From Carboxylicivirga linearis (lineage in GTDB: Bacteria; Bacteroidota; Bacteroidia; Bacteroidales; Marinilabiliaceae): a stretch of DNA of 64,000 bases. A program made the translations under genes and the position numbers. Numbering within the stretch: the first letter of the stretch is position 1; the number at the start of each line of letters is the position of its first letter. This document shows positions 1 through 64,000 of this stretch, piece after piece. The DNA is taken from assembly GCF_018271995.1 (NCBI RefSeq), contig NZ_JAGUCO010000003.1, positions 372,001-436,000 on the forward strand. The letters are read 5' to 3'. The notes under the pieces were generated by a model. It was not told the origin of the DNA. It saw only the letters and a list, made by a program, of their open reading frames with translations, and made no database searches.

Positions 1-1264
1 CGGTACGGGTAACCTGCCTCAGGTAAATAGTATTTCCAATTCAATATTTGCCACTTTTGGTTTACCTCATGTAATTACCGGATTTGTTTTAGCAATTTTA
101 TTAGGGTTTGTAATAATTGGCGGAATTAAACGAATAGCCAAAGTTACCTCGCGATTGGTTCCAACTATGGCTCTTATCTATTTTATTGGGGCTATCTCGG
201 TTATTGCAATGAATTACGAAAATATCTGGCCATCTATACAGGCAATTTTTGCAGATATATTTACAGGCTCATCAGCAACCGGAGGTTTTTTAGGAGCAAC
301 TTTAGCTTTTGCTTTTAATCGGGGTGTAAACCGAGGCTTATTCTCTAATGAGGCCGGTCAGGGGTCAGCCCCTATTGCTCACGCAGCAGCCAGAGCTCAT
401 GAGCCAGTATCAGAAGGAATGGTTGCATTGCTTGAACCCTTTATCGATACTATTATCATTTGTACGTTAACCGGACTAACGCTTTTGTCATCTGGTGTTT
501 GGAATGAAAAGCTGGACAACCGTTTTCAAATGGCCGATTTGCAGATTCTGCAAGGGACTAATTACGATGATACAACTCAGGAAGGAAAGTTGGTTTTGGC
601 AAAGCATATAAACGGAGATGAAACCTTACCTCTGTTTACCGGGGAGATGAAAGTAAAAGATGGTGAAATTACTTCTGATGTTCAGTTAATACACTCGCGA
701 TCTTTGGCTGAAAATGTTGTAGTAAAACAAGGCAAAAAGCCTTATAACGGAAGTATTAAAGTACAAAATGGACTTGTACAACTGCAAGAGGAACATCTTG
801 GCATGATGGCCAGGTTGAAAGCTCAGTTTTCATCATCATCAGATAGTAAGAAAATTGTATTTGAGGGAAAATCACTTTTACATAGTGCACCATTAACAAC
901 CGTTGCTTTTACCAAAGGCTGGTTTGGTTCATGGGGCCAATACATCGTTTCTATTGGATTATTATTATTTGCTTTCTCAACCGCTATCTCGTGGTCGTAC
1001 TACGGCGACAGGGCAATTACTTACCTTTGGGGCTCTAAAGCGGTTATTTGGTACCATCTGATTTATGTAATTGGATTCTTTTTAGCATCCTTTGTGGATA
1101 CAACCATTATTTGGACATTATCCGGGATTACCATTGCTTTAATGACTATTCCAAACTTAATTGGGTTATTGATATTACACAGAGAGATGAAAGGGGAGGT
1201 GAAGTTATTCTGGAAAGAATATAAAAATCGTTTCCCTGAAGAAAAAGGAGTGCCGGTTGATTAA
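1..1264 (+). CDS. Sodium:alanine (AgcS) symporter, 5' end outside window
   Basis: The reading frame is open from base 2, so the true start lies before the window; a TTG at 155 is only an internal codon. The visible 420 residues begin with GTGNLPQVNS and contain the family signature around FNRGVNRGLFSNEAGQGSAP, followed by AHAAARAHEP. AgcS proteins are inner-membrane carriers importing alanine or glycine with Na+. Several hydrophobic helices precede and follow a long hydrophilic insert (about 130 residues, nt 510-900, from EKLDNRFQMADLQILQG to FEGKSLLHSAPLTT), which compact AgcS proteins lack; it would sit in one inter-helix loop. The last helices (YIVSIGLLLFAFSTAISWSYYG) are normal. Eleven bases separate the stop from the next gene, so co-transcription with the lysine exporter genes is likely. 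Confidence 0.9.
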   Translation, partial: GTGNLPQVNSISNSIFATFGLPHVITGFVLAILLGFVIIGGIKRIAKVTSRLVPTMALIYFIGAISVIAMNYENIWPSIQAIFADIFTGSSATGGFLGATLAFAFNRGVNRGLFSNEAGQGSAPIAHAAARAHEPVSEGMVALLEPFIDTIIICTLTGLTLLSSGVWNEKLDNRFQMADLQILQGTNYDDTTQEGKLVLAKHINGDETLPLFTGEMKVKDGEITSDVQLIHSRSLAENVVVKQGKKPYNGSIKVQNGLVQLQEEHLGMMARLKAQFSSSSDSKKIVFEGKSLLHSAPLTTVAFTKGWFGSWGQYIVSIGLLLFAFSTAISWSYYGDRAITYLWGSKAVIWYHLIYVIGFFLASFVDTTIIWTLSGITIALMTIPNLIGLLILHREMKGEVKLFWKEYKNRFPEEKGVPVD

Positions 1265-1275
1265 ATGATTTCCTC

Positions 1276-1569
1276 ATGACATCATATATTGTTATAGGTC
1301 TTTTTATTGCTGGGATATTTATCGGACGGCAATTAAAAAATAAAGAAAAAACGCGCAAAAGGGTAGATAAGGCAGTAAATTATGCAATTTACCTTTTGCT
1401 TTTTCTTTTGGGCATTTCGGTAGGTATAAATGAGGATATTATTCAAAATTTTTCAAGAATTGGATATAAGGCATTACTACTAACCATTGGAGCTCTTGCT
1501 GGAAGTATTTTATTGGCAAAAGTGATTTATATTTTCTTCTTTAAAAAGTATCAGGAAAAAGAAAGCTGA
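1276..1569 (+). CDS. Lysine exporter LysO family, N-terminal half protein
   Basis: This 97-residue protein has three hydrophobic helices (residues 3-17, 36-52, 66-88) and the LLLFLLGISVGINEDI segment typical of the DUF340/LysO (E. coli YbjE) family. LysO exports L-lysine and toxic lysine analogues across the inner membrane. In E. coli one roughly 300-residue polypeptide does the work; here this gene covers the N-terminal third and the next gene the rest. Stop and next start overlap as TGATG at 1567-1571, indicating translational coupling and probable 1:1 assembly. The split family architecture fits other Bacteroidota as far as I know; substrate remains inferred. Confidence 0.8.
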   Translation: MTSYIVIGLFIAGIFIGRQLKNKEKTRKRVDKAVNYAIYLLLFLLGISVGINEDIIQNFSRIGYKALLLTIGALAGSILLAKVIYIFFFKKYQEKES

Positions 1570-2171
1570 TGAAAGGAAGCTTGATAATATTATCCTTCTT
1601 CGTTGCCGGATTATTAGGTGGCTTATCGAATATTTTCCCCGATTGGTTACTAAACGATGATCTTACCACTTATGCTTTGTACTTTCTAATGATAGTGGTC
1701 GGAATAAGTATTGGAAGTGATGCAAATGCCTTTTCGGTGTTAAGAAAAATGAATATCAGAGTTTTATTAGTGCCTTTGGTAGTTATTATAGGAAGCTTGG
1801 CTGGTGCAGCTCTGGTAGCCATTTTTTTGAGTGATATTACTATTCAGCAAGCAATGGCGGTTGGAGCCGGCTTTGGCTATTATTCTTTATCGAGCATTTT
1901 TATTAGTAAATTAAGTGGCGACGAGTTGGGTGTTGTTGCTTTATTGTCTAATATTTTCAGAGAGATTTTTACGCTTCTGTTAATGCCTTTGTTGGTGCGA
2001 TATTTTGGAAAATTGGCAGGTATTGCCTCCGGTGGTGCTACCTCAATGGATACAACACTACCTGTTATTGTTAAATTCTCCGGGAAAGAATACGGAGTAA
2101 TAGCCATTTTTAGTGGCATTATTTTAACTATTTTGGTTCCTGTATTGGTTACATTTATTCTTGAGATATAA
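1569..2171 (+). CDS. Lysine exporter LysO family, C-terminal half protein
   Basis: A 200-residue membrane protein with about six hydrophobic segments. It carries the LysO motifs AVGAGFGYYSLSSIFIS and the region ending SGGATSMDTTLPVIVKFSG, which in the family line the translocation path. Together with the overlapping upstream 97-residue gene it would rebuild a full LysO exporter. The start ATG at 1569 shares a base with the upstream stop. The two halves are homologous to each other in the segment L-L-F-L-x-G-I-S-x-G-I (upstream) and YFLMIVVGISIGSD (here), which suggests an internally duplicated ancestor. No convincing terminator follows; 185 AT-rich bases separate it from the TonB receptor gene. 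Confidence 0.82.
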   Translation: MKGSLIILSFFVAGLLGGLSNIFPDWLLNDDLTTYALYFLMIVVGISIGSDANAFSVLRKMNIRVLLVPLVVIIGSLAGAALVAIFLSDITIQQAMAVGAGFGYYSLSSIFISKLSGDELGVVALLSNIFREIFTLLLMPLLVRYFGKLAGIASGGATSMDTTLPVIVKFSGKEYGVIAIFSGIILTILVPVLVTFILEI

Positions 2172-2355
2172 CAAACTTTTAAATATTATACTACTTTTAT
2201 TCTCTTTGTGTAAAGAGCATAAAATCAATGTTTAGATGATTGCATGTATTGTCTAAATGTTATTATTTTGCTTTTCCCCCATTTGTTAATGCAACCTTCC
2301 TTTTATTTGTGTGACTTTGTTACAAAAGATGCACATTAAACCTAATTACTTAATA

Positions 2356-4710
2356 ATGTTAAAACGTACCTTACTCTTTCTATTTATTTTAGTGCTTGCT
2401 GCATATGGGCAAGCAAGAGCTGAAGAAGATCCTGTTTCAAAGGATCTGATTACCATTAGTGGTTCTATTAAAGATGCTACAAGCGGCGAAGCCCTTATTG
2501 GAGCTACAGTTTATGTAGAGGAAACAAAAAGTGGTAATATTTCTAATCTATATGGATTTTATTCTATCTCGCTACCAGCAGGTTCATATCATCTGGTTTT
2601 TGCCTATTTGGGCTATGATGCTTATGAAACCAAAGTTGAATTGTCGGAGAATCAAGTAATAAATGTTGAATTGAAACCTTCATCAGAATCAATTGATGAA
2701 ATTGTTGTTACTTCTGAGCGTAAAGATGCCAATGTAAGAGATCCTCAAATGGGAGTAGAGAAACTGAAGGGAAAAACCATTAAAAATGTACCTGTATTGA
2801 TGGGAGAGACCGATTTGGTGAAAGTAATTCAATTGCTGCCGGGTGTGTCTCCCACAAGTGAAGGCTCGAGTGGTTTTAGTGTAAGAGGTGGAAACCCCGA
2901 TCAGAATCTTATTTTATTAGACGAAGCAAGTGTATACAATGCAGGTCATTTAATGGGTTTTTTCTCTGTATTTAACAACGATGCCATCAAAGATGTAAAA
3001 TTGTATAAAGGAGATATACCTGCAAGTAATGGTGGTCGTCTTTCATCTTTGCTGGATATACGCATGAAAGATGGTAATTCAAAGAAGTTCTCGGGGACAG
3101 GAGGGATTGGAACTATCTCGTCTCGATTAACACTGGAGGGACCAATCGCCAATGAGAAAACATCTTTTGTTGTTAGTGGCCGAAGAACCTATGTTGATTT
3201 ATTCTTACCTTTTGCTTCCGATGAATCGGTGCGGGATAATAAGTTGTACTTTTACGATTTCAATGCCAAGGTTAACCATACCATAAATGAAAATAACCGC
3301 ATTTACTTAAGTGGATATTTTGGGCGGGATGTTTTTAAAAACGATTTCTCAAAAATGGATTTTGGGAATAAAACGGTTACTTTTAGATGGAATCATATCT
3401 TTTCGCCCAAACTGTTTTCCAATTTCACTCTTATTGGTTCGCAATATGATTATGCATTAGGCACTGTTGAAGGAGGTGCCGATTCGTTTGAATGGGAATC
3501 AAATTTATACGATTTAAGTGCCAAACTGGATTTCGATTATTACATCAACCCCAATAACACAGTTGAATTTGGAGCGCAGACAATATTTAGAGAAATACTA
3601 CCCGGACTAGCCAGAGGAACAGGCGAAAATTCATTGTATAACGAAATAAAAGTACCAGAGAACCGATCATTCGAACATGCTTTGTACGCGCAGAATACCC
3701 AAAAAATATCAGATTGGTTAGTATTAAAATATGGTTTGCGATGGTCCTTATTTCAGAATGTGGGGGCCGGTACTCAGTATTATTACAACGATAATTATGA
3801 ATTTACCAACAGCGAACGATACGGAACCGGCGAGGTATACAATACGTATCATGGAATAGAACCAAGATTAGGAGCAAATTTCATTATCAATCCAACAACC
3901 TCAATTAAAGCTTCCTATAACAGAACCTTTCAGTATCTACATTTGGCATCCAATTCAACTTCGGGTACTCCGTTAGATGTTTGGTTTCCATCTTCCCCCA
4001 ATGTAAAACCTCAAAAAGCAGATCAGTTTGCTTTAGGTTTATTCCGTAATTTTAATGACAATACCATCGAAACATCCATCGAAGGATTTTATAAAAAGAT
4101 GTATAATACCATCGATTTTAAGGATCATCCCGAATTATTGTTAAATGAATATTTGGAAGGTGAATTGCGTTTTGGTGAAGCAGAAGCTTATGGTGTGGAA
4201 ATGATGCTTCGGTTTAACCGTCCCAAATGGAATGGATGGATCAGTTATACCTTGTCGAGGGTTGAGCGAACGGTGTCTGAGATAAATGGAGGTAAACCAT
4301 ACTTATCTCCATATGATCATACCCATGATTGCAGTATCGTACTCAATAGAAAATTATCTAATCGGACAAGTGTATCTGCTAATTGGGTTTTCTATACGGG
4401 AGCTCCGGTTACGTTCCCTGTGGGTAGGTACGAAGTAGGAGGGGATATAATTCCGTTGTATTCCGAAAGAAATGCGGAGCGAATGCCAGATTATCATCGC
4501 CTGGATTTATCATTGATATTAAGTGGAAAAGATAAACCTAACAGAAAGTGGCATGGCGAGTGGGTATTCTCGGTATATAATGCTTATGGACGCAAAAATG
4601 CCTGGGCTATTAATTTTGTGCGCGATGATGATAATCCTACCATTACTAAAGCTCAAATGACTTATTTGTTTTCATTTATCCCATCTGTAACCTATAACTT
4701 TAAATTCTAG
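2356..4710 (+). CDS. TonB-dependent receptor with N-terminal CarboxypepD_reg-like domain
   Basis: Outer-membrane active transporter, 784 residues from the chosen ATG at 2356, which gives a clean signal peptide (MLKRTLLFLFILVLAAYGQA). Earlier in-frame starts (GTG 2311, ATG 2329) would put charged residues before it. Residues about 33-118 form a carboxypeptidase-regulatory-like beta-sandwich (GSIKDATSGEALIGATVYV). The plug follows, with VIQLLPGVSPTSEGSSGFSV then RGGNPDQNLILLDEA. The rest is a 22-strand barrel ending in the outer-membrane-type terminal residues YNFKF. The next gene, two bases away, is a DUF4249 lipoprotein; such receptor/DUF4249 pairs recur in Bacteroidota without a SusD. The substrate is unknown. 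Confidence 0.9.
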   Translation: MLKRTLLFLFILVLAAYGQARAEEDPVSKDLITISGSIKDATSGEALIGATVYVEETKSGNISNLYGFYSISLPAGSYHLVFAYLGYDAYETKVELSENQVINVELKPSSESIDEIVVTSERKDANVRDPQMGVEKLKGKTIKNVPVLMGETDLVKVIQLLPGVSPTSEGSSGFSVRGGNPDQNLILLDEASVYNAGHLMGFFSVFNNDAIKDVKLYKGDIPASNGGRLSSLLDIRMKDGNSKKFSGTGGIGTISSRLTLEGPIANEKTSFVVSGRRTYVDLFLPFASDESVRDNKLYFYDFNAKVNHTINENNRIYLSGYFGRDVFKNDFSKMDFGNKTVTFRWNHIFSPKLFSNFTLIGSQYDYALGTVEGGADSFEWESNLYDLSAKLDFDYYINPNNTVEFGAQTIFREILPGLARGTGENSLYNEIKVPENRSFEHALYAQNTQKISDWLVLKYGLRWSLFQNVGAGTQYYYNDNYEFTNSERYGTGEVYNTYHGIEPRLGANFIINPTTSIKASYNRTFQYLHLASNSTSGTPLDVWFPSSPNVKPQKADQFALGLFRNFNDNTIETSIEGFYKKMYNTIDFKDHPELLLNEYLEGELRFGEAEAYGVEMMLRFNRPKWNGWISYTLSRVERTVSEINGGKPYLSPYDHTHDCSIVLNRKLSNRTSVSANWVFYTGAPVTFPVGRYEVGGDIIPLYSERNAERMPDYHRLDLSLILSGKDKPNRKWHGEWVFSVYNAYGRKNAWAINFVRDDDNPTITKAQMTYLFSFIPSVTYNFKF

Positions 4711-4712
4711 CC

Positions 4713-5573
4713 ATGAAAAATCAAAATAAAAAATATGTAATAGCTGGTAGTTTAATGATTCTACTACTACTTAATGCTTGTACTGAAGATATAACATTAA
4801 AGCTTAACAATACCGAACCTCGATTAGTAGTAGATGGTTCTGTTTCAACTGATACCATGGTTCATTTTGTTCGGTTAACTGTATCTGCCGATTATTACAG
4901 TAATAAAGAGCCTCAAGCTATTTCTAATGCTTTGGTTACTATTGAAGATGATGTGCAAAAAATTGAATTATCAGAAAGTGATAGGTATCCCGGATATTAT
5001 TTAACACCCAATGACTATTATGGTAGGGTAGGGAAATCGTATCATCTAACCATCGAAAATGTGGATATTGATAATGATGGTGTCTTTGAAATTTATGAGG
5101 CAGAGTCCGTTTTAAATTCGGTAGCACCTATCGATTCGGTTCGTTTGGAGTATGAGGATACCTGGGATTTATGGAAAGTGTTGTTGTATGCGCAAGATCC
5201 GGTGGAGACAGATGATTTTTACAGCTTTTCTATCGCATTAAATGATAGTTCACTTACTAACCGATATTCGGAATTAGGCTTTGTGGATGATCGTTTTTTT
5301 GATGGGAATTATGCGGCCGGTGTTTGGGTTCAAACCATTGATGAAGAAGATATGGAACTGGAATTAAAAGAGGGTGATTGGGTAAAACTAAATATGAATG
5401 GAATTACAGAGGAGTTTTACGATTACCTGGTTGCCGTTGATGAAGAAGTGAGCTTTAAGGCTCCATTATTTAGCGGTCCTCCTTCAAATGTAAAAGGAAA
5501 TGTGAGCAATGGAGCGTTGGGTTTTTTTCAGGCATATAGCTATACAACTGATTCGGTTCAATTTAAAAGATAA
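4713..5573 (+). CDS. DUF4249 family lipoprotein
   Basis: 286 residues with a lipoprotein signal peptide whose lipobox is LLLNAC (cysteine about residue 23), so it is probably anchored in the outer membrane. Downstream, repeated beta-rich segments such as RLVVDGSVSTDTMVHFVRLT and ISNALVTIEDD match the DUF4249 family. The function is not established; genes of this family usually follow a TonB receptor, as here (gap 2 bases), and may act as its surface partner. A strong hairpin terminator overlaps the stop codon, so the two-gene operon ends here. Confidence 0.85.
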   Translation: MKNQNKKYVIAGSLMILLLLNACTEDITLKLNNTEPRLVVDGSVSTDTMVHFVRLTVSADYYSNKEPQAISNALVTIEDDVQKIELSESDRYPGYYLTPNDYYGRVGKSYHLTIENVDIDNDGVFEIYEAESVLNSVAPIDSVRLEYEDTWDLWKVLLYAQDPVETDDFYSFSIALNDSSLTNRYSELGFVDDRFFDGNYAAGVWVQTIDEEDMELELKEGDWVKLNMNGITEEFYDYLVAVDEEVSFKAPLFSGPPSNVKGNVSNGALGFFQAYSYTTDSVQFKR

Positions 5574-5611
5574 AAAAAGAGCCACTAGCATCTGCTAATG
5601 GCTCTTTTTTT
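5573..5611. terminator. Bidirectional intrinsic terminator
   Basis: The stem AAAAAAGAGCCA pairs with TGGCTCTTTTTT around a 14-base loop. A-run and T-run flank it on both sides, so it can end the DUF4249 operon (plus) and folE (minus), which converge here. Confidence 0.9.
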
Positions 5612-6227
5612 ATTTGTTATTAATAATATTGAAAAATTCTTCTCGTGTAGCCTGATTTTTTTGAAATGCTCCTGTAAAATCAGATGTTGTTGTGATAGAA
5701 TGTTGCTTTTGTACACCACGCATTTGCATACACATATGTTGTGCTTCAATTACCACCGCTACACCTAACGGATTAAGTGTATTCTGAATACAATCTTTTA
5801 TCTGTGTGGTTAGTCGTTCCTGAACTTGCAGTCTTCGGGCAAAAGCTTCCGCAACACGGGCTAATTTACTTAGTCCGGTAATATGATGACGAGGAATATA
5901 GGCAACATGAGCTTTCCCAAAAAACGGAAGCATATGATGTTCGCACATCGAATATATTTCAATGTCTTTTACCACTACCATTTGTTGATAATCCTCGCGA
6001 AACATGGCTGAGCGCACAATTTCTTCCGGATTCATATTGTAGCCTTGCGTTAAAAATTGCATTGCCTTGGCCACGCGTAATGGTGTTTTTTCCAAACCTT
6101 CTCGTTTCGGATCCTCACCTAGTAATTCTAAAATGCTTTTATACTTTGAAGATAATCCATCAGTGGTTTCATCATCATAGGTTTCCACTTTAGAATATCC
6201 TTTATTTCCGTTTAAAGTAAATTCCAT
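5610..6227 (-). CDS. folE: GTP cyclohydrolase I
   Basis: 205-residue enzyme converting GTP to 7,8-dihydroneopterin triphosphate, first step of tetrahydrofolate (and queuosine precursor) synthesis in the cytoplasm. The zinc and active-site motifs are complete: [20 protein letters not shown] and, near the C-terminus, [13 protein letters not shown]. Length fits the type IA family. It is followed on the minus strand by a terminator shared with the converging operon. The upstream neighbour (6297-7022) reads the same way with a 69-base gap, so a separate promoter is possible; a weak CATTTTTG box lies at 6257-6264 on the minus strand. Confidence 0.95.
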
Positions 6228-6296
6228 ATTCTCTTATTTGAGCATTTATCTTCCAAACTGCAAAAATGCACTTTTCTTCAGAAAACTATGCTTATT

Positions 6297-7022
6297 TTAT
6301 TCTGTTTTGTTGTTTTCTAACATTGATTTTACTTTTTCCTCATAAACTCTAAGAATAAGGTCAAGTTCATGTCGGTTTAATGGTTGAGCAATGGTGGTTT
6401 TAATTTTTTGCTTGTTTGGTGTTACAAATAAACTCATTGAACTTAAATTATCTGAAGAAATACCAATGGTTCTGTCTGGAGGAATTTGTGTTTTATATAC
6501 AGTACCCCATCTTTGTTCGCGCAACACCATATCCTGATTCATTTCACTATCCATTCGCAAAGGAGTTTGGGTAAGTGCTTGATTGGTTGATGCCTTAATG
6601 TTGTTATTGGCATATGCCTGATCAGGCGTTATTATTAATGGCATATTACGTGCCCGTGCGGCCAGATTCTCGTAACGGGGAATAACAATTACCTCACTTA
6701 TTTCGAATGTGTCGCGAGTTAAAAATACACCTAACATATAATTGTCCAGTTCCAATGAATCGTCAATTTGTATGTATGTATCTTTAAAACCAATGTGGGT
6801 AAATTTTATGATTTCACCTTTTTCGGCCCAAAAAGAAAATTGCCCTTTTTCATCAGATGAATAAATGCCTGAATGAACGTTAAACCTTGAGAAAGGAAGC
6901 GTGTTTAAACTATCTTGTTCAAATACAACACCTGAAATTCGTAATGAATCAATGTTTCTTCTTTGGGCATGGCTACCTATAGAAATAAATAGAATGCATA
7001 TGAATAATAAAATTTTTCTCAT
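6297..7022 (-). CDS. Secreted protein with carboxypeptidase-regulatory-like domain
   Basis: 241 residues. The first 20 (MRKILLFICILFISIGSHAQ) are a signal peptide. Residues about 28-105 resemble the CarboxypepD_reg-like fold (ISGVVFEQDSLNTLPFSRFNV, then HIGFKDTYIQIDD), the same beta-sandwich found at the front of TonB receptors, but there is no plug or barrel. The C-terminal 130 residues (MPLIITPDQAYANNNIKAST onward) are unassigned and end in a charged helix. Probably periplasmic; function unknown. Confidence 0.7.
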   Translation of the reverse strand: MRKILLFICILFISIGSHAQRRNIDSLRISGVVFEQDSLNTLPFSRFNVHSGIYSSDEKGQFSFWAEKGEIIKFTHIGFKDTYIQIDDSLELDNYMLGVFLTRDTFEISEVIVIPRYENLAARARNMPLIITPDQAYANNNIKASTNQALTQTPLRMDSEMNQDMVLREQRWGTVYKTQIPPDRTIGISSDNLSSMSLFVTPNKQKIKTTIAQPLNRHELDLILRVYEEKVKSMLENNKTE

Positions 7023-7085
7023 GATTTTATTTTTGTTTGGTATATATTAATAACAATGCAGCTTTCGTTTGGTTGGCCTACTCAA

Positions 7086-7114
7086 AAAAGAAATCCGGCT
7101 GAATCAGCCGGATT
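7086..7114 (-). terminator. Intrinsic terminator of the nitroreductase gene
   Basis: The hairpin AATCCGGCT/AGCCGGATT (7092-7114) is followed, reading the minus strand, by TTCTTTTTT. It lies 5 bases past the stop of the gene at 7119-7685. Confidence 0.88.
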
Positions 7115-7118
7115 GATA

Positions 7119-7685
7119 TTAACTGATTATGATTTCATCAATTTTACGTTTAGGCACATGGTGTTTTTCATTCACATCACGCCAATAAATATGGTTATTG
7201 TCTTTCATTTCCTCCAATCCAACTTCTTCTTTAGGAAATCCAAGAGCAATTACATGAACAATTTTATACTGATCATTAATGCCTAATTCTCTCTGTAATT
7301 GAAGTCGATTGACTGAGCCAATTATACATCCGCCAAGGTCTTTTTCCACAGCTCCTAATAAAATGCTTTGCGATGCAATTCCGTCGTCGCAAAAGTAGTT
7401 CGATGAAATCTCAGTATCATTCAAAATAATGATATAGGCCGATGGTTGTTCGCCTTTTTCAGGACCATTCCATTCTTTTAAATAACCAGCCCACGATAGA
7501 TGAGGAAATACTTTTGCATTAGTAGCCTCATCGTTTGAAATAAAATATTTTAAAGGCTGTGCATTGCGTGCTGAAGGCGAAAGTCGAGCCAAGTCAATCA
7601 ACTCTATTAATGTTTCTTTCTCTATCATTTTGTCTTGATAAAAACGCCGATAGCTACGATTTTTTAAAATAAGTTCTTTAAGCAT
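7119..7685 (-). CDS. Nitroreductase family FMN flavoprotein
   Basis: 188 residues. The N-terminus NRSYRRFYQDKMI followed by ARLSPSARNAQPLKYFIS is the phosphate/FMN-binding start of the nitroreductase fold. Later motifs are ASQSILLGAVEKDLGGCIIG and VIALGFPKEEVG. Family members are NAD(P)H-dependent reductases of nitroaromatics, quinones or flavins; the natural substrate cannot be read from sequence. It has its own terminator. The next gene upstream (SOD) is separated by about 100 bases and another terminator, so it is likely monocistronic. Confidence 0.88.
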   Translation of the reverse strand: MLKELILKNRSYRRFYQDKMIEKETLIELIDLARLSPSARNAQPLKYFISNDEATNAKVFPHLSWAGYLKEWNGPEKGEQPSAYIIILNDTEISSNYFCDDGIASQSILLGAVEKDLGGCIIGSVNRLQLQRELGINDQYKIVHVIALGFPKEEVGLEEMKDNNHIYWRDVNEKHHVPKRKIDEIIIS

Positions 7686-7720
7686 AAACTGGTATTTAAT
7701 TAGTTGATATATGGATATTA

Positions 7721-7763
7721 AAAAAGAGACTTAATATACAAAAAATGCAATCAAGTCTCTTTT
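7721..7763 (-). terminator. Intrinsic terminator of the Fe-type SOD gene
   Basis: AAAAAGAGACTT (7721-7732) pairs with AAGTCTCTTTT (7753-7763). On the minus strand the stem is followed by a T-run. It lies 24 bases downstream of the SOD stop. Confidence 0.85.
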
Positions 7764-7786
7764 AAATTTCTTAATTTTTGAAGTGA

Positions 7787-8362
7787 TTAGAATCTTTCCG
7801 ATACTACATCCCAATCAATAATCTTCCAAAAATCTTCAATGTACTTAGGACGAGCATTTTGTTTATCCAAATAATAAGCATGCTCCCAAACGTCGCATGT
7901 TAAAATTGGAGTGTCGCCTTGTGTCATTGGGTTGCCAGCATTGCTTTCCTTAACAATAGCCAGGCTTCCATCGGCTTTTTTTACCAACCAGGCCCATCCT
8001 GAACCAAATAAGGTGGCTGCTGCCTGCGAGAATTCTTCTTTAAATTTCTCAAATGATCCAAAAGTGGAATCAATAGCTTCCGCTAATTTACCTTTAGGAG
8101 TTCCTCCTCCATTAGGCGAGAATGAGGTAAAATAGAAAGTGTGATTCCAAACCTGAGCGCCATTATTAAAAATACCACCATCCGATTTTTTTACAATCGT
8201 CTCCAAATCGGCATCTTCAAACTCAGTACCTTTAATAAGGTTGTTTAAGTTATTAACGTATGCCTGGTGGTGCTTTCCGTAATGGAATTCTAAAGTAGTT
8301 TTAGAAATAACAGGTTCTAATGCATCTAATGCATAAGGTAATTTTGGTAATTCAAAAGTCAT
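7787..8362 (-). CDS. sodB: Superoxide dismutase, Fe-type (SodB-like)
   Basis: 191-residue cytoplasmic enzyme converting superoxide to oxygen and hydrogen peroxide. Metal ligands are seen at H27 ([12 protein letters not shown]), H in VWNHTFYF, and D and H in [19 protein letters not shown]. The residue set NNGAQVWNH, with Gln before VWNH, is the iron-enzyme pattern; the Mn type has Gly there. A -7 box TATTTTTG lies upstream and a terminator downstream, so the gene is probably transcribed alone. The neighbour upstream is a second SOD of the other metal type. Bacteroides enzymes of this branch can be cambialistic, so Fe preference is inferred. Confidence 0.92.
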
Positions 8363-8399
8363 AATTAGTTTGTTTTATAATTCTTGTCTGAGGTTTAAA

Positions 8400-8434
8400 C
8401 AAAAATAAATAAATAGTGTTTTGAATCCATCAAA
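8400..8434 (-). promoter_or_regulatory. Bacteroidota-type promoter of the Fe-type SOD gene
   Basis: Read on the minus strand: TTTG (8434-8431), 23 bases, then TATTTTTG (8407-8400), matching the TTTG / TAnnTTTG consensus of the primary sigma factor in this phylum. The spacing is at the long end. Confidence 0.55.
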
Positions 8435-8446
8435 AAAAAGCAAAAT

Positions 8447-8480
8447 AAAAAGGGAAACTCTCGTTTGAGCTTCCCTTTTT
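8447..8480 (-). terminator. Intrinsic terminator of the Mn-type SOD gene
   Basis: AAAAAGGGAA (8447-8456) pairs with TTCCCTTTTT (8471-8480), with extra CTC/GAG pairing inside. The minus-strand T-run follows. Confidence 0.88.
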
Positions 8481-8499
8481 CCCAGACAAAATGAACAAA

Positions 8500-9102
8500 C
8501 TAAACTTTAAAACGTGTTGCTACCTCGTCCCAATTAATCACATTCCAGAATGCTCCAATATAATCGGGACGTCTATTTTGATAATTTAAGTAATATGCAT
8601 GTTCCCAAACATCTAAACCTAAAATAGGTGTTCCTTTAACATCAGCGATGTCCATTAATGGATTATCCTGATTGGGTGTTGAAGATACAACCAACTCACC
8701 GTTAGATTGTTTAACCAACCAAGCCCAACCTGATCCGAAACGTGTGGCTGCTGCTGCATTAAATTGCTCCTTGAACTTATCGAAAGAACCAAAAGCTTTA
8801 TCAATTGCTGCTGCCAATTCACCTGTTGGCTGGCCGCCGCCATTAGGTGACATCACTTTCCAAAACAGGTTGTGGTTGTAAAATCCACCTCCATTGTTGC
8901 GCACTGCTGTTGAAAGGCTTGAAATGTTTGCTAAAATATCTTCAATGCTTTTACCGGCTAAATCGGTGCCTTCTACCGCATCATTTAATTTACTTGTGTA
9001 AGCTGCGTGATGCTTAGTGTGATGTATTTCCATCGTGCGAGCATCGATATGTGGTTCTAAAGCGTCGTATGCATAATCTAATTTTGGTAATTCAAATGCC
9101 AT
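8500..9102 (-). CDS. sodA: Superoxide dismutase, Mn-type (SodA-like)
   Basis: 200 residues of the Fe/Mn SOD family. Ligands: H27 ([12 protein letters not shown]), H in [10 protein letters not shown], and D and H in [21 protein letters not shown]. The Mn pattern is clear: Gly in the NNGGGFYNH segment and Gln in [10 protein letters not shown], the position from which Mn enzymes hydrogen-bond the metal-bound solvent. It therefore differs in metal class from the downstream neighbour (7787-8362). It has its own good promoter at 9152-9183 and its own terminator, so the two SODs can be controlled independently. Confidence 0.92.
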
Positions 9103-9151
9103 GTCTTTTGTATTTTATAGGTTATCAAATCAATTAAAAGACTTACGAATC

Positions 9152-9183
9152 CAAAAATATTATTTAATTAGATCCAGTCCAAA
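9152..9183 (-). promoter_or_regulatory. Promoter of the Mn-type SOD gene
   Basis: On the minus strand TTTG (9183-9180), a 20-base spacer, then TATTTTTG (9159-9152). This is an excellent match to the Bacteroidota housekeeping promoter. Expected transcript start is about 40 bases before the ATG. Confidence 0.7.
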
Positions 9184-9292
9184 TAATAAAGAGAAAAACA
9201 TCCTAAAATGTTCAATAAAAAATTTGATTTTTTTGAAAAGCTACATTTAAACAGGTGTATAGCAGTGTTTTTTTTATTCATGTTTGTATGAT

Positions 9293-9300
9293 TATCTTCG
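9293..9300 (+). promoter_or_regulatory. -7 box before the MATE exporter gene
   Basis: TATCTTCG is one base off TAnnTTTG. Transcription from here would start near 9306, which excludes the TTG at 9284 as start codon and supports the ATG at 9323. Confidence 0.4.
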
Positions 9301-9322
9301 CAGCTCATTTATAAAATACAGC

Positions 9323-10624
9323 ATGAATCGCGATATTTTACGTTTAGCCTTACCAAATATTTTAACCAACCTAACAGTTCCGCTCTTGGGGATGGTAGAT
9401 ATGCATCTAATGGGATATCAGGATAGCGCGTCATTTATGGGTGCTGTAGCATTGGGGGGTGTAATATTTAATTTCGTGTATTGGGGATTTGCCTTTCTAA
9501 GAATGAGTTTAAGTGGTATGGCAGCTCAGGCTTATGGAAGGGGAGATAAGTCGGAGATGGCAATGCTTCTGTTTCGTGGTGTGTTTTTAGCTTTAACTGC
9601 AGGTATTGTGTTATTGCTAATTCAAAAAGGAGTAATTCATTTGAGTTTAATAATATTAGAAGGAAGTGAAGAAGTTAAATTGCTTGCTGCTAATTACTTT
9701 TATGTTCGAATATGGGCTGCACCGGCAGCAATTGCTTTAATGGTTATTAATGGTTGGTTTTTGGGTATGCAAAATGCTCTTTATCCAATGATTATCTCTA
9801 TTAGCATAAATGTGGTTAATATTGTTTCTTCCTTTATTTTTGTAAAAGGGCTTGGCATGAAAGTGGAAGGGGTTGCACTTGGATCTGTTGTTTCGCAGTA
9901 TGTAGGCATCATTCTTTCTGCTATTCTATTCCTGAAGAAGTATAAATATATTTTATCATACTTTAGATTTAAAGAAATTATAAAACGTTCGGGCCTTATG
10001 GCCTTTATGAATGTTAGTGGTGATATATTTCTGCGTACACTATGTGTGATAATTGTTTTTACTTTTTTTACCTCTAAATCTGCCGGCACAGGTGATTTGA
10101 TATTGGCAGCAAACAGTGCGCTACTACAATTTTTATTTCTCTTCTCATACTTTCTGGATGGATTTGCCTACGCTGCCGAAGCTTTAGTGGGTAAATTTAC
10201 CGGGAGCAAAAATCATCTTCAACTTAAAAAAGTGGTCAAGAACCTGTTTTATTGGGGCGCTGGATTTGCTTTGGTATTTGTAGTTGTTTTTGCCCTAGGC
10301 GGGAAGTTTATTTTACTCCTTTTTACCAATCAGGATAATGTAATAGAGGTAGCCTTTAGATACTTGCCGTGGTTGATAATTCTTCCGTTAACAGGTTTTT
10401 CTTCCTACATATGGGATGGAATTTACATTGGGGTAACTGCTTCACGATTAATGCGCAATACGATGTTAATGGCTGCATTGGTCTTTTTTATACTTTTCTT
10501 TTCTTTGAGGTCAAGTTTAGGAAATCATGCATTATGGATTGCCATGAATAGTTTTATGCTTGGCCGGGGACTTTTTCAAACATTTCTTTATAAAAAGCTG
10601 CCTGTGTTTAAGGGAGGTAAATAG
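9323..10624 (+). CDS. MATE family multidrug/metabolite exporter (DinF-like)
   Basis: 433 residues from ATG 9323; the longer frame from a TTG at 9284 adds 13 residues of unlikely sequence. Twelve hydrophobic helices are visible. The start RDILRLALPNILTNLTVPLLGMVDMHLMG is the family's first helix, followed by GMAAQAYGRGDKSEM. The second half contains LLQFLFLFSYFLDGFAYAAEALVGKFTGS, the mirrored motif. MATE proteins exchange cationic drugs or metabolites for Na+ or H+ at the inner membrane. The closest subgroup by sequence feel is DinF. No clear terminator follows. The neighbours do not indicate a substrate. Confidence 0.9.
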   Translation: MNRDILRLALPNILTNLTVPLLGMVDMHLMGYQDSASFMGAVALGGVIFNFVYWGFAFLRMSLSGMAAQAYGRGDKSEMAMLLFRGVFLALTAGIVLLLIQKGVIHLSLIILEGSEEVKLLAANYFYVRIWAAPAAIALMVINGWFLGMQNALYPMIISISINVVNIVSSFIFVKGLGMKVEGVALGSVVSQYVGIILSAILFLKKYKYILSYFRFKEIIKRSGLMAFMNVSGDIFLRTLCVIIVFTFFTSKSAGTGDLILAANSALLQFLFLFSYFLDGFAYAAEALVGKFTGSKNHLQLKKVVKNLFYWGAGFALVFVVVFALGGKFILLLFTNQDNVIEVAFRYLPWLIILPLTGFSSYIWDGIYIGVTASRLMRNTMLMAALVFFILFFSLRSSLGNHALWIAMNSFMLGRGLFQTFLYKKLPVFKGGK

Positions 10625-10712
10625 AAGATTAGTCATTCTGGAATTATTATTCGATTCTTAAGAGTTTAACAATCAATATGTAATTTTTTTCTATGATGTT
10701 TAGGGATATCAA

Positions 10713-10744
10713 TTTCTCTATTTCATATTTAATATCTATGTTTG
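10713..10744 (+). promoter_or_regulatory. Promoter of the 82-residue membrane protein
   Basis: TATGTTTG at 10737-10744 matches TAnnTTTG exactly. TTTC at 10713-10716, 20 bases upstream, is one base off the TTTG element. The ATG follows 28 bases after the -7 box. Confidence 0.55.
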
Positions 10745-10771
10745 TATCGTAAAATCTAAATATGTAGATAT

Positions 10772-11020
10772 ATGGAGTTTAAAAAATTAGATATAAAGCC
10801 TCAAGGTTCCTGGATTAAAAGAATGTTACAGTCAAAGCATGTTCAGAAAACTATTTTGTACACTGTGGGAGGATCTGTTGTTGGACTGTTGGTCTATTAT
10901 TTTACGGATGCACAAACAATTTCGGGAATGGAATTGAATGAAGTAATCAATCATGTAATTGTAGGAGGGCTGTTTGGATTATTTATTACTAATAGTCCAT
11001 GTGCAAGAAATAAGTGTTAA
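10772..11020 (+). CDS. Small hypothetical membrane protein
   Basis: 82 residues with two predicted membrane segments: about 30-46 (TILYTVGGSVVGLLVYYF) and 62-75 (HVIVGGLFGLFI). The N-terminal 26 residues are basic and hydrophilic; the C-terminus is SPCARNKC with two cysteines. I do not recognise a family. A good promoter and a hairpin downstream support a real gene. It stands alone between the MATE exporter and proline dehydrogenase. Codon use looks normal for the window. Confidence 0.6.
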   Translation: MEFKKLDIKPQGSWIKRMLQSKHVQKTILYTVGGSVVGLLVYYFTDAQTISGMELNEVINHVIVGGLFGLFITNSPCARNKC

Positions 11021-11034
11021 AGTAATATTCTAAT

Positions 11035-11066
11035 GAAAAAGGCTACTCGAATTAAATCGAATAGCC
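11035..11066 (-). terminator. Intrinsic terminator of proline dehydrogenase
   Basis: GGCTACTCGA (11041-11050) pairs with TCGAATAGCC (11057-11066), with one wobble. Read on the minus strand it is followed by CTTTTTCAT. It may also slow transcription of the small membrane protein gene converging from the other side. Confidence 0.75.
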
Positions 11067-11091
11067 TCCTCTTGGTTTAAATATTTAGGTG

Positions 11092-12003
11092 CTAACCTCG
11101 AACAAATAACGACTTAATGATGTGGCTTGCCATTTTAGGATTCTCCTTTAAACGACGGGTACTATAGCCAAACCATTCTTTTCCGTAAGGTACATAAACC
11201 CTCATGCTATACGCTTTGTCAATAATAGATTTTCTTAAGTCAGGAGTTACTCCATAAAGCATCTGAAATTCAAATTGTTCTTTAGGAATATTGTGTTTGT
11301 TAATGATTTCATAAGCTCCTTCAATAAGCTTTTTGTCATGAGTGGCAATGCCTACAAATACTTTATTGGTTAATAAGTATTCTAAATTTTTCAAATACAT
11401 CTCATTAACCTTTGCCGGATCTTTGAAGGCAATTTCTTTGGGTTCTACATAAATACCTTTACATAATCTATAGTTTAGAGGAAACTCATCACTATGCAGG
11501 TCCATTAGTTTTTCTAAATCAGAAGGCGTACGTTTTAGATATGCCTGAACTACTAAGCCAACATTTTTAGGATATTCAGCTTTAAGTTTTCTGTATAATT
11601 CTATTTCCAGATCAACACAGGAGGAATCCTCCATATCAACCCTAACAAAATTGTTATGTTCAGCAGCTTTTGCAACTATCTCAAGTATGTATTTGAAACA
11701 TATATCTTTATCTATTAATAGGCCAAAGCTGGTAGGCTTTAATGAATAATTTCCTTTAATATTATTTTTCTCAAAGTGCTCTATTATTTTAAGGTAATCA
11801 TTCTTATTCTCTCTTGCCTCATCTATGTTTTTAATAAATTCACCAAGTAGATCAATTGTAACTGTTATATTCTTGTCGTTTAGCTGTTTTGAAGCCAGTA
11901 TAGCTTCTTCTATAGTTTCACCAGCGATGTATTTCTTCGAAAATATCCACACAAATTTCTTAGGGAAATAAGGTAGCGTTTGTGCAATTAATTTATTAAT
12001 CAT
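11092..12003 (-). CDS. Proline dehydrogenase (FAD)
   Basis: 303 residues, the size of monofunctional proline dehydrogenases that oxidise L-proline to pyrroline-5-carboxylate and pass electrons to quinones. The TIM-barrel signatures are present: FVRVDMEDSSCVDLEIELYR, NYRLCKGIYVEPKEIAF, GIATHDKKLIEGA, FEFQMLYGVTPDLR, and the substrate-binding end VYVPYGKEWFGYSTRRLKEN with the paired arginines. The aldehyde dehydrogenase half of PutA is absent, so the second step must be encoded elsewhere. A strong minus-strand terminator follows. Confidence 0.93.
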   Translation of the reverse strand: MINKLIAQTLPYFPKKFVWIFSKKYIAGETIEEAILASKQLNDKNITVTIDLLGEFIKNIDEARENKNDYLKIIEHFEKNNIKGNYSLKPTSFGLLIDKDICFKYILEIVAKAAEHNNFVRVDMEDSSCVDLEIELYRKLKAEYPKNVGLVVQAYLKRTPSDLEKLMDLHSDEFPLNYRLCKGIYVEPKEIAFKDPAKVNEMYLKNLEYLLTNKVFVGIATHDKKLIEGAYEIINKHNIPKEQFEFQMLYGVTPDLRKSIIDKAYSMRVYVPYGKEWFGYSTRRLKENPKMASHIIKSLFVRG

Positions 12004-12302
12004 AGCTTGATGTATTTGTTGATATTATGAAAAAATTACTTTTAAACGGAACTATAATACAGTATATGCCGTAGTACAGACAATACTCTCCGCCTAAGAA
12101 ATTTCTTCGGTTGGGTATGCTTGGTTAACTTGTGTAAAATTTGCAAGGAAACCGATTTTAAAAAATGATTTAACTCAGCGTTTTAAAGAAAAACACGAAA
12201 CCTGACAAAAATCACGGTTAACGATAAGTTCATCCTTAAGCAATACAAAGGTGTGTTTAACGTTTGCCTAATTAAGTGCGTTACTAATATTAGAAAGGCT
12301 TT

Positions 12303-15300
12303 ATGGACGGTAAAAAAAGAGCTCTTTTAATATTATTCTACCTGCTGTTCCTGTTTGTAAATGGGAATGGACAGGATTGTAATATTACAACAAAAGCAAA
12401 TGCTATCATACCCGATAAGTTATGTGCTCCAGTAACTGTTGATTGGACAGTTACTTATGATGGTGTGTATAATGCTGGCACCAGTGTTGAGTTTATTTTT
12501 AGATGGGATGATGGAAGTGCTGAAGAAATTATACCAGCTAATAATACTACAGGAAATGAATGGACTCTTACCTATTCTCATGTGTACCCAATTGGTGGTG
12601 ATAAATGTAATTATAAGCCAAGTGTTACGCTGGTTGTAAATGGAGTTGAATGTACGAGTAGTATTCAGGTTCAGAATGTAACAGTTTGGGATACGGATGA
12701 ATATAATGGAGGGGAGATGATGATCGATCCATTAGTGTTTCCTATCTGTGTTGGTAACGATGGTACTGTTACTTTTCTTGATAATAGCCATTGGAATTGT
12801 ACGCCCCCAGATGAAAATGATTTTATAAATCAGCGTAAAAGGTGGGTTCAGTGGATATATGGTACTGGAGGTACTAATATAACAACAGCTTTGGTTGCCG
12901 GAGTTTTGGAGACATATCCGATGACTGGAAGTATTAATGTTACTACAGAGCCTATTTTTGGTCCCGTACCACCTCTTAATACGTCTGAAGAAATATATAT
13001 TCCGGATAATTATGATGTTGGCGATTACTTTGAAATAACACTTCGTAACTGGAATCAGTGTAATCCATATGATGATCCTAATATTCCAGGTACGCCTGCG
13101 GATCCAATTAATGGAGATCATCCGCCGGTAATTACAACGGCTATTGCATTAATTGTTGATATTCCTGATGGAACAGTAAATCCGGCGGGTCCTTTTTGCG
13201 AAAATGAAGATCCAACAACATTATCAGCAGTAACTCCGGGAGGTGTTTGGTCCGGACCAGGTATTGTTGATCCCAATTCAGGAGAATTTGATCCTTCTGT
13301 TGCGGGAACCGGATCGCATACAATCGATTATTATATTGAAGATGGCAATGGGTGTAGCGCAACAGGTCAGACTGTGATTGAAGTAATTGCTGCACCAAAT
13401 GCAAATATTACCACTGGTTCGCCTGCTTACTTATGTCCAGGTACACAATTACATTTAAACGGTAATCCTACAGGGGGAGCTACTCCCTATACACACCTTT
13501 GGACAGGAGATACCGCACCATTAAGTGATACAGGTATTCAAGATCCGATTTTTACAACAATTACAGAAGGAAACTATGAATTGTTATACAGGGTTACGGA
13601 TGATAACTCCTGTTTTGATGTTGATACCATATTGGTGGTGGTTGATTCGGTAGATATTAGTTTTACAAATGATTACATTGAATTATGTACCGGAGAAGAT
13701 CAAACATTGCAGGCTAATCCAGTGGGAGGATCAGGAGTTTTTGTTCAGCACCGCTGGAGTGGAGACAGAATAGACTTACTTTCTGCTACTGATGTTCAAG
13801 ATCCTGTTTTTACAGCCAATGAAACCGGGATATTTAAATTCGAATATTATGTATTGGATAGTCAGGGTTGTGAAGATGCAGATAGTATAACAGTTGTTGT
13901 GTATGAAACGCCTGTTGCTAATGCTGGTCCTGACAGCAAAGCATGTGGATTACGATATTATCTGGAGGCAGTACCGACTTCAGGATCGGGAACATGGACT
14001 CTTTCTTCCGGGCCGGGAAATGCTTCTATTTCAAGTGATGTTGATCCTAATTCATTAGTGGTAGTAGATACTTATGGAGATTATACATTTTTATGGACTG
14101 AAGATAATAATGGATGTATCGATACTGATGAGGTAGTTATCAGTTTTATTCAAATACCGCAACCTGTGGTAATGGAAGATGCTGATACTTGTGGATTGAA
14201 TCATTTTTTAAGTGTAACAGCTGATATTGGTGTGGGAGAATGGCAGCAGGTAAGTGGACCGGGAACTTCTGCATTTGGTGATGTTTTAAGTGAGGCAACA
14301 ACGGTGTCTGTGGATCTTGCAGGACAATATAGGTTTGCATGGATAGAAATGAATGATGTTTGTGAGGGGGGAGATACCGTTACAATAGATTTTTATCCGT
14401 TGGTAACAGCAGATGTGGCTCCGTTTGATAATGTTGGTTGTAGTCCTTTTGATATTGATTTTGAGAATCAGTCAACAAATGCTGATTATTACATGTGGGA
14501 TTTTGGTGACGGATTTGGATCCAATCAAGTAGATCCTTCACACACCTTTTCTAATCCATTACAAGTACCTTCAGATTATAGTGTAAAACTTTTAGCCTAT
14601 AATAGTTATGGTTGCCGCGATTCGGTTGAGTATTCGGTAACGGTCAATCCTAATACAATTTCACAGTTTAGTAATGACCCAACACCAGGTTGTAGTCCTT
14701 TACCAGTAGAATTTATTAATGAATCAATTGGGGCTACAAGCTATGAATGGACATTTGGAGACGAATCTCCTGTTGAATCGGATGAGAATGTAACGCATAC
14801 ATTTGTTAATTCAGAAACCTTTGTGGAATCATACGAAGTTAAACTGGCAGTTAATAACTCCTATGGATGTGCTGATACATCAAGTGCCTATATTACAGTT
14901 TATCCATTGGTCGGTTATGATTTTACTGCAGAGCCGCAAGAAGGATGTCACCCTATGAAGGTTGATCTGGTGGGTGATATTGGAGCTTATTCATATGATT
15001 GGGATTTTGGTGATGGAACAAAGGTTTCGGGTATCAGTTCTATATCTCATGTTTTTGAAAATACAACTTCATCAAGTGTTGAGTATGAAGTTAATTTATA
15101 TACATCATCGGTATTTGGTTGTTTGGATACTGCGCAGGCAGTAATAACGGTTAACCCTAGTCCATCTGCAATGTATAGTTATAATCCAACCGAAGGTTGT
15201 GCTCCTTTAATAGTTGATTTTACTAATGAGTCAACCGGGGCAGAAACCAGTTATTGGTATTTTGGTGATGACTCTTCCCTTGAGGAGCAGGGGGCCGGAT

Positions 15301-17222
15301 CGGTATCGCATACATATATCAATGAAGATTTAGATCTGAAAACATTTACAGCTAAGTTGGTGGTTGAAAATTCATATGGATGTAAAGATTCTACAAGCTC
15401 AGTTGTCAGAGCCTTTCCAAAAGTTATCGCTGCCATATCAGATGGAGGAGTTGGTTGTTCTCCATATGTTGAAACCCTTTTGAACGAATCGCAGGGGGCA
15501 GTTTCTTTTAGTTGGGATTTTGGTGATGGAAATATTGCTGCAGGTTATAATGGAATAAATGAATTTATTAATGAGAGTAATGAGCAGCAAATGTTTGATG
15601 TGGCTATGGTTGCTACTTCATCATTTGGATGTAAAGATACTGCTTATACTCAGGTAACAGTTAATCCAAGTCCTTCCAGTGTGTTTAATGCAACTCCAAC
15701 TTCCGGTTGTTCTCCGTTAATAGTACAATTTAGTAATTCATCAATTGGAGCTGAATATAGTAAATGGTATTTTGGTGACGGAACTTTACAGGATGAAGCA
15801 GGAAGTTCGACCATAATGCATGTTTATGAAAATGATGAATATGCTATGGCAAATTATACTGCCCGTTTAGTTGTTGGGAATAGCTACGAGTGTAAGGATT
15901 CCTCTGAAACCATTATTCAGGTATTTCCTACTGTATCTGCTTCAATAAGTGATGGAGGAGCTGGGTGTTCGCCATTTGAAGAGAGTTTTATTAATAATTC
16001 AGAAGGGGCTAATAGGTTCTATTGGAATTATGGAGATGGTAATTCCTCTACTTCATTTACAGGTAATAATTTGTTTCAGAACTCATCTTTAGACGATGTG
16101 GTATTTGATGTTTCAATGGTTGCTGAGTCATCATTTGGTTGTACCGATACGGCTTATACAAATGTAGTAGTATATAAAACTCCAACTCCGTCATTTAATG
16201 TTGATCCAATAAGTCAGCAGATGCCTAACTCAACTGTTAATCTTGAAAATACCACTCCTCATTCGGGATGGGATTATACCTGGTTATGGGGCAATGGAGA
16301 TCGTTATGAAGGACAAAATCCGTCAACATATACTTATGGTGAATCAGGTGATTTTGAAATTAAACTGATTGCAGAAGGCGAACATTGTGCAGATTCTGCC
16401 ATGAAGGCTGTTGAAATATTGCCTATGCTTCCTTCTATTGATTATGGTCCTGATACTATAGGGTGTCCTCCGTTAAGAGTTCAATTTTATAATAATAGCG
16501 TTGATGCCACTAATTTCTTGTGGGATTTTGGAGATGGAAATATATCAACGGAGAGAGAACCTGTTCATACGTATTATTCAACCGGTAATTATACCGTGAA
16601 GCTGACTGCTGAGGGAGCAGGAGGAATAGTGGAGTCGGATGATGTTGTTGTGACAGTATTTGAAGTTCCGTATGCTGATTTTGAAGTGAGACCTATTAAA
16701 GTGAAACTTCCAGAGACTGTTTCTTTCATAAATAAGTCAGAAGGAGCTATATCTTATCTATGGGATTTTGGTGATGGAAATACTTCTACTGAGCATTCTG
16801 TACAATATTTATATCAGGAGCCTGGTACCTATGATGTGAGTTTACAGGTTGAAAATGATAAAGGTTGTATGAATGAACGGATTATTAGAAGCGCTGTAGT
16901 GGCAGAGGCTGCTGGAGAAATTGATTTTCCTAATGCATTTACACCAAATCCTAATGGACCTAATGGAGGTCAATACACACCGGGCGACCCTGATAACTAT
17001 GTATTTTATCCATTTGTTCAGGAGGGAATAGTAGAATATAATTTAAAGATTTTTACCCGTTGGGGTGAGTTGATTTTTGAGAGTAAAGATGTGAATATTG
17101 GTTGGGACGGATATTACCGAGGCAAGCTTTGTGCATCGGGTGTATATATCTGGAAAGTTGTTTGTAAATATTCAAACGGCACCTTGGAAACCCATACTGG
17201 AGATGTAACCTTGTTTAGATAA
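12303..17222 (+). CDS. Giant PKD-repeat surface protein with T9SS type-B C-terminal domain
   Basis: 1639 residues: signal peptide (residues 4-23, ALLILFYLLFLFVNGNGQ), a unique N-terminal part with several Cys pairs (to about 260), Ig-like segments (260-700), then ten PKD-type repeats spaced about 85 residues, whose cores W-x-F-G-D sit near residues 732, 815, 899, 985, 1071, 1155, 1240, 1326, 1406 and 1486. The last 100 residues (FPNAFTPNPNG, IFTRWGELIFES, GWDGYYRGKLCASGVYIWKV) are the gliding-motility-associated C-terminal domain, the type-B sorting signal of type IX secretion. It is therefore exported and probably surface-bound, as an adhesin of the SprB type. Its stop overlaps the start of a PorP/SprF gene, the usual partner. 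Confidence 0.92.
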   Translation: MDGKKRALLILFYLLFLFVNGNGQDCNITTKANAIIPDKLCAPVTVDWTVTYDGVYNAGTSVEFIFRWDDGSAEEIIPANNTTGNEWTLTYSHVYPIGGDKCNYKPSVTLVVNGVECTSSIQVQNVTVWDTDEYNGGEMMIDPLVFPICVGNDGTVTFLDNSHWNCTPPDENDFINQRKRWVQWIYGTGGTNITTALVAGVLETYPMTGSINVTTEPIFGPVPPLNTSEEIYIPDNYDVGDYFEITLRNWNQCNPYDDPNIPGTPADPINGDHPPVITTAIALIVDIPDGTVNPAGPFCENEDPTTLSAVTPGGVWSGPGIVDPNSGEFDPSVAGTGSHTIDYYIEDGNGCSATGQTVIEVIAAPNANITTGSPAYLCPGTQLHLNGNPTGGATPYTHLWTGDTAPLSDTGIQDPIFTTITEGNYELLYRVTDDNSCFDVDTILVVVDSVDISFTNDYIELCTGEDQTLQANPVGGSGVFVQHRWSGDRIDLLSATDVQDPVFTANETGIFKFEYYVLDSQGCEDADSITVVVYETPVANAGPDSKACGLRYYLEAVPTSGSGTWTLSSGPGNASISSDVDPNSLVVVDTYGDYTFLWTEDNNGCIDTDEVVISFIQIPQPVVMEDADTCGLNHFLSVTADIGVGEWQQVSGPGTSAFGDVLSEATTVSVDLAGQYRFAWIEMNDVCEGGDTVTIDFYPLVTADVAPFDNVGCSPFDIDFENQSTNADYYMWDFGDGFGSNQVDPSHTFSNPLQVPSDYSVKLLAYNSYGCRDSVEYSVTVNPNTISQFSNDPTPGCSPLPVEFINESIGATSYEWTFGDESPVESDENVTHTFVNSETFVESYEVKLAVNNSYGCADTSSAYITVYPLVGYDFTAEPQEGCHPMKVDLVGDIGAYSYDWDFGDGTKVSGISSISHVFENTTSSSVEYEVNLYTSSVFGCLDTAQAVITVNPSPSAMYSYNPTEGCAPLIVDFTNESTGAETSYWYFGDDSSLEEQGAGSVSHTYINEDLDLKTFTAKLVVENSYGCKDSTSSVVRAFPKVIAAISDGGVGCSPYVETLLNESQGAVSFSWDFGDGNIAAGYNGINEFINESNEQQMFDVAMVATSSFGCKDTAYTQVTVNPSPSSVFNATPTSGCSPLIVQFSNSSIGAEYSKWYFGDGTLQDEAGSSTIMHVYENDEYAMANYTARLVVGNSYECKDSSETIIQVFPTVSASISDGGAGCSPFEESFINNSEGANRFYWNYGDGNSSTSFTGNNLFQNSSLDDVVFDVSMVAESSFGCTDTAYTNVVVYKTPTPSFNVDPISQQMPNSTVNLENTTPHSGWDYTWLWGNGDRYEGQNPSTYTYGESGDFEIKLIAEGEHCADSAMKAVEILPMLPSIDYGPDTIGCPPLRVQFYNNSVDATNFLWDFGDGNISTEREPVHTYYSTGNYTVKLTAEGAGGIVESDDVVVTVFEVPYADFEVRPIKVKLPETVSFINKSEGAISYLWDFGDGNTSTEHSVQYLYQEPGTYDVSLQVENDKGCMNERIIRSAVVAEAAGEIDFPNAFTPNPNGPNGGQYTPGDPDNYVFYPFVQEGIVEYNLKIFTRWGELIFESKDVNIGWDGYYRGKLCASGVYIWKVVCKYSNGTLETHTGDVTLFR

Positions 17223-18283
17223 TGAGAAAAAGAGTAAGTATATATATATTAGTTGGTCTCTTTCATTTTCTTGGAGCAAAAGGGCAGGATTTTCACTTTT
17301 CCCAGTTCTATGCTAACCCATTGTATTTAAGTCCATCTTTGGCTGGAGCTACAGATGGAGGAAGGATGGTATTAAACTACAGGAATCAGTGGCCTGCTAT
17401 TAATGAAGCGTTTTCAACAGCAGCTGTTTCTTTTGATAATTTCTTTTCACAGTTTAATAGTGGTATTGGTGTTTATCTTATTCAGGATAAAGCCGGTAGT
17501 GCGGGGTTAACGACCACTCAGGCAGCCTTTCAGTATTCTTATAACTTGTTAGTGTCTAGCGATTGGCAGGTAGTTCCGGCTATTCAGTTTACTTACGGTA
17601 ATAAATCTGTTGATTTTAGTAAGATTGTTTTTCCTGACCAACCGCCAGGTCAAGGTGGTGGTTCTGGAGGATGGGATCGCCTATCAAATGATCAGGTCCA
17701 ATATATTGATTTAGCTGCTTCTGTTTTTGTTTACAGTTCAAAATACTGGATAGGACTTACGGTAGATCATTTGGCTAAGCCTAATTATTCTTTTATGAAT
17801 GAGCAGGCAGAGGTGGATCTGAAGTATGTGTTGTTTGGAGGATATAATATTTGGACAGAAAAACGCAGGAACAGGGCTATGAATAGGGCCTTTTCGATGT
17901 CTTTCAGATATCAGAATCAGGCCAATCAAAATCAGGCTGATGTAGGTTTGTATTGGTATAATGGCCCTCTTGAGTTGGGTTTTTGGTATAGAGGGCTGCC
18001 ATTGTTTAATGATGTGAAGAGTGCTGCTATAAATCAGGATGCTATTGTAGCTTTACTGGGGTATGATTTTGGAATGTTTCGAGTTGGTTATAGTTATGAT
18101 ATTACCATTTCTAATTTGGGGTGGGCAACTCAAGGAGCTCATGAGCTTTCCTTAATTTTGGAATTTAATCAAAAAGGGAATATGCGCATGGGCGGAAAGC
18201 GTCCGTCCGTGCCATGTAGCGAAACTGCCAATCCCAGAAGTAGTGGTGGTAAATACAGAAAGAAAAGACGAAGGATATTTTAA
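17222..18283 (+). CDS. PorP/SprF family type IX secretion outer-membrane protein
   Basis: 353 residues with signal peptide (MRKRVSIYILVGLFHFLGAKG) and the family opening QDFHFSQFYANPLYLSPSLAGA. The rest is beta-rich outer-membrane barrel sequence with alternating aromatic strands (YDFGMFRVGYSYDITISNLG, AHELSLILEF). Family members accompany type-B sorted adhesins and hold or deliver them at the surface. The start ATG overlaps the adhesin stop as TAATG (17220-17224), so translation is coupled. The tail after the barrel is long and strongly basic (GGKYRKKRRRIF), which is unusual for a barrel end and may face the periplasm. Confidence 0.9.
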   Translation: MRKRVSIYILVGLFHFLGAKGQDFHFSQFYANPLYLSPSLAGATDGGRMVLNYRNQWPAINEAFSTAAVSFDNFFSQFNSGIGVYLIQDKAGSAGLTTTQAAFQYSYNLLVSSDWQVVPAIQFTYGNKSVDFSKIVFPDQPPGQGGGSGGWDRLSNDQVQYIDLAASVFVYSSKYWIGLTVDHLAKPNYSFMNEQAEVDLKYVLFGGYNIWTEKRRNRAMNRAFSMSFRYQNQANQNQADVGLYWYNGPLELGFWYRGLPLFNDVKSAAINQDAIVALLGYDFGMFRVGYSYDITISNLGWATQGAHELSLILEFNQKGNMRMGGKRPSVPCSETANPRSSGGKYRKKRRRIF

Positions 18284-18289
18284 ATACAA

Positions 18290-18324
18290 GAAAAGCCGCG
18301 TAATTGTTCCGCGGCTTTTCTTTT
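18290..18324. terminator. Bidirectional intrinsic terminator
   Basis: GAAAAGCCGCG (18290-18300) pairs with CGCGGCTTTTC (18310-18320). T-rich sequence follows on the plus strand, and the A-run at its left serves the converging Hsp20 gene. Confidence 0.88.
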
Positions 18325-18340
18325 GTCAACTAAATACAAA

Positions 18341-18787
18341 TTATTGGATTTCTAAAATTCGTTTTGGTTTTGGCTTTGCTTCTTCGGTTTTCGGGATGGA
18401 AATATTTAAAATCCCATTTGTGTATTGGGCTTCAACTTTTGCTTCCTGAACTTTCCCTTTAGGAAGAGTAAAAGATCTGTTAAATGATCCGTAATTATAT
18501 TCGTTGTGCGAATACTTAACGTTTTCGTCTTTTGTCTCCTCATTTCTTTCAACAGAAATGGTTAAAACATTATTGTCAATCTCAACATTAAATTCCTCTT
18601 TAGTATAACCAGGAGCTGCTAAGTCAATCTGATAAGTATCTTCAGTTTCTTTAATGTTAACTTTAGGTTGACTTTTTTTATTCTCGAAGTACTGATCTGG
18701 TTCAACAAAAAAGTCCCTTCCTAAAAAGTGGTTAAACCAATCGTTTGTTTCTGGTAGTTGTCCGTTGTATTTTCTTACTAGTCTCAT
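18341..18787 (-). CDS. Hsp20/alpha-crystallin small heat shock protein
   Basis: 148 residues. The alpha-crystallin core runs from about residue 42 (PKVNIKETEDTYQIDLAAPG) through FNVEIDNNVLTISVERNEE and FNRSFTLPKGKV to the conserved YTNGILNISIPKTEEA. An I-x-I-type C-terminal anchor is replaced by KRILEIQ. Such proteins form oligomers that hold unfolding proteins in the cytoplasm. A good ribosome binding site (AGGAG) lies about 10 bases before the ATG, which is uncommon in this window and agrees with high stress expression. Confidence 0.94.
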   Translation of the reverse strand: MRLVRKYNGQLPETNDWFNHFLGRDFFVEPDQYFENKKSQPKVNIKETEDTYQIDLAAPGYTKEEFNVEIDNNVLTISVERNEETKDENVKYSHNEYNYGSFNRSFTLPKGKVQEAKVEAQYTNGILNISIPKTEEAKPKPKRILEIQ

Positions 18788-19019
18788 AACTAAATCTCCT
18801 ATTTTTAAATTATTTAATTTCTATTGTTTGACTTAGTTATTTCAATAAAAATGCCAATAAGAAATTCAGGTAAAAATGTCTTATTTATTACTTAAACAAT
18901 GACAATATGGCTTGAATTAATTACTTATATATGACAATATGACAACTTTAAGTGTTCGTAGCTGCTGTAGTTGATGATGTAGTGTGTTTTTCACTTCATG
19001 TTGAATTAACAGAGGGTAA

Positions 19020-19160
19020 TCTTAATTTAAAATAGAAATAACAAACCCGTAACGGGCATGCTACTCAAAAAGGAGACCTTTGGCATTGTTACGAGAGATT
19101 TTTCCTCCCAACAATTCCTGTGTGTAGAGGTGGCTTTCCTTCGGTTAGCTACCTCTTTTT
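19020..19160 (+). ncRNA. Candidate structured small RNA with terminator
   Basis: In the 435-base gap between Hsp20 and the barrel-protein gene, a plus-strand hairpin AGAGGTGGCT/AGCTACCTCT (19126-19156, one G-U pair, loop containing TTCG) is followed by TTTTT, an intrinsic terminator with no gene before it. Upstream lie CCCGTAACGGG (hairpin) and an AGGAG/CTCC pairing. The promoter is not clear; TAATTTAA near 19030 is a poor -7 match, so the 5' end is a guess. No known RNA family recognised. Confidence 0.35.
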
Positions 19161-19167
19161 ATAGGAA

Positions 19168-19206
19168 TAAAAAACGGAGCTCAAAATTCATTGGCTCCGT
19201 TTTTTG
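19168..19206 (-). terminator. Intrinsic terminator of the envelope protein operon
   Basis: AAAACGGAGC pairs with GCTCCGTTTT around a 13-base loop; the minus strand continues in a T-run. It ends the 20483-19222 operon. Confidence 0.88.
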
Positions 19207-19221
19207 TTGTTTAGCTGAAAA

Positions 19222-19815
19222 CTAATAATCCCAACTAAAACCAATATTTATTCCAAGCCAATTTTGTTGTGGTACATTTGAAGATTCAAATGTCATATTA
19301 TAATCAAAACTACATGAGATGCTAGTGCTGTAATTTAAAGGAATAAGTATTCCTGCTTTAGGAGTAACAGCAAAGACCCAACCTTTTTCTTTAGATGAGA
19401 ATAATCCGTTGTCGTTTCTTTGCTCCAGATAGTAAGTGCCGGTTCCTACTCCAATAAAAGGTCTGAATGGGCTATTGTCATCAGTAAAATAATATTTTCC
19501 GGTAAGTTGAATCGGAATTGAGTTGATGTAGCGATATTGTTTGCTGGTAATAGCTCCGTTCTCCAAAGGGTAGGTGTCTCGTGGCATTTCTTCATAAAAA
19601 GTGTTCCATCCAAATTGTAAGCCAACACCAATATTGGGCTGTATTAAGCGTTCGTATTCAAATAAAGCTCCTCTCCAACTTGCTTTGCTGATGAAGTCTT
19701 TGGTATCGCCCATTGGAATTCCGATGCTGTAATGCAGATTTGATTTACTTTGGGCGTTCATTGCTATTGATAGGGCAATAAACGAAAGTGTAAAAAGATA
19801 TTTTAAATTTTTCAT
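19222..19815 (-). CDS. Outer-membrane beta-barrel protein (small, OmpW/OmpX-like size)
   Basis: 197 residues: signal peptide (MKNLKYLFTLSFIALSIAMNAQ), then about eight alternating strands (GVGLQFGWNTFYEE, IPIQLTGKYYF, PFIGVGTGTYYLEQRND) ending WLGINIGFSWDY with a terminal aromatic, the usual mark of an outer-membrane barrel. The specific family is not recognised. The gene lies 26 bases after the DUF4136 lipoprotein and shares its terminator, so they are probably one operon. Confidence 0.78.
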   Translation of the reverse strand: MKNLKYLFTLSFIALSIAMNAQSKSNLHYSIGIPMGDTKDFISKASWRGALFEYERLIQPNIGVGLQFGWNTFYEEMPRDTYPLENGAITSKQYRYINSIPIQLTGKYYFTDDNSPFRPFIGVGTGTYYLEQRNDNGLFSSKEKGWVFAVTPKAGILIPLNYSTSISCSFDYNMTFESSNVPQQNWLGINIGFSWDY

Positions 19816-19841
19816 TGTACAATCTATTTGGTGGGTTAATG

Positions 19842-20483
19842 TTAGTTAAATGGTGCTTGGTTGAATAATTCATCAATACCTCTTTCAATGCGTTCTCCAA
19901 TGTAGTCTGTACTTCCTTGAAGTAAACCATCAATAGCTCCTTCGTAAATTGGAGGAACAATTTCTTTGTCACCATCTTCAGTGCGGTTTTTAAAGTCGCC
20001 CATATGTATTAATACCGAACCGGTTTTAAAATTATAGTAAACCGGGTACCATGGGTAGTATCCCCATCCCCATCCGGGGCCCCATCCGGGATACCATCCG
20101 CCCCACCATCCGCCACCTGGAACCCAGGTTGAGCCGCTGTTGTTCTGTTCTATCATGGTAATAGCCAAAACAATGTCAATTGCATCTTCATCAGAGCCAT
20201 CTACTAAGGTCATGCCTAGGCTTTGCATTTCGCTATTTATCTGACTGATGATTTCTGTATCGTAGGTATTATCGGGATCATCAATATCTTCACCGTCCTT
20301 AATGTGTCTGATTTCGTCAGGCATAGTGTAGGATAGTCCGCTTAAATTACTCCAATTGTAGTCGGGTGAATATTGTGAAATGGAGGTGTCTAATTCGTCA
20401 ACATATTCAGCTCCTCCAGGATAACAAGAAGGTATTATCAGGGCAAGGGCTGCAATTAATACAAATTGAAATTTAGTCTTCAT
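19842..20483 (-). CDS. DUF4136-like lipoprotein
   Basis: 213 residues with a lipoprotein signal (cysteine in IIPSCYPGG). The segment SQYSPDYNWSNLSGLSYTMP and the later MIEQNNSG region match DUF4136 lipoproteins as found across proteobacteria and Bacteroidota; the function is unknown. The middle holds an extremely Gly/Trp/Tyr/Pro-rich loop (residues about 122-148, with WWGGW and GWGWGYYPW), likely flexible and membrane- or surface-facing. It is first gene of an operon with the barrel protein downstream. Confidence 0.75.
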   Translation of the reverse strand: MKTKFQFVLIAALALIIPSCYPGGAEYVDELDTSISQYSPDYNWSNLSGLSYTMPDEIRHIKDGEDIDDPDNTYDTEIISQINSEMQSLGMTLVDGSDEDAIDIVLAITMIEQNNSGSTWVPGGGWWGGWYPGWGPGWGWGYYPWYPVYYNFKTGSVLIHMGDFKNRTEDGDKEIVPPIYEGAIDGLLQGSTDYIGERIERGIDELFNQAPFN

Positions 20484-20587
20484 TTAAGTAAATTTTTAGT
20501 GGTTAAGTTTTAACTTGCGAATTATAATATAGCAAACATAAGAAGGTTTTCTATTTTTATCAATGCTTACATTAACGTAATTAATCT

Positions 20588-21073
20588 ATGAAAAAAATTT
20601 ATTTAACAGTACTTGCTGCTTGGGTGGCTGTTGTGTCATTGAGTGCTCAGGTGAGTGAACAGGAGGCAAATTTGATGAGGTCGATTTTAAAATCGGAAGT
20701 AAAAGTGTTTTTTGCGCAAAATATAAAGCTGAAATCGTCAGAAGCTAATATGTTTTGGGAGATTTATGATTTGTATGAAGAAGAGTTGCTACCCGTTGGG
20801 AATAGACGTGTTGCTATATTGCAAGAGATCGTTAAAGGAAAAGGTAAATTGAGTGAAGATGATGCTGATAGACTTATAAACGAAGCTGAAAAAATTGATA
20901 AGCAAAGAAAAAAGGTGAGATGGAAATATTATAAGATCTTAAAAAAGAAAATGAGTACTAGTATTGCGGTACAGTTTTATCAATTAGATGCATTTATACA
21001 TTCTCAGGTGACGGCAGCTATTAATGAAGGTGGAGCTTTGGTAATTCCTGTCGGTGATAAAAAAGAAGAGTAA
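20588..21073 (+). CDS. Secreted all-helical protein of unknown function
   Basis: 161 residues. The signal peptide is MKKIYLTVLAAWVAVVSLSA; the mature part is almost entirely charged amphipathic helix (LMRSILKSEVKVFFAQNIKL, SSEANMFWEIYDLYEEELLP, AEKIDKQRKKVRWKYYKILKK). This general look recalls the periplasmic CpxP/Spy helical chaperones but no LTxxQ motif is present, so that is only a suggestion. It has a perfect hairpin terminator of its own. Upstream a divergent lipoprotein operon starts 104 bases away. Confidence 0.72.
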   Translation: MKKIYLTVLAAWVAVVSLSAQVSEQEANLMRSILKSEVKVFFAQNIKLKSSEANMFWEIYDLYEEELLPVGNRRVAILQEIVKGKGKLSEDDADRLINEAEKIDKQRKKVRWKYYKILKKKMSTSIAVQFYQLDAFIHSQVTAAINEGGALVIPVGDKKEE

Positions 21074-21097
21074 GAAAAAAAGTAAGGTAAAAATATA

Positions 21098-21130
21098 ATG
21101 GGTAGCTTCAAATGGCTACCCATTTTTTTT
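21098..21130 (+). terminator. Intrinsic terminator
   Basis: ATGGGTAGC (21098-21106) pairs perfectly with GCTACCCAT (21115-21123), followed by seven or more T. It ends the secreted helical protein gene. Confidence 0.92.
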
Positions 21131-21677
21131 ACATCCATAATAGAAATAATAGTGGGATAACAATACCGGCAATTAAATACCATTTGCCTCTTCCTTTAAT
21201 TCCTTTGGTGCCTTTTACCAGAAAAAGTCCCGAGAGTGCAAAGAATACTAGAGTAAAAGCAAAAATATCACTGATCCATGTCCAGTATTTTACCTTGTTG
21301 TAATGCAGTTTATTAAAAAAATAAATGATGGGTTTTTTAGAATATAGTTGATAGTCGATTGTGCCGGAATGGACTTCGTATATACCTACCCCTCCGTCAA
21401 GCATCAACCGATAATGGTCCTCATTAATTCTGAGGACTTTTTTTGCTTTTGGGTTATTTTCTAATTGATTCCATTCGGATAGCAATTCTTTTTGAGTTAA
21501 GTCTTTTTTTATTGTAATACTCTTATCTTCTTTCTTGAAAGCTGGATCGGCTCCGTTAATGTGGTTTAGAATATAACCTGAAACTCCATATATGATGGAA
21601 AGGCCAACCATTAAATAACCTAAGTCCCGATGCAGAATTCGTAACCATTTTCTAATCTCTTTATTCGACCACTTCAT
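21129..21677 (-). CDS. PepSY-associated TM helix family membrane protein
   Basis: 182 residues. The family start RKWLRILHRDLGYLMVGLSIIYGVSGYIL is a first membrane helix with conserved histidine. A periplasmic PepSY-like stretch follows (KKVLRINEDHYRLMLDGGVGIYEVHSGTI). Two more helices are KLHYNKVKYWTWISDIFAFTLVFFALSGLFLV and WYLIAGIVIPLLFLLWM. Family members often accompany iron or siderophore uptake and electron transfer, but no such genes are next to it here. The upstream lipoprotein gene overlaps it by 17 bases, so the two form an operon. Confidence 0.82.
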   Translation of the reverse strand: MKWSNKEIRKWLRILHRDLGYLMVGLSIIYGVSGYILNHINGADPAFKKEDKSITIKKDLTQKELLSEWNQLENNPKAKKVLRINEDHYRLMLDGGVGIYEVHSGTIDYQLYSKKPIIYFFNKLHYNKVKYWTWISDIFAFTLVFFALSGLFLVKGTKGIKGRGKWYLIAGIVIPLLFLLWM

Positions 21678-22170
21678 AATTCATTCCTTCAACATAATAA
21701 ATCGAGTAGTGGTCTTTGTTGTGGTTTTTCATCCAGGTGCGCATATCTTTAATATTGTTCATTTCTGTGGCGCATGATTCAGCTGATCCGTCTTCTTCGG
21801 CTTTGTCTTTAAGTTCGTCTTCCCATTGATCGATATATTCTTTGGTTAAACGTCTTTCTTTTAATGTTCCGGAAACAACAAGTGTACTGCCAATTAAATT
21901 TTGATCAAATCCCGTAATTTCACCACCTGCTTCGACTCTTACAGTGAAATCTTCATTATCACCAACTAAAAAGGCTCTTTTGCCTGAGTGTTTGCACGTG
22001 TGTGTGACATGCCCCTTAATTGTTATCAGGCTGTCAATATTATCATCAGCCTTCTCGATTAGATGATCAACCAGTATAATTTCTTGCTGTTGGTTTGACT
22101 GTTTTGGAGTTGAGGTGCAGGAATTAAATATGGCTAGAGATATGGCCACGATAAATGTCAAATTTTTCAT
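21661..22170 (-). CDS. OB-fold-like lipoprotein
   Basis: 169 residues from the ATG at 22170, which yields a lipoprotein signal peptide (MKNLTFIVAISLAIFNSCTS). An earlier ATG at 22209 would bury that signal. The mature part (LVDHLIEKADDNIDSLITIKGHVTHTC, AFLVGDNEDFTVRVEAGGEI, NLIGSTLVVSGTLKERRLT) reads as a five-stranded OB-fold such as those of bacterial tRNA-anti-like or heme-handling proteins. It contains HTCKHSGKR and a C-terminal helix. The role is unknown. It overlaps the PepSY-type membrane gene by 17 bases, so translation is coupled and the two proteins likely work together. Confidence 0.72.
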   Translation of the reverse strand: MKNLTFIVAISLAIFNSCTSTPKQSNQQQEIILVDHLIEKADDNIDSLITIKGHVTHTCKHSGKRAFLVGDNEDFTVRVEAGGEITGFDQNLIGSTLVVSGTLKERRLTKEYIDQWEDELKDKAEEDGSAESCATEMNNIKDMRTWMKNHNKDHYSIYYVEGMNYEVVE

Positions 22171-22310
22171 AGTATTTAGTTTATCAAATGTCTGTAGGCT
22201 AAAATACAAAAAGCAATTTGCTTAATATTTGTGTTTTATGCGATTGTTTTTGCTTTTGGGTTAATTTTAACAAGTGCTTAACGTTTTTATTATTGGTACG
22301 TTACTTGTAG

Positions 22311-22343
22311 TTGAATGAAACGTTTTAAAATGCTTTATATTTG
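22311..22343 (+). promoter_or_regulatory. Promoter of the DsbD N-domain protein
   Basis: TTG at 22311-22313, 22 bases, then TATATTTG at 22336-22343. The ATG follows 37 bases later. Confidence 0.6.
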
Positions 22344-22380
22344 TGTTGAACTATGCTCGATTAATAAATAATTAATAGTT

Positions 22381-22836
22381 ATGAAGAAGAATGTTTTTGC
22401 AATTGTAGTTTTACTTGCTGTATCTCTTGTGTCAATTAAAGCTCAAATGAAAGAGCCGGTAAAATGGAAATTTGAATTAAAAGAAGTAAATCAATATGAA
22501 GTGCAAGTGATTGCATATGCAACTGTAGAGGAGGGATGGAAGTTGTATGGATTAAATGTGCCTGAAGGAGGTCCTGTTTCAACAGAAATAACTTTTGAGA
22601 AAGGAGATGGTTATCGACCATTGAAAAGTGCTACAGAGGTTCAGAAACCAACGGTGAAGCATGATGATGTTTTTAATATGGAAGTGCCATTTTTTAAAAA
22701 GAAAGCTGTTTTTAGTCAGAATGTTCGGGTGACTCAGAAGCCTTCAACAATAAAAGGGTATGTTACGTTTATGTGTTGTGATGATGAAACGTGTTTGCCG
22801 CCTACGGATGTGGAGTTTGAGTTTAAAGTTGATTAA
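22381..22836 (+). CDS. Stand-alone DsbD N-terminal-domain protein, secreted
   Basis: 151 residues with signal peptide (MKKNVFAIVVLLAVSLVSIKAQ). The body is an immunoglobulin-like fold of the DsbD alpha domain: PVKWKFELKEVNQYEVQVIAY near the front and, at the end, GYVTFMCCDDETCLPPTDVEF, in which the Cys pair (CC...C before LPP) matches the redox-active part of nDsbD. Full DsbD has a membrane domain and a thioredoxin domain after this; both are missing here. It may be a periplasmic reductant carrier served by a separate CcdA/DsbD protein. It has its own promoter and terminator. Confidence 0.85.
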   Translation: MKKNVFAIVVLLAVSLVSIKAQMKEPVKWKFELKEVNQYEVQVIAYATVEEGWKLYGLNVPEGGPVSTEITFEKGDGYRPLKSATEVQKPTVKHDDVFNMEVPFFKKKAVFSQNVRVTQKPSTIKGYVTFMCCDDETCLPPTDVEFEFKVD

Positions 22837-22848
22837 AATATCAAAAGA

Positions 22849-22885
22849 AAACCCCGGCCAATCAATTAGTCGGGGTTTCTCTTAA
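22849..22885 (+). terminator. Intrinsic terminator
   Basis: AAACCCCG (22849-22856) pairs with CGGGGTTT (22871-22878), extended by two inner pairs. The following T-run is interrupted, so strength is moderate. Confidence 0.68.
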
Positions 22886-22926
22886 AATGAATTAAGAGAG
22901 AATATAATTTTATTTAATATATAAAT

Positions 22927-23712
22927 ATGGTAAAGTTAATAGCTACAGATATGGATGGAACACTTTTAAATTCCGATAAGAAATTACCGGAAGGATTTGA
23001 AGGTGTGTATGAACAGTTGAATAAGCAAGGGATTAAATTTGTAGTTGCCAGTGGAAGGCAGTTTTATACTTTAGAGGAGGAGTTCGCGCATTTTAATCAC
23101 GAAATGAGTTTTATTGCTGAGAATGGTGGTTTTATTAAAATGGGAGAAGATGTTCATTTGTTAAAGCCTATGAAAACAGCTAATGTTGAGAAATTAATTA
23201 AATACATAAGGTCGATTGAAGGCGCTGAGATTGTACTTTGTGGTAAAGAAGGGGCGTATGTTGAGTCAGATGATGAAAAATTCCTGAGAGAGGCGCGTCT
23301 GTATTATCACAGGTGTAAAAGGGTGGATGATTTGTTGAATGTGGAAGATGATATTCTGAAGCTGGCGGTAAATGATTTTATAAATCTTGAATCAACAACC
23401 CTGGAAGCGGTTCAGTGTTTTGCTGATGAATTTCATATTAGTACATCAAGTTCGATATGGTTAGATATTATGCCTAAAGGTGTGAATAAAGGAGAGGCGA
23501 TTAAATTTTTGCAAAATCGATTGAATATTTCTGAGTCGGAAACGATGGTTTTTGGTGATTATTTAAATGATTATGAAATGATAGAAGCTGCCGGTTATAG
23601 CTATGCGATGGGTAATGCGCATGATAAAATTAAAAAAATAGCAAAATATGAAACGGCAACAAATGATGAGAATGGGGTGCTAATAGTGTTGGAGGACTTG
23701 CTGAATAAATAG
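22927..23712 (+). CDS. Cof-type HAD-IIB phosphatase
   Basis: 261 residues. Motif I is ATDMDGTLLNSDKKLP (nucleophile and acid/base Asp), motif II FVVASGRQF, motif III K in DIMPKGVNKGEAI, motif IV MVFGDYLNDYEMIEAAGYSYAMGNA. The cap insertion between motifs II and III identifies subclass IIB (Cof type). Such enzymes remove phosphate from sugar phosphates, flavin or pyridoxal phosphates; the substrate cannot be told. It is followed by a strong terminator and then the long intergenic region that contains the repeated leader cassettes. Confidence 0.93.
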   Translation: MVKLIATDMDGTLLNSDKKLPEGFEGVYEQLNKQGIKFVVASGRQFYTLEEEFAHFNHEMSFIAENGGFIKMGEDVHLLKPMKTANVEKLIKYIRSIEGAEIVLCGKEGAYVESDDEKFLREARLYYHRCKRVDDLLNVEDDILKLAVNDFINLESTTLEAVQCFADEFHISTSSSIWLDIMPKGVNKGEAIKFLQNRLNISESETMVFGDYLNDYEMIEAAGYSYAMGNAHDKIKKIAKYETATNDENGVLIVLEDLLNK

Positions 23713-23738
23713 GATAAGGAGAATCTAAAATTTATGGG

Positions 23739-23764
23739 AGGTAGCTGTGCTGCCTTTTTTTTTT
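23739..23764 (+). terminator. Intrinsic terminator of the HAD gene
   Basis: AGGTAGC (23739-23745) pairs with GCTGCCT (23749-23755, one wobble) and is followed by about ten T. Confidence 0.85.
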
Positions 23765-23788
23765 GTGCCAATTTTTAGGCAAAAAAAG

Positions 23789-23858
23789 AGGACAGATACG
23801 TTTACCTGTCCTTACCCTTAAATCAGCTAACTAAATCCAAGTTATATGAAAAAATCCA
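23789..23858 (+). repeat. Leader cassette repeat, copy 1 (70 nt)
   Basis: 68 of 70 bases equal copy 2 at 23962-24031. Each copy has a hairpin of GGACAG/CTGTCC type near its start, then a C/T-rich stretch, AATCAGCTAACTAAATCC, and an ATG followed by AAAAAATCC. In copy 1 the ATG (23846) opens a 12-codon frame ending TTTTTTTGA, whose peptide MKKSNAILVGFF looks like the start of a signal peptide. The block looks like the 5' leader and start of a gene that is no longer there. Confidence 0.8.
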
Positions 23859-23961
23859 ATGCAATTTTAGTGGGATTTTTTTGAAGCCATGTTATGTGTG
23901 TGTTAACAACCGGCTAACTTATTGTAAAGCTTAATTTGTTATTTCTGATTTTAAAAAAAGC

Positions 23962-24031
23962 AGGACAGATACGTTTATCTGTCCTTACCCTTAAATCAGC
24001 TAACTAAATCCAAGTTTTATGAAAAAATCCA
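23962..24031 (+). repeat. Leader cassette repeat, copy 2 (70 nt)
   Basis: Direct repeat of 23789-23858, differing at two positions only. The hairpin GGACAGATA/TATCTGTCC is perfect here. The ATG at 24019 opens a 35-codon frame (starting MKKSITKMGVIL) that ends at 24126. Sequence after the cassette differs completely from that after copy 1, so the similarity is confined to the leader and first codons. Confidence 0.8.
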
Positions 24032-24561
24032 TTACAAAGATGGGGGTTATTTTAAACTGTGCAAATAAAAAAGTGTTAAAAAATACAAAAACAGTAAAAA
24101 ATACAGGGGTGTTGAAACGGAAATAGCAATAATAGAAAAATGCACCCTAAAAAATAGGGGGTATAAATAAAAAGTAACATTTACGGTATTATTGAGACAG
24201 AAATTTAGGGCTTTGTTACAGATTAAGTAAAAAATACCTGTTGAAATTGATATTTCACGATTTAGAGCTGATAATGATGGTTCCAATAATTTTATAGGAT
24301 TGTAATTTGATTCCTTATGATACAAGTGCATTATTTCTTTTCTTAATAAATTTGAGTTTTACCCTTGTATATATTGTGGTTATGTACTCTACTTTTTAAG
24401 AATTGATTTAATTATGAAAGTCATGTGTCGATACGTCTTTTATGGTTTTCTAATTGACACTAAATGCATTTTTTGTTGTTAATATCTATTTAATAACTAT
24501 TTTTTGAGTTGGTAGACATTTAAAATCACTATTCATTTCTTTGTATTCGTATTGGGTTCTT
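24032..24561. other. AT-rich intergenic region, no gene seen
   Basis: About 530 bases between the second leader cassette and the cobalamin riboswitch. A 94-codon minus-strand frame at 24047-24331 has low-complexity, phenylalanine- and leucine-rich content typical of AT-rich non-coding DNA. No convincing promoter, RNA or terminator was found. Confidence 0.5.
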
Positions 24562-24565
24562 AACA

Positions 24566-24722
24566 GATTAAAAGGGAATCTTGTGAAATTCAAGAACTAT
24601 CCCCGTAGCTGTAATCCTGTCTCGCTTTTGCGGGATGTATTTTTTCAACAAAAGCCACTGACTGCTGCCAGGCGGTTGGGAAGGGGTTGAAAAATCAGGA
24701 AAGTCAGAAGACCTGCCAAATA
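24566..24722 (+). promoter_or_regulatory. Cobalamin (B12) riboswitch before nrdDG
   Basis: The conserved order is present: AAAAGGGAATCTTGTGAAAT, then CCCCGTAGCTGTAATCC, then GCCACTG, GGTTGGGAAGGGG, and the B12 box region GTCAGAAGACCTGCC. The riboswitch ends about 130 bases before the start of the anaerobic ribonucleotide reductase gene. These RNAs bind adenosylcobalamin or related corrinoids and normally reduce expression. No separate terminator hairpin is obvious after it, so control may act on translation. Confidence 0.9.
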
Positions 24723-24852
24723 CAAAAAAAAACCAGGCTTTCGGGTGAAAAGCAATAGGTGTAGCAATCGAATTTTCGTATCCCTTTGTTTGCACTTTAC
24801 TTGCGCGTGTTTTCTCGCTTAGCCTTATTATTTATTTTCAAACCAATAAGCT

Positions 24853-26943
24853 ATGGAAACATACATTATTAAACGAGATGGGAAAAAAGAGGCTTTTTCG
24901 ATCGAAAAAGTAAAAAGCGCTTTGCGCAAGGCTTTTTTGTCGGTGGGTAGTTTTGCAACCGACGAGGTGATTACTAATATTTTATGCAGGGTAAATATAA
25001 CCAACGATATTACTGTTGAAGGTATTCAAAATCAGGTGGAAGTGGCGCTGATGGCCGAGCGTTATTATTCGGTGGCCAAGGCTTATATGTTGTATCGTCA
25101 ACAGCATTTAGAAGATCGAGAAGTGCTTGATAAGCTGGAATTTTTAATGGATTATTGCAATGCGCAAAACGCAGCTACGGGTAGTAAATACGATGCCAAT
25201 GCCAATGTCGAAAGTAAAAACATTACCACTTTAATTGGCGAGTTGCCTAAATCGAACTTCATACGCTTGAATCGTCGTATGCTTACCGATCGTATTAAAG
25301 AGATGTATGGCAAAGAATTATCGGATCGATACGTTGATTTACTGAATCAACACTATATCTATAAAAACGACGAAACCAGCCTGGCTAACTATTGTGCTAG
25401 TATCACTATGTATCCATGGTTAATTGGTGGTACCTCGTCGATAGGTGGTAACTCAAAGGCGCCTACCAATCTAAAATCGTTTTGTGGTGGATTTATAAAC
25501 ATGGTTTTTATGGTTTCGAGCATGTTGAGCGGCGCCTGTGCTACACCCGAATTCCTGATGTACATGAATTACTTTGTTGGTTTAGAGTATGGCGACGATT
25601 ATTACTTACATGCCGATAAAGTGGTTGATTTATCGGCCAAACAACGTACCATTGATAAAATCATAACCGATTGCTTCGAGCAGATTGTTTATTCTATCAA
25701 CCAACCAACCGGAGCCCGCAATTTTCAGGCTGTTTTCTGGAATATTTCGTATTACGATAAGTATTACTTCGATAGTCTTTTCGAGCATTTTATCTTTCCG
25801 AATGGAAGCAAACCGCATTGGAATTCGTTAAGTTGGTTGCAAAAGCGTTTTATGAAATGGTTCAATGCCGAACGTACTAAAAATGTGTTGACTTTTCCGG
25901 TCGAAACCATGGCTTTGTTAAGCGATAATGGTGATGTGAAAGATACCGAATACGGCGATTTTACAGCTGAAATGTACGCCGAAGGGCATTCGTTTTTTAC
26001 CTATATGAGCGACAATGCCGACTCGCTGAGTAGTTGCTGTCGCCTACGTAACGAAATTACTGATAACGGATTTAGTTATACCTTGGGTGCCGGAGGCGTT
26101 TCAACCGGATCGAAGAGTGTGCTAACCATCAACCTAAATAGATGTATTCAGGATGCTTCGCGACAAAATACGCATTACCTGTTCTTTCTCGAAGAGGTGG
26201 TTGATCTGGTTCATAAAGTGCAAAAGTCGTATAACGAAAACCTGAAGTATATGCTCGAAAAAGGGATGTTACCTTTGTTCGATGCCGGATATATCAATAT
26301 GGATCGTCAGTATCTTACCATTGGAGTAAATGGTTTGGTCGAAGCTGCTGAATTCTTAGGTATCGAAATTAGTGATAATGATAAGTATACTGAGTTTGTG
26401 CAAACTGTTTTGGGGCTGATTGAGTCGTACAATAAAAAATACCGCACCAAAGATGTAATGTTTAATTGTGAGATGATTCCTGCCGAAAATGTGGGTGTGA
26501 AGCATGCTAAATGGGACAAAGAAGACGGCTATGTGGTGAAGCGCGATTGTTATAATAGCTACTTCTATGTGGTGGAAGATGAAAATACCAATGTGATAGA
26601 TAAATTCCGTTTGCATGGTAAAAAGTACATCGAGCATTTAACCGGTGGATCGGCCTTGCATATGAATTTAGATGAGCACTTAAGTAAGGATCAGTACAAG
26701 CAATTGTTACGCATTGCCATACAAGAAGGGTGTAACTATTTTACTTTTAATATCCCTAATACTATATGTAACGATTGTGGTCATATCGATAAAAACAACC
26801 TGGGCGAATGTCCTAAATGTAAAAGTCATAATCTCGATTATCTGACCCGTATAATTGGTTATATGAAACGTGTAAGTAATTTTTCGCAAGCCCGTCAAGT
26901 GGAAGAAACGCAACGACATTATGCTAAAGTATCACAGTTATAA
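24853..26943 (+). CDS. nrdD: Anaerobic (class III) ribonucleoside-triphosphate reductase
   Basis: 696-residue glycyl-radical enzyme reducing ribonucleotides to deoxyribonucleotides without oxygen. Residues 1-90 are an ATP-cone (YIIKRDGKKEAFSIEKVKSAL). The C-terminal zinc site (ICNDCGH, ECPKCKSHN) precedes the glycyl-radical loop TRIIGYMKRVSNF, with the radical glycine at residue 669. Active-site cysteines are plausible in SFCGGF and SSCCRLRNE. A cobalamin riboswitch lies directly upstream. The activase gene overlaps its end by 23 bases. Base composition is visibly richer in GC (for example GCCGATTTACCGAT-like codons) than the neighbouring envelope genes. Confidence 0.96.
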   Translation: METYIIKRDGKKEAFSIEKVKSALRKAFLSVGSFATDEVITNILCRVNITNDITVEGIQNQVEVALMAERYYSVAKAYMLYRQQHLEDREVLDKLEFLMDYCNAQNAATGSKYDANANVESKNITTLIGELPKSNFIRLNRRMLTDRIKEMYGKELSDRYVDLLNQHYIYKNDETSLANYCASITMYPWLIGGTSSIGGNSKAPTNLKSFCGGFINMVFMVSSMLSGACATPEFLMYMNYFVGLEYGDDYYLHADKVVDLSAKQRTIDKIITDCFEQIVYSINQPTGARNFQAVFWNISYYDKYYFDSLFEHFIFPNGSKPHWNSLSWLQKRFMKWFNAERTKNVLTFPVETMALLSDNGDVKDTEYGDFTAEMYAEGHSFFTYMSDNADSLSSCCRLRNEITDNGFSYTLGAGGVSTGSKSVLTINLNRCIQDASRQNTHYLFFLEEVVDLVHKVQKSYNENLKYMLEKGMLPLFDAGYINMDRQYLTIGVNGLVEAAEFLGIEISDNDKYTEFVQTVLGLIESYNKKYRTKDVMFNCEMIPAENVGVKHAKWDKEDGYVVKRDCYNSYFYVVEDENTNVIDKFRLHGKKYIEHLTGGSALHMNLDEHLSKDQYKQLLRIAIQEGCNYFTFNIPNTICNDCGHIDKNNLGECPKCKSHNLDYLTRIIGYMKRVSNFSQARQVEETQRHYAKVSQL

Positions 26944-27436
26944 TATTGTATTTCAAGAGGTGCCAAACGAATTAACGTTGGCTATCAATATTGCCAATTG
27001 TCCGAATAAATGCCGGGGATGTCATAGTCCCTGGCTTCAAAACGATGTTGGTGAGTCCTTAACTAAGCAAGTAATCGATTCGCTAGTGAACGGTTACGGA
27101 ACGGGCGTGACCTGCATTTGTTTTATGGGGGGTGATGATGCTCCTGAACAGGTGAATTATCTGGCCGAATACATTAAGTTAGTAACTGATAATCGAATGA
27201 AAACAGCCTGGTACTCGGGCAAACCGAAGTTTTCGGAATTTGGTTCGCTCACCAACTTCGATTATATAAAGCTTGGGCCTTATATAGAGGTTTGTGGAGG
27301 GTTGGATAGCCCTGATACTAATCAGCGGTTTTATCAGGTAATAAATGAAACTCTAGTTGATAAAACCGGTATATTTCAAAAGAAAAATCATGGTCAGCAA
27401 CATCAATATGATTCAACTTTTGATTCAATTAGATAA
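26921..27436 (+). CDS. nrdG: Anaerobic ribonucleotide reductase activase (radical SAM)
   Basis: 171 residues. The radical-SAM cluster is C27-P-N-K-C31-R-G-C34 (CX3CX2C), followed by FMGGDDAPE (GGE-like SAM-binding motif). The protein generates the glycyl radical on NrdD using S-adenosylmethionine and an iron-sulphur cluster. The last 25 residues (IFQKKNHGQQHQYDSTFDSIR) are polar and unlike the usual end, probably a lineage-specific tail. It overlaps nrdD by 23 bases. Confidence 0.92.
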   Translation: MLKYHSYNIVFQEVPNELTLAINIANCPNKCRGCHSPWLQNDVGESLTKQVIDSLVNGYGTGVTCICFMGGDDAPEQVNYLAEYIKLVTDNRMKTAWYSGKPKFSEFGSLTNFDYIKLGPYIEVCGGLDSPDTNQRFYQVINETLVDKTGIFQKKNHGQQHQYDSTFDSIR

Positions 27437-27544
27437 AAAATTCTGTATTTAAGTATCATGATTATTACTTTGATTATGTGCTTAATAAGAGGATAATCTT
27501 GTGGTGTAATTATTCTCAAACTGCCGGAGCTCACATTAATTGGG

Positions 27545-27574
27545 TTGGCGAATTAAAGAATTTTACTACATTTG
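27545..27574 (+). promoter_or_regulatory. Promoter of the second riboswitch transcript
   Basis: TTG at 27545-27547, 19 bases, then TACATTTG at 27567-27574. This would start RNA near 27581, just before the riboswitch. Confidence 0.65.
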
Positions 27575-27611
27575 CGGCTCGTTCATTCAAATGTTGACTT
27601 TAAGATACCCT

Positions 27612-27776
27612 GTAAAAAGGGTTTAATAGGGAACCATGTGTAAATCATGGGCTGACGCGCAACTGTAATCTCGTGCCGTTAATACGGTATGTGCTTTTAG
27701 CGTTGAAACCACTGTTCGGAAACACCGGATGGGAAGGTGCTAAAAGTCGGGAAAGCCAGGAGACCTGTCTTACTGT
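27612..27776 (+). promoter_or_regulatory. Cobalamin (B12) riboswitch before the transporter-carboxylase operon
   Basis: The motif order is complete: ATAGGGAACCATGTGTAAAT, GGGCTGACGCGCAACTGTAA, ACCACTGTTCGG, GGATGGGAAGGTGC and the B12 box AAGCCAGGAGACCTGTC (27751 onward). It is a second, sequence-divergent copy in the same 3.2-kb stretch. The next coding gene (28211) starts 435 bases later, an unusually long leader. Confidence 0.92.
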
Positions 27777-28106
27777 ATTTGAATGATATTTGCTTTCGCG
27801 ACATAAAGCAGGTATCGGATCTTAATTATATTCCTGTACTCATAGTGTCTGCGATAGCATATTATTGTTTCATTTTTTAATAATTGTAATATGCAAACAT
27901 TAGCATTGGCTTCCACGCGTAAGGACAGCTGTTTCTTATCTTCTAACGCTTCTCAGTTTAAACAGAAGGTTTCCGTTCTTCAATACAAGTGTATCTCTTA
28001 TCAGGAAAGTATCTTGATGAAAAGTTTTGTGTCAAACATGGGGTTTGATTGTGATATAATGTCACATTAAAATTGTCTGCAACTACTTCATAATTAATAC
28101 TAATGT

Positions 28107-28196
28107 AAGGGGTGCCTGTTTGAGTTAAGCTATATGTTTTCAATAACATGTTGTTTTGTTCATAGACTCTTGTTGTTTCAGGCAACCCCTTTTTAA
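28107..28196 (+). terminator. Terminator-like hairpin in the leader of the transporter gene
   Basis: AAGGGGTGCCTG (28107-28118) pairs with CAGGCAACCCCTT (28179-28191, one bulge), followed by TTTTTAAA. It sits just before the ATG at 28211 with a 60-base loop. It could be an attenuator responding to the upstream riboswitch, or the end of a transcript that never reaches the transporter gene. Confidence 0.55.
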
Positions 28197-28210
28197 ATTT
28201 AAAATCACGT

Positions 28211-29869
28211 ATGAAACTTTTACATCTTTTTGAAGGAGTAAGCACCGGAGCTACTTTGCTTAACCTTTCAATTGTTGGCATATTAGGAATACTTATCGGA
28301 AAGATTCCTTTTGGTAAGATAAAATTGGGTATTGCAGGTGTTTTGTTTATGGGCTTATTAGCTGGCCATTTGGGGGCTTCATTCAATCCGCATGTATTGC
28401 ATTTTATTAAAGAATTTGGGTTGATCCTGTTTGTTTATTCGGTTGGAATTGAAATTGGTCCTCGTTTTATTTCATCATTTCAAAATAACGGACTGAAGCT
28501 AAATTTGCTGGCGTCAGCAATAATTATATTGGGTTTTATAACAGCTGTTGTAATTAAGATTGGTTTTGATATTGATATGCCGGCTGCCGTTGGTATGCTT
28601 TGCGGAGCAGTTACTAATACACCCAGTTTGGGAGCTGCTCAATCGCTTATTTCTGATCAGCTTGCCAATGGTGATGCATTGGCACAAAATACGGGTATGG
28701 CTTATGCTATATCGTATCCTTTTGGTGTAGTCGGAATTATTCTGGTTATGTACTTGGTTCGGTTTGTTTTTCGGGTCAGAATTAATGATGAGATAGTAAA
28801 TAATCAGAAGGAGTTAGGCGAAAAAGCTAAGAAAGCCATAGCTATCAATGTCACTGTTTCAAATCCAAATTTGGAATCTAAAAGTATTGCCTTTCTTAAG
28901 AAATCGTTGGGCGATAGTTTTGTGTTTTCGCGAATAGCTCGTGGTGGTAAGTTTCTGGTGCCGGATAAAGATGTATTGTTGAGAAAAAATGATGTGGTTT
29001 ACGGATTGGCATACGAAGAAGCTTTTTCAGAATTAGAATTGAGTGTTGGTTCTGTAAATAAAACACCAAAGTTCAATCACTCTCTACCATTAGCTATGAG
29101 GCAGATTATTGTTACCAACCGCAGTTTGGTGGGTAAAACCATTGAAGAAACACAGTTTTCCGATTTGTTTCCTGCCAGTATCACACGTATTTTCAGGGGT
29201 GATACAGAAATTGTTGCCAGTCAGTCAACACGCGTTGAATTTGGTGATACGTTGCGCGTAATTGGTGCACGCGACAAAATGGAGGAAGTGGCTTGTTATA
29301 TAGGTAATTCAATGCATAGTTTGTCACATCCAAATTTGTTACCGCTTTTTATTGGTGTTTTATTGGGTATTCTTTTGGGAAGTATTCCGGTTTATATACC
29401 GGGGTTGCCGGCACCTGCAAAGTTAGGTTTGGCCGGAGGGCCGTTGGTTATTGCTTTGTTATTGGGGCACAAAGGACGGGTCGGAAAACTTAATTTTTAT
29501 ATGACACCGGGGGCCAATAAATATATTCGCGAGATGGGTATCATCCTTTTTCTGGCATGTGTGGGTATTGGTTCTGGCGCAAATTTCTGGGAAACACTTA
29601 CCGATGGAGGTTTAGGGATAATGGCTTTGAGCGCAATAATTACTTTTGTCCCTTTATTTATTGTAGGTATTTTGGGACGACTTCTGAAACTCAATTACCT
29701 CACTATATGTGGCGTGCTATCCGGATCTATGACTGATCCACCCGCATTGGAGTTTGCTAATTCTATTGCGCCCGGTCAAATTCAGTCAAGTGCCTACGCA
29801 ATGGTATACCCCTTAACTATGTTTTTACGTATTTTATTTGCTCAGATTTTCGTCCTGTTTTTTGTGTGA
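28211..29869 (+). CDS. AspT/YidE/YbjL-type transporter with two RCK_C domains
   Basis: 552-residue inner-membrane protein of the aspartate:alanine exchanger family. Each end has a duplicated helical bundle: the N-terminal bundle is residues 10-190 (IGKIPFGKIKLGIAGVLFMG, GAVTNTPSLGAAQSL), and the C-terminal bundle residues 380-552 (PAPAKLGLAGGPLVIALLLG, CGVLSGSMTDPPALEFANS). Between them are two RCK/TrkA-C regulatory domains (about 210-285 and 290-370). The family exports amino or dicarboxylic acids; a succinate or dicarboxylate role would fit the downstream carboxylase but is inference. It is separated by 90 bases from the carboxylase genes. Confidence 0.9.
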   Translation: MKLLHLFEGVSTGATLLNLSIVGILGILIGKIPFGKIKLGIAGVLFMGLLAGHLGASFNPHVLHFIKEFGLILFVYSVGIEIGPRFISSFQNNGLKLNLLASAIIILGFITAVVIKIGFDIDMPAAVGMLCGAVTNTPSLGAAQSLISDQLANGDALAQNTGMAYAISYPFGVVGIILVMYLVRFVFRVRINDEIVNNQKELGEKAKKAIAINVTVSNPNLESKSIAFLKKSLGDSFVFSRIARGGKFLVPDKDVLLRKNDVVYGLAYEEAFSELELSVGSVNKTPKFNHSLPLAMRQIIVTNRSLVGKTIEETQFSDLFPASITRIFRGDTEIVASQSTRVEFGDTLRVIGARDKMEEVACYIGNSMHSLSHPNLLPLFIGVLLGILLGSIPVYIPGLPAPAKLGLAGGPLVIALLLGHKGRVGKLNFYMTPGANKYIREMGIILFLACVGIGSGANFWETLTDGGLGIMALSAIITFVPLFIVGILGRLLKLNYLTICGVLSGSMTDPPALEFANSIAPGQIQSSAYAMVYPLTMFLRILFAQIFVLFFV

Positions 29870-29959
29870 TAAACAAAACATTGTACCCATTCGTTATTTT
29901 GCGGGTTAGATCTGTTAATAGAGATTGTAATTAATTAGAAATTAAATATTAGAATAATC

Positions 29960-31495
29960 ATGAAGGAAAACAGAAAGGCTTATAAAGTTTTTCATCAGAG
30001 AAAAGATAAGCTGAACGAACAATATACAGGTGATTATTATAAGAAGCAACACGATAAGGGCAAACTAACCGCTCGTGAACGTATCGACTTTTTATTTGAC
30101 GAAGGCAGTTTTCATGAGATTGGTGCTTTTATCAAACCTAATACTGAAGCAAAAAAATACGGAGATGGCGTTATCTGTGGTTATGGCACTGTTAATGGGT
30201 GTAAGGTAATGGTTTATGCTCAGGATTTTAATATCATGGGCGGATCATTAGGTCTGGTACATGCACAAAAAATTCAGAAAGTGCAGGAGCTGGCTGCTAA
30301 CATGGGGCATCCGGTTGTTGGATTAATTGACTCGGGAGGAGCTCGTATTCAGGAAGGCGTTGCCAGTTTAGCCGGTTATGCCGGTATCTTCCATCATAAT
30401 GTAAAATCATCAGGAATTGTTCCGCAAATTTCTGTCATATTAGGGCCTGCTGCCGGAGGTGCCGTTTATTCACCAGCCTTAACCGATTTTCGCTTTATGG
30501 TGAAGCACACTTCGCATATGTTTGTTACCGGTCCGCAAGTGGTAAAAGAAGTGCTGAACGAAGATATTTCGTTTGAAGATTTGGGTGGTGCAGAAGTACA
30601 CGGTTCGGCATCCGGTGTAACTGATTTTGTGTATAATGATGAAGAACATTGTCTTTTGGGAGTTAAAAAATTGCTTTCGTATTTGCCATCCAATCATTTA
30701 GAGCAGCCACCTGTTTTAAACTGGGATGATATACAGCCGCGCAACTCTGAAAATATTTCATATGTGTTGCCCGAAGATTCAAGCAAACCATACGATATGA
30801 TTGATATCATCGAACGTATTGTTGATGTTGATTCCTTTTTTGAAGTGGCTGAAAATCATGCACAAAATATCATTACAGGTTTTGCACGTTTAAACCGAAA
30901 AGTGGTGGGTATTATTGCTAATCAGCCAAAGGTGATGGCAGGTACTTTAGATATCAATGCTTCACGTAAAGCAGCCCGTTTTGTGCGTTTTTGTGATGCT
31001 TTCAATATTCCTGTTTTGGTATTGGAAGATGTGCCTGGTTTTATGCCTGGTAAAAATCAGGAACACAATGCAATTATTATGCACGGAGCAAAGCTTTTGT
31101 ATGCTTTTGCAGAAGCTACAGTGCCGAAAATTACGGTAATTGTAAGAAAAGCATACGGTGGAGCTTATATTGTGATGAACAGCAAAAATATGGGTGGCGA
31201 TATGAATTTTGCATGGCCGTCGGCAGAAATTGCAGTAATGGGGCCTGAGGGTGCCATTAAAATATTAAACCGAAAAGAATTGAGCGAGGCTGAAGAGCCG
31301 GAAGAGTTGAAGCGTCAGTTGGTGGATGATTATAAAAATAACATTGCCAATCCGTTTATAGCTGAAGAAAAAGGATATGTTGATGAGGTGATTGAACCTT
31401 CAAAAACACGTGAGGTACTGATCTCTGCTTTTTCGTTGCTTGAGAATAAATTCGAGCCGAAATCGCCGCGCAAACACGGAAATTTTCCAATGTAA
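29960..31495 (+). CDS. Acyl-CoA (propionyl-/methylmalonyl-CoA) carboxyltransferase beta subunit
   Basis: 511 residues with the crotonase-like carboxyltransferase halves: the N half with GKLTARERIDFLFDEGSFHE, GGSLGLVHAQKIQK, LIDSGGARIQEGVASLAGYA and PQISVILGPAAGGAVYSPAL, and the C half with GIIANQPKVMAGTLD and the VPKITVIVRKAYGGAYIVMN segment. It transfers carboxyl from carboxybiotin to an acyl-CoA, most likely propionyl-CoA, giving methylmalonyl-CoA. In succinate-propionate metabolism this connects to the B12-dependent mutase. It lies in an operon with a biotin carboxylase (gap 11) and a biotin carrier (gap 3). Confidence 0.93.
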   Translation: MKENRKAYKVFHQRKDKLNEQYTGDYYKKQHDKGKLTARERIDFLFDEGSFHEIGAFIKPNTEAKKYGDGVICGYGTVNGCKVMVYAQDFNIMGGSLGLVHAQKIQKVQELAANMGHPVVGLIDSGGARIQEGVASLAGYAGIFHHNVKSSGIVPQISVILGPAAGGAVYSPALTDFRFMVKHTSHMFVTGPQVVKEVLNEDISFEDLGGAEVHGSASGVTDFVYNDEEHCLLGVKKLLSYLPSNHLEQPPVLNWDDIQPRNSENISYVLPEDSSKPYDMIDIIERIVDVDSFFEVAENHAQNIITGFARLNRKVVGIIANQPKVMAGTLDINASRKAARFVRFCDAFNIPVLVLEDVPGFMPGKNQEHNAIIMHGAKLLYAFAEATVPKITVIVRKAYGGAYIVMNSKNMGGDMNFAWPSAEIAVMGPEGAIKILNRKELSEAEEPEELKRQLVDDYKNNIANPFIAEEKGYVDEVIEPSKTREVLISAFSLLENKFEPKSPRKHGNFPM

Positions 31496-31506
31496 AAGAA
31501 GAAATC

Positions 31507-32997
31507 ATGATTAAATCAATATTAATAGCCAACCGCGGAGAGATAGCCATCCGCATAGCACAGACTGCCCGCAAAATGGGTATCCGCTCTTATATGTTCC
31601 TGACGCATCAGGAGCCTAATGCCCATTATTTGTCTTTTGCCGATGAGGTAATTGATGTGTCGGGCGACACGTTTACCAACATTTTTCTTAGTGTTGAAAA
31701 AATTGTGGATGCCGCAGTCGATAATAAAATTGATGCTATCCATCCGGGTTATGGTTTTTTATCCGAAAATCCATTTCTTCCGAAAGAGTGTGAGACTAGG
31801 GGAATTATTTTTATTGGTCCATCGCATCAGCATATTGAAAAGATGGGAAATAAAGGTGTGGCGCGCGAAACAGCTAAATCGTGTGGTATACCTGTTCCTG
31901 AGGGAAGTAAAGGATTAATCAATACAGAGGAAGAAGCTCTGGAAGTGGTCGCCAATATTGGCTATCCGATAATGGTGAAAGCTGTAGCCGGAGGTGGTGG
32001 TAAAGGAATGCGTGTGGTTGAAAACGAAGAGATGTTGCCCAAAATGCTTCGTGCTGCAATGAATGAAGCACGGTCGGTATTTGGTAACGGTGCTGTTTTT
32101 ATTGAAAAGTTCATTGCCCGTCCGCGACATATTGAGGTGCAGGTTTTGGCTGATAAGCACGGAAATGTTGTTCATCTTTTTGAGAGAGAGTGCAGCATTC
32201 AGCGTAAGCACCAGAAATTGATGGAAGAGGCTCCGTCACCAGCCTTGTCGCCCGACCTTAGGGAAACCATCTGTACTTATGCAGTTAATTTATGCAAGCA
32301 AACCGGTTACTTTAATGCAGGTACAGTTGAGTTTTTGTTGGATGTTGAAAACAATGTGTATTTCATGGAGATGAATACACGGATTCAGGTGGAGCATCCG
32401 GTTACCGAGGCAATCACCGGCATTGATATTGTTGAGCAGCAAATTATAATTGCTTCAGGCGGTGAATTAGACATCAAACAAGAGGATATTAAAATAAACG
32501 GAAGTGCCATCGAATTCAGAATAAATGCTGAAGATGTGCAGGCTGATTTTGCGCCATGTACCGGTATTATTGAAGATATTACAGTTCCTGAATCCAATTC
32601 ATTACGTTTCGATACGGGTTATGTAGCAGGCAAAGTGGTTCCGGCTTGTTTTGATTCCATGTTAGCTAAGGCAATTGTTCATGGAGATGACAGGGCTAAA
32701 ATGCTGAAAAAAGCCGGTGAAGTTTTAAAAAATTTACGTGTAAAAGGTTTGAAAACAACGTTGCCATTCTTTCGTAAAGTGCTGACAATTCCTTCGTTTT
32801 TAGAAGGTAATTACTATACTGATTTTATTGAAACCCAAATGGATCAGTTGCACTATCAGCATAAAGATGATCAGGAGGTAGCAGCATGTATTGCACTCAC
32901 AGCATATCTACAGGAGGTAAGTAAGCTGGAAGAAACACAGTCGGTTGAAACATCAACAAATGCCTGGTTTTTAAAACAAAATCTTAAATCACATTAA
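31507..32997 (+). CDS. Biotin carboxylase subunit of acyl-CoA carboxylase
   Basis: 496 residues. N-domain SILIANRGEIAIRIAQTARKMGI, ATP-grasp with VKAVAGGGGKGMRVVENEE and glutamate ligands in YFMEMNTRIQVEHPVTEAITG, C-domain with the arginine-lysine pair region EFRINAEDVQADFAPCTGII. It carboxylates the biotin of the carrier protein using ATP and bicarbonate. The 50 residues after the family's normal end (from YTDFIETQMDQLHYQHKDDQ) are an extra tail, perhaps contacting its partners. The overlap-free but tight spacing points to one transcript with the carboxyltransferase and carrier. Confidence 0.94.
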   Translation: MIKSILIANRGEIAIRIAQTARKMGIRSYMFLTHQEPNAHYLSFADEVIDVSGDTFTNIFLSVEKIVDAAVDNKIDAIHPGYGFLSENPFLPKECETRGIIFIGPSHQHIEKMGNKGVARETAKSCGIPVPEGSKGLINTEEEALEVVANIGYPIMVKAVAGGGGKGMRVVENEEMLPKMLRAAMNEARSVFGNGAVFIEKFIARPRHIEVQVLADKHGNVVHLFERECSIQRKHQKLMEEAPSPALSPDLRETICTYAVNLCKQTGYFNAGTVEFLLDVENNVYFMEMNTRIQVEHPVTEAITGIDIVEQQIIIASGGELDIKQEDIKINGSAIEFRINAEDVQADFAPCTGIIEDITVPESNSLRFDTGYVAGKVVPACFDSMLAKAIVHGDDRAKMLKKAGEVLKNLRVKGLKTTLPFFRKVLTIPSFLEGNYYTDFIETQMDQLHYQHKDDQEVAACIALTAYLQEVSKLEETQSVETSTNAWFLKQNLKSH

Positions 32998-33000
32998 GCC

Positions 33001-33516
33001 ATGAAAGCTACAAAATACATATTGGTTAACGGCAAAGCAACTTCGCTTGATGTTGCCAATAATCAGATTGTTAAAATCAATAAAAAAAATGCGATTCCTC
33101 AAATTATCCGAAACGAGAATAATGAGTTTGAGGTGGAGTTAAATAATCACACTTTTACAGGTGAAATAGTTCGTTTAAAGCAAAATCAGTGTACGGTATT
33201 ATTAAACGGTAATACTTACAATTTTACTATCGAAACAGAAAAATCATTTAAACGAATGAAGAAAATCGCCAAAAAGAATTTGGTTAGTAAAGTGGCTATT
33301 AATGCCATGCTTCCAGGGGTGATTTGCGATGTGATGGTTGAAAAGAATCAAGCTGTCCAGAAAGGAGAGGTTCTATTGATTTTAGAAGCCATGAAGATGC
33401 AAAATGAGATAGTTTCACCCATTGACGGGGTTGTGAGTCAAATTCATATAAAATCGGGTGATAATGTACTGAAAGATCAGATAATGATTGAGATTGATCC
33501 GAAAGTAAAAAAATAG
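33001..33516 (+). CDS. Biotin carboxyl carrier protein
   Basis: 171 residues. The C-terminal 80 form a biotinyl domain with the attachment motif EAMKM, lysine 132, in VLLILEAMKMQNEIVSPIDG. Residues 1-85 are an unrelated beta-rich lead (KYILVNGKATSLDV). It carries carboxybiotin between the two enzymes encoded upstream. Its stop precedes a repeat-rich intergenic zone and a terminator at 33814. Confidence 0.94.
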   Translation: MKATKYILVNGKATSLDVANNQIVKINKKNAIPQIIRNENNEFEVELNNHTFTGEIVRLKQNQCTVLLNGNTYNFTIETEKSFKRMKKIAKKNLVSKVAINAMLPGVICDVMVEKNQAVQKGEVLLILEAMKMQNEIVSPIDGVVSQIHIKSGDNVLKDQIMIEIDPKVKK

Positions 33517-33537
33517 TATGGATCATTTTAAGGAGAA

Positions 33538-33766
33538 ATGCGAATCAACAGTTGAACCCACTTTGGGGTTCCTTTTATAATACGTTCATATTCCACGGGT
33601 TCCACCCGTGGCTATTTATATAAAATCCTTTCAGGATTTTAAAATGTCCAAAGGACATTAACAATAATAGCCTTGTGCGGAGCGCGGGGTGGCTATTTGA
33701 CTAATGATACAACCCCGAAAGTGGGTTGAACTTTGCTATAAAACAATTTGAACTATTGATTCGCAT
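33538..33766. repeat. 229-bp composite palindromic element (REP/BIME-like)
   Basis: The ends are inverted repeats: ATGCGAATCAACAGTT (33538-33553) and AACTATTGATTCGCAT (33751-33766), one mismatch. Next inside, AACCCACTTTGGGGTT (33555-33570) pairs with AACCCCGAAAGTGGGTT (33711-33727). Within are hairpins CCACGGGT/ACCCGTGG (33593-33611), AAAATCCT/AGGATTTT (33622-33640), AATGTCC/GGACATT (33643-33659) and AATAGCC/GGCTATT (33666-33697). No open reading frame. The structure resembles intergenic repeat units mobilised by IS200/RAYT-type transposases. Confidence 0.7.
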
Positions 33767-33813
33767 GAGAAAATAAATTCAAATTAGGATCTGCCATAAT
33801 CCATTTAAATAAG

Positions 33814-33845
33814 AACCTGTAATCAATAAAGATTGCAGGTTTTTC
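33814..33845 (+). terminator. Intrinsic terminator after the carboxylase operon
   Basis: AACCTGTAATC (33814-33824) pairs with GATTGCAGGTT (33831-33841, one wobble), then TTTTC. It is the first good stop after the operon, 300 bases past the last gene and after the palindromic element. Confidence 0.75.
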
Positions 33846-34287
33846 TGTAAAAAAGAATAATAGCATTCTTCGCTCAAGCCGCGTTCCGATCATTCGGAAT
33901 TTCTTTTTTAGCAGTCAAATAAAACAAAAGTCCAACTACTACAGAACTCATCTGCCGAATTGAGCAAGGCTTCGGGAAAAATTTAAAGATTTACAGAATA
34001 TATCTCAAAATCCGATAAAAAAATGATGACGAGGTGTTTTTGTTGTTACAAACGGTTGGTAAAAGTTTTGACGCCATGCTTTTTGATGAATAAAAGCACT
34101 TAACTACAAAAAAGTAAACGCTTTCTTTCGTTAAAAAGCATATGAAAAATAAAAAGCAGTCGTAAAGGTTTTTTTCGAATAGTATGTAATAAATAGTAAT
34201 ACTGCTAATGTTTCCGTTTTTATGATATCGAACAATTAGGTTTTTTCATCTGAACCCAAATTTTTTTAAAAAGGACAGAAGAGGAAT
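33846..34287. other. Intergenic region with no recognisable gene
   Basis: About 440 AT-rich bases between the operon terminator and the tRNA terminators. Short open frames (for example DDEVFLLLQTVGKSFDAMLFDE, 34032-34093, ending at a stop) resemble coding sequence in composition but have no start and are stopped on both sides; a decayed gene is possible. Confidence 0.4.
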
Positions 34288-34320
34288 AAAAAAAGCGACC
34301 AAAACATTGTTTTGATCGCT
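34288..34320 (-). terminator. Intrinsic terminator of the downstream tRNA-Lys copy
   Basis: AAGCGACCAAAA pairs with TTTTGATCGCTT (loop CATTG). The minus strand continues as a run of seven T. Confidence 0.9.
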
Positions 34321-34329
34321 TGTAAGCTG

Positions 34330-34402
34330 TGATTCAGCTGGGGTTCGAACCCAGGACCCCATCCTTAAAAGGGATGTGCTCTACCAGCTGAGCTACTGAA
34401 TC
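34330..34402 (-). tRNA. tRNA-Lys (anticodon UUU)
   Basis: On the minus strand 73 bases: acceptor GATTCAG/CTGAATC plus discriminator A, D arm AGCTCAGCTGGTAGAGC, anticodon arm CATCC-CTTTTAA-GGATG with anticodon TTT, T arm CTGGGTTCGAACCCAG. The 3' CCA is not encoded. It is identical to the copy at 34456-34528. Confidence 0.97.
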
Positions 34403-34411
34403 AACGCTGAT

Positions 34412-34441
34412 AAAAAAACGATTAAAACTTTATTTTAATCG
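34412..34441 (-). terminator. Intrinsic terminator between the two tRNA-Lys genes
   Basis: CGATTAAAA pairs with TTTTAATCG around a short loop, and the minus strand follows with seven T. It lets each tRNA be transcribed as its own unit. Confidence 0.8.
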
Positions 34442-34455
34442 CTTGTTGGTTTGAG

Positions 34456-34528
34456 TGATTCAGCTGGGGTTCGAACCCAGGACCCCATCCTTAAAAGGGA
34501 TGTGCTCTACCAGCTGAGCTACTGAATC
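34456..34528 (-). tRNA. tRNA-Lys (anticodon UUU), second identical copy
   Basis: Same 73 bases as the copy at 34330-34402, lying 53 bases upstream of it on the minus strand. CCA is not encoded. The two units, tRNA plus terminator with related GCGAT stem, look like a tandem duplication. Confidence 0.97.
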
Positions 34529-34741
34529 ATCCTTGTTTTTCTCAATTGCGGTGCAAAGATACGCGCTTTTCTTTTTATTCCAAATTCTACTACAAAAAAA
34601 CTTTGCTGAATTACTTGCTTTGGTTGGTTTTTATGGGATATATGTGTCTTATCTAATTGTGTTTCAGGAGTACATTTGAGGATGTTAAAAAATCTTATTT
34701 GCGCTATATTCTTTGTATCTTTAATGAAGAACCGCATTGAT

Positions 34742-36163
34742 ATGGAAAGATTAGATATTCGAAAAGCATCGGTAGCGGGAATGTTTTATAGCGCCAATGC
34801 TGATGAATTGGAAAAGTCAATTGAAGCACTGATAAATCAAGTACCCAAAAAATCAGTTGAGAGCAACACTATAAGAGCACTGATTGTTCCTCATGCAGGA
34901 TATGTTTATTCCGGACAAGTGGCTGCATCTGCCTATGCTCAATTAGATCAGGATGCTCAATATGATAGGATTGTTTTAATAGGTTCCAGTCATCACAACC
35001 GGTTTAATGGAGTGTCTGTTAACCTGCAAAACTTTTATGAAACCCCGTTAGGAAAGGTGAAAGTGGATGTTGAACTCGCAAAAGAATTAATTGCTAATTC
35101 AAAATACATTGTAAACATTCCAGAGGTGCATAAACAAGAGCATTGCCTGGAAGTACAACTTCCTTTTTTACAAAAATATTTGAACAATGATTTGACGATA
35201 TTACCTATGGTAATGGGTAGTGATAGTGTGGCGGAAATAAAAGAAATTACAAAAGCTGTAAAACCATTATTTACAGAAAATAACTTGTTTATTATCAGTA
35301 CAGATTTTTCACATTATCCTGATTATAATGATGCAGTAAAAGAGGATGCTTTGACGGCTGAGATGATATCAAAGAACAATCCCGAATTATTATTTGAGCA
35401 TTTACAAAGGCTAAAAGAAAGAAATATACCCGGATTGGTTACCGGATTGTGTGGTTGGTCATCTGTTCTTTTATTGCAGTTTATTGTAGAAGATAAAGAA
35501 GGATTTGAATATGTTCCATTGCTTTATCAAAATTCAGGAGATAAATTATCTCATAATCATCAACGGGTGGTAGGTTATCAATCATTTGCATTGGTGACAA
35601 AGGAAGATTTAGAAATGAATGATGAAGCAAGAGAATATTTGTTGGAAATAGCAAGGCAAAGTATTTATCAATATTTTGATCAAGATTATTCAGTGCCGGA
35701 CTATTCGCATGAGGGTATCGAAAAATATAGGGGTGCATTTGTGTCAGTTTACGTTAAGGGAAAGCTACGTGGTTGTATAGGTACATTTCAGCCAAATCGA
35801 AAACTTAAAGAATTAGTAAGAAAACTTGCCGTTGATGCTGCCATGCATGATTATCGCTTTAAGGTGATCACAGAAAAAGAACTGAATCATCTTTCATTGG
35901 AAATTTCGGTGCTTGGACCGTTGAAGATGATTAACTCTATTGACGCAATACAAATAGGTAAACATGGAATTTATCTGCGCAAAGGTTTTAAAACGGGTAC
36001 CTTTTTACCTTTAGTCGCCATGCGAAATGGATGGGATGCTAAACAATTTGTTTTGAATTGTGCTATGAAAAAAGCTGGGATGTCTGAGCAAGAATTAAAA
36101 GATGCTGAGGTGTTTATTTATGATACGATAGTTTTTTCTGATAACCACGAAAAAAGTATGTAA
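34742..36163 (+). CDS. MEMO1-AMMECR1 fusion (AmmeMemoRadiSam proteins B and A)
   Basis: 473 residues from ATG 34742; earlier ATGs (34682, 34724) add a hydrophobic lead not expected in this family. Residues 1-275 are a MEMO1 domain: KASVAGMFYSA, VPHAGYVYSGQVAASAY, IGSSHHNRF and ISTDFSHYPDY, which in human MEMO provide a His/Cys metal-binding site. Residues 300-473 are an AMMECR1 domain with LRGCIGTFQP, whose LRGCIG motif is the family hallmark. The next gene is the radical-SAM partner (gap 1 base). The three families co-occur as AmmeMemoRadiSam, widespread in bacteria and archaea but with no established reaction. Confidence 0.92.
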   Translation: MERLDIRKASVAGMFYSANADELEKSIEALINQVPKKSVESNTIRALIVPHAGYVYSGQVAASAYAQLDQDAQYDRIVLIGSSHHNRFNGVSVNLQNFYETPLGKVKVDVELAKELIANSKYIVNIPEVHKQEHCLEVQLPFLQKYLNNDLTILPMVMGSDSVAEIKEITKAVKPLFTENNLFIISTDFSHYPDYNDAVKEDALTAEMISKNNPELLFEHLQRLKERNIPGLVTGLCGWSSVLLLQFIVEDKEGFEYVPLLYQNSGDKLSHNHQRVVGYQSFALVTKEDLEMNDEAREYLLEIARQSIYQYFDQDYSVPDYSHEGIEKYRGAFVSVYVKGKLRGCIGTFQPNRKLKELVRKLAVDAAMHDYRFKVITEKELNHLSLEISVLGPLKMINSIDAIQIGKHGIYLRKGFKTGTFLPLVAMRNGWDAKQFVLNCAMKKAGMSEQELKDAEVFIYDTIVFSDNHEKSM

Positions 36164-36164
36164 G

Positions 36165-37172
36165 ATGAAAGAAGCTGAGTATTATGTATCCCGAAACAAA
36201 GAAGTGACTTGTTTGCTATGTCCTCATGCCTGTACTTTATCCAATGGGCAAAGAGGAAAATGTCAGGTTCGGAGAAATGTAGAAGGTAAGCTTATTTCAG
36301 AATCATACGGTAATGTGTCTGCACTTCATGTTGATCCTATCGAAAAGAAACCTCTTTACCACTTTCATCCTGGGAGTAAATCGTTTTCAATAAGTACTAA
36401 TGGTTGTGTGTTATCTTGTTTGAATTGTCAAAACTGGCAAATATCTCAGAGAGGCATAGATATTAAGCCAGATGAGTATTTGCATCCTGAAGGTGTGGTT
36501 AAAATGGCTGTTGATACAGATTGTAAAAGTATTGCATATACCTACACCGATCCGGTTGTTTTTTATGAGTATATGATTGATATGGCCAGAGTAGCACAGA
36601 CACATGGATTAAAAAATGTATTAATATCATCGGGTTATTTAAATACAAAACCATTGAAAGAGCTCATACCTTTTATAGATGCGGCCAATATTGATTTAAA
36701 ATGTTTTGATGATCAGTTGTATCGAAAGTTGAATGGAGCAACGCTTAAGCCAGTTCTGCAAGCATTAAAGAATTTAAAGCAATCAAATGTATGGCTTGAA
36801 ATTACCAATCTAATTATTCCAGGTTGGACAGATGATATGGAGATGATACGTAAAATGTGTAGCTGGTTGGCTTCAGAAGGATTTAACGATGTTCCTTTAC
36901 ATTTTAATCGTTTTACCCCAGCATATAAATTAAATTCATTGCATATTACACCTGAATCAACATTACAGGAGGCAAAAATGATTGCAAAAGAGAATGGATT
37001 AAAGTATGTGTATATAGGGAATGTTTATGGCCACGATTATACTAGTACTTTCTGTTTTAAATGCGGAGAATTGTTGATTAAACGATTCAAAGGAGTTAGT
37101 TTGATAGGTTTGAGTGAAAATGGAGTTTGTGTAAATTGTAATGAAACGATTGTTGGTGTTTGGAATGAATGA
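36165..37172 (+). CDS. AmmeMemoRadiSam system radical SAM enzyme
   Basis: 335 residues of the PflA-like radical-SAM group. The cluster is C81-V-L-S-C85-L-N-C88 in STNGCVLSCLNCQNWQIS. N-terminal cysteines C16, C19, C23 and C33 form another metal site (CLLCPHACTLSNGQRGKC). The core ends with HFNRFTPAYKLN. The last 45 residues carry CFKCGE and CVNCNE, a zinc-ribbon-like tail. It follows the MEMO1-AMMECR1 gene by one base and is surely co-transcribed. The family is thought to modify an unidentified substrate, perhaps handled by the MEMO and AMMECR1 domains; which, is not known. Confidence 0.94.
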   Translation: MKEAEYYVSRNKEVTCLLCPHACTLSNGQRGKCQVRRNVEGKLISESYGNVSALHVDPIEKKPLYHFHPGSKSFSISTNGCVLSCLNCQNWQISQRGIDIKPDEYLHPEGVVKMAVDTDCKSIAYTYTDPVVFYEYMIDMARVAQTHGLKNVLISSGYLNTKPLKELIPFIDAANIDLKCFDDQLYRKLNGATLKPVLQALKNLKQSNVWLEITNLIIPGWTDDMEMIRKMCSWLASEGFNDVPLHFNRFTPAYKLNSLHITPESTLQEAKMIAKENGLKYVYIGNVYGHDYTSTFCFKCGELLIKRFKGVSLIGLSENGVCVNCNETIVGVWNE

Positions 37173-37333
37173 AAAGTGTAGAAATTGTAAGAAGGGGTAT
37201 TTAAATTAGGGGGATAATAAAGAAAAATACACTTTATGGTTCGTTTTGCTTTAAAATTGAAATTTAAAATAGATTTATTTGTGCATAATTGAAAGGGGAG
37301 TTGAAAAATAATGTTCTAAGTAGGATGTGAGTG

Positions 37334-37363
37334 TTTGATTTGGCAAGAATTACCCTATTTTTG
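37334..37363 (+). promoter_or_regulatory. Promoter of the tandem hot-dog gene
   Basis: TTTG (37334-37337), 18 bases, then TATTTTTG (37356-37363). The ATG at 37384 is 20 bases downstream of the -7 box. Confidence 0.65.
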
Positions 37364-37383
37364 TACATAATAAAAAGGATTTA

Positions 37384-38475
37384 ATGCAAGATTATATCAG
37401 ACCCAATAAAAAAGTTAATTATGGTCTTGATCTGAGTAAGGTTGCTGTAGGTCAGGAGATTATTAGTCAGTTTAATATTACGGTAGATGAATCGATTCAT
37501 AGCTTATGGAGTGGTTTTATGCCAACCTCATCTTATACTGAGAATAGTCGTGAATTTGCTGGTATTCTGGGGTTTCATGAATTATTTCTTCCCTATGGGT
37601 TTCTATTAAATCTGACATTAAGTTTGGGGGTCGAGGACTTTGCTCATTCAAGTCTCTTGCATCTTGAGATAAGAAATGCCTTGTACTTAAATCCTGCTTT
37701 TGCTGGTGACACCTTAACATGCGAGATTACCATTAAATCTGTTCAGCCTACTTCTAATAACAGGTATTCTATTATAGTATCGGAACATGTACTGTCCAAT
37801 CAAAAGGGTGAACCTGTGTTTTCTTTGGATAGAGTGACTTTATTTCCTTTTATTGAAGGATGTGGCAGTGGGATAGAAGGTAAGAGTAATTTTAAGAATC
37901 ATCATTTTAAAGAAAAAATATTAGCTCGCGTTCGAGGAATTGAATTACGAAATAAGATTAGTGATTTTGAACACGGAGATTTACTCTTGCATCCTTTTGT
38001 AAGGCCAGTAGGAAAGAGTGAAAACCTTTATTGGGCAACTTACTTTAAAAATACACACCCTATTCATTATAATTACCAAAGGTATAAACCGGGTGAGATA
38101 GTTGTATCTGGAGGTATAGTTGTATCAATGGTTTTAAGTATTGCCAGCAGAGAATTTCGTCAATTACTCTCGCCAGAAATTGTCAGAGCGTTTCATGTTG
38201 TGCCTGTTGTTGCCGAAGATAGAATTGGAGCATTTAGTTTTGTGAAAGAAGTGGTGCAATTAATGCCCGGTTTCGAAGAATTAGTGCTTTTAACCTTTGG
38301 TGTAAGAAATATCGATACAGAAATGGATTTAGGAGATATCTCTTTTCCTAAAGAATTATTTGACGATGTTCAGCGTCCCTCTGAAGTAGAGAAAATATTA
38401 GAGGAAAAATGTCCATCACTACACGGAATTATCTGTTGTGTTGCTGAGTGGAAAGTGTTGAGAAAGGTTGAGTAG
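37384..38475 (+). CDS. Tandem hot-dog (MaoC-like) dehydratase family protein
   Basis: 363 residues with two hot-dog-like halves. The first is GQEIISQFNITVDE to DRVTLFPF, including GFHELFLPYGFLLNLTL, the hot-dog helix. The second includes ENLYWATYFKNTHPIHYNYQRYKPG followed by EIVVSGGIVVSMVLSI, which matches the N-P-I-H...G hydratase signature of MaoC/mesaconyl-CoA hydratase (Mcd) families. A mesaconyl-CoA hydratase-like activity on a CoA thioester is the best guess; the catalytic Asp/His pair is not certain. The gene stands alone with its own promoter. Confidence 0.68.
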   Translation: MQDYIRPNKKVNYGLDLSKVAVGQEIISQFNITVDESIHSLWSGFMPTSSYTENSREFAGILGFHELFLPYGFLLNLTLSLGVEDFAHSSLLHLEIRNALYLNPAFAGDTLTCEITIKSVQPTSNNRYSIIVSEHVLSNQKGEPVFSLDRVTLFPFIEGCGSGIEGKSNFKNHHFKEKILARVRGIELRNKISDFEHGDLLLHPFVRPVGKSENLYWATYFKNTHPIHYNYQRYKPGEIVVSGGIVVSMVLSIASREFRQLLSPEIVRAFHVVPVVAEDRIGAFSFVKEVVQLMPGFEELVLLTFGVRNIDTEMDLGDISFPKELFDDVQRPSEVEKILEEKCPSLHGIICCVAEWKVLRKVE

Positions 38476-38592
38476 GAGTGCTGTATTACCTCTTTTATAA
38501 ACAAAAAGACTACAAGCGGCCCCTTTACATTTATCAGATCATCTTAATGCTGTAGGTAATTACAGGTTGATAATCACAAATGTAAAGTATAC

Positions 38593-38619
38593 AAAAAAGC
38601 AGGGGATATAAATTCCCCT
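38593..38619 (-). terminator. Intrinsic terminator of the AsmA-DsbA-lipoprotein operon
   Basis: AGGGGA (38601-38606) pairs with TCCCCT (38614-38619). On the minus strand the stem is followed by GCTTTTTTG. Confidence 0.75.
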
Positions 38620-38631
38620 ACCTATTCTGTT

Positions 38632-38958
38632 TTATTTGCAAATAGCTGCAGAACGAGCTTCGTCTATTAATTGAGAAGTAAAAGCATCCAGCTGTATTTT
38701 AATGGAGTTAATATCTATTGTGCTGGCTGATGCACAAACTGTTGCAATATCAGTAACATCGTCATAGTTTGTTCCTTGGTAGATGTAATAGCACGAACCT
38801 TCATCGTCGCAGCAAACCGTAATATCATCTGCCGAACAAGTACCGATGTCCTGATCTGGTGTTTTACAGGATTCCGGATCATCTTCACTGCAACTATAGG
38901 TCGAAAAAGCGAATAAACTCATAATTAAGTAGGCTGATAATTTGATTTGTAGTTTCAT
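38632..38958 (-). CDS. Small cysteine-rich lipoprotein
   Basis: 108 residues. Lipoprotein signal with cysteine in FSTYSCSEDDP. The mature part has eight further cysteines, including CKTPDQDIGTC, TVCCDDEGSC, TVCASA and the last residues AICK, implying several disulfide bonds. I do not recognise a family. It is the last gene of an operon after a DsbA-like oxidoreductase (gap 12 bases), an attractive substrate-enzyme pairing but unproven. Confidence 0.65.
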   Translation of the reverse strand: MKLQIKLSAYLIMSLFAFSTYSCSEDDPESCKTPDQDIGTCSADDITVCCDDEGSCYYIYQGTNYDDVTDIATVCASASTIDINSIKIQLDAFTSQLIDEARSAAICK

Positions 38959-38970
38959 AGCTAATTATTT

Positions 38971-39603
38971 TTAGTATTCTTTAATTATATTTTTTAGCTC
39001 TTCTTCAAAGAAAGAGTAGTTTTTGTATCCTATTATTTTTTTATTGTTAATTACAAAGGTAGGAGTTCCTTTTGTCTTAAGCTGCTGGAATTGGAAAATA
39101 TTTTTTTTAATAGCTTCATCATCTGAATTTAAAATGCACTCTGCAACATTGGCATTTGTGTTGATGTAATCGTCAATAAGTTGTTGAAAATGTTTAGTGT
39201 ATATTATTTTTGGTTCGTGTAAAAGCAATCGATGTAACTTATTAAACTGTCCAAATTTATTAATGCATATTACTGTTTGATATGCCTTTGTAGCAGCAAT
39301 GTCATTTGATTTACATACAGGTCTTAATATCAGTGTTGCCAAATTCTTATCTAGAAAGTTTGATTTTAATTCAGGATAAACATTCTCAAAGAACTTGTTA
39401 CAATATTTACAGTTATAATCAAAGTATAAAACAATAGTTGCTTTTGTATTAGGATTACCTAAAATTATATCATTATCATTTATTTGGATGATGGTGTTAA
39501 TGAGTTCTGTATCGCCCTTTTTATTATCACTTAAAAAATAAAAGATAATTAAAGCAATAATGCCTATAGCTATTACAGAAATAGTTAGATGTATCTTTTT
39601 CAT
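38971..39603 (-). CDS. DsbA-like thioredoxin-fold disulfide oxidoreductase, membrane-anchored
   Basis: 210 residues. An N-terminal uncleaved-looking anchor (IHLTISVIAIGIIALIIFYFL) puts the domain in the periplasm. The active site is C-K-Y-C in ATIVLYFDYNCKYCNKFFEN and the cis-proline loop TPTF in TKGTPTFVINNKKIIGY. The length and helical insert fit the DsbA/BdbD branch that forms disulfides. It lies 2 bases after the AsmA-like gene and 12 before a Cys-rich lipoprotein. A VKOR or DsbB partner is not in the window. Confidence 0.85.
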   Translation of the reverse strand: MKKIHLTISVIAIGIIALIIFYFLSDNKKGDTELINTIIQINDNDIILGNPNTKATIVLYFDYNCKYCNKFFENVYPELKSNFLDKNLATLILRPVCKSNDIAATKAYQTVICINKFGQFNKLHRLLLHEPKIIYTKHFQQLIDDYINTNANVAECILNSDDEAIKKNIFQFQQLKTKGTPTFVINNKKIIGYKNYSFFEEELKNIIKEY

Positions 39604-39605
39604 TC

Positions 39606-42605
39606 TTAATCTTCCTCCATGCCCGTTGAATACTTTATAATTAACGGATGAAATTGAAGTTTTAGCATAGCTTCTTTTAAATTTACATCAATTTTCATGT
39701 CAGTTCTAGCTTTTGAGCTTTCTTTTTCTAATGTGCTTTTAACTGTTTTGCCATCTTCTACTTTGTAGATGGCAAATAGAGATGTTAATCCTTTAGAGCC
39801 TTTGAAATCATTATTCTTTTTTGACTCTTTTTCTTGTTTTCTTTCTATTCGGTCTGTTTTTCCTCTTCTTAAAATCTCTTTTAGGTAAAAGCGTAAATGA
39901 TATTGGCAATCAAGATCGAATGCTTGTTTGCCAAAAAGACTTATGTCGAATGTGTTTGTTTTGATGTTGGTAAGTGGGGCATAAATAACTCCTGAATAAA
40001 TAAATATTTTAGTGTCGATGGTTTTAAACTGCAAACTGTCTAGGCCATCAATTTTATAATCGCGGCCCATTTCCTGTGCAATCGGATATTTATCCAATAA
40101 ACCATCTTCAAGCAATAAGTCAGCACTCATCATAGTTGAATCTACAACCATTGAATCTCCTTTAAACAGGAGATAACCATTTAAGTTATCCGTACTGAAT
40201 GTTCCACTTAATTGATCGTGATTGATGTAGTTATCATTTCCGTATTCTTTAAAGTCATCAAAGTCAACTAACAATTGATTGATGTCAAGACTATGAGTGC
40301 TGTTTTTAAAGTAAATTTTTCTGCTATTATCATGCATTTTTACCTTGACTGATGTGTTAGCATGTCCTTTAAAAGCATCAAATTTAAATTGATCTATTAC
40401 ATATTCATTATCTGTTAACTTGTACAAACTACTAATGTTTTCAATCACTGCGTTATCGTATTCAAAACGGTCAATAGCGAACTTACCTCTAATATCAAAT
40501 GAGTAATTAGTTGGTTCAGCTGGAATAGTGTCAGTTAAGGCTATTTCACTTGTATCTGTAGCAGGTATTAATTTTTCCAACTCGGCATAATCAATATTGC
40601 CCAGATGAACAAATCCCAATATTTTAACTGTATCTTTCTGATTTAGAAGAACACTATTGTAAGCATTAATAATACTGGTTGAGTCAGCAGAGAAATTGAT
40701 TTTATTAAAGCTACCACTAATATTTTCTAATGAAATAGAATCATTGTTCATGTATATTTCACCATTAAAAGCATCAATTTGATATAAATGATCAGGTGTA
40801 TATAGAGTGATATCTTTACTGGTTAGTTGAAGTTCACTTTCCTTAAATAATATCCTCATGGCATCATCAGTGATGGAGTCCATGTTTATAGCTCCGGCTG
40901 ACACAAAATCAGTAATTAGTTGGCCGCTGTAATTAGATATTAAAGTGTCAGGAATAAATGCACTCCAGTCGGTAAGGTTTATAACTGCTTTTGTTTTTGT
41001 TTTGTAATATGGTTTGGTGCCGTTTTTTAAATAAGCTGTTCCTGTTAACAAACTACTGTTTGCTTTTAGGTCAAAGGTATCAATTGAAACTGCCAAATGA
41101 TCAATATCTGAAATACTTCCAATGTATTTTCCTTTAACATTGGATGGCAAAATGGATAGGTTATAATCAGGTAGTTGGCAACTTAAATTAGTAAGATCAA
41201 AACCTTGATTCTGATAAAATGCACTACCATTTAAGTTTTTAAGGTTGATAATTGAATCCATTTTAACTGAAAGATCAGTAAAAAGCAGGTTGGTTGAACT
41301 ATGATTTAAAACAGTATTAATGTAGTCCATTGTAACAGAATCCGGAAGAGTTCCATTATGGTTCACATTCGCATTAATTCTTCCGCCAAGCATTGTTTTT
41401 AAATCTTTTGGAATAAGGTGGTTGAATTCATCCAACAGAATATCAGCATCAGCACTTAAAGAATATTCAGGCCTATCGAGATTAAAAATATTGACATTGG
41501 CCTTTATGCTACTGTGCTTGGTGTACAACTGTAATTTTTTAATGTCAACACCCGACGATGCCATGGTTCTTTGTTCTCCATTAGTAAAAGTAAACTCAGA
41601 ACTAAACTTTTTTATTGCAGGATAATCCATCGCGGATAATTCTACGTCCTTAAAATTGATTGTTGTTGTAATTTGTGGTAGCATAATAGTGTCTAATAAA
41701 TCACCATTTATATATGCTTCAGCTGAAATTAGTCCACCATTTATCAATAGTTGATAATCGTTAATTAAAGAGTCAGGGATGTATTTACTAAGTTCCTTCA
41801 AATTAAACTGGGCATCAGATATTTTTAAATCGGAAGGGAACTTTTCTTTCACTCCAATCCATCCTGAGGTACTTATTTGAATGCCATCGCTTTGTAATAG
41901 AGCTTTTTCAAGATGAAGTGTGTCGTTTAAAAATCTAGCTTTCACATCCATCTGTGTTTTATCCATCAGATTTATTTTTGTATTAGGGTAGTTAACCTTG
42001 CTAAGGGTAACAGTTCCTTCAACATTAGCAGATATTCCGGTTTGCTCTTTCAAAAAAACAGAAGATAAAGCATTTAGCATTACAGTTGCTGTTATGTTCT
42101 CATATTCATCTTTGTAATGTAGCTCAACTCCGGATATTTTAATCAATGGTGCTGAAATATCTAATGGAGTGGAAGAGGTGTCTGTTTCAACTTCTTCTTC
42201 TGATTTCGGAATTAAAAAATCAATATTTGATTTCTGGTTTTTATAAACTTGATAGTTAGCAATTCCCTTTTCTAATCTAACCTCAATAATGTTGACCTCA
42301 CTATTAAGTAAAGGAATCATTTCAGCCACTACATAGAGGTCCTTTAAAACCAAAATATCGTTCAATCCAGTCGAATCACTTTTTAATTGTACATTCTGTA
42401 ACTGAAGTTGAGCATTAGGAAAATCCTTTAACAGCGAAAACTCTATGTTCTCAACAATTAAATCCGCTCCTAACGATTCATTAATCTGGTTAATCGCAAT
42501 TTTTGAAATTGGCTTTTCTGCAAATTCGGCTATCAAAATCAAGGTAATTATCAAAGCAAAAAATATAATTCCTAGATATTTTATGGTTTTCAAAAAGAGT
42601 TTCAT
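39606..42605 (-). CDS. AsmA-like/TamB-type large envelope protein
   Basis: 999 residues. One N-terminal membrane helix (FLKTIKYLGIIFFALIITLILIAEF) then the AsmA opening PISKIAINQINESLGADLIVENIEFSLLKD. The remaining 950 residues are beta-strand rich (repeated pattern I-x-L-x-D-x-x-I near leucine-rich strands) as in AsmA/YhdP proteins, long periplasmic bridges that move lipids between the membranes. The end (MKIDVNLKEAMLKLQFHPLIIKYSTGMEED) holds the conserved C-terminal region. Its gene leads the operon with a DsbA-like enzyme directly after it (gap 2). Confidence 0.86.
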   Translation of the reverse strand: MKLFLKTIKYLGIIFFALIITLILIAEFAEKPISKIAINQINESLGADLIVENIEFSLLKDFPNAQLQLQNVQLKSDSTGLNDILVLKDLYVVAEMIPLLNSEVNIIEVRLEKGIANYQVYKNQKSNIDFLIPKSEEEVETDTSSTPLDISAPLIKISGVELHYKDEYENITATVMLNALSSVFLKEQTGISANVEGTVTLSKVNYPNTKINLMDKTQMDVKARFLNDTLHLEKALLQSDGIQISTSGWIGVKEKFPSDLKISDAQFNLKELSKYIPDSLINDYQLLINGGLISAEAYINGDLLDTIMLPQITTTINFKDVELSAMDYPAIKKFSSEFTFTNGEQRTMASSGVDIKKLQLYTKHSSIKANVNIFNLDRPEYSLSADADILLDEFNHLIPKDLKTMLGGRINANVNHNGTLPDSVTMDYINTVLNHSSTNLLFTDLSVKMDSIINLKNLNGSAFYQNQGFDLTNLSCQLPDYNLSILPSNVKGKYIGSISDIDHLAVSIDTFDLKANSSLLTGTAYLKNGTKPYYKTKTKAVINLTDWSAFIPDTLISNYSGQLITDFVSAGAINMDSITDDAMRILFKESELQLTSKDITLYTPDHLYQIDAFNGEIYMNNDSISLENISGSFNKINFSADSTSIINAYNSVLLNQKDTVKILGFVHLGNIDYAELEKLIPATDTSEIALTDTIPAEPTNYSFDIRGKFAIDRFEYDNAVIENISSLYKLTDNEYVIDQFKFDAFKGHANTSVKVKMHDNSRKIYFKNSTHSLDINQLLVDFDDFKEYGNDNYINHDQLSGTFSTDNLNGYLLFKGDSMVVDSTMMSADLLLEDGLLDKYPIAQEMGRDYKIDGLDSLQFKTIDTKIFIYSGVIYAPLTNIKTNTFDISLFGKQAFDLDCQYHLRFYLKEILRRGKTDRIERKQEKESKKNNDFKGSKGLTSLFAIYKVEDGKTVKSTLEKESSKARTDMKIDVNLKEAMLKLQFHPLIIKYSTGMEED

Positions 42606-42763
42606 CTATTTTAATTTGATGAGTTTGAGTAAAGTGTAATCAGTAAAATACGCAAATATGTCGGAAATCGATACTATGTAAGCGGCAAAATTAGTTTATT
42701 TTTCTTCTTTGGTAATAAGAAATTATCCGTATTTCTTGACATAGAAGCATTGTTTTTGTAATT

Positions 42764-42771
42764 TACTTTTG
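42764..42771 (+). promoter_or_regulatory. -7 box of the candidate RNA at 42.8 kb
   Basis: TACTTTTG fits TAnnTTTG exactly. A TTTG element at the right distance is not obvious. Confidence 0.5.
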
Positions 42772-42777
42772 TCCTAG

Positions 42778-42931
42778 GATGTAGGCTGCGTAAGCAGGTT
42801 GGGAGCGAAAAGCTAGTGCGCCTCGCTATAATAAGGGTACGAGGATCCTGGCAAAGTTAGGCCATTTAATGGATAACGAGAGATGCAAAAGCTTTTCATC
42901 CCTTTTTACCACTATAGATAGTGGTTTTTTT
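42778..42931 (+). ncRNA. Unassigned structured RNA
   Basis: About 150 bases between the AsmA operon and remB, no reading frame. Start after a TACTTTTG box. Hairpins: CTGC-GTAA-GCAG (a GNRA tetraloop), CCTCG/CGAGG, CCAT-TTA-ATGG; GGATG (42777-42781) can pair with CATCC (42898-42902), closing the molecule. It ends in the perfect stem ACCACTA/TAGTGGT (42908-42925) plus T-run, a terminator. The GC-rich islands in an AT-rich setting support function. No match to SRP, tmRNA, RNase P or a riboswitch class I know. Confidence 0.55.
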
Positions 42932-43019
42932 ATTGCCTCTTCTTTGAAACCCTAGACTAATTAAGGCGTATAGCAAGCTTAACTCTTTTTGTTATATTCG
43001 TATTTCAATCCAAAGTTTT

Positions 43020-44642
43020 ATGATGAAGCTTAAGTATGTATGTCTTGTTGTAGTTTTGTTAATGAGTATTCATTCATTTGCTCAGTTGCAAAGCCATTAC
43101 GAAGATTATCAATACTCTCCTTTTGAACGATACGTTTACCAGCCGGGTAATAATTTTCATTCTTCAGTTAGGCAATATCGGATGGATGAGTTGAATAAAA
43201 TGTTTAATACCGACTCTGTTTTGTACGATGGTTTAAGAGTTCCTTCGGGTAATTTGAACTTCTGGAAACGTATATTCAATGATGATTTGATTCAATTAAA
43301 GAAGGATGATATTCATATTGTAATTAATCCATTATTTAATTTCGAATATGGAAAAGAAAATATTGAAGGTAAAACAACCTATTCGAATACTCGAGGATTA
43401 TTTATAGAAGGAAATATTGGCAAACACCTTCATTTTTATACCGATTTTCTAGAAACTCAATCAGTAGTTCCGAATTATATAGATGACTTCGCCAATGAGT
43501 ACAATGTTATGCCAGGCTGGGGTAAGCGCAAGAATTATGGTGAAAATGGTCATGACTTTGCAAATGTAACAGCGTACATAGCATTTGATTTTGCCAAATA
43601 CTTTAGTCTGCAATTAGGAAATGGTAAGCATTTTTTTGGAGATGGACACCGTTCGATGTTATTGTCAGATGTGGCATTCAGCTATCCTTACGTAAAACTA
43701 ACAGCTGACTTTTGGAAGATTAAATACACCGTTTTGTACAACAAAATGTTGGAATACGACGAAACAAAGGTGCCCAATGACTATAGATTTCCGGGTAAGT
43801 ATGGAGTGTTCCAGTATCTTGATTTTAATATAGGTAAACGAGCAAGCTTAGGTTTCTTTGCCAGTGTTGTATATGCCGAACAGGACACTACTGGTTATAG
43901 AGGATTTGACTGGCATTATCTTAATCCGGTGGCTTTTATGCGACCTGTTGAGTATGCTTTAGGCTCGCCGGATAATATAACATTGGGTTTTAATGCCAAA
44001 TACATTGCAGCCAAGTGGCTGACTTTTTACGGTCAGTTTGTGTTAGGTGAATTTAAAGCCGATGAAGTGTTTGGTGGGACTAAATGGTGGGCGAACAAAA
44101 ATGGGTTTCAGCTTGGATTTAAGACCTTTGATTTATTTGGTATTAAAAAATTGGACGTGCAGGCCGAATATAATCAGGCGCGTCCGTATTTGTATTCGCA
44201 TTATACAGGTGTTTATTCTAACTCGCATTATCAGCAACCATTGGCTCACATATTGGGAGCAAACTTTCGAGAAGGTTTTGGATTAATAAAATATCGTCAC
44301 CGTCGTTGGATGTTTAAAGCTGAATTAATGACAACTATGTATGGTGAGGATTATGGCGATGGAGTAAGCTGGGGTAAAAATGTGATTGTGGGAAGTAACA
44401 ATAGACCCAAGGACGAAAACGGAAGGTATATTGAGTATGGACATGTAATTGGTCAGGGATTAAAAACTTATGTTTACAATGCTGATTTTAATGTTAGCTT
44501 TTTAATTAATCCTCGAAATATGTTCAATATTGTGGCTGGAGCTCGCTTACGTAAACTCACAAATGACTTATATATTGAAGAAACCCAACACTTTTATTTT
44601 GGTGTCAGGACTTCAATAAAAAGTATCTATAACAACTTCTAA
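43020..44642 (+). CDS. Gliding motility protein RemB-like outer-membrane protein
   Basis: 540 residues with signal peptide (MMKLKYVCLVVVLLMSIHSFAQ). Conserved stretch LFIEGNIGKHLHFYTDFLET, then FSLQLGNGKHFFGDGHRSMLLSDVAFSYPYV, is the Wzi/RemB-like barrel core seen in gliding Flavobacteria and in non-gliding relatives. A barrel C-end (YFGVRTSIKSIYNNF) has an aromatic finish. RemB of Flavobacterium is a mobile surface protein needed for gliding; the exact function here is unknown. A structured RNA and its terminator lie directly upstream. Confidence 0.82.
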   Translation: MMKLKYVCLVVVLLMSIHSFAQLQSHYEDYQYSPFERYVYQPGNNFHSSVRQYRMDELNKMFNTDSVLYDGLRVPSGNLNFWKRIFNDDLIQLKKDDIHIVINPLFNFEYGKENIEGKTTYSNTRGLFIEGNIGKHLHFYTDFLETQSVVPNYIDDFANEYNVMPGWGKRKNYGENGHDFANVTAYIAFDFAKYFSLQLGNGKHFFGDGHRSMLLSDVAFSYPYVKLTADFWKIKYTVLYNKMLEYDETKVPNDYRFPGKYGVFQYLDFNIGKRASLGFFASVVYAEQDTTGYRGFDWHYLNPVAFMRPVEYALGSPDNITLGFNAKYIAAKWLTFYGQFVLGEFKADEVFGGTKWWANKNGFQLGFKTFDLFGIKKLDVQAEYNQARPYLYSHYTGVYSNSHYQQPLAHILGANFREGFGLIKYRHRRWMFKAELMTTMYGEDYGDGVSWGKNVIVGSNNRPKDENGRYIEYGHVIGQGLKTYVYNADFNVSFLINPRNMFNIVAGARLRKLTNDLYIEETQHFYFGVRTSIKSIYNNF

Positions 44643-44660
44643 AATAACCTGGAGGATGAA

Positions 44661-44999
44661 TTAATCATCTTCCATGTCATCCTCTTCAATTACTTCTTTC
44701 ATGTAATCTACATCGGCATATTTTTCTGAGTAATCTTCTTTTGCGCTGCTTTTCAGATTTCCATCATCATTGTAGTCATCATCATCTTCAATGATTTGTT
44801 CTGCTTCAACAGTACTCATTTTTACCAGAAAATAACTATCATCTGTTTCAAAAGGAAGCGCGCTAATCATTTGGCCATCCTTGTAGGAAAATCTGATAAG
44901 ATTTTCGCTGAAGCCATAAGGGTAAGTTAATTTTATTTGTTCCTTAATGGCATCGTCCAATTTTTTGTAGTCCTTTATTATTCTTGGTTTGTTGCTCAT
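44661..44999 (-). CDS. Conserved acidic hypothetical protein
   Basis: 112 residues. N-terminal half (KPRIIKDYKKLDDAIKEQIKLTYPYGFSENLIRF) is helical and basic, followed by two beta strands (ALPFETDDSYFLVKMS). The C-terminal 40 residues are acidic (EDDDDYNDDG, DYMKEVIEEDDMEDD). I do not recognise its family; the composition suggests an intracellular protein that binds a basic partner. Converges with the RemB-like gene; a weak GGAGGATG/CATCTTCC stem sits between them. Confidence 0.65.
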   Translation of the reverse strand: MSNKPRIIKDYKKLDDAIKEQIKLTYPYGFSENLIRFSYKDGQMISALPFETDDSYFLVKMSTVEAEQIIEDDDDYNDDGNLKSSAKEDYSEKYADVDYMKEVIEEDDMEDD

Positions 45000-45371
45000 A
45001 GCTATACAATTAATCGATAAACATGTTTCTCTTTAACACTGAAAATTAATAGATTGCTCTCTTAGCTTGCCTTTCAAGCTTTTATTGTTTTACTATACTA
45101 CTTTATAAAAGGTTTGTGATTTTATAAAATATTCAGGTAATCAAATCAAATTTAATTACCATTCATTTTGGGGTAAGGTTTCTAAATAAATTTAATGAAT
45201 AAAAATCAGACATTAGTTAATTACAATTATGCGTTTAACTTAAAACATCACTTTCCTCTTTGAGTGAGGAAATAGTTAATCTTAATTAGTGTTTCGAACG
45301 TATTGTTGTATAGTTGTTTGACTATTACTAAAGTGTTTATTTAATATTAAATTTATCTATCAACAAGTAAT
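45000..45371. other. Intergenic region, one simple hairpin
   Basis: 370 AT-rich bases upstream of the minus-strand hypothetical gene and downstream of mutS2. The only structure seen is TTTCCTC/GAGGAAA at 45252-45272 with a 7-base loop. No gene or repeat recognised. Confidence 0.45.
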
Positions 45372-45413
45372 AAAAAAAACCTGTAGCACCAAATAGGGCC
45401 ACAGGCTTTTTTT
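45372..45413 (-). terminator. Intrinsic terminator of mutS2
   Basis: AAAAAAAACCTGT (45372-45384) pairs with ACAGGCTTTTTTT (45401-45413, one mismatch). The minus strand continues into T-rich sequence, 20 bases after the mutS2 stop. Confidence 0.8.
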
Positions 45414-45432
45414 GAAAAAATTATCAGTTTTT

Positions 45433-47922
45433 TTATTCTAGTTCAACAATGGTAATTCCACTTCCTCCTTCCTGAATATGGGCATCGCGGAACTTATGTA
45501 CAAACGGAATGGTAGCCAATTGTTCTCTTATTAAAGTACGAAGTATACCATTACCTTTACCATGAAGTATTTTTAACTCGTGAGCTTCGCAAATGACAGC
45601 CTCGTCAATGTGATTAATAACCATTTGAATAGCCTCCTCGGCACGATATCCTCTCAGGTCAATATCGGGTTTAAAGCTAAGTTTTCGCTCCCGTACCTTG
45701 TTTGATACATTGGAAATAGTTTGATTATTGGTTTGTGAAGATGGTTTTTTGCCCGTTTTCACTTTTTTAAGGCGATTGACTTTTACCTTGGTTTGAATAT
45801 TACCAAAAGCAACAGTTGCTTCTTTACCATTTACAGATAGAACCTCACCCGGAAGAGATTGGCCTTCGAGCTTTACTGTATCTCCTTTAACAATGGTTTC
45901 AACTACAATCTTTTTCGGTTTGTTGATTGGTTGTTCAGCTGCTTGTTCTTTCTCGTCTTTTCGTTTAGCCTTGCGCTTTTCGCGATCTTGTATCTGACGA
46001 ATTTTCTTCTCTATTTTAGCATCATTCTCCTTTTTGTCTGATGCTTTTTCTTTAAAATCATCCAGTTTCTTACGAGCCAGCTTAGTTTTTTCTTTTTCAG
46101 CTTGAGTTTCTTTAATGGTACGGATGGTTTTTTCAATTTCTTTATTGGCATTTGACAGAAGCTGATCAGCTTCCAGTCGGGCCTTTTCCATTACATCTTT
46201 TCTTTCTTTCTTAATATTCTGAAGCTCGAGCTGGTAGCGTTCTAGAACATCGCCAAGCTTTTTTTCATTAATGCGGATGGTATTTCTCTTTTGCTCCCAA
46301 TAGCGTTTGTCACGAACTATTTCACGCAAGTTTTTATCGTAATCAACATGCTCCTGACCAATTTTATCTTTGGCACTGCTAAGAATACTTTCCGGTAGTC
46401 CTATTTTACGTGCTATTTCAAAGGCAAAAGATGATCCGGGTTGAGCTATTTGTAATTTATACAACGGCATTATTCTACCGGTGTCGAAAAGCATCGCTCC
46501 ATTTTCAATGCCTTCAGTTTGTGAAGCCATATGTTTCAGATTGGTGTAATGGGTTGTGATAACTCCATATACACCTTGTTGGTTCAATTGCTCCAGCACA
46601 CTTTCGGCAATGGCTCCACCTAACATAGGCTCAGTACCTGTACCAAACTCATCAATCAAAATCAATGTTTCTTTTTTACTGTAACGTAAAAAATGTTTCA
46701 TATTGAATAGATGAGAACTGTATGTACTTAGGTCGTTTTCAATGGATTGTTCATCGCCAATGTCGATAAAGATATCTTGAAAGAATCCCATTTTTGATCC
46801 TTCGTGCATGGGCACCAAGCAACCACATTGAAACATGTATTGAAGTAAGCCAACTGTTTGCAAACAAACTGATTTACCACCTGCGTTAGGACCAGATATT
46901 AATAGAAGACGCTGTTTGGGATCTTTTAATTCAATATCCAGCGGTATAACTTCTTTTTTTAATTCTTTAAACTGTAGATGCAGTAAAGGGTGCTTACTCT
47001 CGCGCCACTCAAAACTCTGACTATTATGAAATTCTGGTAGAGTTGCATCAATATTTAGGGCAAACCTGGCCTTTGCTCTAATGAAATCAATGGTTCCCAT
47101 AAAACGGTATGATTCCAGTAGATCATTGATATAGGGACGTATCTGATCAGCTACTTCAATTAAAATACGAACAATCTCACGACGTTCGGCATATTCTAAT
47201 TCACGTACTTCATTATTAATCTCTACAATTTCTGTTGGCTCAATAAAAGATGTTTTTCCGGTGGCTGATTCATCTTGTACAATCCCTCCCAGCTTTCGTT
47301 TGTTGGAAGATGGAATAGGAATAACAGAACGTCCGTCTCGAATGGCTACATTTACGTCTGCTTCAACAAGGCCATCTTTTTTTGCCTTCCGTAATATGGC
47401 ACTTAATTTTCTGGAAATACTGTTCTGTTTCGAAAGAATTTCTTTTCGAATTCGAGCTAATTCGGGCGAAGCGTTATCTTTTAGCTTGCCAAACTTATTT
47501 AATAAGAAATCAATTTTATCCTGCAAAAAGGGAAAAACAGCGACATTGGCTACCAATGCTTTCAGTTCGGGATATTCTTCGTCTTCTTTTTTATTGAAAA
47601 AGCGTACAATATCGCTGATGGTTGTGAGTGATCGAAGTAAATCAAACAGTTCCGACTCTTCCATAAAGCGGCCTTCAGTGCGTATGCGAAGTAAGGGTTC
47701 GCGAACATCAATAAAGTAACTTAAGGGAAAGTTATCCTCTTCCAGACAAATTTTTCTGAATTCAAATGTTTGCAATTGATTCTGACGTGTCTCATCAAAA
47801 TTGGTACTAAACTGCATTTCATCTACCACCTCTTTTCCAAGGCTACTCATGCAGTTGTTTTTGATGTACTCGCGAATGCGATTAAACTTTATCTTCTCTT
47901 CGAAATTAGCAGGATAAATCAC
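45433..47922 (-). CDS. mutS2: Endonuclease MutS2 with C-terminal Smr domain
   Basis: 829 residues. The MutS core has Walker A GPNAGGKSVCLQTVGLLQYM, Walker B ETLILIDEFGTGTEP and TTHYTNLKHMAS. A long charged coiled coil with Lys/Glu runs lies at about residues 525-665 (ERKDVMEKARLEADQLLSNA onward). The C-terminal Smr domain is DIDLRGYRAEEAIQMVINHI with LKILHGKGNGILRTLIREQL, the nuclease motif HGKGNG. Family roles are suppression of recombination and, in Bacillus, rescue of collided ribosomes. The N-terminal mismatch-binding domain of MutS is absent, as expected for MutS2. Confidence 0.95.
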   Translation of the reverse strand: MIYPANFEEKIKFNRIREYIKNNCMSSLGKEVVDEMQFSTNFDETRQNQLQTFEFRKICLEEDNFPLSYFIDVREPLLRIRTEGRFMEESELFDLLRSLTTISDIVRFFNKKEDEEYPELKALVANVAVFPFLQDKIDFLLNKFGKLKDNASPELARIRKEILSKQNSISRKLSAILRKAKKDGLVEADVNVAIRDGRSVIPIPSSNKRKLGGIVQDESATGKTSFIEPTEIVEINNEVRELEYAERREIVRILIEVADQIRPYINDLLESYRFMGTIDFIRAKARFALNIDATLPEFHNSQSFEWRESKHPLLHLQFKELKKEVIPLDIELKDPKQRLLLISGPNAGGKSVCLQTVGLLQYMFQCGCLVPMHEGSKMGFFQDIFIDIGDEQSIENDLSTYSSHLFNMKHFLRYSKKETLILIDEFGTGTEPMLGGAIAESVLEQLNQQGVYGVITTHYTNLKHMASQTEGIENGAMLFDTGRIMPLYKLQIAQPGSSFAFEIARKIGLPESILSSAKDKIGQEHVDYDKNLREIVRDKRYWEQKRNTIRINEKKLGDVLERYQLELQNIKKERKDVMEKARLEADQLLSNANKEIEKTIRTIKETQAEKEKTKLARKKLDDFKEKASDKKENDAKIEKKIRQIQDREKRKAKRKDEKEQAAEQPINKPKKIVVETIVKGDTVKLEGQSLPGEVLSVNGKEATVAFGNIQTKVKVNRLKKVKTGKKPSSQTNNQTISNVSNKVRERKLSFKPDIDLRGYRAEEAIQMVINHIDEAVICEAHELKILHGKGNGILRTLIREQLATIPFVHKFRDAHIQEGGSGITIVELE

Positions 47923-48040
47923 TGTACTTATTTTTTTGCAAAAATAGAAAAATAAAACAGCGTTTAGGTAATCAATGTTTCGGCATTTAGCTGAATCAAT
48001 AAAAAAGACAAAAAAATCGTATTTTTTTTGGATAAAGGTA

Positions 48041-48071
48041 TTGACATCGCATCAGGAAGGCTTTAATTTTG
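48041..48071 (+). promoter_or_regulatory. Promoter of the small RNA at 48.1 kb
   Basis: TTG (48041-48043), 20 bases, then TAATTTTG (48064-48071), a near-perfect housekeeping promoter with no gene after it except a terminator 100 bases on. Confidence 0.7.
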
Positions 48072-48077
48072 ATATTG

Positions 48078-48199
48078 CAACTTAAAAAAAAGGCTCTCCT
48101 GGTCCCCAAATATAGAAACATTCGGATGTGTGTGAGGTTTAGGTTAGAATTTTTTTCTTAGAATGTTTCTCGCCTGTCTCCCAAAGACAGGCTTTTTTT
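48078..48199 (+). ncRNA. Candidate small RNA (about 120 nt)
   Basis: The region has a clear promoter and ends in a perfect terminator, GCCTGTCT/AGACAGGC (48172-48192) plus seven T. GAAACATTC (48115-48123) pairs perfectly with GAATGTTTC (48161-48169). A purine/pyrimidine-rich single-stranded stretch (GGCTCTCCTGGTCCCC, 48092 on) lies before it. No reading frame. It lies between mutS2 and a small repeat protein, both on the other strand. Unassigned family. Confidence 0.6.
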
Positions 48200-48222
48200 A
48201 TGTCTAAATTTTAGTTTAGAGC

Positions 48223-48247
48223 AAAAAAAAAAGGCCCGAAGGCCTTT
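48223..48247 (-). terminator. Intrinsic terminator of the small repeat protein gene
   Basis: AAAGGCC-CGAA-GGCCTTT stem with a run of ten A on the plus strand, T on the minus strand. It lies 4 bases beyond the stop codon. Confidence 0.92.
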
Positions 48248-48250
48248 CTA

Positions 48251-48631
48251 TTAGTCAATTAATATTTCGTTTTGCTGATTTGTTGAATCGCTGTTTTCAA
48301 CCAGATTTTGTTCCAGCATCTCATCCAAATTAATGGTTTTCTTTTGATAAGGTTTGTAGTTTTTAGCATTCGGACCTTTCAAAGCCATCTTGTTTTCATC
48401 GGCTGAAACTTTTACAGTTTCTGATTCATTGTAATTCTTTGCCCAAACCTGGTTGTTCTTTGCTTTTCCGCCGGTTACTGTTTCATTATTATTGGTAACT
48501 ACCTCACTTTTGTTTGATTTATTAATCCATACTTTTTCGTTTTTGGCCTTAGGACCATATACTCTGTTTTGATTCTGAGCAAAAGATAAAGATGCGATGC
48601 TTAATAAAGCTACTACTAAAATACTTTTCAT
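48251..48631 (-). CDS. Small secreted protein with three G-x-x-AKN repeats
   Basis: 126 residues: signal peptide (MKSILVVALLSIASLSFAQ), then three similar units: GPKAKNEKVWINKSNKSEVV, GGKAKNNQVWAKNYNESETV and GPNAKNYKPYQKKTI. The C-terminal 25 residues are acidic (LDEMLEQNLVENSDSTNQQ). The repeated unit is G-x-K/N-A-K-N-x-x-V-W about 30 residues apart. Not recognised; probably periplasmic. Promoter not obvious. The terminator directly after the stop confirms a real unit. Confidence 0.65.
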   Translation of the reverse strand: MKSILVVALLSIASLSFAQNQNRVYGPKAKNEKVWINKSNKSEVVTNNNETVTGGKAKNNQVWAKNYNESETVKVSADENKMALKGPNAKNYKPYQKKTINLDEMLEQNLVENSDSTNQQNEILID

Positions 48632-48799
48632 ATCTACTTATTTTTTATTGTTATTTTCTGATGTAAAAGTAGATGTATAAGGTGCGCACATCAATTCCAC
48701 CTTTTTGGTATATTTTAATACGCGTAAGTCTGTAGGGAATTATCCGTATTTATACTGAGTTTAATTGTTGGGTGTATTTTAAGTGACAGATAATGAGTG

Positions 48800-49420
48800 T
48801 TATAATAATCCTAGTTGCGTAGCCTTGGTAATCAATTCTGCAGTATTTTGTACGTCAAGTTTCTTTAAAATATTGCTTCTGTGTGTTTCAATTGTACGTT
48901 TACTAACAAATAATTGATCGGCAATTTCTTTGGTGGTTAATCCCTGTGCAACCAGTTTTAATACCTCTTTTTCGCGCTTTGAAATTTTTTGAGTATTGCT
49001 TTCAATGTTTACCGCCTCAATCATTAGATGTGATACATCTTTATTAAAGTACTTTTTACCATTAAATACCTGTTCAATCGCTTCGGTTAATTCTTCCGGA
49101 CCACAATCTTTAAGAAGATAGCCGTAAGCACCATTTCTAATGGCTTGAACCACATATTGTCCTTCGTTATGCATGGTTAATACAATGCTACGGATTGAAG
49201 GATGTGATTTTCTTAGTAACAATAAAGCCTCTAAGCCGTTTGTTTCGTTCATTGAAATATCAAGCAAACAAATATCAACTTCCGATTCATCAAGTTTATT
49301 CAGTAATTCTTCAACAGAAGCCGTTTGGTGCACCACTTCAATAGTATTTGACTTTTCAAGTAGCATAGCAATGCCGCTTCTAAATAAATCATGGTCGTCG
49401 GTTATACTTACTTTTATCAT
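48800..49420 (-). CDS. NarL/FixJ-type response regulator
   Basis: 206 residues: receiver domain (residues 1-120) with DDHDLFRSGI and phosphorylatable Asp in VDICLLDISMNETNG, Lys in YGYLLKDCGPEELTEAI, then a LuxR-type helix-turn-helix (ISKREKEVLKLVAQGLTTKEI, FVSKRTIETHRSNILKKLDV). It is a transcription activator controlled by the histidine kinase whose gene overlaps it by 4 bases, so the kinase gene is translated first. The target is unknown; the pair sits alone. Confidence 0.93.
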   Translation of the reverse strand: MIKVSITDDHDLFRSGIAMLLEKSNTIEVVHQTASVEELLNKLDESEVDICLLDISMNETNGLEALLLLRKSHPSIRSIVLTMHNEGQYVVQAIRNGAYGYLLKDCGPEELTEAIEQVFNGKKYFNKDVSHLMIEAVNIESNTQKISKREKEVLKLVAQGLTTKEIADQLFVSKRTIETHRSNILKKLDVQNTAELITKATQLGLL

Positions 49421-51141
49421 AGTGGTCGATTTGTTTCAAATTCAATTTCAATAGTTGTACCTCTTTTATCAGATGATATATCTAGATGACCTTTAAACAT
49501 ATGAACACGTTCTTTTATATTCATCAGCCCGTTACCCAGGGTAACCTTATTCATGTCAAATCCAATACCATTATCTGCAATATATATATTAACCTGGTTA
49601 ACAAATTCGGTTATTGATAATTTTATTTCAGTGGCATGTGCGTGTTTGAAAGCATTGTTTATCGATTCCTGAATAATACGAAAGGCATTAAGTGATAATT
49701 CTAATGGTATATTCGATTCATCTTCTTTATCGGACATAAAGATGATTTGACATTGGTTGGTACTGGGAAGTTGGTCAATAAAACTTTGTGTAGCGGCTAT
49801 CAGTCCGAAATCTTTTAATACGGATGGCATTAGATTTACAGATATTTTACGCACTTCTTCAATAATGTTTTGTACCCGTTCCTCAACTATTTTATTATTA
49901 ATATCGGTTTGTGAAATCAAAAGCTTAAGGTTCGTAAGTAAAGGTCCAATGCTGTCGTGAAGCTCCTTACTTAAACGACCTCGTTCTTTTTCTTCGCCGG
50001 CCATTAATAATCGCTGACTTTTATTTTGCACTTGTCGTTCACGCTCTTGAATCTCAATCAGCTGGTTTTTCATGTTGTTTAAACTACTAACCAATCGATC
50101 ATCAGCACTGCGCATTACCATGTTTTTATTGAATTGGCCATTTGCAATGTGATTAGCAAAATCAATTATTTCTTCGGTGTTGTTTATTAATGATTCAAGC
50201 GTTGTGAATAAACTACCAATTTCATCTTTTGCCTGGTAAACCGGAATAGTTGTTTTTTCTCCTTTTGATATGCTGGTAATAGCTCTTTTTATTTTTAGTA
50301 CCGGATTAACTATGAACCATGCAATTATGCCGGATAAAATAAATATGCCTATGGCAATAAGCGCCGAGATAAAATAGATACGCCTTTCCATTTCCTTTAG
50401 CGGCATAAGAGCTTCGTTTACATCAATTTCGGATAGGACAATCCATTTTAATCCATGAAAATGAAATGGAGAAAAGGAACTGAACACTTCTTTGTTTCTG
50501 TAATCTAAATGTCTGGTGACACCTTCACCATTTGATTGAGCAGTGATAAAAGCTTCGGTTCGGCTTTCAATTTTTGTTGGAATAGAGTCTATCCAAAAAC
50601 GAGATTGGCTTCGCATGAAACCATCATTACCCACAATGTAAGTTTCACCTGTTTCACCCATTCCGGTGCGTTCAAATAGAACATTCTGTATAGATTGAGG
50701 AGTAGAATAATATGTATAAATAAGATTTTGCTGTGCAAGATGATAGGCAAGATGTATTTTCCCATCATTAACCTTTGCACTAATATCTTCAATAATGATG
50801 GAATCGTTTATGAGAGTCATTTTCTCTGCCAGTTCATTATTGATGATGATGGAATCGATATGTATAAAACGGTCAGCTGCCAAAGCATCCAAATAATCGC
50901 TGTTATCGATATGTGAATGCATGGTTTGAATTTCCAGGATATGACTATTTAATATTCGTTCTATTTGAATGGTTTTTAAATGTCTGATGGAAGAAAGCTG
51001 CAATAAAATACGTTCCTGCAATGCATTTTTAAACTGCTGAGCTAAAACTACAGAAACCAATGCTATTATTGAGATAGCAAAAATATTTAGCAAAAGTGCT
51101 ATCTTAAATCGTATGCTTAAGTTTCGTATTTTTCTTAGCAT
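49417..51141 (-). CDS. Membrane sensor histidine kinase (HisKA_3 type)
   Basis: 574 residues. First membrane helix 14-34 (ALLLNIFAISIIALVSVVLA), an extracytoplasmic Cache-like sensor region (about 35-260), second helix 262-285 (ISALIAIGIFILSGIIAWFIV), HAMP linker (INPVLKIKRAITSISKG-like segment), then RLSKELHDSIGPLLTNLKLL with the phosphorylated histidine and a C-terminal ATPase (FRIIQESINNAFKHAHATEI, NGIGFDMNKVTLGNGLMNI). It overlaps the response regulator gene by 4 bases, forming one two-component pair. Signal unknown. Confidence 0.92.
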   Translation of the reverse strand: MLRKIRNLSIRFKIALLLNIFAISIIALVSVVLAQQFKNALQERILLQLSSIRHLKTIQIERILNSHILEIQTMHSHIDNSDYLDALAADRFIHIDSIIINNELAEKMTLINDSIIIEDISAKVNDGKIHLAYHLAQQNLIYTYYSTPQSIQNVLFERTGMGETGETYIVGNDGFMRSQSRFWIDSIPTKIESRTEAFITAQSNGEGVTRHLDYRNKEVFSSFSPFHFHGLKWIVLSEIDVNEALMPLKEMERRIYFISALIAIGIFILSGIIAWFIVNPVLKIKRAITSISKGEKTTIPVYQAKDEIGSLFTTLESLINNTEEIIDFANHIANGQFNKNMVMRSADDRLVSSLNNMKNQLIEIQERERQVQNKSQRLLMAGEEKERGRLSKELHDSIGPLLTNLKLLISQTDINNKIVEERVQNIIEEVRKISVNLMPSVLKDFGLIAATQSFIDQLPSTNQCQIIFMSDKEDESNIPLELSLNAFRIIQESINNAFKHAHATEIKLSITEFVNQVNIYIADNGIGFDMNKVTLGNGLMNIKERVHMFKGHLDISSDKRGTTIEIEFETNRPL

Positions 51142-51231
51142 TGGGCTGTGTTTGTGGTTTTATTGTTCAGCTGTAACAATATAAAATAAAAAGTTGATAT
51201 TTATAAGCAGTTGTTAGACTTGGCCCCATCA

Positions 51232-51801
51232 TTATGGGTTTAAGATTCTACCGGCATAGTTATCGAGGGCTTCAAATAGCTTAAGAGGAGATAGTGTTCG
51301 CCATTTGACAGCTGATAACTGACCGCCGTATAGCATATAGTAGTTTAGGTTGATTTTATCGAATTCGGCCATTACATGTTCTCTAAAATTAACCGCCATA
51401 ATCCAGCCATCTTCAATGTCATTGAACCAATCTTCGTAGTAGGAGTCGTCAGAGTAATGAAAGTTCAGGATGTTTTCTCCAATGAGTACAAATTTTTGAA
51501 TTCCATTATCTTCCAGATGTTCAATAATATTACGTTTGAGGTGCATGATGTCGTTGTACAGGCAATCGTTCCATTCGCCCATTAATTCAATAATACAACA
51601 ATTTAGTTCATAATTGATATATAATATTTTAAGGTATAAGGTGGAAGAACCAAACTCATCCCATTTGGGGTGGATGTAATGATCGTAAATAGTATTTCTG
51701 CATAAATACTCATCAAATACCTGACCGTAGAATGGTGAATTAACATCTTCGTTTGCCTTATATATATTTTCCCAGCGATTGTATGGTTCTATATTTTGCA
51801 T
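51232..51801 (-). CDS. Hypothetical protein, acidic/aromatic
   Basis: 189 residues, no signal peptide. It is rich in Asp, Glu and aromatic residues, with clear mixed helix/strand content (YLKILYINYELNCCIIELMGEWN, IIEHLEDNGIQKFVLIGENIL, NYYMLYGGQLSAVKWRTLSP). I do not recognise a family; its readable, well-folded look suggests a conserved cytoplasmic protein of this lineage. It is 96 bases downstream of the sigma/anti-sigma operon, beyond its terminator. Confidence 0.65.
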   Translation of the reverse strand: MQNIEPYNRWENIYKANEDVNSPFYGQVFDEYLCRNTIYDHYIHPKWDEFGSSTLYLKILYINYELNCCIIELMGEWNDCLYNDIMHLKRNIIEHLEDNGIQKFVLIGENILNFHYSDDSYYEDWFNDIEDGWIMAVNFREHVMAEFDKINLNYYMLYGGQLSAVKWRTLSPLKLFEALDNYAGRILNP

Positions 51802-51847
51802 ATGGCAAAAATAATTAAAGTCAATGGGGTGTCAATTGGTAGATAAT

Positions 51848-51878
51848 AAAAAAGCGAACCCCATAAGATTCGCTTTTC
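51848..51878 (-). terminator. Intrinsic terminator of the sigma/anti-sigma operon
   Basis: AAAAGCGAA (51850-51858) pairs with TTCGCTTTT (51869-51877). Minus strand followed by T-run from the A-run 51848-51853. Confidence 0.82.
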
Positions 51879-51896
51879 TATGTTTACTTTTTTAAT

Positions 51897-52319
51897 TTAC
51901 AAGTTGGCCAGGCGATTTAGAATTTTATCTAAACCTAAAAGAAATACTATTCCAATTGCCACGAAATAAACCATTGATGGTATTTGAGCGAAAATAGTAA
52001 ATACCTGCTTAAAGCTTTTGTTTAAAGAGCTAATGTCAAGTGTTTTAGTGTTAATTCCAAATTCGCCTAAGTATTGTTGAATAACAGTAGCGTCAGCTAA
52101 AAAGGTAATGGCCAAAACAGCCATGGCAGCAATAATAACCCACCATCTGTTTTGCTTATTTATAATTGGCTGATAGGTTTGAGGCTTTTCAACCCAATCA
52201 TGTAAAACCCGATTCATCGCGTTTTGCTTGATGGAGGCTGGAGCTTCCTCAGGAGTGAAATCCTTAAACAGATCCCGTATCAGCTTATCTTCATCGTTAT
52301 TTATCTTCCTATTCATCAT
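51897..52319 (-). CDS. Anti-sigma-like membrane protein of the ECF operon
   Basis: 140 residues. Cytoplasmic N-terminal half (NDEDKLIRDLFKDFTPEEAPASI), a membrane helix at about 61-80 (RWWVIIAAMAVLAITFLADA), and a second near the end (MVYFVAIGIVFLLG). It lacks the zinc anti-sigma HxxxCxxC motif. Its position directly after the sigma gene (gap 7 bases) and the topology suggest it holds the ECF factor at the membrane; this is inference. The pair shares the promoter at 52914-52940. Confidence 0.7.
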   Translation of the reverse strand: MMNRKINNDEDKLIRDLFKDFTPEEAPASIKQNAMNRVLHDWVEKPQTYQPIINKQNRWWVIIAAMAVLAITFLADATVIQQYLGEFGINTKTLDISSLNKSFKQVFTIFAQIPSMVYFVAIGIVFLLGLDKILNRLANL

Positions 52320-52326
52320 CTCAAAT

Positions 52327-52902
52327 TTATAAAATTGAGTTTAATTCTCCTCTCAACAAAGTATTTAATTCGTTCTGCATTTGTTTTCTACCTCTGTGCA
52401 ACTTCACTTTAATGTTAGAAACAGATAAGCCTGTTGCTTTGCTAATTTCTTCAACACTTTGTTCTTTATAATAGTATAGAATTAAAATAAAAGCATCATC
52501 TTCTTTTAACTTATTTAGTGCTTGTTTTAATACCTTCTTACGCTCCTGTAACTCCAGCCTATGCATATTGTTTTCTGCATAGTCAGCTTCGAATTGAACA
52601 GCTTCTTTGCTATCCAAATCTTTGGTGGCGGGTTTTCTGCCACGCAATTTTGAAATAGCAGTATTATAAACAATCCGATAGAGCCAGGTTGAAAAAGAAG
52701 CTTCCCCTTTATATTTATTTAATGATTTATATGCCTTAACAAAAGCATCCTGAGTAACTTCTTCAGCTTCTTCCTGATTTTTAACAATTCCCTTTGCCAG
52801 TGTAAATGCCATATGTTGGTATTTATCAATAATCTGTGCAAAGGCAGCTACATCACCTTTCTTGATGTTTTTTATAAGCTCTATGTCGTTATTGTTGCTC
52901 AT
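52327..52902 (-). CDS. ECF-type RNA polymerase sigma factor
   Basis: 191 residues: region 2 ELIKNIKKGDVAAFAQIIDK to FVKAYKSLNKYKGEASFSTWLYRIVYNT with the typical aromatic-rich -10 recognition stretch, then region 4 KLKEDDAFILILYYYKEQSVEEISKATGLSVSNIKVKLHRGRKQM, a helix-turn-helix for the -35 element. It would bind core polymerase and its target promoters. The start lies 12 bases downstream of a TGTAACC-N16-CGTC site, so the transcript would be nearly leaderless. This supports autoregulation. Confidence 0.94.
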   Translation of the reverse strand: MSNNNDIELIKNIKKGDVAAFAQIIDKYQHMAFTLAKGIVKNQEEAEEVTQDAFVKAYKSLNKYKGEASFSTWLYRIVYNTAISKLRGRKPATKDLDSKEAVQFEADYAENNMHRLELQERKKVLKQALNKLKEDDAFILILYYYKEQSVEEISKATGLSVSNIKVKLHRGRKQMQNELNTLLRGELNSIL

Positions 52903-52913
52903 TCAAAAAATAG

Positions 52914-52940
52914 GACGCCTTGAATTAAAAAATGGTTACA
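52914..52940 (-). promoter_or_regulatory. ECF-type promoter of the sigma/anti-sigma operon
   Basis: Minus strand: TGTAACC (52940-52934), exactly 16 bases, then CGTC (52917-52914), of the -35/-10 form recognised by ECF factors. The CGTC is 12 bases before the sigma ATG. Its twin lies at 53038-53064. Confidence 0.72.
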
Positions 52941-53037
52941 CCTATAATGCAAGTTATTTGGATTTATTAGTAAGGTCAAGGTATTTAGTGGAATAGGAGA
53001 TATTGGAATGGTAAAAGATAAAAAAACGAATATTTTT

Positions 53038-53064
53038 TGTAACCGGTTATTTTTAGCTGGCGTC
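53038..53064 (+). promoter_or_regulatory. ECF-type promoter of the small membrane protein gene
   Basis: Plus strand: TGTAACC (53038-53044), exactly 16 bases, then CGTC (53061-53064). Same -35, spacing and -10 as the promoter facing the other way at 52914-52940. The 53128 start is 64 bases downstream. Confidence 0.72.
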
Positions 53065-53127
53065 ATACGAATGAGCGCTCCGGGAGAGTAAACAAATAAA
53101 AAAATGTAAAACTTAAAATATTTAATC

Positions 53128-53469
53128 ATGGAAGGACCATTAGCAATTATCTTTATTTTCGGCGGTATTCCTGCAATAATTATTGCACTGGCATATTTCA
53201 GAACGCGCAGAATAGAACGCACTGCTTTAATAGCTGCAGGAAAAGATGCTTCAATTTTTGAACAGTTGAATAGTAAACCCAAACATTATTTAAGTCTGAA
53301 ATATGGCATTTTTATGGTTGGATTAGCAATTGGAGTATTGATGGGATCTGTACTACAGAATTATACAATGATGAATGATGCAGCTTCGTATTTTTCTATG
53401 GTATTGTTATTTGGAGGATTAGCTTTAGTGCTTTTTTATATGATTCAAAAAAAACTTAATGACGAATAA
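53128..53469 (+). CDS. Small membrane protein (DUF6249-like), probable ECF target
   Basis: 113 residues: helix 1 (LAIIFIFGGIPAIIIALAYF, residues 5-24), a basic cytoplasmic loop with FRTRRIERTALIAAGKDAS, helix 2 (LKYGIFMVGLAIGVLMGSVL, 57-76) and helix 3 (YFSMVLLFGGLALVLFYMI, 88-106). It resembles DUF6249 membrane proteins, usually encoded beside ECF sigma factors in this phylum. The gene diverges from the sigma factor and has the matching promoter. Function unknown. Confidence 0.8.
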   Translation: MEGPLAIIFIFGGIPAIIIALAYFRTRRIERTALIAAGKDASIFEQLNSKPKHYLSLKYGIFMVGLAIGVLMGSVLQNYTMMNDAASYFSMVLLFGGLALVLFYMIQKKLNDE

Positions 53470-53494
53470 ATTAAGGTATTATAAAAGGGTGTAT

Positions 53495-53529
53495 GAAAAA
53501 AGACTGTTTGTATAAGACAGTCTTTTTTT
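53495..53529 (+). terminator. Intrinsic terminator
   Basis: AAAAAAGACTGT (53496-53507) pairs with ACAGTCTTTTTT (53517-53528). It ends the small membrane protein transcript. Confidence 0.9.
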
Positions 53530-53595
53530 ATTTAATCAAAACTATTTTCTTCTTTTCTCGTATTCTGATCAGGAAAACAACAAACTATTAGTAAA

Positions 53596-54411
53596 ATGAA
53601 AAAGAGTGTATTGGGGATTATTACTGTATTGTCATTATGGGGGCTGAATAGTTGCGAACTTGAGGAGAAGATTGAACAATTTAATTCGGTGGATGACGGA
53701 ATAGAAGCTTTACAAGAATATGCAATTGTTAGTAAGCAATTTCAAAATGCATCTAATAGTTGTGATGAAGCAGTTTTAAGTGCAGAAGTGCAAGAGACAG
53801 CAGAATTAAAAGCCAATTTACAAGGGCCTGTCATTACTGTCGAAACCGATGGTGTTAATGAATGGCCAAAATATATAACCGTTGATTTTGGAGGTGGTAT
53901 CACTGGCTTGGATGGAGTATTACGATCAGGTAAATTACATATTGAATCAACTAATTGGTATCGCACTGAGGGAAGCGTACATACTACTACTTTTGAAGAT
54001 TATTACCAAAATGGCTATAAGGTAGAAGGTACACATATTGCAACTAATAATGGAAATGCAGAGGGAGAAGGCCTACAGTTTAATGTTGTAATATCAGATG
54101 GCAAGGTAACAAAAGACGGAGCTGTAATTGAATATCAACAAAACTCAACACGTACCTGGAAAGAGGGAGCAGATACTCCTTTTAATATTTGGGATGATGA
54201 ATATGCGCTGGACGGCACACAAAAAGGAGTTAGCTCAAAAGGTGTTGAATATGCACTTTCTATTACCGAACCTCTTTATTTTAAAGTTTTAACAAGAGAA
54301 ATTACAGAGGGGAAGATGGCAGTAGTTATTGAAGGATTGCCAGGTATTGAATTAAATTACACCACATCTACAATATGGATTGGAGAACAAAGTTTTCCAA
54401 TGCAAAAATAA
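53596..54411 (+). CDS. Hypothetical lipoprotein
   Basis: 271 residues with a lipoprotein signal (MKKSVLGIITVLSLWGLNSC). The mature part has beta-strand-rich segments with Gly/Asp turns (ITVDFGGGITGLDGVLRSGKLHI, DGAVIEYQQNSTRTWKEGAD), as in surface proteins with duplicated beta domains. No recognised family; a conserved Bacteroidota secreted lipoprotein of this general form is likely. It shares a strong bidirectional terminator with the GH43-like gene. Confidence 0.65.
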   Translation: MKKSVLGIITVLSLWGLNSCELEEKIEQFNSVDDGIEALQEYAIVSKQFQNASNSCDEAVLSAEVQETAELKANLQGPVITVETDGVNEWPKYITVDFGGGITGLDGVLRSGKLHIESTNWYRTEGSVHTTTFEDYYQNGYKVEGTHIATNNGNAEGEGLQFNVVISDGKVTKDGAVIEYQQNSTRTWKEGADTPFNIWDDEYALDGTQKGVSSKGVEYALSITEPLYFKVLTREITEGKMAVVIEGLPGIELNYTTSTIWIGEQSFPMQK

Positions 54412-54437
54412 GTAAGGGAGACAGATGGATTAAGGAG

Positions 54438-54472
54438 AAAAAAGACTTGCCCGGCCGGGCAAGTCTTTTTTT
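54438..54472. terminator. Bidirectional intrinsic terminator
   Basis: Perfect palindrome AAAGACTTGCCCGG/CCGGGCAAGTCTTT with A-runs and T-runs outside. It serves both the lipoprotein (plus) and the GH43-like gene (minus). Confidence 0.93.
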
Positions 54473-54479
54473 ATTGTGG

Positions 54480-55439
54480 TTACTGTGATTCTTCAGTTAA
54501 TACAAGGAGTTTATTTAAAATGTCTTCCGATACTTTAAAGGCCGTTCCGTGACGAATACCTCTGGGTAGATTGATCATCTCGGAAATATCTTCCCAGTTC
54601 TGTCCATCTTTTGAACGTAAAGCACCGTATTTCTTTTCTCGATATTTATCGAAATAGATGTACATATACTCTCCAATTTGTAATGGAGTAGGACCTTCAA
54701 CCCACGATTTTCCTGATATGCTTTCTGATACCTCAGTTGGGAATCCTTCTTTTAAATCTTTCGTTCTGGTTATGCGCAAATTCTTTTCAACCGGAACAGA
54801 CATTTCGTTTTTAACAACCATCAGGTAATCCGAATCCGTTTTTAAGATAGCAGCATCAATCACACTAAAACCCGGATCGAAGAATAATTCCGTTGGAGCA
54901 AAAGTTTTGAAATCTTTAGTAGTTGTATAATATTGTCTGTGATTTAATCCTTTTTCATTGGCCGATGTTTCAATTTCAGGATACAACTCCGGAACAGTAG
55001 AAGCCCAAATAATATAGAATAAATCATCTGCTTCATCATAGAATACCTCAGGTGCCCAACTATTTCGGGTGCTTTCCAAATGCTCCATAACAGGAATATT
55101 CTGCTGTTCCGACCAATTAATTAAGTCTGTTGAAGAGGCGTAACCAATACCCTGATCCCACCAACCGGTTGTCCAAACCATATGAAATACACCATCTTTA
55201 CCTTGCGCAATACTTGGGTCGCGCATCAAACGATCCTTACCAACCATTGGTTTTAGAAGTGATTGGCCGTTATTTATTGTTTCCCATTGATGTCCATCAT
55301 AACTATAGGTAAGATGCAGGCCATCTTGACCGTTACCAACAAAATAGGAGAAAAGGTAAACATCTTTTGAATTGCTGGCGCAACCAGTCATAAAGATAAA
55401 AAGAATGACGCTTAGTTTTATTAAATTCTTCTTTAACAT
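54480..55439 (-). CDS. GH43-like beta-propeller lipoprotein
   Basis: 319 residues with lipoprotein signal (LSVILFIFMTGCASNSKDVY). The beta-propeller arrangement of glycoside hydrolase family 43-like proteins is visible: DGLHLTYSYDGHQWETI, LMRDPSIAQGKDGVFHMVWTTG, WAPEVFYDEADDLFYIIWAST and the last blades. The acidic catalytic residues (Asp in RDPSI and Glu in WAPEV) are plausible. It would act on arabinose or xylose decorations, but exact activity is not clear. It diverges from a hybrid two-component system and faces the GH115 and GH2 genes. Confidence 0.8.
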   Translation of the reverse strand: MLKKNLIKLSVILFIFMTGCASNSKDVYLFSYFVGNGQDGLHLTYSYDGHQWETINNGQSLLKPMVGKDRLMRDPSIAQGKDGVFHMVWTTGWWDQGIGYASSTDLINWSEQQNIPVMEHLESTRNSWAPEVFYDEADDLFYIIWASTVPELYPEIETSANEKGLNHRQYYTTTKDFKTFAPTELFFDPGFSVIDAAILKTDSDYLMVVKNEMSVPVEKNLRITRTKDLKEGFPTEVSESISGKSWVEGPTPLQIGEYMYIYFDKYREKKYGALRSKDGQNWEDISEMINLPRGIRHGTAFKVSEDILNKLLVLTEESQ

Positions 55440-55617
55440 GTTTGTTATAGATTATAAAATTTAAAGTGCAAGGTACTTTTACATGCACTTTTATTCATGG
55501 ATTATTATACAAAGAACTGAAAAAAATGACATATTCTTCGGCATGTTTATTATATTATATACTTTTATTTTTTCGTAATATTTGGAAGCTCATTTTATGT
55601 CCAAATTTGCATTTACT

Positions 55618-58600
55618 ATGAATAAAATGGTGAAAAGGGAACGGTTCGGTTTAGCTTTTTTTATATTCTATATTTTTTGGGGATCGGCATTGTGTGCTCA
55701 AAAAACAATTACATTTAGTCAGATTAGTACAAAAGAAGGTTTATCTCAAAATACGGTGAGAAGTATTTTGGTGGATAATAAAGGCTTTTTATGGGTTGGA
55801 ACACTTGATGGTTTGGTCAGATATGACGGAAATAGATTTATAACCCATAAACCTGATGCCAATGTTGCCAATAATATTCCTGATCAAAGAGTAAAAGGAA
55901 TATTTGAAGATGATAATGGCTTCATTTGGATTTTAACCTATGCGAACTCGTTTAGTTGTTATAACCCCAATGATGAAACATTTATTGAGTTCTCATACGA
56001 AGACCGAAATATACCTTTACCCTATACTCACTTTAAGCAAACTTCTGATGGTGCCGTTTGGCTATGGGGAGGTAAAGGTTGTGTGAAGTTAATATTAGGA
56101 GAGAAGAATATTCCTGAAGTAGTCTTTCATTCCTCATATACTGAAGAGCCATTTACGAATGAGAATGTATACTTTCTGTTTGAAGATTCCTCTTCAAACA
56201 TATGGATAGGAACTGAAACAGACATAAATAAAATAGATTCTAAAGGCCAAATTGAACAGTTCTTTAAAAACGATACCAATGGTATTTTCGGTCAAGCTAT
56301 TGAGGATAATGGAATCGTCTATTTTTTAACTTCTAGCGGAACAATCTATCGCTATAGTACTACCAGAAAATCTTTTTTAGCACCGTTTAGAAGCCCGGTT
56401 GATGATACATTTCTTGATTTGAAGAGAATGAACAAACAATATCTTGTTGTTTCCACTCTTAATGAAGAGCTATATAAGGTAGATATTGAATCGGGTGCCT
56501 ATTTAAAAAATGCTTTTAATCTGAAACAAGGTTTTAAGGGAGCACCTCAATTTGTTGTTGATGAGCGAGATGGTCTGTGGGTGTATGATTATTCAGGTAG
56601 AGTATTCTATTATAACTCATTAAAAGATGAAGTCAAACAGTTTCAGCTGATAAAACCTGAAGTAGCTAATGTGATTGACGATGGTCGTTTTAATATTTTA
56701 ATAGATGCCGAGGGTATTTATTGGATAACGACCTATGGGAATGGATTGTATAGATATGATGTAGAAAATGACCAACTTCGCAATTATTCGTATGATCCGT
56801 TAGAGAATAGTCCTGCATCGGATTACTTATTGTCTATTGTTGATGATCAGTATGGTAATATATGGATCGGTAGTGAGTATGCCGGTGTTATAAAAGTAGT
56901 TAAGAAAAAATATCATACCGAATACATCAGACCGGAAAAATCAGGATCTATAGGGACCAAAAATAATGTTAGGATCATCTATCAGGATTCGGATTCTAAT
57001 ATATGGCTTGGAACCAAAAATGGTAGTTTATACCTGTATGATAGCCAGATGAATTTTAAGCGAGTTGTTGAAAAGAACATTAACCCATATACCGTTTGTG
57101 AAGATGACAAAGGTCGGATTTGGGTTGGAACAAAAGGAAATGGAATTTATGTAATTGATAAAAAAACATTTAAGCATTATCGCCATTTTACCGCTAATGA
57201 AACAGATGACGCAAGCATCAGTCACAACTCAATCTTTGATATCATTCAGGATTCCGAAAAAAGAATTTGGATTGCTTCATTTGGTGGAGGTATTGACCTT
57301 GTAGAAGAGGCAAATGGAAGAATTAAATTTAAGAATTTCCTTAGTGGAAAAGGTAATGTAAGCTATGTGCGTTGTCTGATTCAAGATAAAGAAGGCAAGA
57401 TCTGGGCCGGTAGCTACGATGGTTTAATAAGCTTTACCTATGATGAAATAATTATCAATCCTAATGCTTATACTATATATTCATACAATACCGGACATCC
57501 GGTTGGCTTAAACTGTAACGATATCAAAACAATTTATGAGGATAGTTCGGGACAGTTATGGGTTGGTACTGCGGGTGGTGGTCTTAATTTGTTCGACCGT
57601 TATAGTCCCGACAGGCAAGGAGCATTTATCAAATACACTAAAAAAGAGGGCTTGCCTTCCGATATTGTTACATCTATTCTGGAAAGTGAAGATGGTGTGA
57701 TTTGGGTAGGTACGGAAAATGGTTTGGCGCAGTTTGATCAGGAAACCAAGACATTTCTCACGTATTATTTCTCCAATAGTTCGTACGGTAATTTTTATGG
57801 TGAGAATGCTTGTTTGCGAAATAATAATGGAGATTTATTGTGGGGTACTTTGGATGGTCTATTAGTATTTGCTCCCGGTGAACTAGATAGTGATAACAAA
57901 GATGTTCCTCAAGTACAGTTAACTGATTTATTTGTGTTTGATCAACGTATTGAAAAAAAGCAAAATAAATCTCCTTTAAAGGAGTCGATTAGTAATGCTG
58001 ATGAAGTAATTTTAACGAGTGAACAGAGAACCTTCTCGCTATATTTTGCTTGTTTAGATTTGACAGATCCGAAACGGAATAAGTACTCTTATAAGTTGGA
58101 GCCATACGATCAATTTTGGAGTAAGCCTAACAGTAATAATTGGGCAACTTATAAGAATATGCCAGCTGGTAAGTACACTTTTAAGGTAAAAGGTGCTAAT
58201 GCGGATGGAATCTGGAATAATGAGGTAACTACCTGCCAAATTACAGTATTGCCTACTTTTTGGAGATCGATATATGCTATTATTATATATGTAACTGTAA
58301 TTGCTTTGTTGGGTTTGATTTTTGTACGTTTCCTTTTTCGCATTAATAAACTGAACTCGGCGGTTAAGATGGAAAAGCAACTGACAGATTATAAGTTACG
58401 CTTCTTCACCAACGTTTCGCATGAATTTAGAACTCCTCTGACTTTAATAAAAGGGGCTTTAGAAAGTATTAACGATCAGAAAGACTTATCCCCAGTTGTT
58501 ATGCGGCACCTTGGTTTGCTGAATAGAAATACTCAACACATGTCTCGTTTGATTGATCAGTTGTTGGAATTTAGAAAGTTACAGAATAACATCCTGACCT

Positions 58601-59964
58601 TAAACCTGGAAAAAACAGAAATAAATGAATATGCACTGAATGTGTATTATGAGTTTAAGGAGATTGCCTTTCAAAAAGAAATAGATTATCAATTTGAAGG
58701 ATTGGATGATAAGTGGTATTTCTATGTAGACCGTAATAAGCTCGAAAAGATATTGTTTAACCTACTATCAAATGCTTTTAAATTTACGCCTGCCAATGGA
58801 CACATTGTGTTTAGTTTGAAAAAAAATGAGAATGAAAACAAGTGTGTTATTTCTGTATCCGATACTGGAATTGGAATTCCAAATGAGAAAAAAGATATGC
58901 TCTTTAGTCGTTTTAAGCAGGTTAATTTTTCGGCTGAAGGTACGGGTGTAGGCTTAGAATTAGTAAAGGAATTTGTTGAAGCTCATCAGGGGAAAGTAAG
59001 TTATGAACCCAACGAAGGTGGAGGTTCTGTTTTTAAGGTTGAGTTGCCAACCAATGAAGAATTATATAAAGATGTTCGCTATGTGAATTCAAAGCCAACA
59101 GTTGAAAACTCAGATAAAATATTAGAACAAAAAGTAGAATCAGATATCAAACGTCCTTCAAGTCCTTCAAATTCAAAGTTGCTAATTATTGATGATAACT
59201 ACGATATAAGGGAGTACCTGAGTGAGGAATTAAAGCATCACTTTAATATTGAATTGGCCGTTGACGGAAAAGATGGCCTTGAAAAGGCAATTGCTATCAA
59301 TCCAGCATTAATTATTTGTGATGTTAAAATGCCAGAGATGGACGGATTGGAAGTAACCCGCAGATTAAAGGAGAATTTCGAAACCAGTCATATTCCTATC
59401 ATTCTGCTTACTGCCATGTCGTCTGATACCATTAAATTACAAGGGAGTGAGAGTGGAGCAGATGCCTATATTATGAAACCATTTAGCCTTAAATACTTGT
59501 TGTCAAGAATTTATGGTTTGATTGATCAAAGAGAGAAGTTGAAAAAACGTTTCTCTGTAGATATTGATGTGAAGATTGGAGCACTTAGTGAAGAAAAGAA
59601 AGATAAAGAATTCTACACCTTAATTAATGATATTGTAGATCAGCACTTGGCAGATGCTAACTTTACTGTAACTGAGTTTACTGAGTTGGCAGGTCTTTCG
59701 CGAACTATCTTCTATAAAAAAGTGAAGGGTCTAACAGGCTATTCGCCAAATGAGTTAATTAAGATAAAGCGAATGAAAAAAGCCGCTGAACTACTGGTTG
59801 AACGTAAACACACCGTTTCAGAGGTGTCATGGCAAGTGGGTATCGAAGATCCGTTTTATTTTAGTAAATGTTTTAAGGCACAGTTTGGATGCGCTCCTTC
59901 AAAGTTCGGAATTGAGGATCTGAAGACTGCTAAAGCAAATGAAATGAAATCATCCAAAAAATAA
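55618..59964 (+). CDS. Hybrid two-component system sensor (reg_prop, histidine kinase, receiver, AraC)
   Basis: 1448 residues from ATG 55618, which gives a signal peptide (MVKRERFGLAFFIFYIFWGSALCAQ near the start). Periplasmic reg_prop propeller (about 30-770; repeated G-L-x-W-V-G-T units) then a Y_Y_Y domain (780-860), a membrane helix (about 880-905), HisKA with phosphorylated H935 in FFTNVSHEFRTPLTLI, HATPase (SDTGIGIPNEKKDML, GTGVGLELV), receiver with D1235 in IICDVKMPEMDG, and an AraC helix-turn-helix (FYKKVKGLTGYSPNELIKIK). These proteins sense oligosaccharides and switch on carbohydrate-use genes. GH115 follows at 7 bases. Confidence 0.95.
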   Translation: MNKMVKRERFGLAFFIFYIFWGSALCAQKTITFSQISTKEGLSQNTVRSILVDNKGFLWVGTLDGLVRYDGNRFITHKPDANVANNIPDQRVKGIFEDDNGFIWILTYANSFSCYNPNDETFIEFSYEDRNIPLPYTHFKQTSDGAVWLWGGKGCVKLILGEKNIPEVVFHSSYTEEPFTNENVYFLFEDSSSNIWIGTETDINKIDSKGQIEQFFKNDTNGIFGQAIEDNGIVYFLTSSGTIYRYSTTRKSFLAPFRSPVDDTFLDLKRMNKQYLVVSTLNEELYKVDIESGAYLKNAFNLKQGFKGAPQFVVDERDGLWVYDYSGRVFYYNSLKDEVKQFQLIKPEVANVIDDGRFNILIDAEGIYWITTYGNGLYRYDVENDQLRNYSYDPLENSPASDYLLSIVDDQYGNIWIGSEYAGVIKVVKKKYHTEYIRPEKSGSIGTKNNVRIIYQDSDSNIWLGTKNGSLYLYDSQMNFKRVVEKNINPYTVCEDDKGRIWVGTKGNGIYVIDKKTFKHYRHFTANETDDASISHNSIFDIIQDSEKRIWIASFGGGIDLVEEANGRIKFKNFLSGKGNVSYVRCLIQDKEGKIWAGSYDGLISFTYDEIIINPNAYTIYSYNTGHPVGLNCNDIKTIYEDSSGQLWVGTAGGGLNLFDRYSPDRQGAFIKYTKKEGLPSDIVTSILESEDGVIWVGTENGLAQFDQETKTFLTYYFSNSSYGNFYGENACLRNNNGDLLWGTLDGLLVFAPGELDSDNKDVPQVQLTDLFVFDQRIEKKQNKSPLKESISNADEVILTSEQRTFSLYFACLDLTDPKRNKYSYKLEPYDQFWSKPNSNNWATYKNMPAGKYTFKVKGANADGIWNNEVTTCQITVLPTFWRSIYAIIIYVTVIALLGLIFVRFLFRINKLNSAVKMEKQLTDYKLRFFTNVSHEFRTPLTLIKGALESINDQKDLSPVVMRHLGLLNRNTQHMSRLIDQLLEFRKLQNNILTLNLEKTEINEYALNVYYEFKEIAFQKEIDYQFEGLDDKWYFYVDRNKLEKILFNLLSNAFKFTPANGHIVFSLKKNENENKCVISVSDTGIGIPNEKKDMLFSRFKQVNFSAEGTGVGLELVKEFVEAHQGKVSYEPNEGGGSVFKVELPTNEELYKDVRYVNSKPTVENSDKILEQKVESDIKRPSSPSNSKLLIIDDNYDIREYLSEELKHHFNIELAVDGKDGLEKAIAINPALIICDVKMPEMDGLEVTRRLKENFETSHIPIILLTAMSSDTIKLQGSESGADAYIMKPFSLKYLLSRIYGLIDQREKLKKRFSVDIDVKIGALSEEKKDKEFYTLINDIVDQHLADANFTVTEFTELAGLSRTIFYKKVKGLTGYSPNELIKIKRMKKAAELLVERKHTVSEVSWQVGIEDPFYFSKCFKAQFGCAPSKFGIEDLKTAKANEMKSSKK

Positions 59965-59971
59965 ATTACCA

Positions 59972-62455
59972 ATGAACTTTAAATGCTTTTTATGGATCAT
60001 CTCTTTGATGAGTATGTTTAGTCTTTATGCTTGCTCAGGTACTTATCAATCCGATTTTATACTCTCAGCAGAAGATGAGGTTCCTGTCATTGTTATTAAT
60101 GAAGAGGAAGATGAATTAATCCATTGGGCGGCAAATAGTTTGGCTGATGATGTTGAATCTATTCTGGGAGTTAGACCTATAGTTCAGACTAAAGTGAATA
60201 CAATATCGAATAATAAACCTGTAATTTATATTGGTCAGAAGGACTCTAAAATTGGAGAAGAAGAATTATCTGGTAGCGAGTCAGATAACGGAGAGTGGGA
60301 AACCTATAATATATTTAAGAAGAAAAATGCTTTGTATATTATAGGTAGCGATATTAGGGGGACTGTATACGGAGTTTTTGATTTAGCCGAGAAAATGGGT
60401 GTATCACCCTGGCAATGGTGGGCGGATGTAACCCCATCAAAAAGTAAGGAAATAAGAGTGGAAATTCCAGAAGAAGGTATCGTTTCATCACCATCTGTTA
60501 AGTTTAGAGGGATATTTTTAAATGACGAAGATTGGGGACTACAACCATGGGCCGCAAAGACTTTTGAGCCAGAAACAGGAGATATAGGTCCAAAAACATA
60601 CGAAAAAATATTTCAGCTGTTATTGCGATTGAAAGCCAATACCATTTGGCCTGCCATGCACCATTGTACGCAAGCTTTTTTCTCGGTTGAAGGAAATAAG
60701 GAAATGGCAGCTAAGTACCACATTATATTAGGTTCAAGTCATGCAGAACCAATGTTGCGCAATAATGTAAGAGAGTGGAATAAAGAGGAGAGAGGGCAGT
60801 TTAACTACTTTGCCAATAGAGAAAATGTTAAGCAATATTGGCAGGAGCGAATTAATGAAATAAAAGATGCCAATAACGAGAGTATTTTAACCATTGGAAT
60901 GCGTGGAATACATGATTCAAAAATGGAAGGTGCTAAAAGTATAGAAGATATGGTGTCAATAATGGGTACCATATTTGATGATCAGCGTGAACTAATCAGC
61001 ACTACATTGGGAAAAACAACAGAAGAGATTCCGCAAGTATTAGTGCCTTATAAAGAGGTGTTAGATTTATATAACAGAGGTTTACATGTGCCGGATGATG
61101 TTACTCTTATGTGGTGCGACGATAACTACGGATATATACGTCGATTAAGTAATGAGGAAGAGCAGAAAAGAGCTGGAGGAGCAGGTGTTTATTATCATAT
61201 CAGTTATTGGGGACGTCCACATGATTATTTGTGGTTAAGCAGCACACAGCCTGGTTTAATATGGTTTGAGATGAATAGGGCTTATCAAAATGGTGCGCGT
61301 GATATGTGGATTGTAAATGTGGGAGATATCAAACCTAATGAATATAACATGGAGTTGTTTTTAGACATGGCATGGGATATTAACAGTGTTACAGAAAGTA
61401 CCATTCATAACCATTTAAAGGCATATTGTGAACGTGAATTTGGTAATAAAAATGGCCAAAAAATTGCTGGAGTATTAGAGGAATATTACCGGTTGGCTTT
61501 CTTGCGTCGTCCTGAGTTTATGGGCTGGAGCCAGACAGAGCCCACAACGCCTACTCATCTGTCAGATTTCTCATCAACGGCTAACAACAATGAGTTGATG
61601 CGTAGAATTGAATGCTACGCAACTTTGACGGAGATTATTGATGAAGTAAAATCCAAGATATCGGAAGAGAAGAAAGATGCATTCTTTCAGTTGGTTGAAT
61701 ATCCGGTAAAGAGTACTTCGTGGATGAATCGTAAGTTTTTATTTGCTCAATTGGCCGAGGAAGCCACATCAGCCAATCAAAAATCATTGTATAAGAATAA
61801 GTCTGAAAGGGCTTATGATCAGATACAGGAATTAACCATGCATTATAATACATTGGCTAATGGAAAGTGGAAAAATATGATGAATGCAGCACCTCGTAAT
61901 TTACCTGTATTTCATATGCCTAAAATATCTGAAGAATTGGCCGTTGTGGATTCGGTAGAGGAATATAAAGGTGAAGAGCCAATATTTTTGCAGGCTGCTG
62001 ACTTCAATAATGTGCTTGTCGATGATGAATATAGCTGGCAAGAGGTTAATGGTTTGGGGTATAGTGGCAAGGCTGTAACATTATTTCCACTAAAAAATGT
62101 AACTTTTAATGATGAGTGGCCATCGTTAACATACGATTTTAAAGTACAAGAACCCGGTGATTACATCGTAGAAATTAGGTGCTTACCAACTCATGCTAAT
62201 AATTTCGATCATCAATTAAGTGTGCAGGCAGATGATGAAGAGGCTGTGGTTTATGATTTGAATACAAGGGGAAGAAGTCGTGATTGGAAAGAAAATGTAT
62301 TACGAAACGCACAAGTGATAAAACATCAGATTACAATTAATGAAAAAGGGAAACATCAATTAATAGTAAAAGTAAATCAAACCGGTATAGTGTTAGATCA
62401 GATTGCTATTATTCCAGCTCAATATCCCAATTTTTATGAGATACCTGTCGAATAA
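59972..62455 (+). CDS. GH115 family alpha-glucuronidase
   Basis: 827 residues with lipoprotein signal peptide (LMSMFSLYACSGTY). The GH115 catalytic part is clear: GIFLNDEDWGLQPWAAKTFEPETGDIG, RLKANTIWPAMHHCTQAFFS, SSHAEPMLRNNVREW, GMRGIHDSKMEGAKSI and PDDVTLMWCDDNYGYIRRLS, with conserved Asp/Glu. The C-terminal beta domain ends in IIPAQYPNFYEIPVE. The family removes 4-O-methylglucuronic acid side chains from xylan or acts on arabinogalactan. Its co-transcription with the hybrid sensor suggests one substrate. Confidence 0.93.
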   Translation: MNFKCFLWIISLMSMFSLYACSGTYQSDFILSAEDEVPVIVINEEEDELIHWAANSLADDVESILGVRPIVQTKVNTISNNKPVIYIGQKDSKIGEEELSGSESDNGEWETYNIFKKKNALYIIGSDIRGTVYGVFDLAEKMGVSPWQWWADVTPSKSKEIRVEIPEEGIVSSPSVKFRGIFLNDEDWGLQPWAAKTFEPETGDIGPKTYEKIFQLLLRLKANTIWPAMHHCTQAFFSVEGNKEMAAKYHIILGSSHAEPMLRNNVREWNKEERGQFNYFANRENVKQYWQERINEIKDANNESILTIGMRGIHDSKMEGAKSIEDMVSIMGTIFDDQRELISTTLGKTTEEIPQVLVPYKEVLDLYNRGLHVPDDVTLMWCDDNYGYIRRLSNEEEQKRAGGAGVYYHISYWGRPHDYLWLSSTQPGLIWFEMNRAYQNGARDMWIVNVGDIKPNEYNMELFLDMAWDINSVTESTIHNHLKAYCEREFGNKNGQKIAGVLEEYYRLAFLRRPEFMGWSQTEPTTPTHLSDFSSTANNNELMRRIECYATLTEIIDEVKSKISEEKKDAFFQLVEYPVKSTSWMNRKFLFAQLAEEATSANQKSLYKNKSERAYDQIQELTMHYNTLANGKWKNMMNAAPRNLPVFHMPKISEELAVVDSVEEYKGEEPIFLQAADFNNVLVDDEYSWQEVNGLGYSGKAVTLFPLKNVTFNDEWPSLTYDFKVQEPGDYIVEIRCLPTHANNFDHQLSVQADDEEAVVYDLNTRGRSRDWKENVLRNAQVIKHQITINEKGKHQLIVKVNQTGIVLDQIAIIPAQYPNFYEIPVE

Positions 62456-62490
62456 CAAGATTAGTATTGAGATACTATAAAGATGAAATC

Positions 62491-62526
62491 AAAAAAGGAT
62501 GATAGCCGTTGCCATCATCCTTTTTT
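62491..62526 (+). terminator. Intrinsic terminator of GH115 operon
   Basis: AAAAAAGGATGAT (62491-62503) pairs with ATCATCCTTTTTT (62514-62526). T-run follows. The hairpin core recurs at 62697-62732. Confidence 0.9.
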
Positions 62527-62696
62527 ATTAACCTAAACCCAAATCTTGAAAAAAATCTACTGATAGGTATAATGCAAGTAGTGTGCCACAATAGTGTTGA
62601 AGAATCTTATCTAGTGTTAATTAAGGTTGAAGGCGAAAAGATGTGGCATCTATTTATAAATAAAAAAATCAATGGCAGCATTGTAATATCGTTCAT

Positions 62697-62732
62697 AAAA
62701 AAAGGATGAAAGCCGTTGCCATCATCCTTTTT
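62697..62732. terminator. Duplicated terminator hairpin
   Basis: AAAAGGATGA/TCATCCTTTT with the same GCCGTTGCC loop as the hairpin 200 bases upstream (one base change). It converges with the minus-strand GH2 gene. Confidence 0.88.
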
Positions 62733-62752
62733 AATTTTTAACTAAAACTAAT

Positions 62753-64000
62753 TTAATTCCTAAAATCAAAATCCAGTATCATTCGTATTCCTTCATCTCC
62801 AACTTTAATTCGGATATTACCCGGTTGGCTATGAGGTCCCTGATGGGCAATGGGTTTAAAGGATTGAATTGCTGGTATATCATACAAAAATGAAATATCA
62901 CCTTCAGGAAAATGTGGCATCGTTCTTCTCTGTCTACCTTTAGGTTCTTCCGGAGTAAATACTCTCATAAATACACCATCGGTTTCGGCATAAACCGTAA
63001 ACGGAGCATCATCTGATTGAATAGTAGCCCAGTATAGGTTCGCATGGTATCCTTTAAACTCAGGATATGTCAAACCATAATCACTTTCTCCTGTAATGGT
63101 GTTGTTATAATCTTTTTGCCAAAGGTTGTAATTGGTTCCTTTGATGCGGTTTTTCCATACCCGATATGGTCCACGACCAAACCACTGCATCCCTTTTGCT
63201 TTTTCTTCAGGGTAGGAGAATGATAAGCCAAAGTTACGTATCTCATCATCTGTAAAGGCATCATCAAATCCTTCTCCACCACGAGTTCTATTCAACATTA
63301 CCGCATTCATATTTAGTAAGCCTTCAGAATCCATTGACCAAACAATTGAGTCGATGGCTCCCAGGTATTTGGCTACAAACATGGCAGAATTGTCTTCTTG
63401 ACGAGTATAACATTCTTTGAATTGAATTTTCATACCCACAGCTACAGGACCATTGTTAAATGGAATGATGCCGGCATCATTTTTAACTTCCTCCAGTTGC
63501 CCATTTTCGTTGTTAAAAGTTACTCTTACTCCATTTGCCGATAAGGTGGTTTTACCTGTTTGTTCCGTTATGTTTACAGCGTTTGAGGGTTTCTTTGAAG
63601 AAGCTTGATTAGCAAAGTATTCGTGTGCATATTTTACAGGCCACGTCCAAGTACATATAGATTTACCATGTTTATCAAAAGCTTCAATTTCCAGTACATC
63701 TGCAGTAAAGAAATTGTCTGGTATATCTATTTTAGCCTTCCCGGTTTCGCCCGGATTAAGAGCAGGAAACTTAACCGTACCTTCACTGATGGTTGTTTGG
63801 TTTGCTCCTTTCAAAGGAGAATCTATTTTGTATAGTCTATACTCAGCCTTACAATCTTTCAGGTTAGTATATAAATAAGTGTTCGAAACAGTGAAATCAC
63901 CTTTAAATGATGGAGTGATAAACAATTGCTTGAACTGGATTGGAGCCCAAACTTCACGAACGGTAAATACACTTCCTTCTTTTTCGCGATAGGGGCCTAC
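62753..64000 (-). CDS. Beta-galactosidase GH2, C-terminal part (5' end outside window)
   Basis: Frame is open to the window end, starting GPYREKEGSVFTVREVWAPI on the minus strand. 416 visible residues: an immunoglobulin-like domain (KGDFTVSNTYLYTNLKDCKA) and the Bgal_small_N domain (ANGVRVTFNNENGQLEEVKND, GMQWFGRGPYRVWKNRIKG) as in LacZ-type GH2 enzymes. The catalytic TIM barrel lies beyond the window. The reading end is IRMILDFDFRN. Converges with GH115 and faces a terminator. Galactose release from a hemicellulose or arabinogalactan would fit the locus. Confidence 0.9.
   Translation of the reverse strand, partial: VGPYREKEGSVFTVREVWAPIQFKQLFITPSFKGDFTVSNTYLYTNLKDCKAEYRLYKIDSPLKGANQTTISEGTVKFPALNPGETGKAKIDIPDNFFTADVLEIEAFDKHGKSICTWTWPVKYAHEYFANQASSKKPSNAVNITEQTGKTTLSANGVRVTFNNENGQLEEVKNDAGIIPFNNGPVAVGMKIQFKECYTRQEDNSAMFVAKYLGAIDSIVWSMDSEGLLNMNAVMLNRTRGGEGFDDAFTDDEIRNFGLSFSYPEEKAKGMQWFGRGPYRVWKNRIKGTNYNLWQKDYNNTITGESDYGLTYPEFKGYHANLYWATIQSDDAPFTVYAETDGVFMRVFTPEEPKGRQRRTMPHFPEGDISFLYDIPAIQSFKPIAHQGPHSQPGNIRIKVGDEGIRMILDFDFRN

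What the first reader, a model, noticed from the sequence alone, without database searches (positions are those of the whole stretch)
52327..53469. Two identical, divergent ECF promoters flank an ECF sigma factor
Seen directly: TGTAACC-N16-CGTC occurs on the minus strand at 52940-52914, 12 bases before the sigma ATG, and again on the plus strand at 53038-53064 before the small membrane protein. Same seven -35 bases, same 16-base spacer, same CGTC. Known: ECF factors commonly autoregulate and use -35/-10 elements of this form. Inference: this sigma factor drives its own operon and a two-gene stimulon that includes the DUF6249-like membrane protein, and the sigma transcript would be almost leaderless. 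This gives a ready search pattern for its whole regulon.
Basis: partly seen in the sequence, partly recalled or inferred. Interest (0 to 1): 0.75.

Follow-up and report, generated by a model that had tools for sequence, protein, structure and literature searches.

The report
Self-activating envelope-stress sigma factor divergon
A bacterial stress switch (an ECF sigma factor with a probable membrane-bound inhibitor) appears to turn on its own gene and a neighbouring small membrane protein from matching back-to-back promoters, a layout found in several orders of the Bacteroidota, and probably also a few envelope proteins encoded elsewhere in the genome.

Summary
Conservation shows it is real. 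Of 80 DUF6249 loci retrieved with that protein, 72 have an ECF sigma gene within about 4 kb (71 divergently oriented) and 54 carry TGTAAC-N15-18-CGTC upstream (shuffle mean 0.04); all 54 read TGTAACC.

A refined motif, TGTAACY-N15-GCGTC-N-TA, gives 83 against 2 over 60 genomes (21 against 2 outside the genus it was refined on) and five in this genome: sigma, DUF6249, two DUF4097 genes, one DUF2807 gene. Orthologues picked by protein carry a site in 22/22 and 18/21 sigma-bearing genomes.

Corrections: a two-gene stimulon is unlikely, since a strong hairpin (z -5.9) follows DUF6249. The nearly leaderless sigma mRNA is supported: 39 of 56 relatives keep a 10-12-nt gap from CGTC to start codon.

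Best reading: an autoregulated ECF/anti-sigma envelope-stress switch with a small regulon. Unproven: transcription, the anti-sigma, the signal, and which sigma reads the TGTAACT sites.

The parts
52327..52902 (-). ECF sigma factor, 191 aa
   Evidence: Pfam Sigma70_r2 60.8 bits and Sigma70_r4_2 51.7 bits, both above cut-off; NCBIfam sigma70-ECF superfamily 113.1 bits against a cut-off of 42.9; PDB profile matches to ECF sigma factors, including SigW (5wuq) and sigma-E (1or7)
51897..52319 (-). putative membrane anti-sigma factor, 140 aa: two N-terminal helices, then two hydrophobic helices; 7 bases separate its start codon from the sigma stop codon
   Evidence: matched by tblastn in 24 loci, against 31 loci with sigma, (three loci of the set were fetched twice); helices 7-19, 28-44, 55-86, 115-139 in a low-confidence model (pLDDT 66); no Pfam family; one NCBIfam 'anti-sigma factor' match far below cut-off (14.8 bits against 100, E 0.021); function inferred from position
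52914..52940 (-). promoter of sigma/anti-sigma: -35 TGTAACC 52940-52934, -10 CGTC 52917-52914
   Evidence: the same site in 14 of 14 genus sequences compared and upstream of 56 of 72 sigma genes at named DUF6249 loci
52903..52907 (-). predicted 5-nt leader (transcript start near 52907, assuming 7 nt from the last base of CGTC; that distance is recalled, not measured)
   Evidence: 11-base gap to ATG; gap of 10-12 in 39 of 56 relatives
53038..53064 (+). promoter of DUF6249: -35 TGTAACC 53038-53044, -10 CGTC 53061-53064
   Evidence: strict site in 12 of 14 genus sequences and in 54 of 80 DUF6249 loci, all 54 TGTAACC, shuffle mean 0.04
53065..53127 (+). DUF6249 leader, with a G+C-rich block at about 53069-53089 that is kept in most of the genus sequences compared
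   Evidence: genus leaders; neither of the two sub-threshold Rfam matches in 52300-53700 overlaps it
53128..53469 (+). DUF6249 membrane protein, 113 aa, three long helices
   Evidence: Pfam DUF6249 62.8 bits against a cut-off of 33; model pLDDT 81.6; no PDB fold match at E <= 0.001
53493..53531 (+). hairpin with U-rich 3' arm, probable terminator after DUF6249
   Evidence: -20.4 kcal/mol for 53485-53545, z -5.9, 0 of 200 shuffles as good; not listed by the consensus terminator scan
53596..54411 (+). neighbouring ORF with a lipoprotein-like N-terminus (by eye), probably not part of the unit
   Evidence: no Pfam family; lies after the hairpin; found beside DUF6249 in G001, G004 and G006 only, among the loci searched

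Best explanation
This is an autoregulated ECF sigma/anti-sigma divergon that heads a small envelope-stress regulon. The membrane protein encoded just after sigma (putative anti-sigma, two hydrophobic helices, N-terminus taken as cytoplasmic) holds the sigma factor inactive (inferred). An envelope signal, unknown, frees it (inferred). Free sigma directs RNA polymerase to TGTAACY-N15-GCGTC-N-TA promoters (inferred from sequence and conservation). It raises its own operon through a nearly leaderless transcript, which includes the anti-sigma gene and so can shut the response off again (inferred). It also switches on the divergent, probably monocistronic DUF6249 gene and three unlinked genes for exported-looking proteins: two DUF4097 and one DUF2807 (Toastrack family). 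Shown here: sites, conservation, gene order. Not shown: transcription, sigma-promoter binding, signal.
For: Exact sites and their rarity. Linkage: of 80 DUF6249 loci, 72 have an ECF sigma gene within about 4 kb, 71 of them divergently oriented, and 54 carry the site, all TGTAACC, against a shuffle mean of 0.04 and reversed control 0. Sigma side: 56 of 72. DUF6249 genes not adjacent to sigma can still carry the site: two copies 5-6 kb from sigma in G022, one about 1.5 kb away in G032, one on a different contig in G050. Refined motif: 83 sites against 2 controls over 60 genomes, 21 against 2 in the 46 outside the genus; in the own genome five against none, all 11-63 bases before starts. Toastrack orthologues picked by protein carry a site in sigma-bearing genomes in 22/22 (DUF4097) and 18/21 (DUF2807) cases, against 5/8 and 4/9 without; with GCGTC required, 2/8 and 2/9. 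Genomes with sigma but without the paralogue ECF2 keep it in 8/8 and 6/7. In 12 named genomes 24 of 30 sites read precede sigma (7), DUF6249 (7), DUF4097 (5) or DUF2807 (5) genes, including Marinifilum, Ancylomarina, Anaerophaga, Marinilabilia and Thermophagus.
Against: No expression data. The refined motif was shaped on the genus genomes, so the 62 genus sites are not independent. Before refinement neither search showed an excess: 39 against 42 and, with one mismatch, 124 against 149 control hits. The 12 named genomes gave 32 hits against 14 controls, a weaker excess, and 6 of 30 sites read are not at these genes. The DUF6249 query was built mainly from sigma-linked copies and only the best 80 of 150 loci were kept, so 72/80 may overstate the linkage; the 80 include genus members and near relatives. 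26 of 80 DUF6249 loci lack the strict site. The 7th base differs: C at DUF6249 (54/54) and at most sigma promoters (53/56), T at Toastrack promoters (21/22, 17/18), so another sigma could read the T sites. G023 has Toastrack sites with ECF2 but no close sigma orthologue. 'Sigma-bearing' was set by hand; a plain cut at E 1e-45 moves G042 and gives 18/20 against 4/10 for DUF2807. No correction for phylogeny. The anti-sigma matches no family above cut-off, and its model is poor.
Confidence: 0.77

Rival explanations
1. Two sigma factors share the work: this sigma reads only the TGTAACC promoters (itself and DUF6249), while the TGTAACT promoters of DUF4097/DUF2807 genes belong to another ECF sigma of the same genome.
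For: 7th base C at DUF6249 and most sigma promoters, T at most Toastrack promoters; G023 has T sites with only the paralogue ECF2; 5 of 8 DUF4097 and 4 of 9 DUF2807 genes in genomes without a close sigma orthologue still have a TGTAAC..CGTC site; other ECF sub-regulons with TGTAACA or TGTAACC..AATCGTC exist in the genus.
Against: Sigma's own promoter reads T in L223, L228, L231, L185 and L188, so the base looks exchangeable; DUF4097 of G032 and DUF2807 of G012 read C; G012 lacks ECF2 but keeps the sites; no sigma gene of the own genome had a strict TGTAACT site within 400 bases upstream of the ORF start taken.
Confidence: 0.2
2. The paired motif is a chance coincidence and the genes are read from housekeeping promoters.
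For: The strict pattern has no genome-wide excess over its control (39 against 42 in 14 genomes).
Against: 26 of those 39 hits sit at this one locus; 54 of 80 DUF6249 loci against a shuffle mean of 0.04.
Confidence: 0.01
3. The sites are operators for a DNA-binding regulator or are read by another ECF sigma, and the adjacent sigma does not read them.
For: ECF sigma factors can overlap in promoter use (recalled; also suggested in passages of PMC9723704); the paralogue ECF2 sits beside its own DUF6249 copy with TGTAACC-N16-TCTCTTA upstream.
Against: Sites keep promoter geometry (15-18 bases between TGTAAC and CGTC, mostly fixed distance to the sigma start) and go with the sigma gene and DUF6249 across families.
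Confidence: 0.05

Closest known systems
SigW/SigX/SigM-type and RpoE-type ECF sigma factors with membrane anti-sigma factors
   Same: ECF domain order, membrane-protein gene directly downstream, autoregulation, -35 AAC / -10 CGT form (promoter forms recalled)
   Different: NCBIfam SigW and RpoE models match only below their cut-offs; the partner matches no anti-sigma family above cut-off; different predicted regulon
EcfO-Reo of Bacteroides/Phocaeicola (passages in PMC13114119 and PMC9308784; primary paper not held)
   Same: Bacteroidota ECF/anti-sigma envelope-stress pair with a regulon that includes envelope proteins
   Different: Reo spans to the outer membrane with a C-terminal barrel; this partner is 140 aa with two hydrophobic helices; NigD genes against DUF6249/DUF4097/DUF2807
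Psp/Lia envelope-stress systems with Toastrack proteins (passages in PMC11237479)
   Same: Toastrack (DUF4097/DUF2807) proteins together with small membrane proteins under stress-type regulation; a passage mentions an operonically linked sigma factor
   Different: Targets here are mostly unlinked genes under an ECF sigma; N-termini look exported (by eye), whereas the paper argues for intracellular Toastracks; PspA and PspC were not looked for
F. psychrophilum SM6 ECF promoters (passages in PMC9723704)
   Same: CGT box at -10; the gene list includes a sigma/anti-sigma operon
   Different: SM6 targets shown are type IX secretion, Band-7 and other genes; no DUF names occur in that text

Membership tests
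ECF (group 4) sigma factor | regions 2 and 4 present, short protein without region 3 | tested here: met
   Pfam r2 at 25-90 and r4_2 at 125-175 of 191 aa, above cut-off; NCBIfam sigma70-ECF superfamily above cut-off
SigW equivalog | NCBIfam curated cut-off | tested here: not met
   132.3 bits against 209, and 116.8 against 243.1
RpoE equivalog | NCBIfam curated cut-off | tested here: not met
   114.5 bits against 236.15
Autoregulated ECF divergon | same promoter form before sigma and before the target, conserved in relatives | tested here: met
Autoregulated ECF divergon | sigma-dependent transcription from both promoters | not testable with these tools
   needs RNA or purified protein
Membrane anti-sigma factor | gene cotranscribed with sigma, cytoplasmic N-terminus plus membrane helices | tested here: inconclusive
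   position and helices fit; cotranscription and topology not measured
Membrane anti-sigma factor | match to a known anti-sigma domain family | tested here: not met
   Pfam: 0 families for the window protein, and none of the 11 weak families among 22 relatives is named an anti-sigma family; NCBIfam NF052375 'anti-sigma factor' at 14.8 bits against a cut-off of 100; PDB profile search, best E 0.56
Toastrack (DUF4097/DUF2807) as regulon members | protein families and upstream site | tested here: met
   Pfam DUF4097 69.7 and 41.5 bits, DUF2807 162.7 bits; sites
Psp/Lia system | PspA or PspC/LiaI-LiaF-TM components | not tested
   not searched for in this genome; DUF6249 has no fold match at E <= 0.001
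EcfO-Reo | large anti-sigma with outer-membrane barrel domain | tested here: not met
   the partner has 140 residues, helices and no strands in a low-confidence model

The most novel reading that the evidence does not exclude
A widespread, ECF-driven Bacteroidota counterpart of the Psp/Lia membrane-stress response: one sigma/anti-sigma pair controls DUF6249, a three-helix membrane protein that would act as sensor or membrane-side partner, together with exported Toastrack proteins. The sigma mRNA is kept nearly leaderless on purpose, so that its translation obeys different rules from most mRNAs of the phylum. (It is not universal: 31 of 60 relatives searched have a DUF6249 match, and Marinifilum and Ancylomarina have long sigma leaders.)
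Probability: 0.3. Interest if true: 0.72.

Novelty: new member of a known kind. Interest (0 to 1): 0.5.

Why it matters
DUF6249 had one hit in the searched full-text library, a paper whose title is about a plant gene family (listing only). This analysis gives the family a genetic context (72 of 80 loci beside an ECF sigma gene), a promoter and likely co-regulated partners, and gives DUF4097/DUF2807 proteins of Marinilabiliales a candidate regulator. It yields a search pattern with little background (83 against 2; 21 against 2 outside the genus). The recurring 10-12-nt gap between -10 and start codon predicts nearly leaderless sigma mRNAs in a phylum where such leaders are rare: about 3.7% of B. 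thetaiotaomicron 5' UTRs are under 10 nt (passages, PMC7366714), and 5.5% of the F. psychrophilum mRNAs examined are leaderless (passages, PMC9723704). Both can be tested by start-site mapping.

Tried and rejected
The same with one mismatch and a CGTCNTA end: also no overall excess, 124 against 149; what carried information was the recurrence of the same genes downstream. The two-gene stimulon: judged unlikely. All sigma genes of the genome sharing this promoter form: rejected; of 29 Sigma70_r2 loci (which include non-ECF sigma genes) two have a strict forward TGTAAC..CGTC site upstream, this one and L083. A rigid paired-site pattern over 198 class genomes found only the own genome; its narrow gap and full GCGTC make this uninformative. 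DUF6249 fold search: no match at E <= 0.001. The anti-sigma model was too poor for a fold search. Rfam: two sub-threshold matches at the hairpin, taken as chance. The consensus terminator scan did not list the 53493-53531 hairpin. Rows dropped: of the 124 hits, 26 are at this locus, 79 were fetched, and 19 were not (18 with a mismatch in the core of the motif, and G008:C83 near a contig edge); of the 79, one had no site by my regex and three no ORF. Literature: ten searches. Only asked for DUF6249 (one paper, on plants, seen as a listing), which asked for TGTAAC with three ECF terms, found none; this speaks for this library only. Papers seen as passages: PMC11237479, PMC12596196, PMC13114119, PMC9308784, PMC9723704, PMC7366714, PMC10434189; as outline with abstract: PMC13088901. 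PMC12596196, PMC10434189 and PMC13088901 added nothing decisive.

Full report
Observation. In the window the shuffle expectation is 0.02, and none of 100 shuffles reached two matches. In the 6.05 Mb genome these are the only two copies; the reversed-pattern control has one. The nearest named relatives are Carboxylicivirga and unnamed Marinilabiliaceae (lineage).

Anatomy. Minus strand: promoter, 11 bases, ATG of a 191-aa ECF sigma (Pfam r2 and r4_2 above cut-off), a 7-base gap, then a 140-aa protein with two N-terminal helices and two hydrophobic helices (model pLDDT 66). That protein has no Pfam family and only a far-below-cut-off NCBIfam 'anti-sigma factor' match; it is taken as the anti-sigma from position. 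Plus strand: promoter, 63 bases, a 113-aa DUF6249 protein (62.8 bits, cut-off 33) with three long helices (pLDDT 81.6). After DUF6249 comes a hairpin with a U-rich 3' arm, -20.4 kcal/mol, z -5.9, which the consensus terminator scan did not list. The next gene (53596-54411) was found beside DUF6249 only in G001, G004 and G006, the closest relatives; two of these are the 2 matches among the 80 named loci. The plus-strand unit is therefore probably a single gene.

Conservation. In 14 genus intergenic regions the sigma promoter is present in 14 and the strict DUF6249 promoter in 12, while most of the sequence between them is not conserved. For a wider test I searched named genomes with a DUF6249 alignment (150 confirmed, best 80 kept; Marinilabiliaceae, Marinifilum, Ancylomarina, Pedobacter, Mucilaginibacter, Dyadobacter, Emticicia, Aquimarina and many metagenome assemblies; the alignment came mainly from sigma-linked copies). 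Of 80, 72 have an ECF sigma gene in the locus, 71 of them divergently oriented (in 9 loci the starts are 0.8-1.5 kb apart), and 54 have TGTAAC-N15-18-CGTC within 350 bases upstream of DUF6249, every one TGTAACC. Shuffles give a mean of 0.04, maximum 1; the reversed control gives 0. Of the 26 without a strict site, two have almost no upstream sequence; of the other 24, I read TGTAACC with a changed -10 (such as TGTCATA in Pedobacter) in 20 and TGTATCC in four. Of 72 sigma genes, 56 have a site upstream; in 39 of these the gap between CGTC and the start codon is 10-12 bases, while Marinifilum and Ancylomarina loci have 88-240 and one Anaerophaga locus 86. So the almost leaderless sigma transcript is a recurring trait, though the start point itself is inferred.

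The promoter follows DUF6249 when the genes part. In G022 two DUF6249 copies lie 5-6 kb from sigma and both carry the site; in G032 it is about 1.5 kb away; in G050 it is on another contig from the sigma gene. G034 is an exception: unlinked DUF6249 without a strict site, though TGTAACC remains.

Regulon. With one mismatch and a CGTCNTA end there is none either, 124 against 149. Reading what lies downstream of 79 of these hits (75 gave an ORF) showed recurrent genes: DUF4097 (28), an outer-membrane beta-barrel gene (13), DUF2807 (12), an ABC ATPase (8), a 161-aa ECF gene (8), and a 552-572-aa protein (4); two were single. The motif refined on these, TGTAACY-N15-GCGTC-N-TA, gave 83 sites against 2 controls over 60 genomes (25 of 60 with a site); the 62 genus sites are not independent of the refinement, the 21 against 2 in the other 46 genomes are. 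In the own genome it has five sites against none: sigma, DUF6249, DUF4097 of 343 aa, DUF4097 of 208 aa, DUF2807 of 230 aa (families). In 12 named genomes a looser motif gave 32 hits against 14 controls; of 30 read, 7 precede sigma, 7 DUF6249, 5 DUF4097, 5 DUF2807, one each the 161-aa ECF and the ABC gene, three other genes, and one no ORF.

Test by protein rather than motif (best match in each of 30 genomes). DUF4097 orthologues: 22 of 22 in genomes with a sigma orthologue carry TGTAAC-N15-18-CGTC within 300 bases, 5 of 8 without. DUF2807: 18 of 21 and 4 of 9. Requiring GCGTC, the second figures are 2 of 8 and 2 of 9 (Fisher p 0.014 and 0.032, or 5e-5 and 0.002 with GCGTC; not corrected for phylogeny). 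Sigma presence was set by hand; a plain cut at E 1e-45 would move G042 and give 18 of 20 and 4 of 10 for DUF2807, and leave DUF4097 unchanged. Two of the misses have little upstream sequence (G029 for DUF4097, G007 for DUF2807). Some genomes without a close sigma orthologue still have a site at these genes, often with other flanking bases, so Toastrack genes seem to be ECF-controlled more widely than by this sigma.

Which sigma? A paralogous module in the same genome, DUF6249-2, ECF2 and a 110-aa protein in the anti-sigma position, is an operon-like row. Genomes with sigma but without ECF2 keep the sites (8 of 8 and 6 of 7), so ECF2 is not required. G023 has ECF2 but no close sigma orthologue and keeps the sites, so ECF2 may read them too. 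The 7th base is C at DUF6249 (54 of 54) and at most sigma promoters (53 of 56) but T at Toastrack promoters of sigma-bearing genomes (21 of 22 and 17 of 18). Since sigma's own promoter reads T in several genomes (L223, L228, L231, L185, L188), I think one sigma reads both, with the base as a strength setting; two sigmas remain possible (0.2).

Mechanism, with marks. Shown: sites, conservation, gene order, hairpin prediction. Inferred: the 140-aa protein sequesters sigma; an envelope signal frees it; sigma activates itself, its anti-sigma and four target promoters. Autoregulation with a cotranscribed inhibitor would give a fast, self-limiting pulse. DUF6249 would act in the inner membrane, and DUF4097/DUF2807 proteins, which start with signal-like sequences (by eye), in the periplasm or at the surface. 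A published analysis groups DUF4097, DUF2154 and DUF2807 as Toastrack, tied to membrane stress (passages in PMC11237479); it argues for an intracellular place, which does not fit the exported-looking proteins here. In several genera the DUF4097 gene follows the end of a Mur-ligase-like gene (two fragments tested match murC/mpl models below cut-off).

Comparison. It works like the known autoregulated ECF/anti-sigma switches and is an ECF sigma by domain test; it fails the SigW and RpoE equivalog cut-offs and differs from EcfO-Reo in its short partner and its predicted targets. Novelty lies in the regulon and in giving DUF6249 a context, not in the kind of switch. ECF group numbers were not assigned here. 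The recount made for this version added controls and caveats (the motif refinement, the query bias, G042) and corrected small figures; it did not require a change of odds, because the conservation evidence outside the genus stands on its own.

Noticed in passing
window 53069-53089: The DUF6249 leader of most Carboxylicivirga relatives compared carries a G+C-rich block (about CGARTGAGCGCTCCGGGAGAG) just after the predicted transcript start, better kept than the promoter spacer and not seen in the leaders of the other genera listed except in part in L193; no Rfam match overlaps it. Function unexplained.
   Followed up: partly
L095:1435-2707 (G000:C93): Second DUF6249-ECF-anti-sigma-like row in the same genome, co-directional rather than divergent, with TGTAACC-N16-TCTCTTA upstream.
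   Followed up: partly
L083 and L094 (G000:C148): A separate sub-regulon with TGTAACA: a short (161-aa class) ECF sigma gene and an outer-membrane beta-barrel gene about 40 kb apart, both recurring in the genus.
   Followed up: partly
L110, L130, L180: An ABC ATPase gene followed by a permease-like gene has a TGTAACC (once TGTAACT) site; in 7 of 8 genus loci the -10 reads AATCGTC; in L110 and L130 the gene is divergent from a further ECF sigma gene.
   Followed up: partly
L174, L176, L179, L181: The regulated DUF4097 gene sits just after the 3' end of a Mur-ligase-like gene in several genera, hinting at a cell-wall link (L174 and L179 tested, the other two by eye).
   Followed up: partly
G000:C159:118987-119979 and 124203-124751: Another DUF4097 gene lies about 4 kb from another ECF sigma gene, so the DUF4097-ECF link may be more general.
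   Followed up: no
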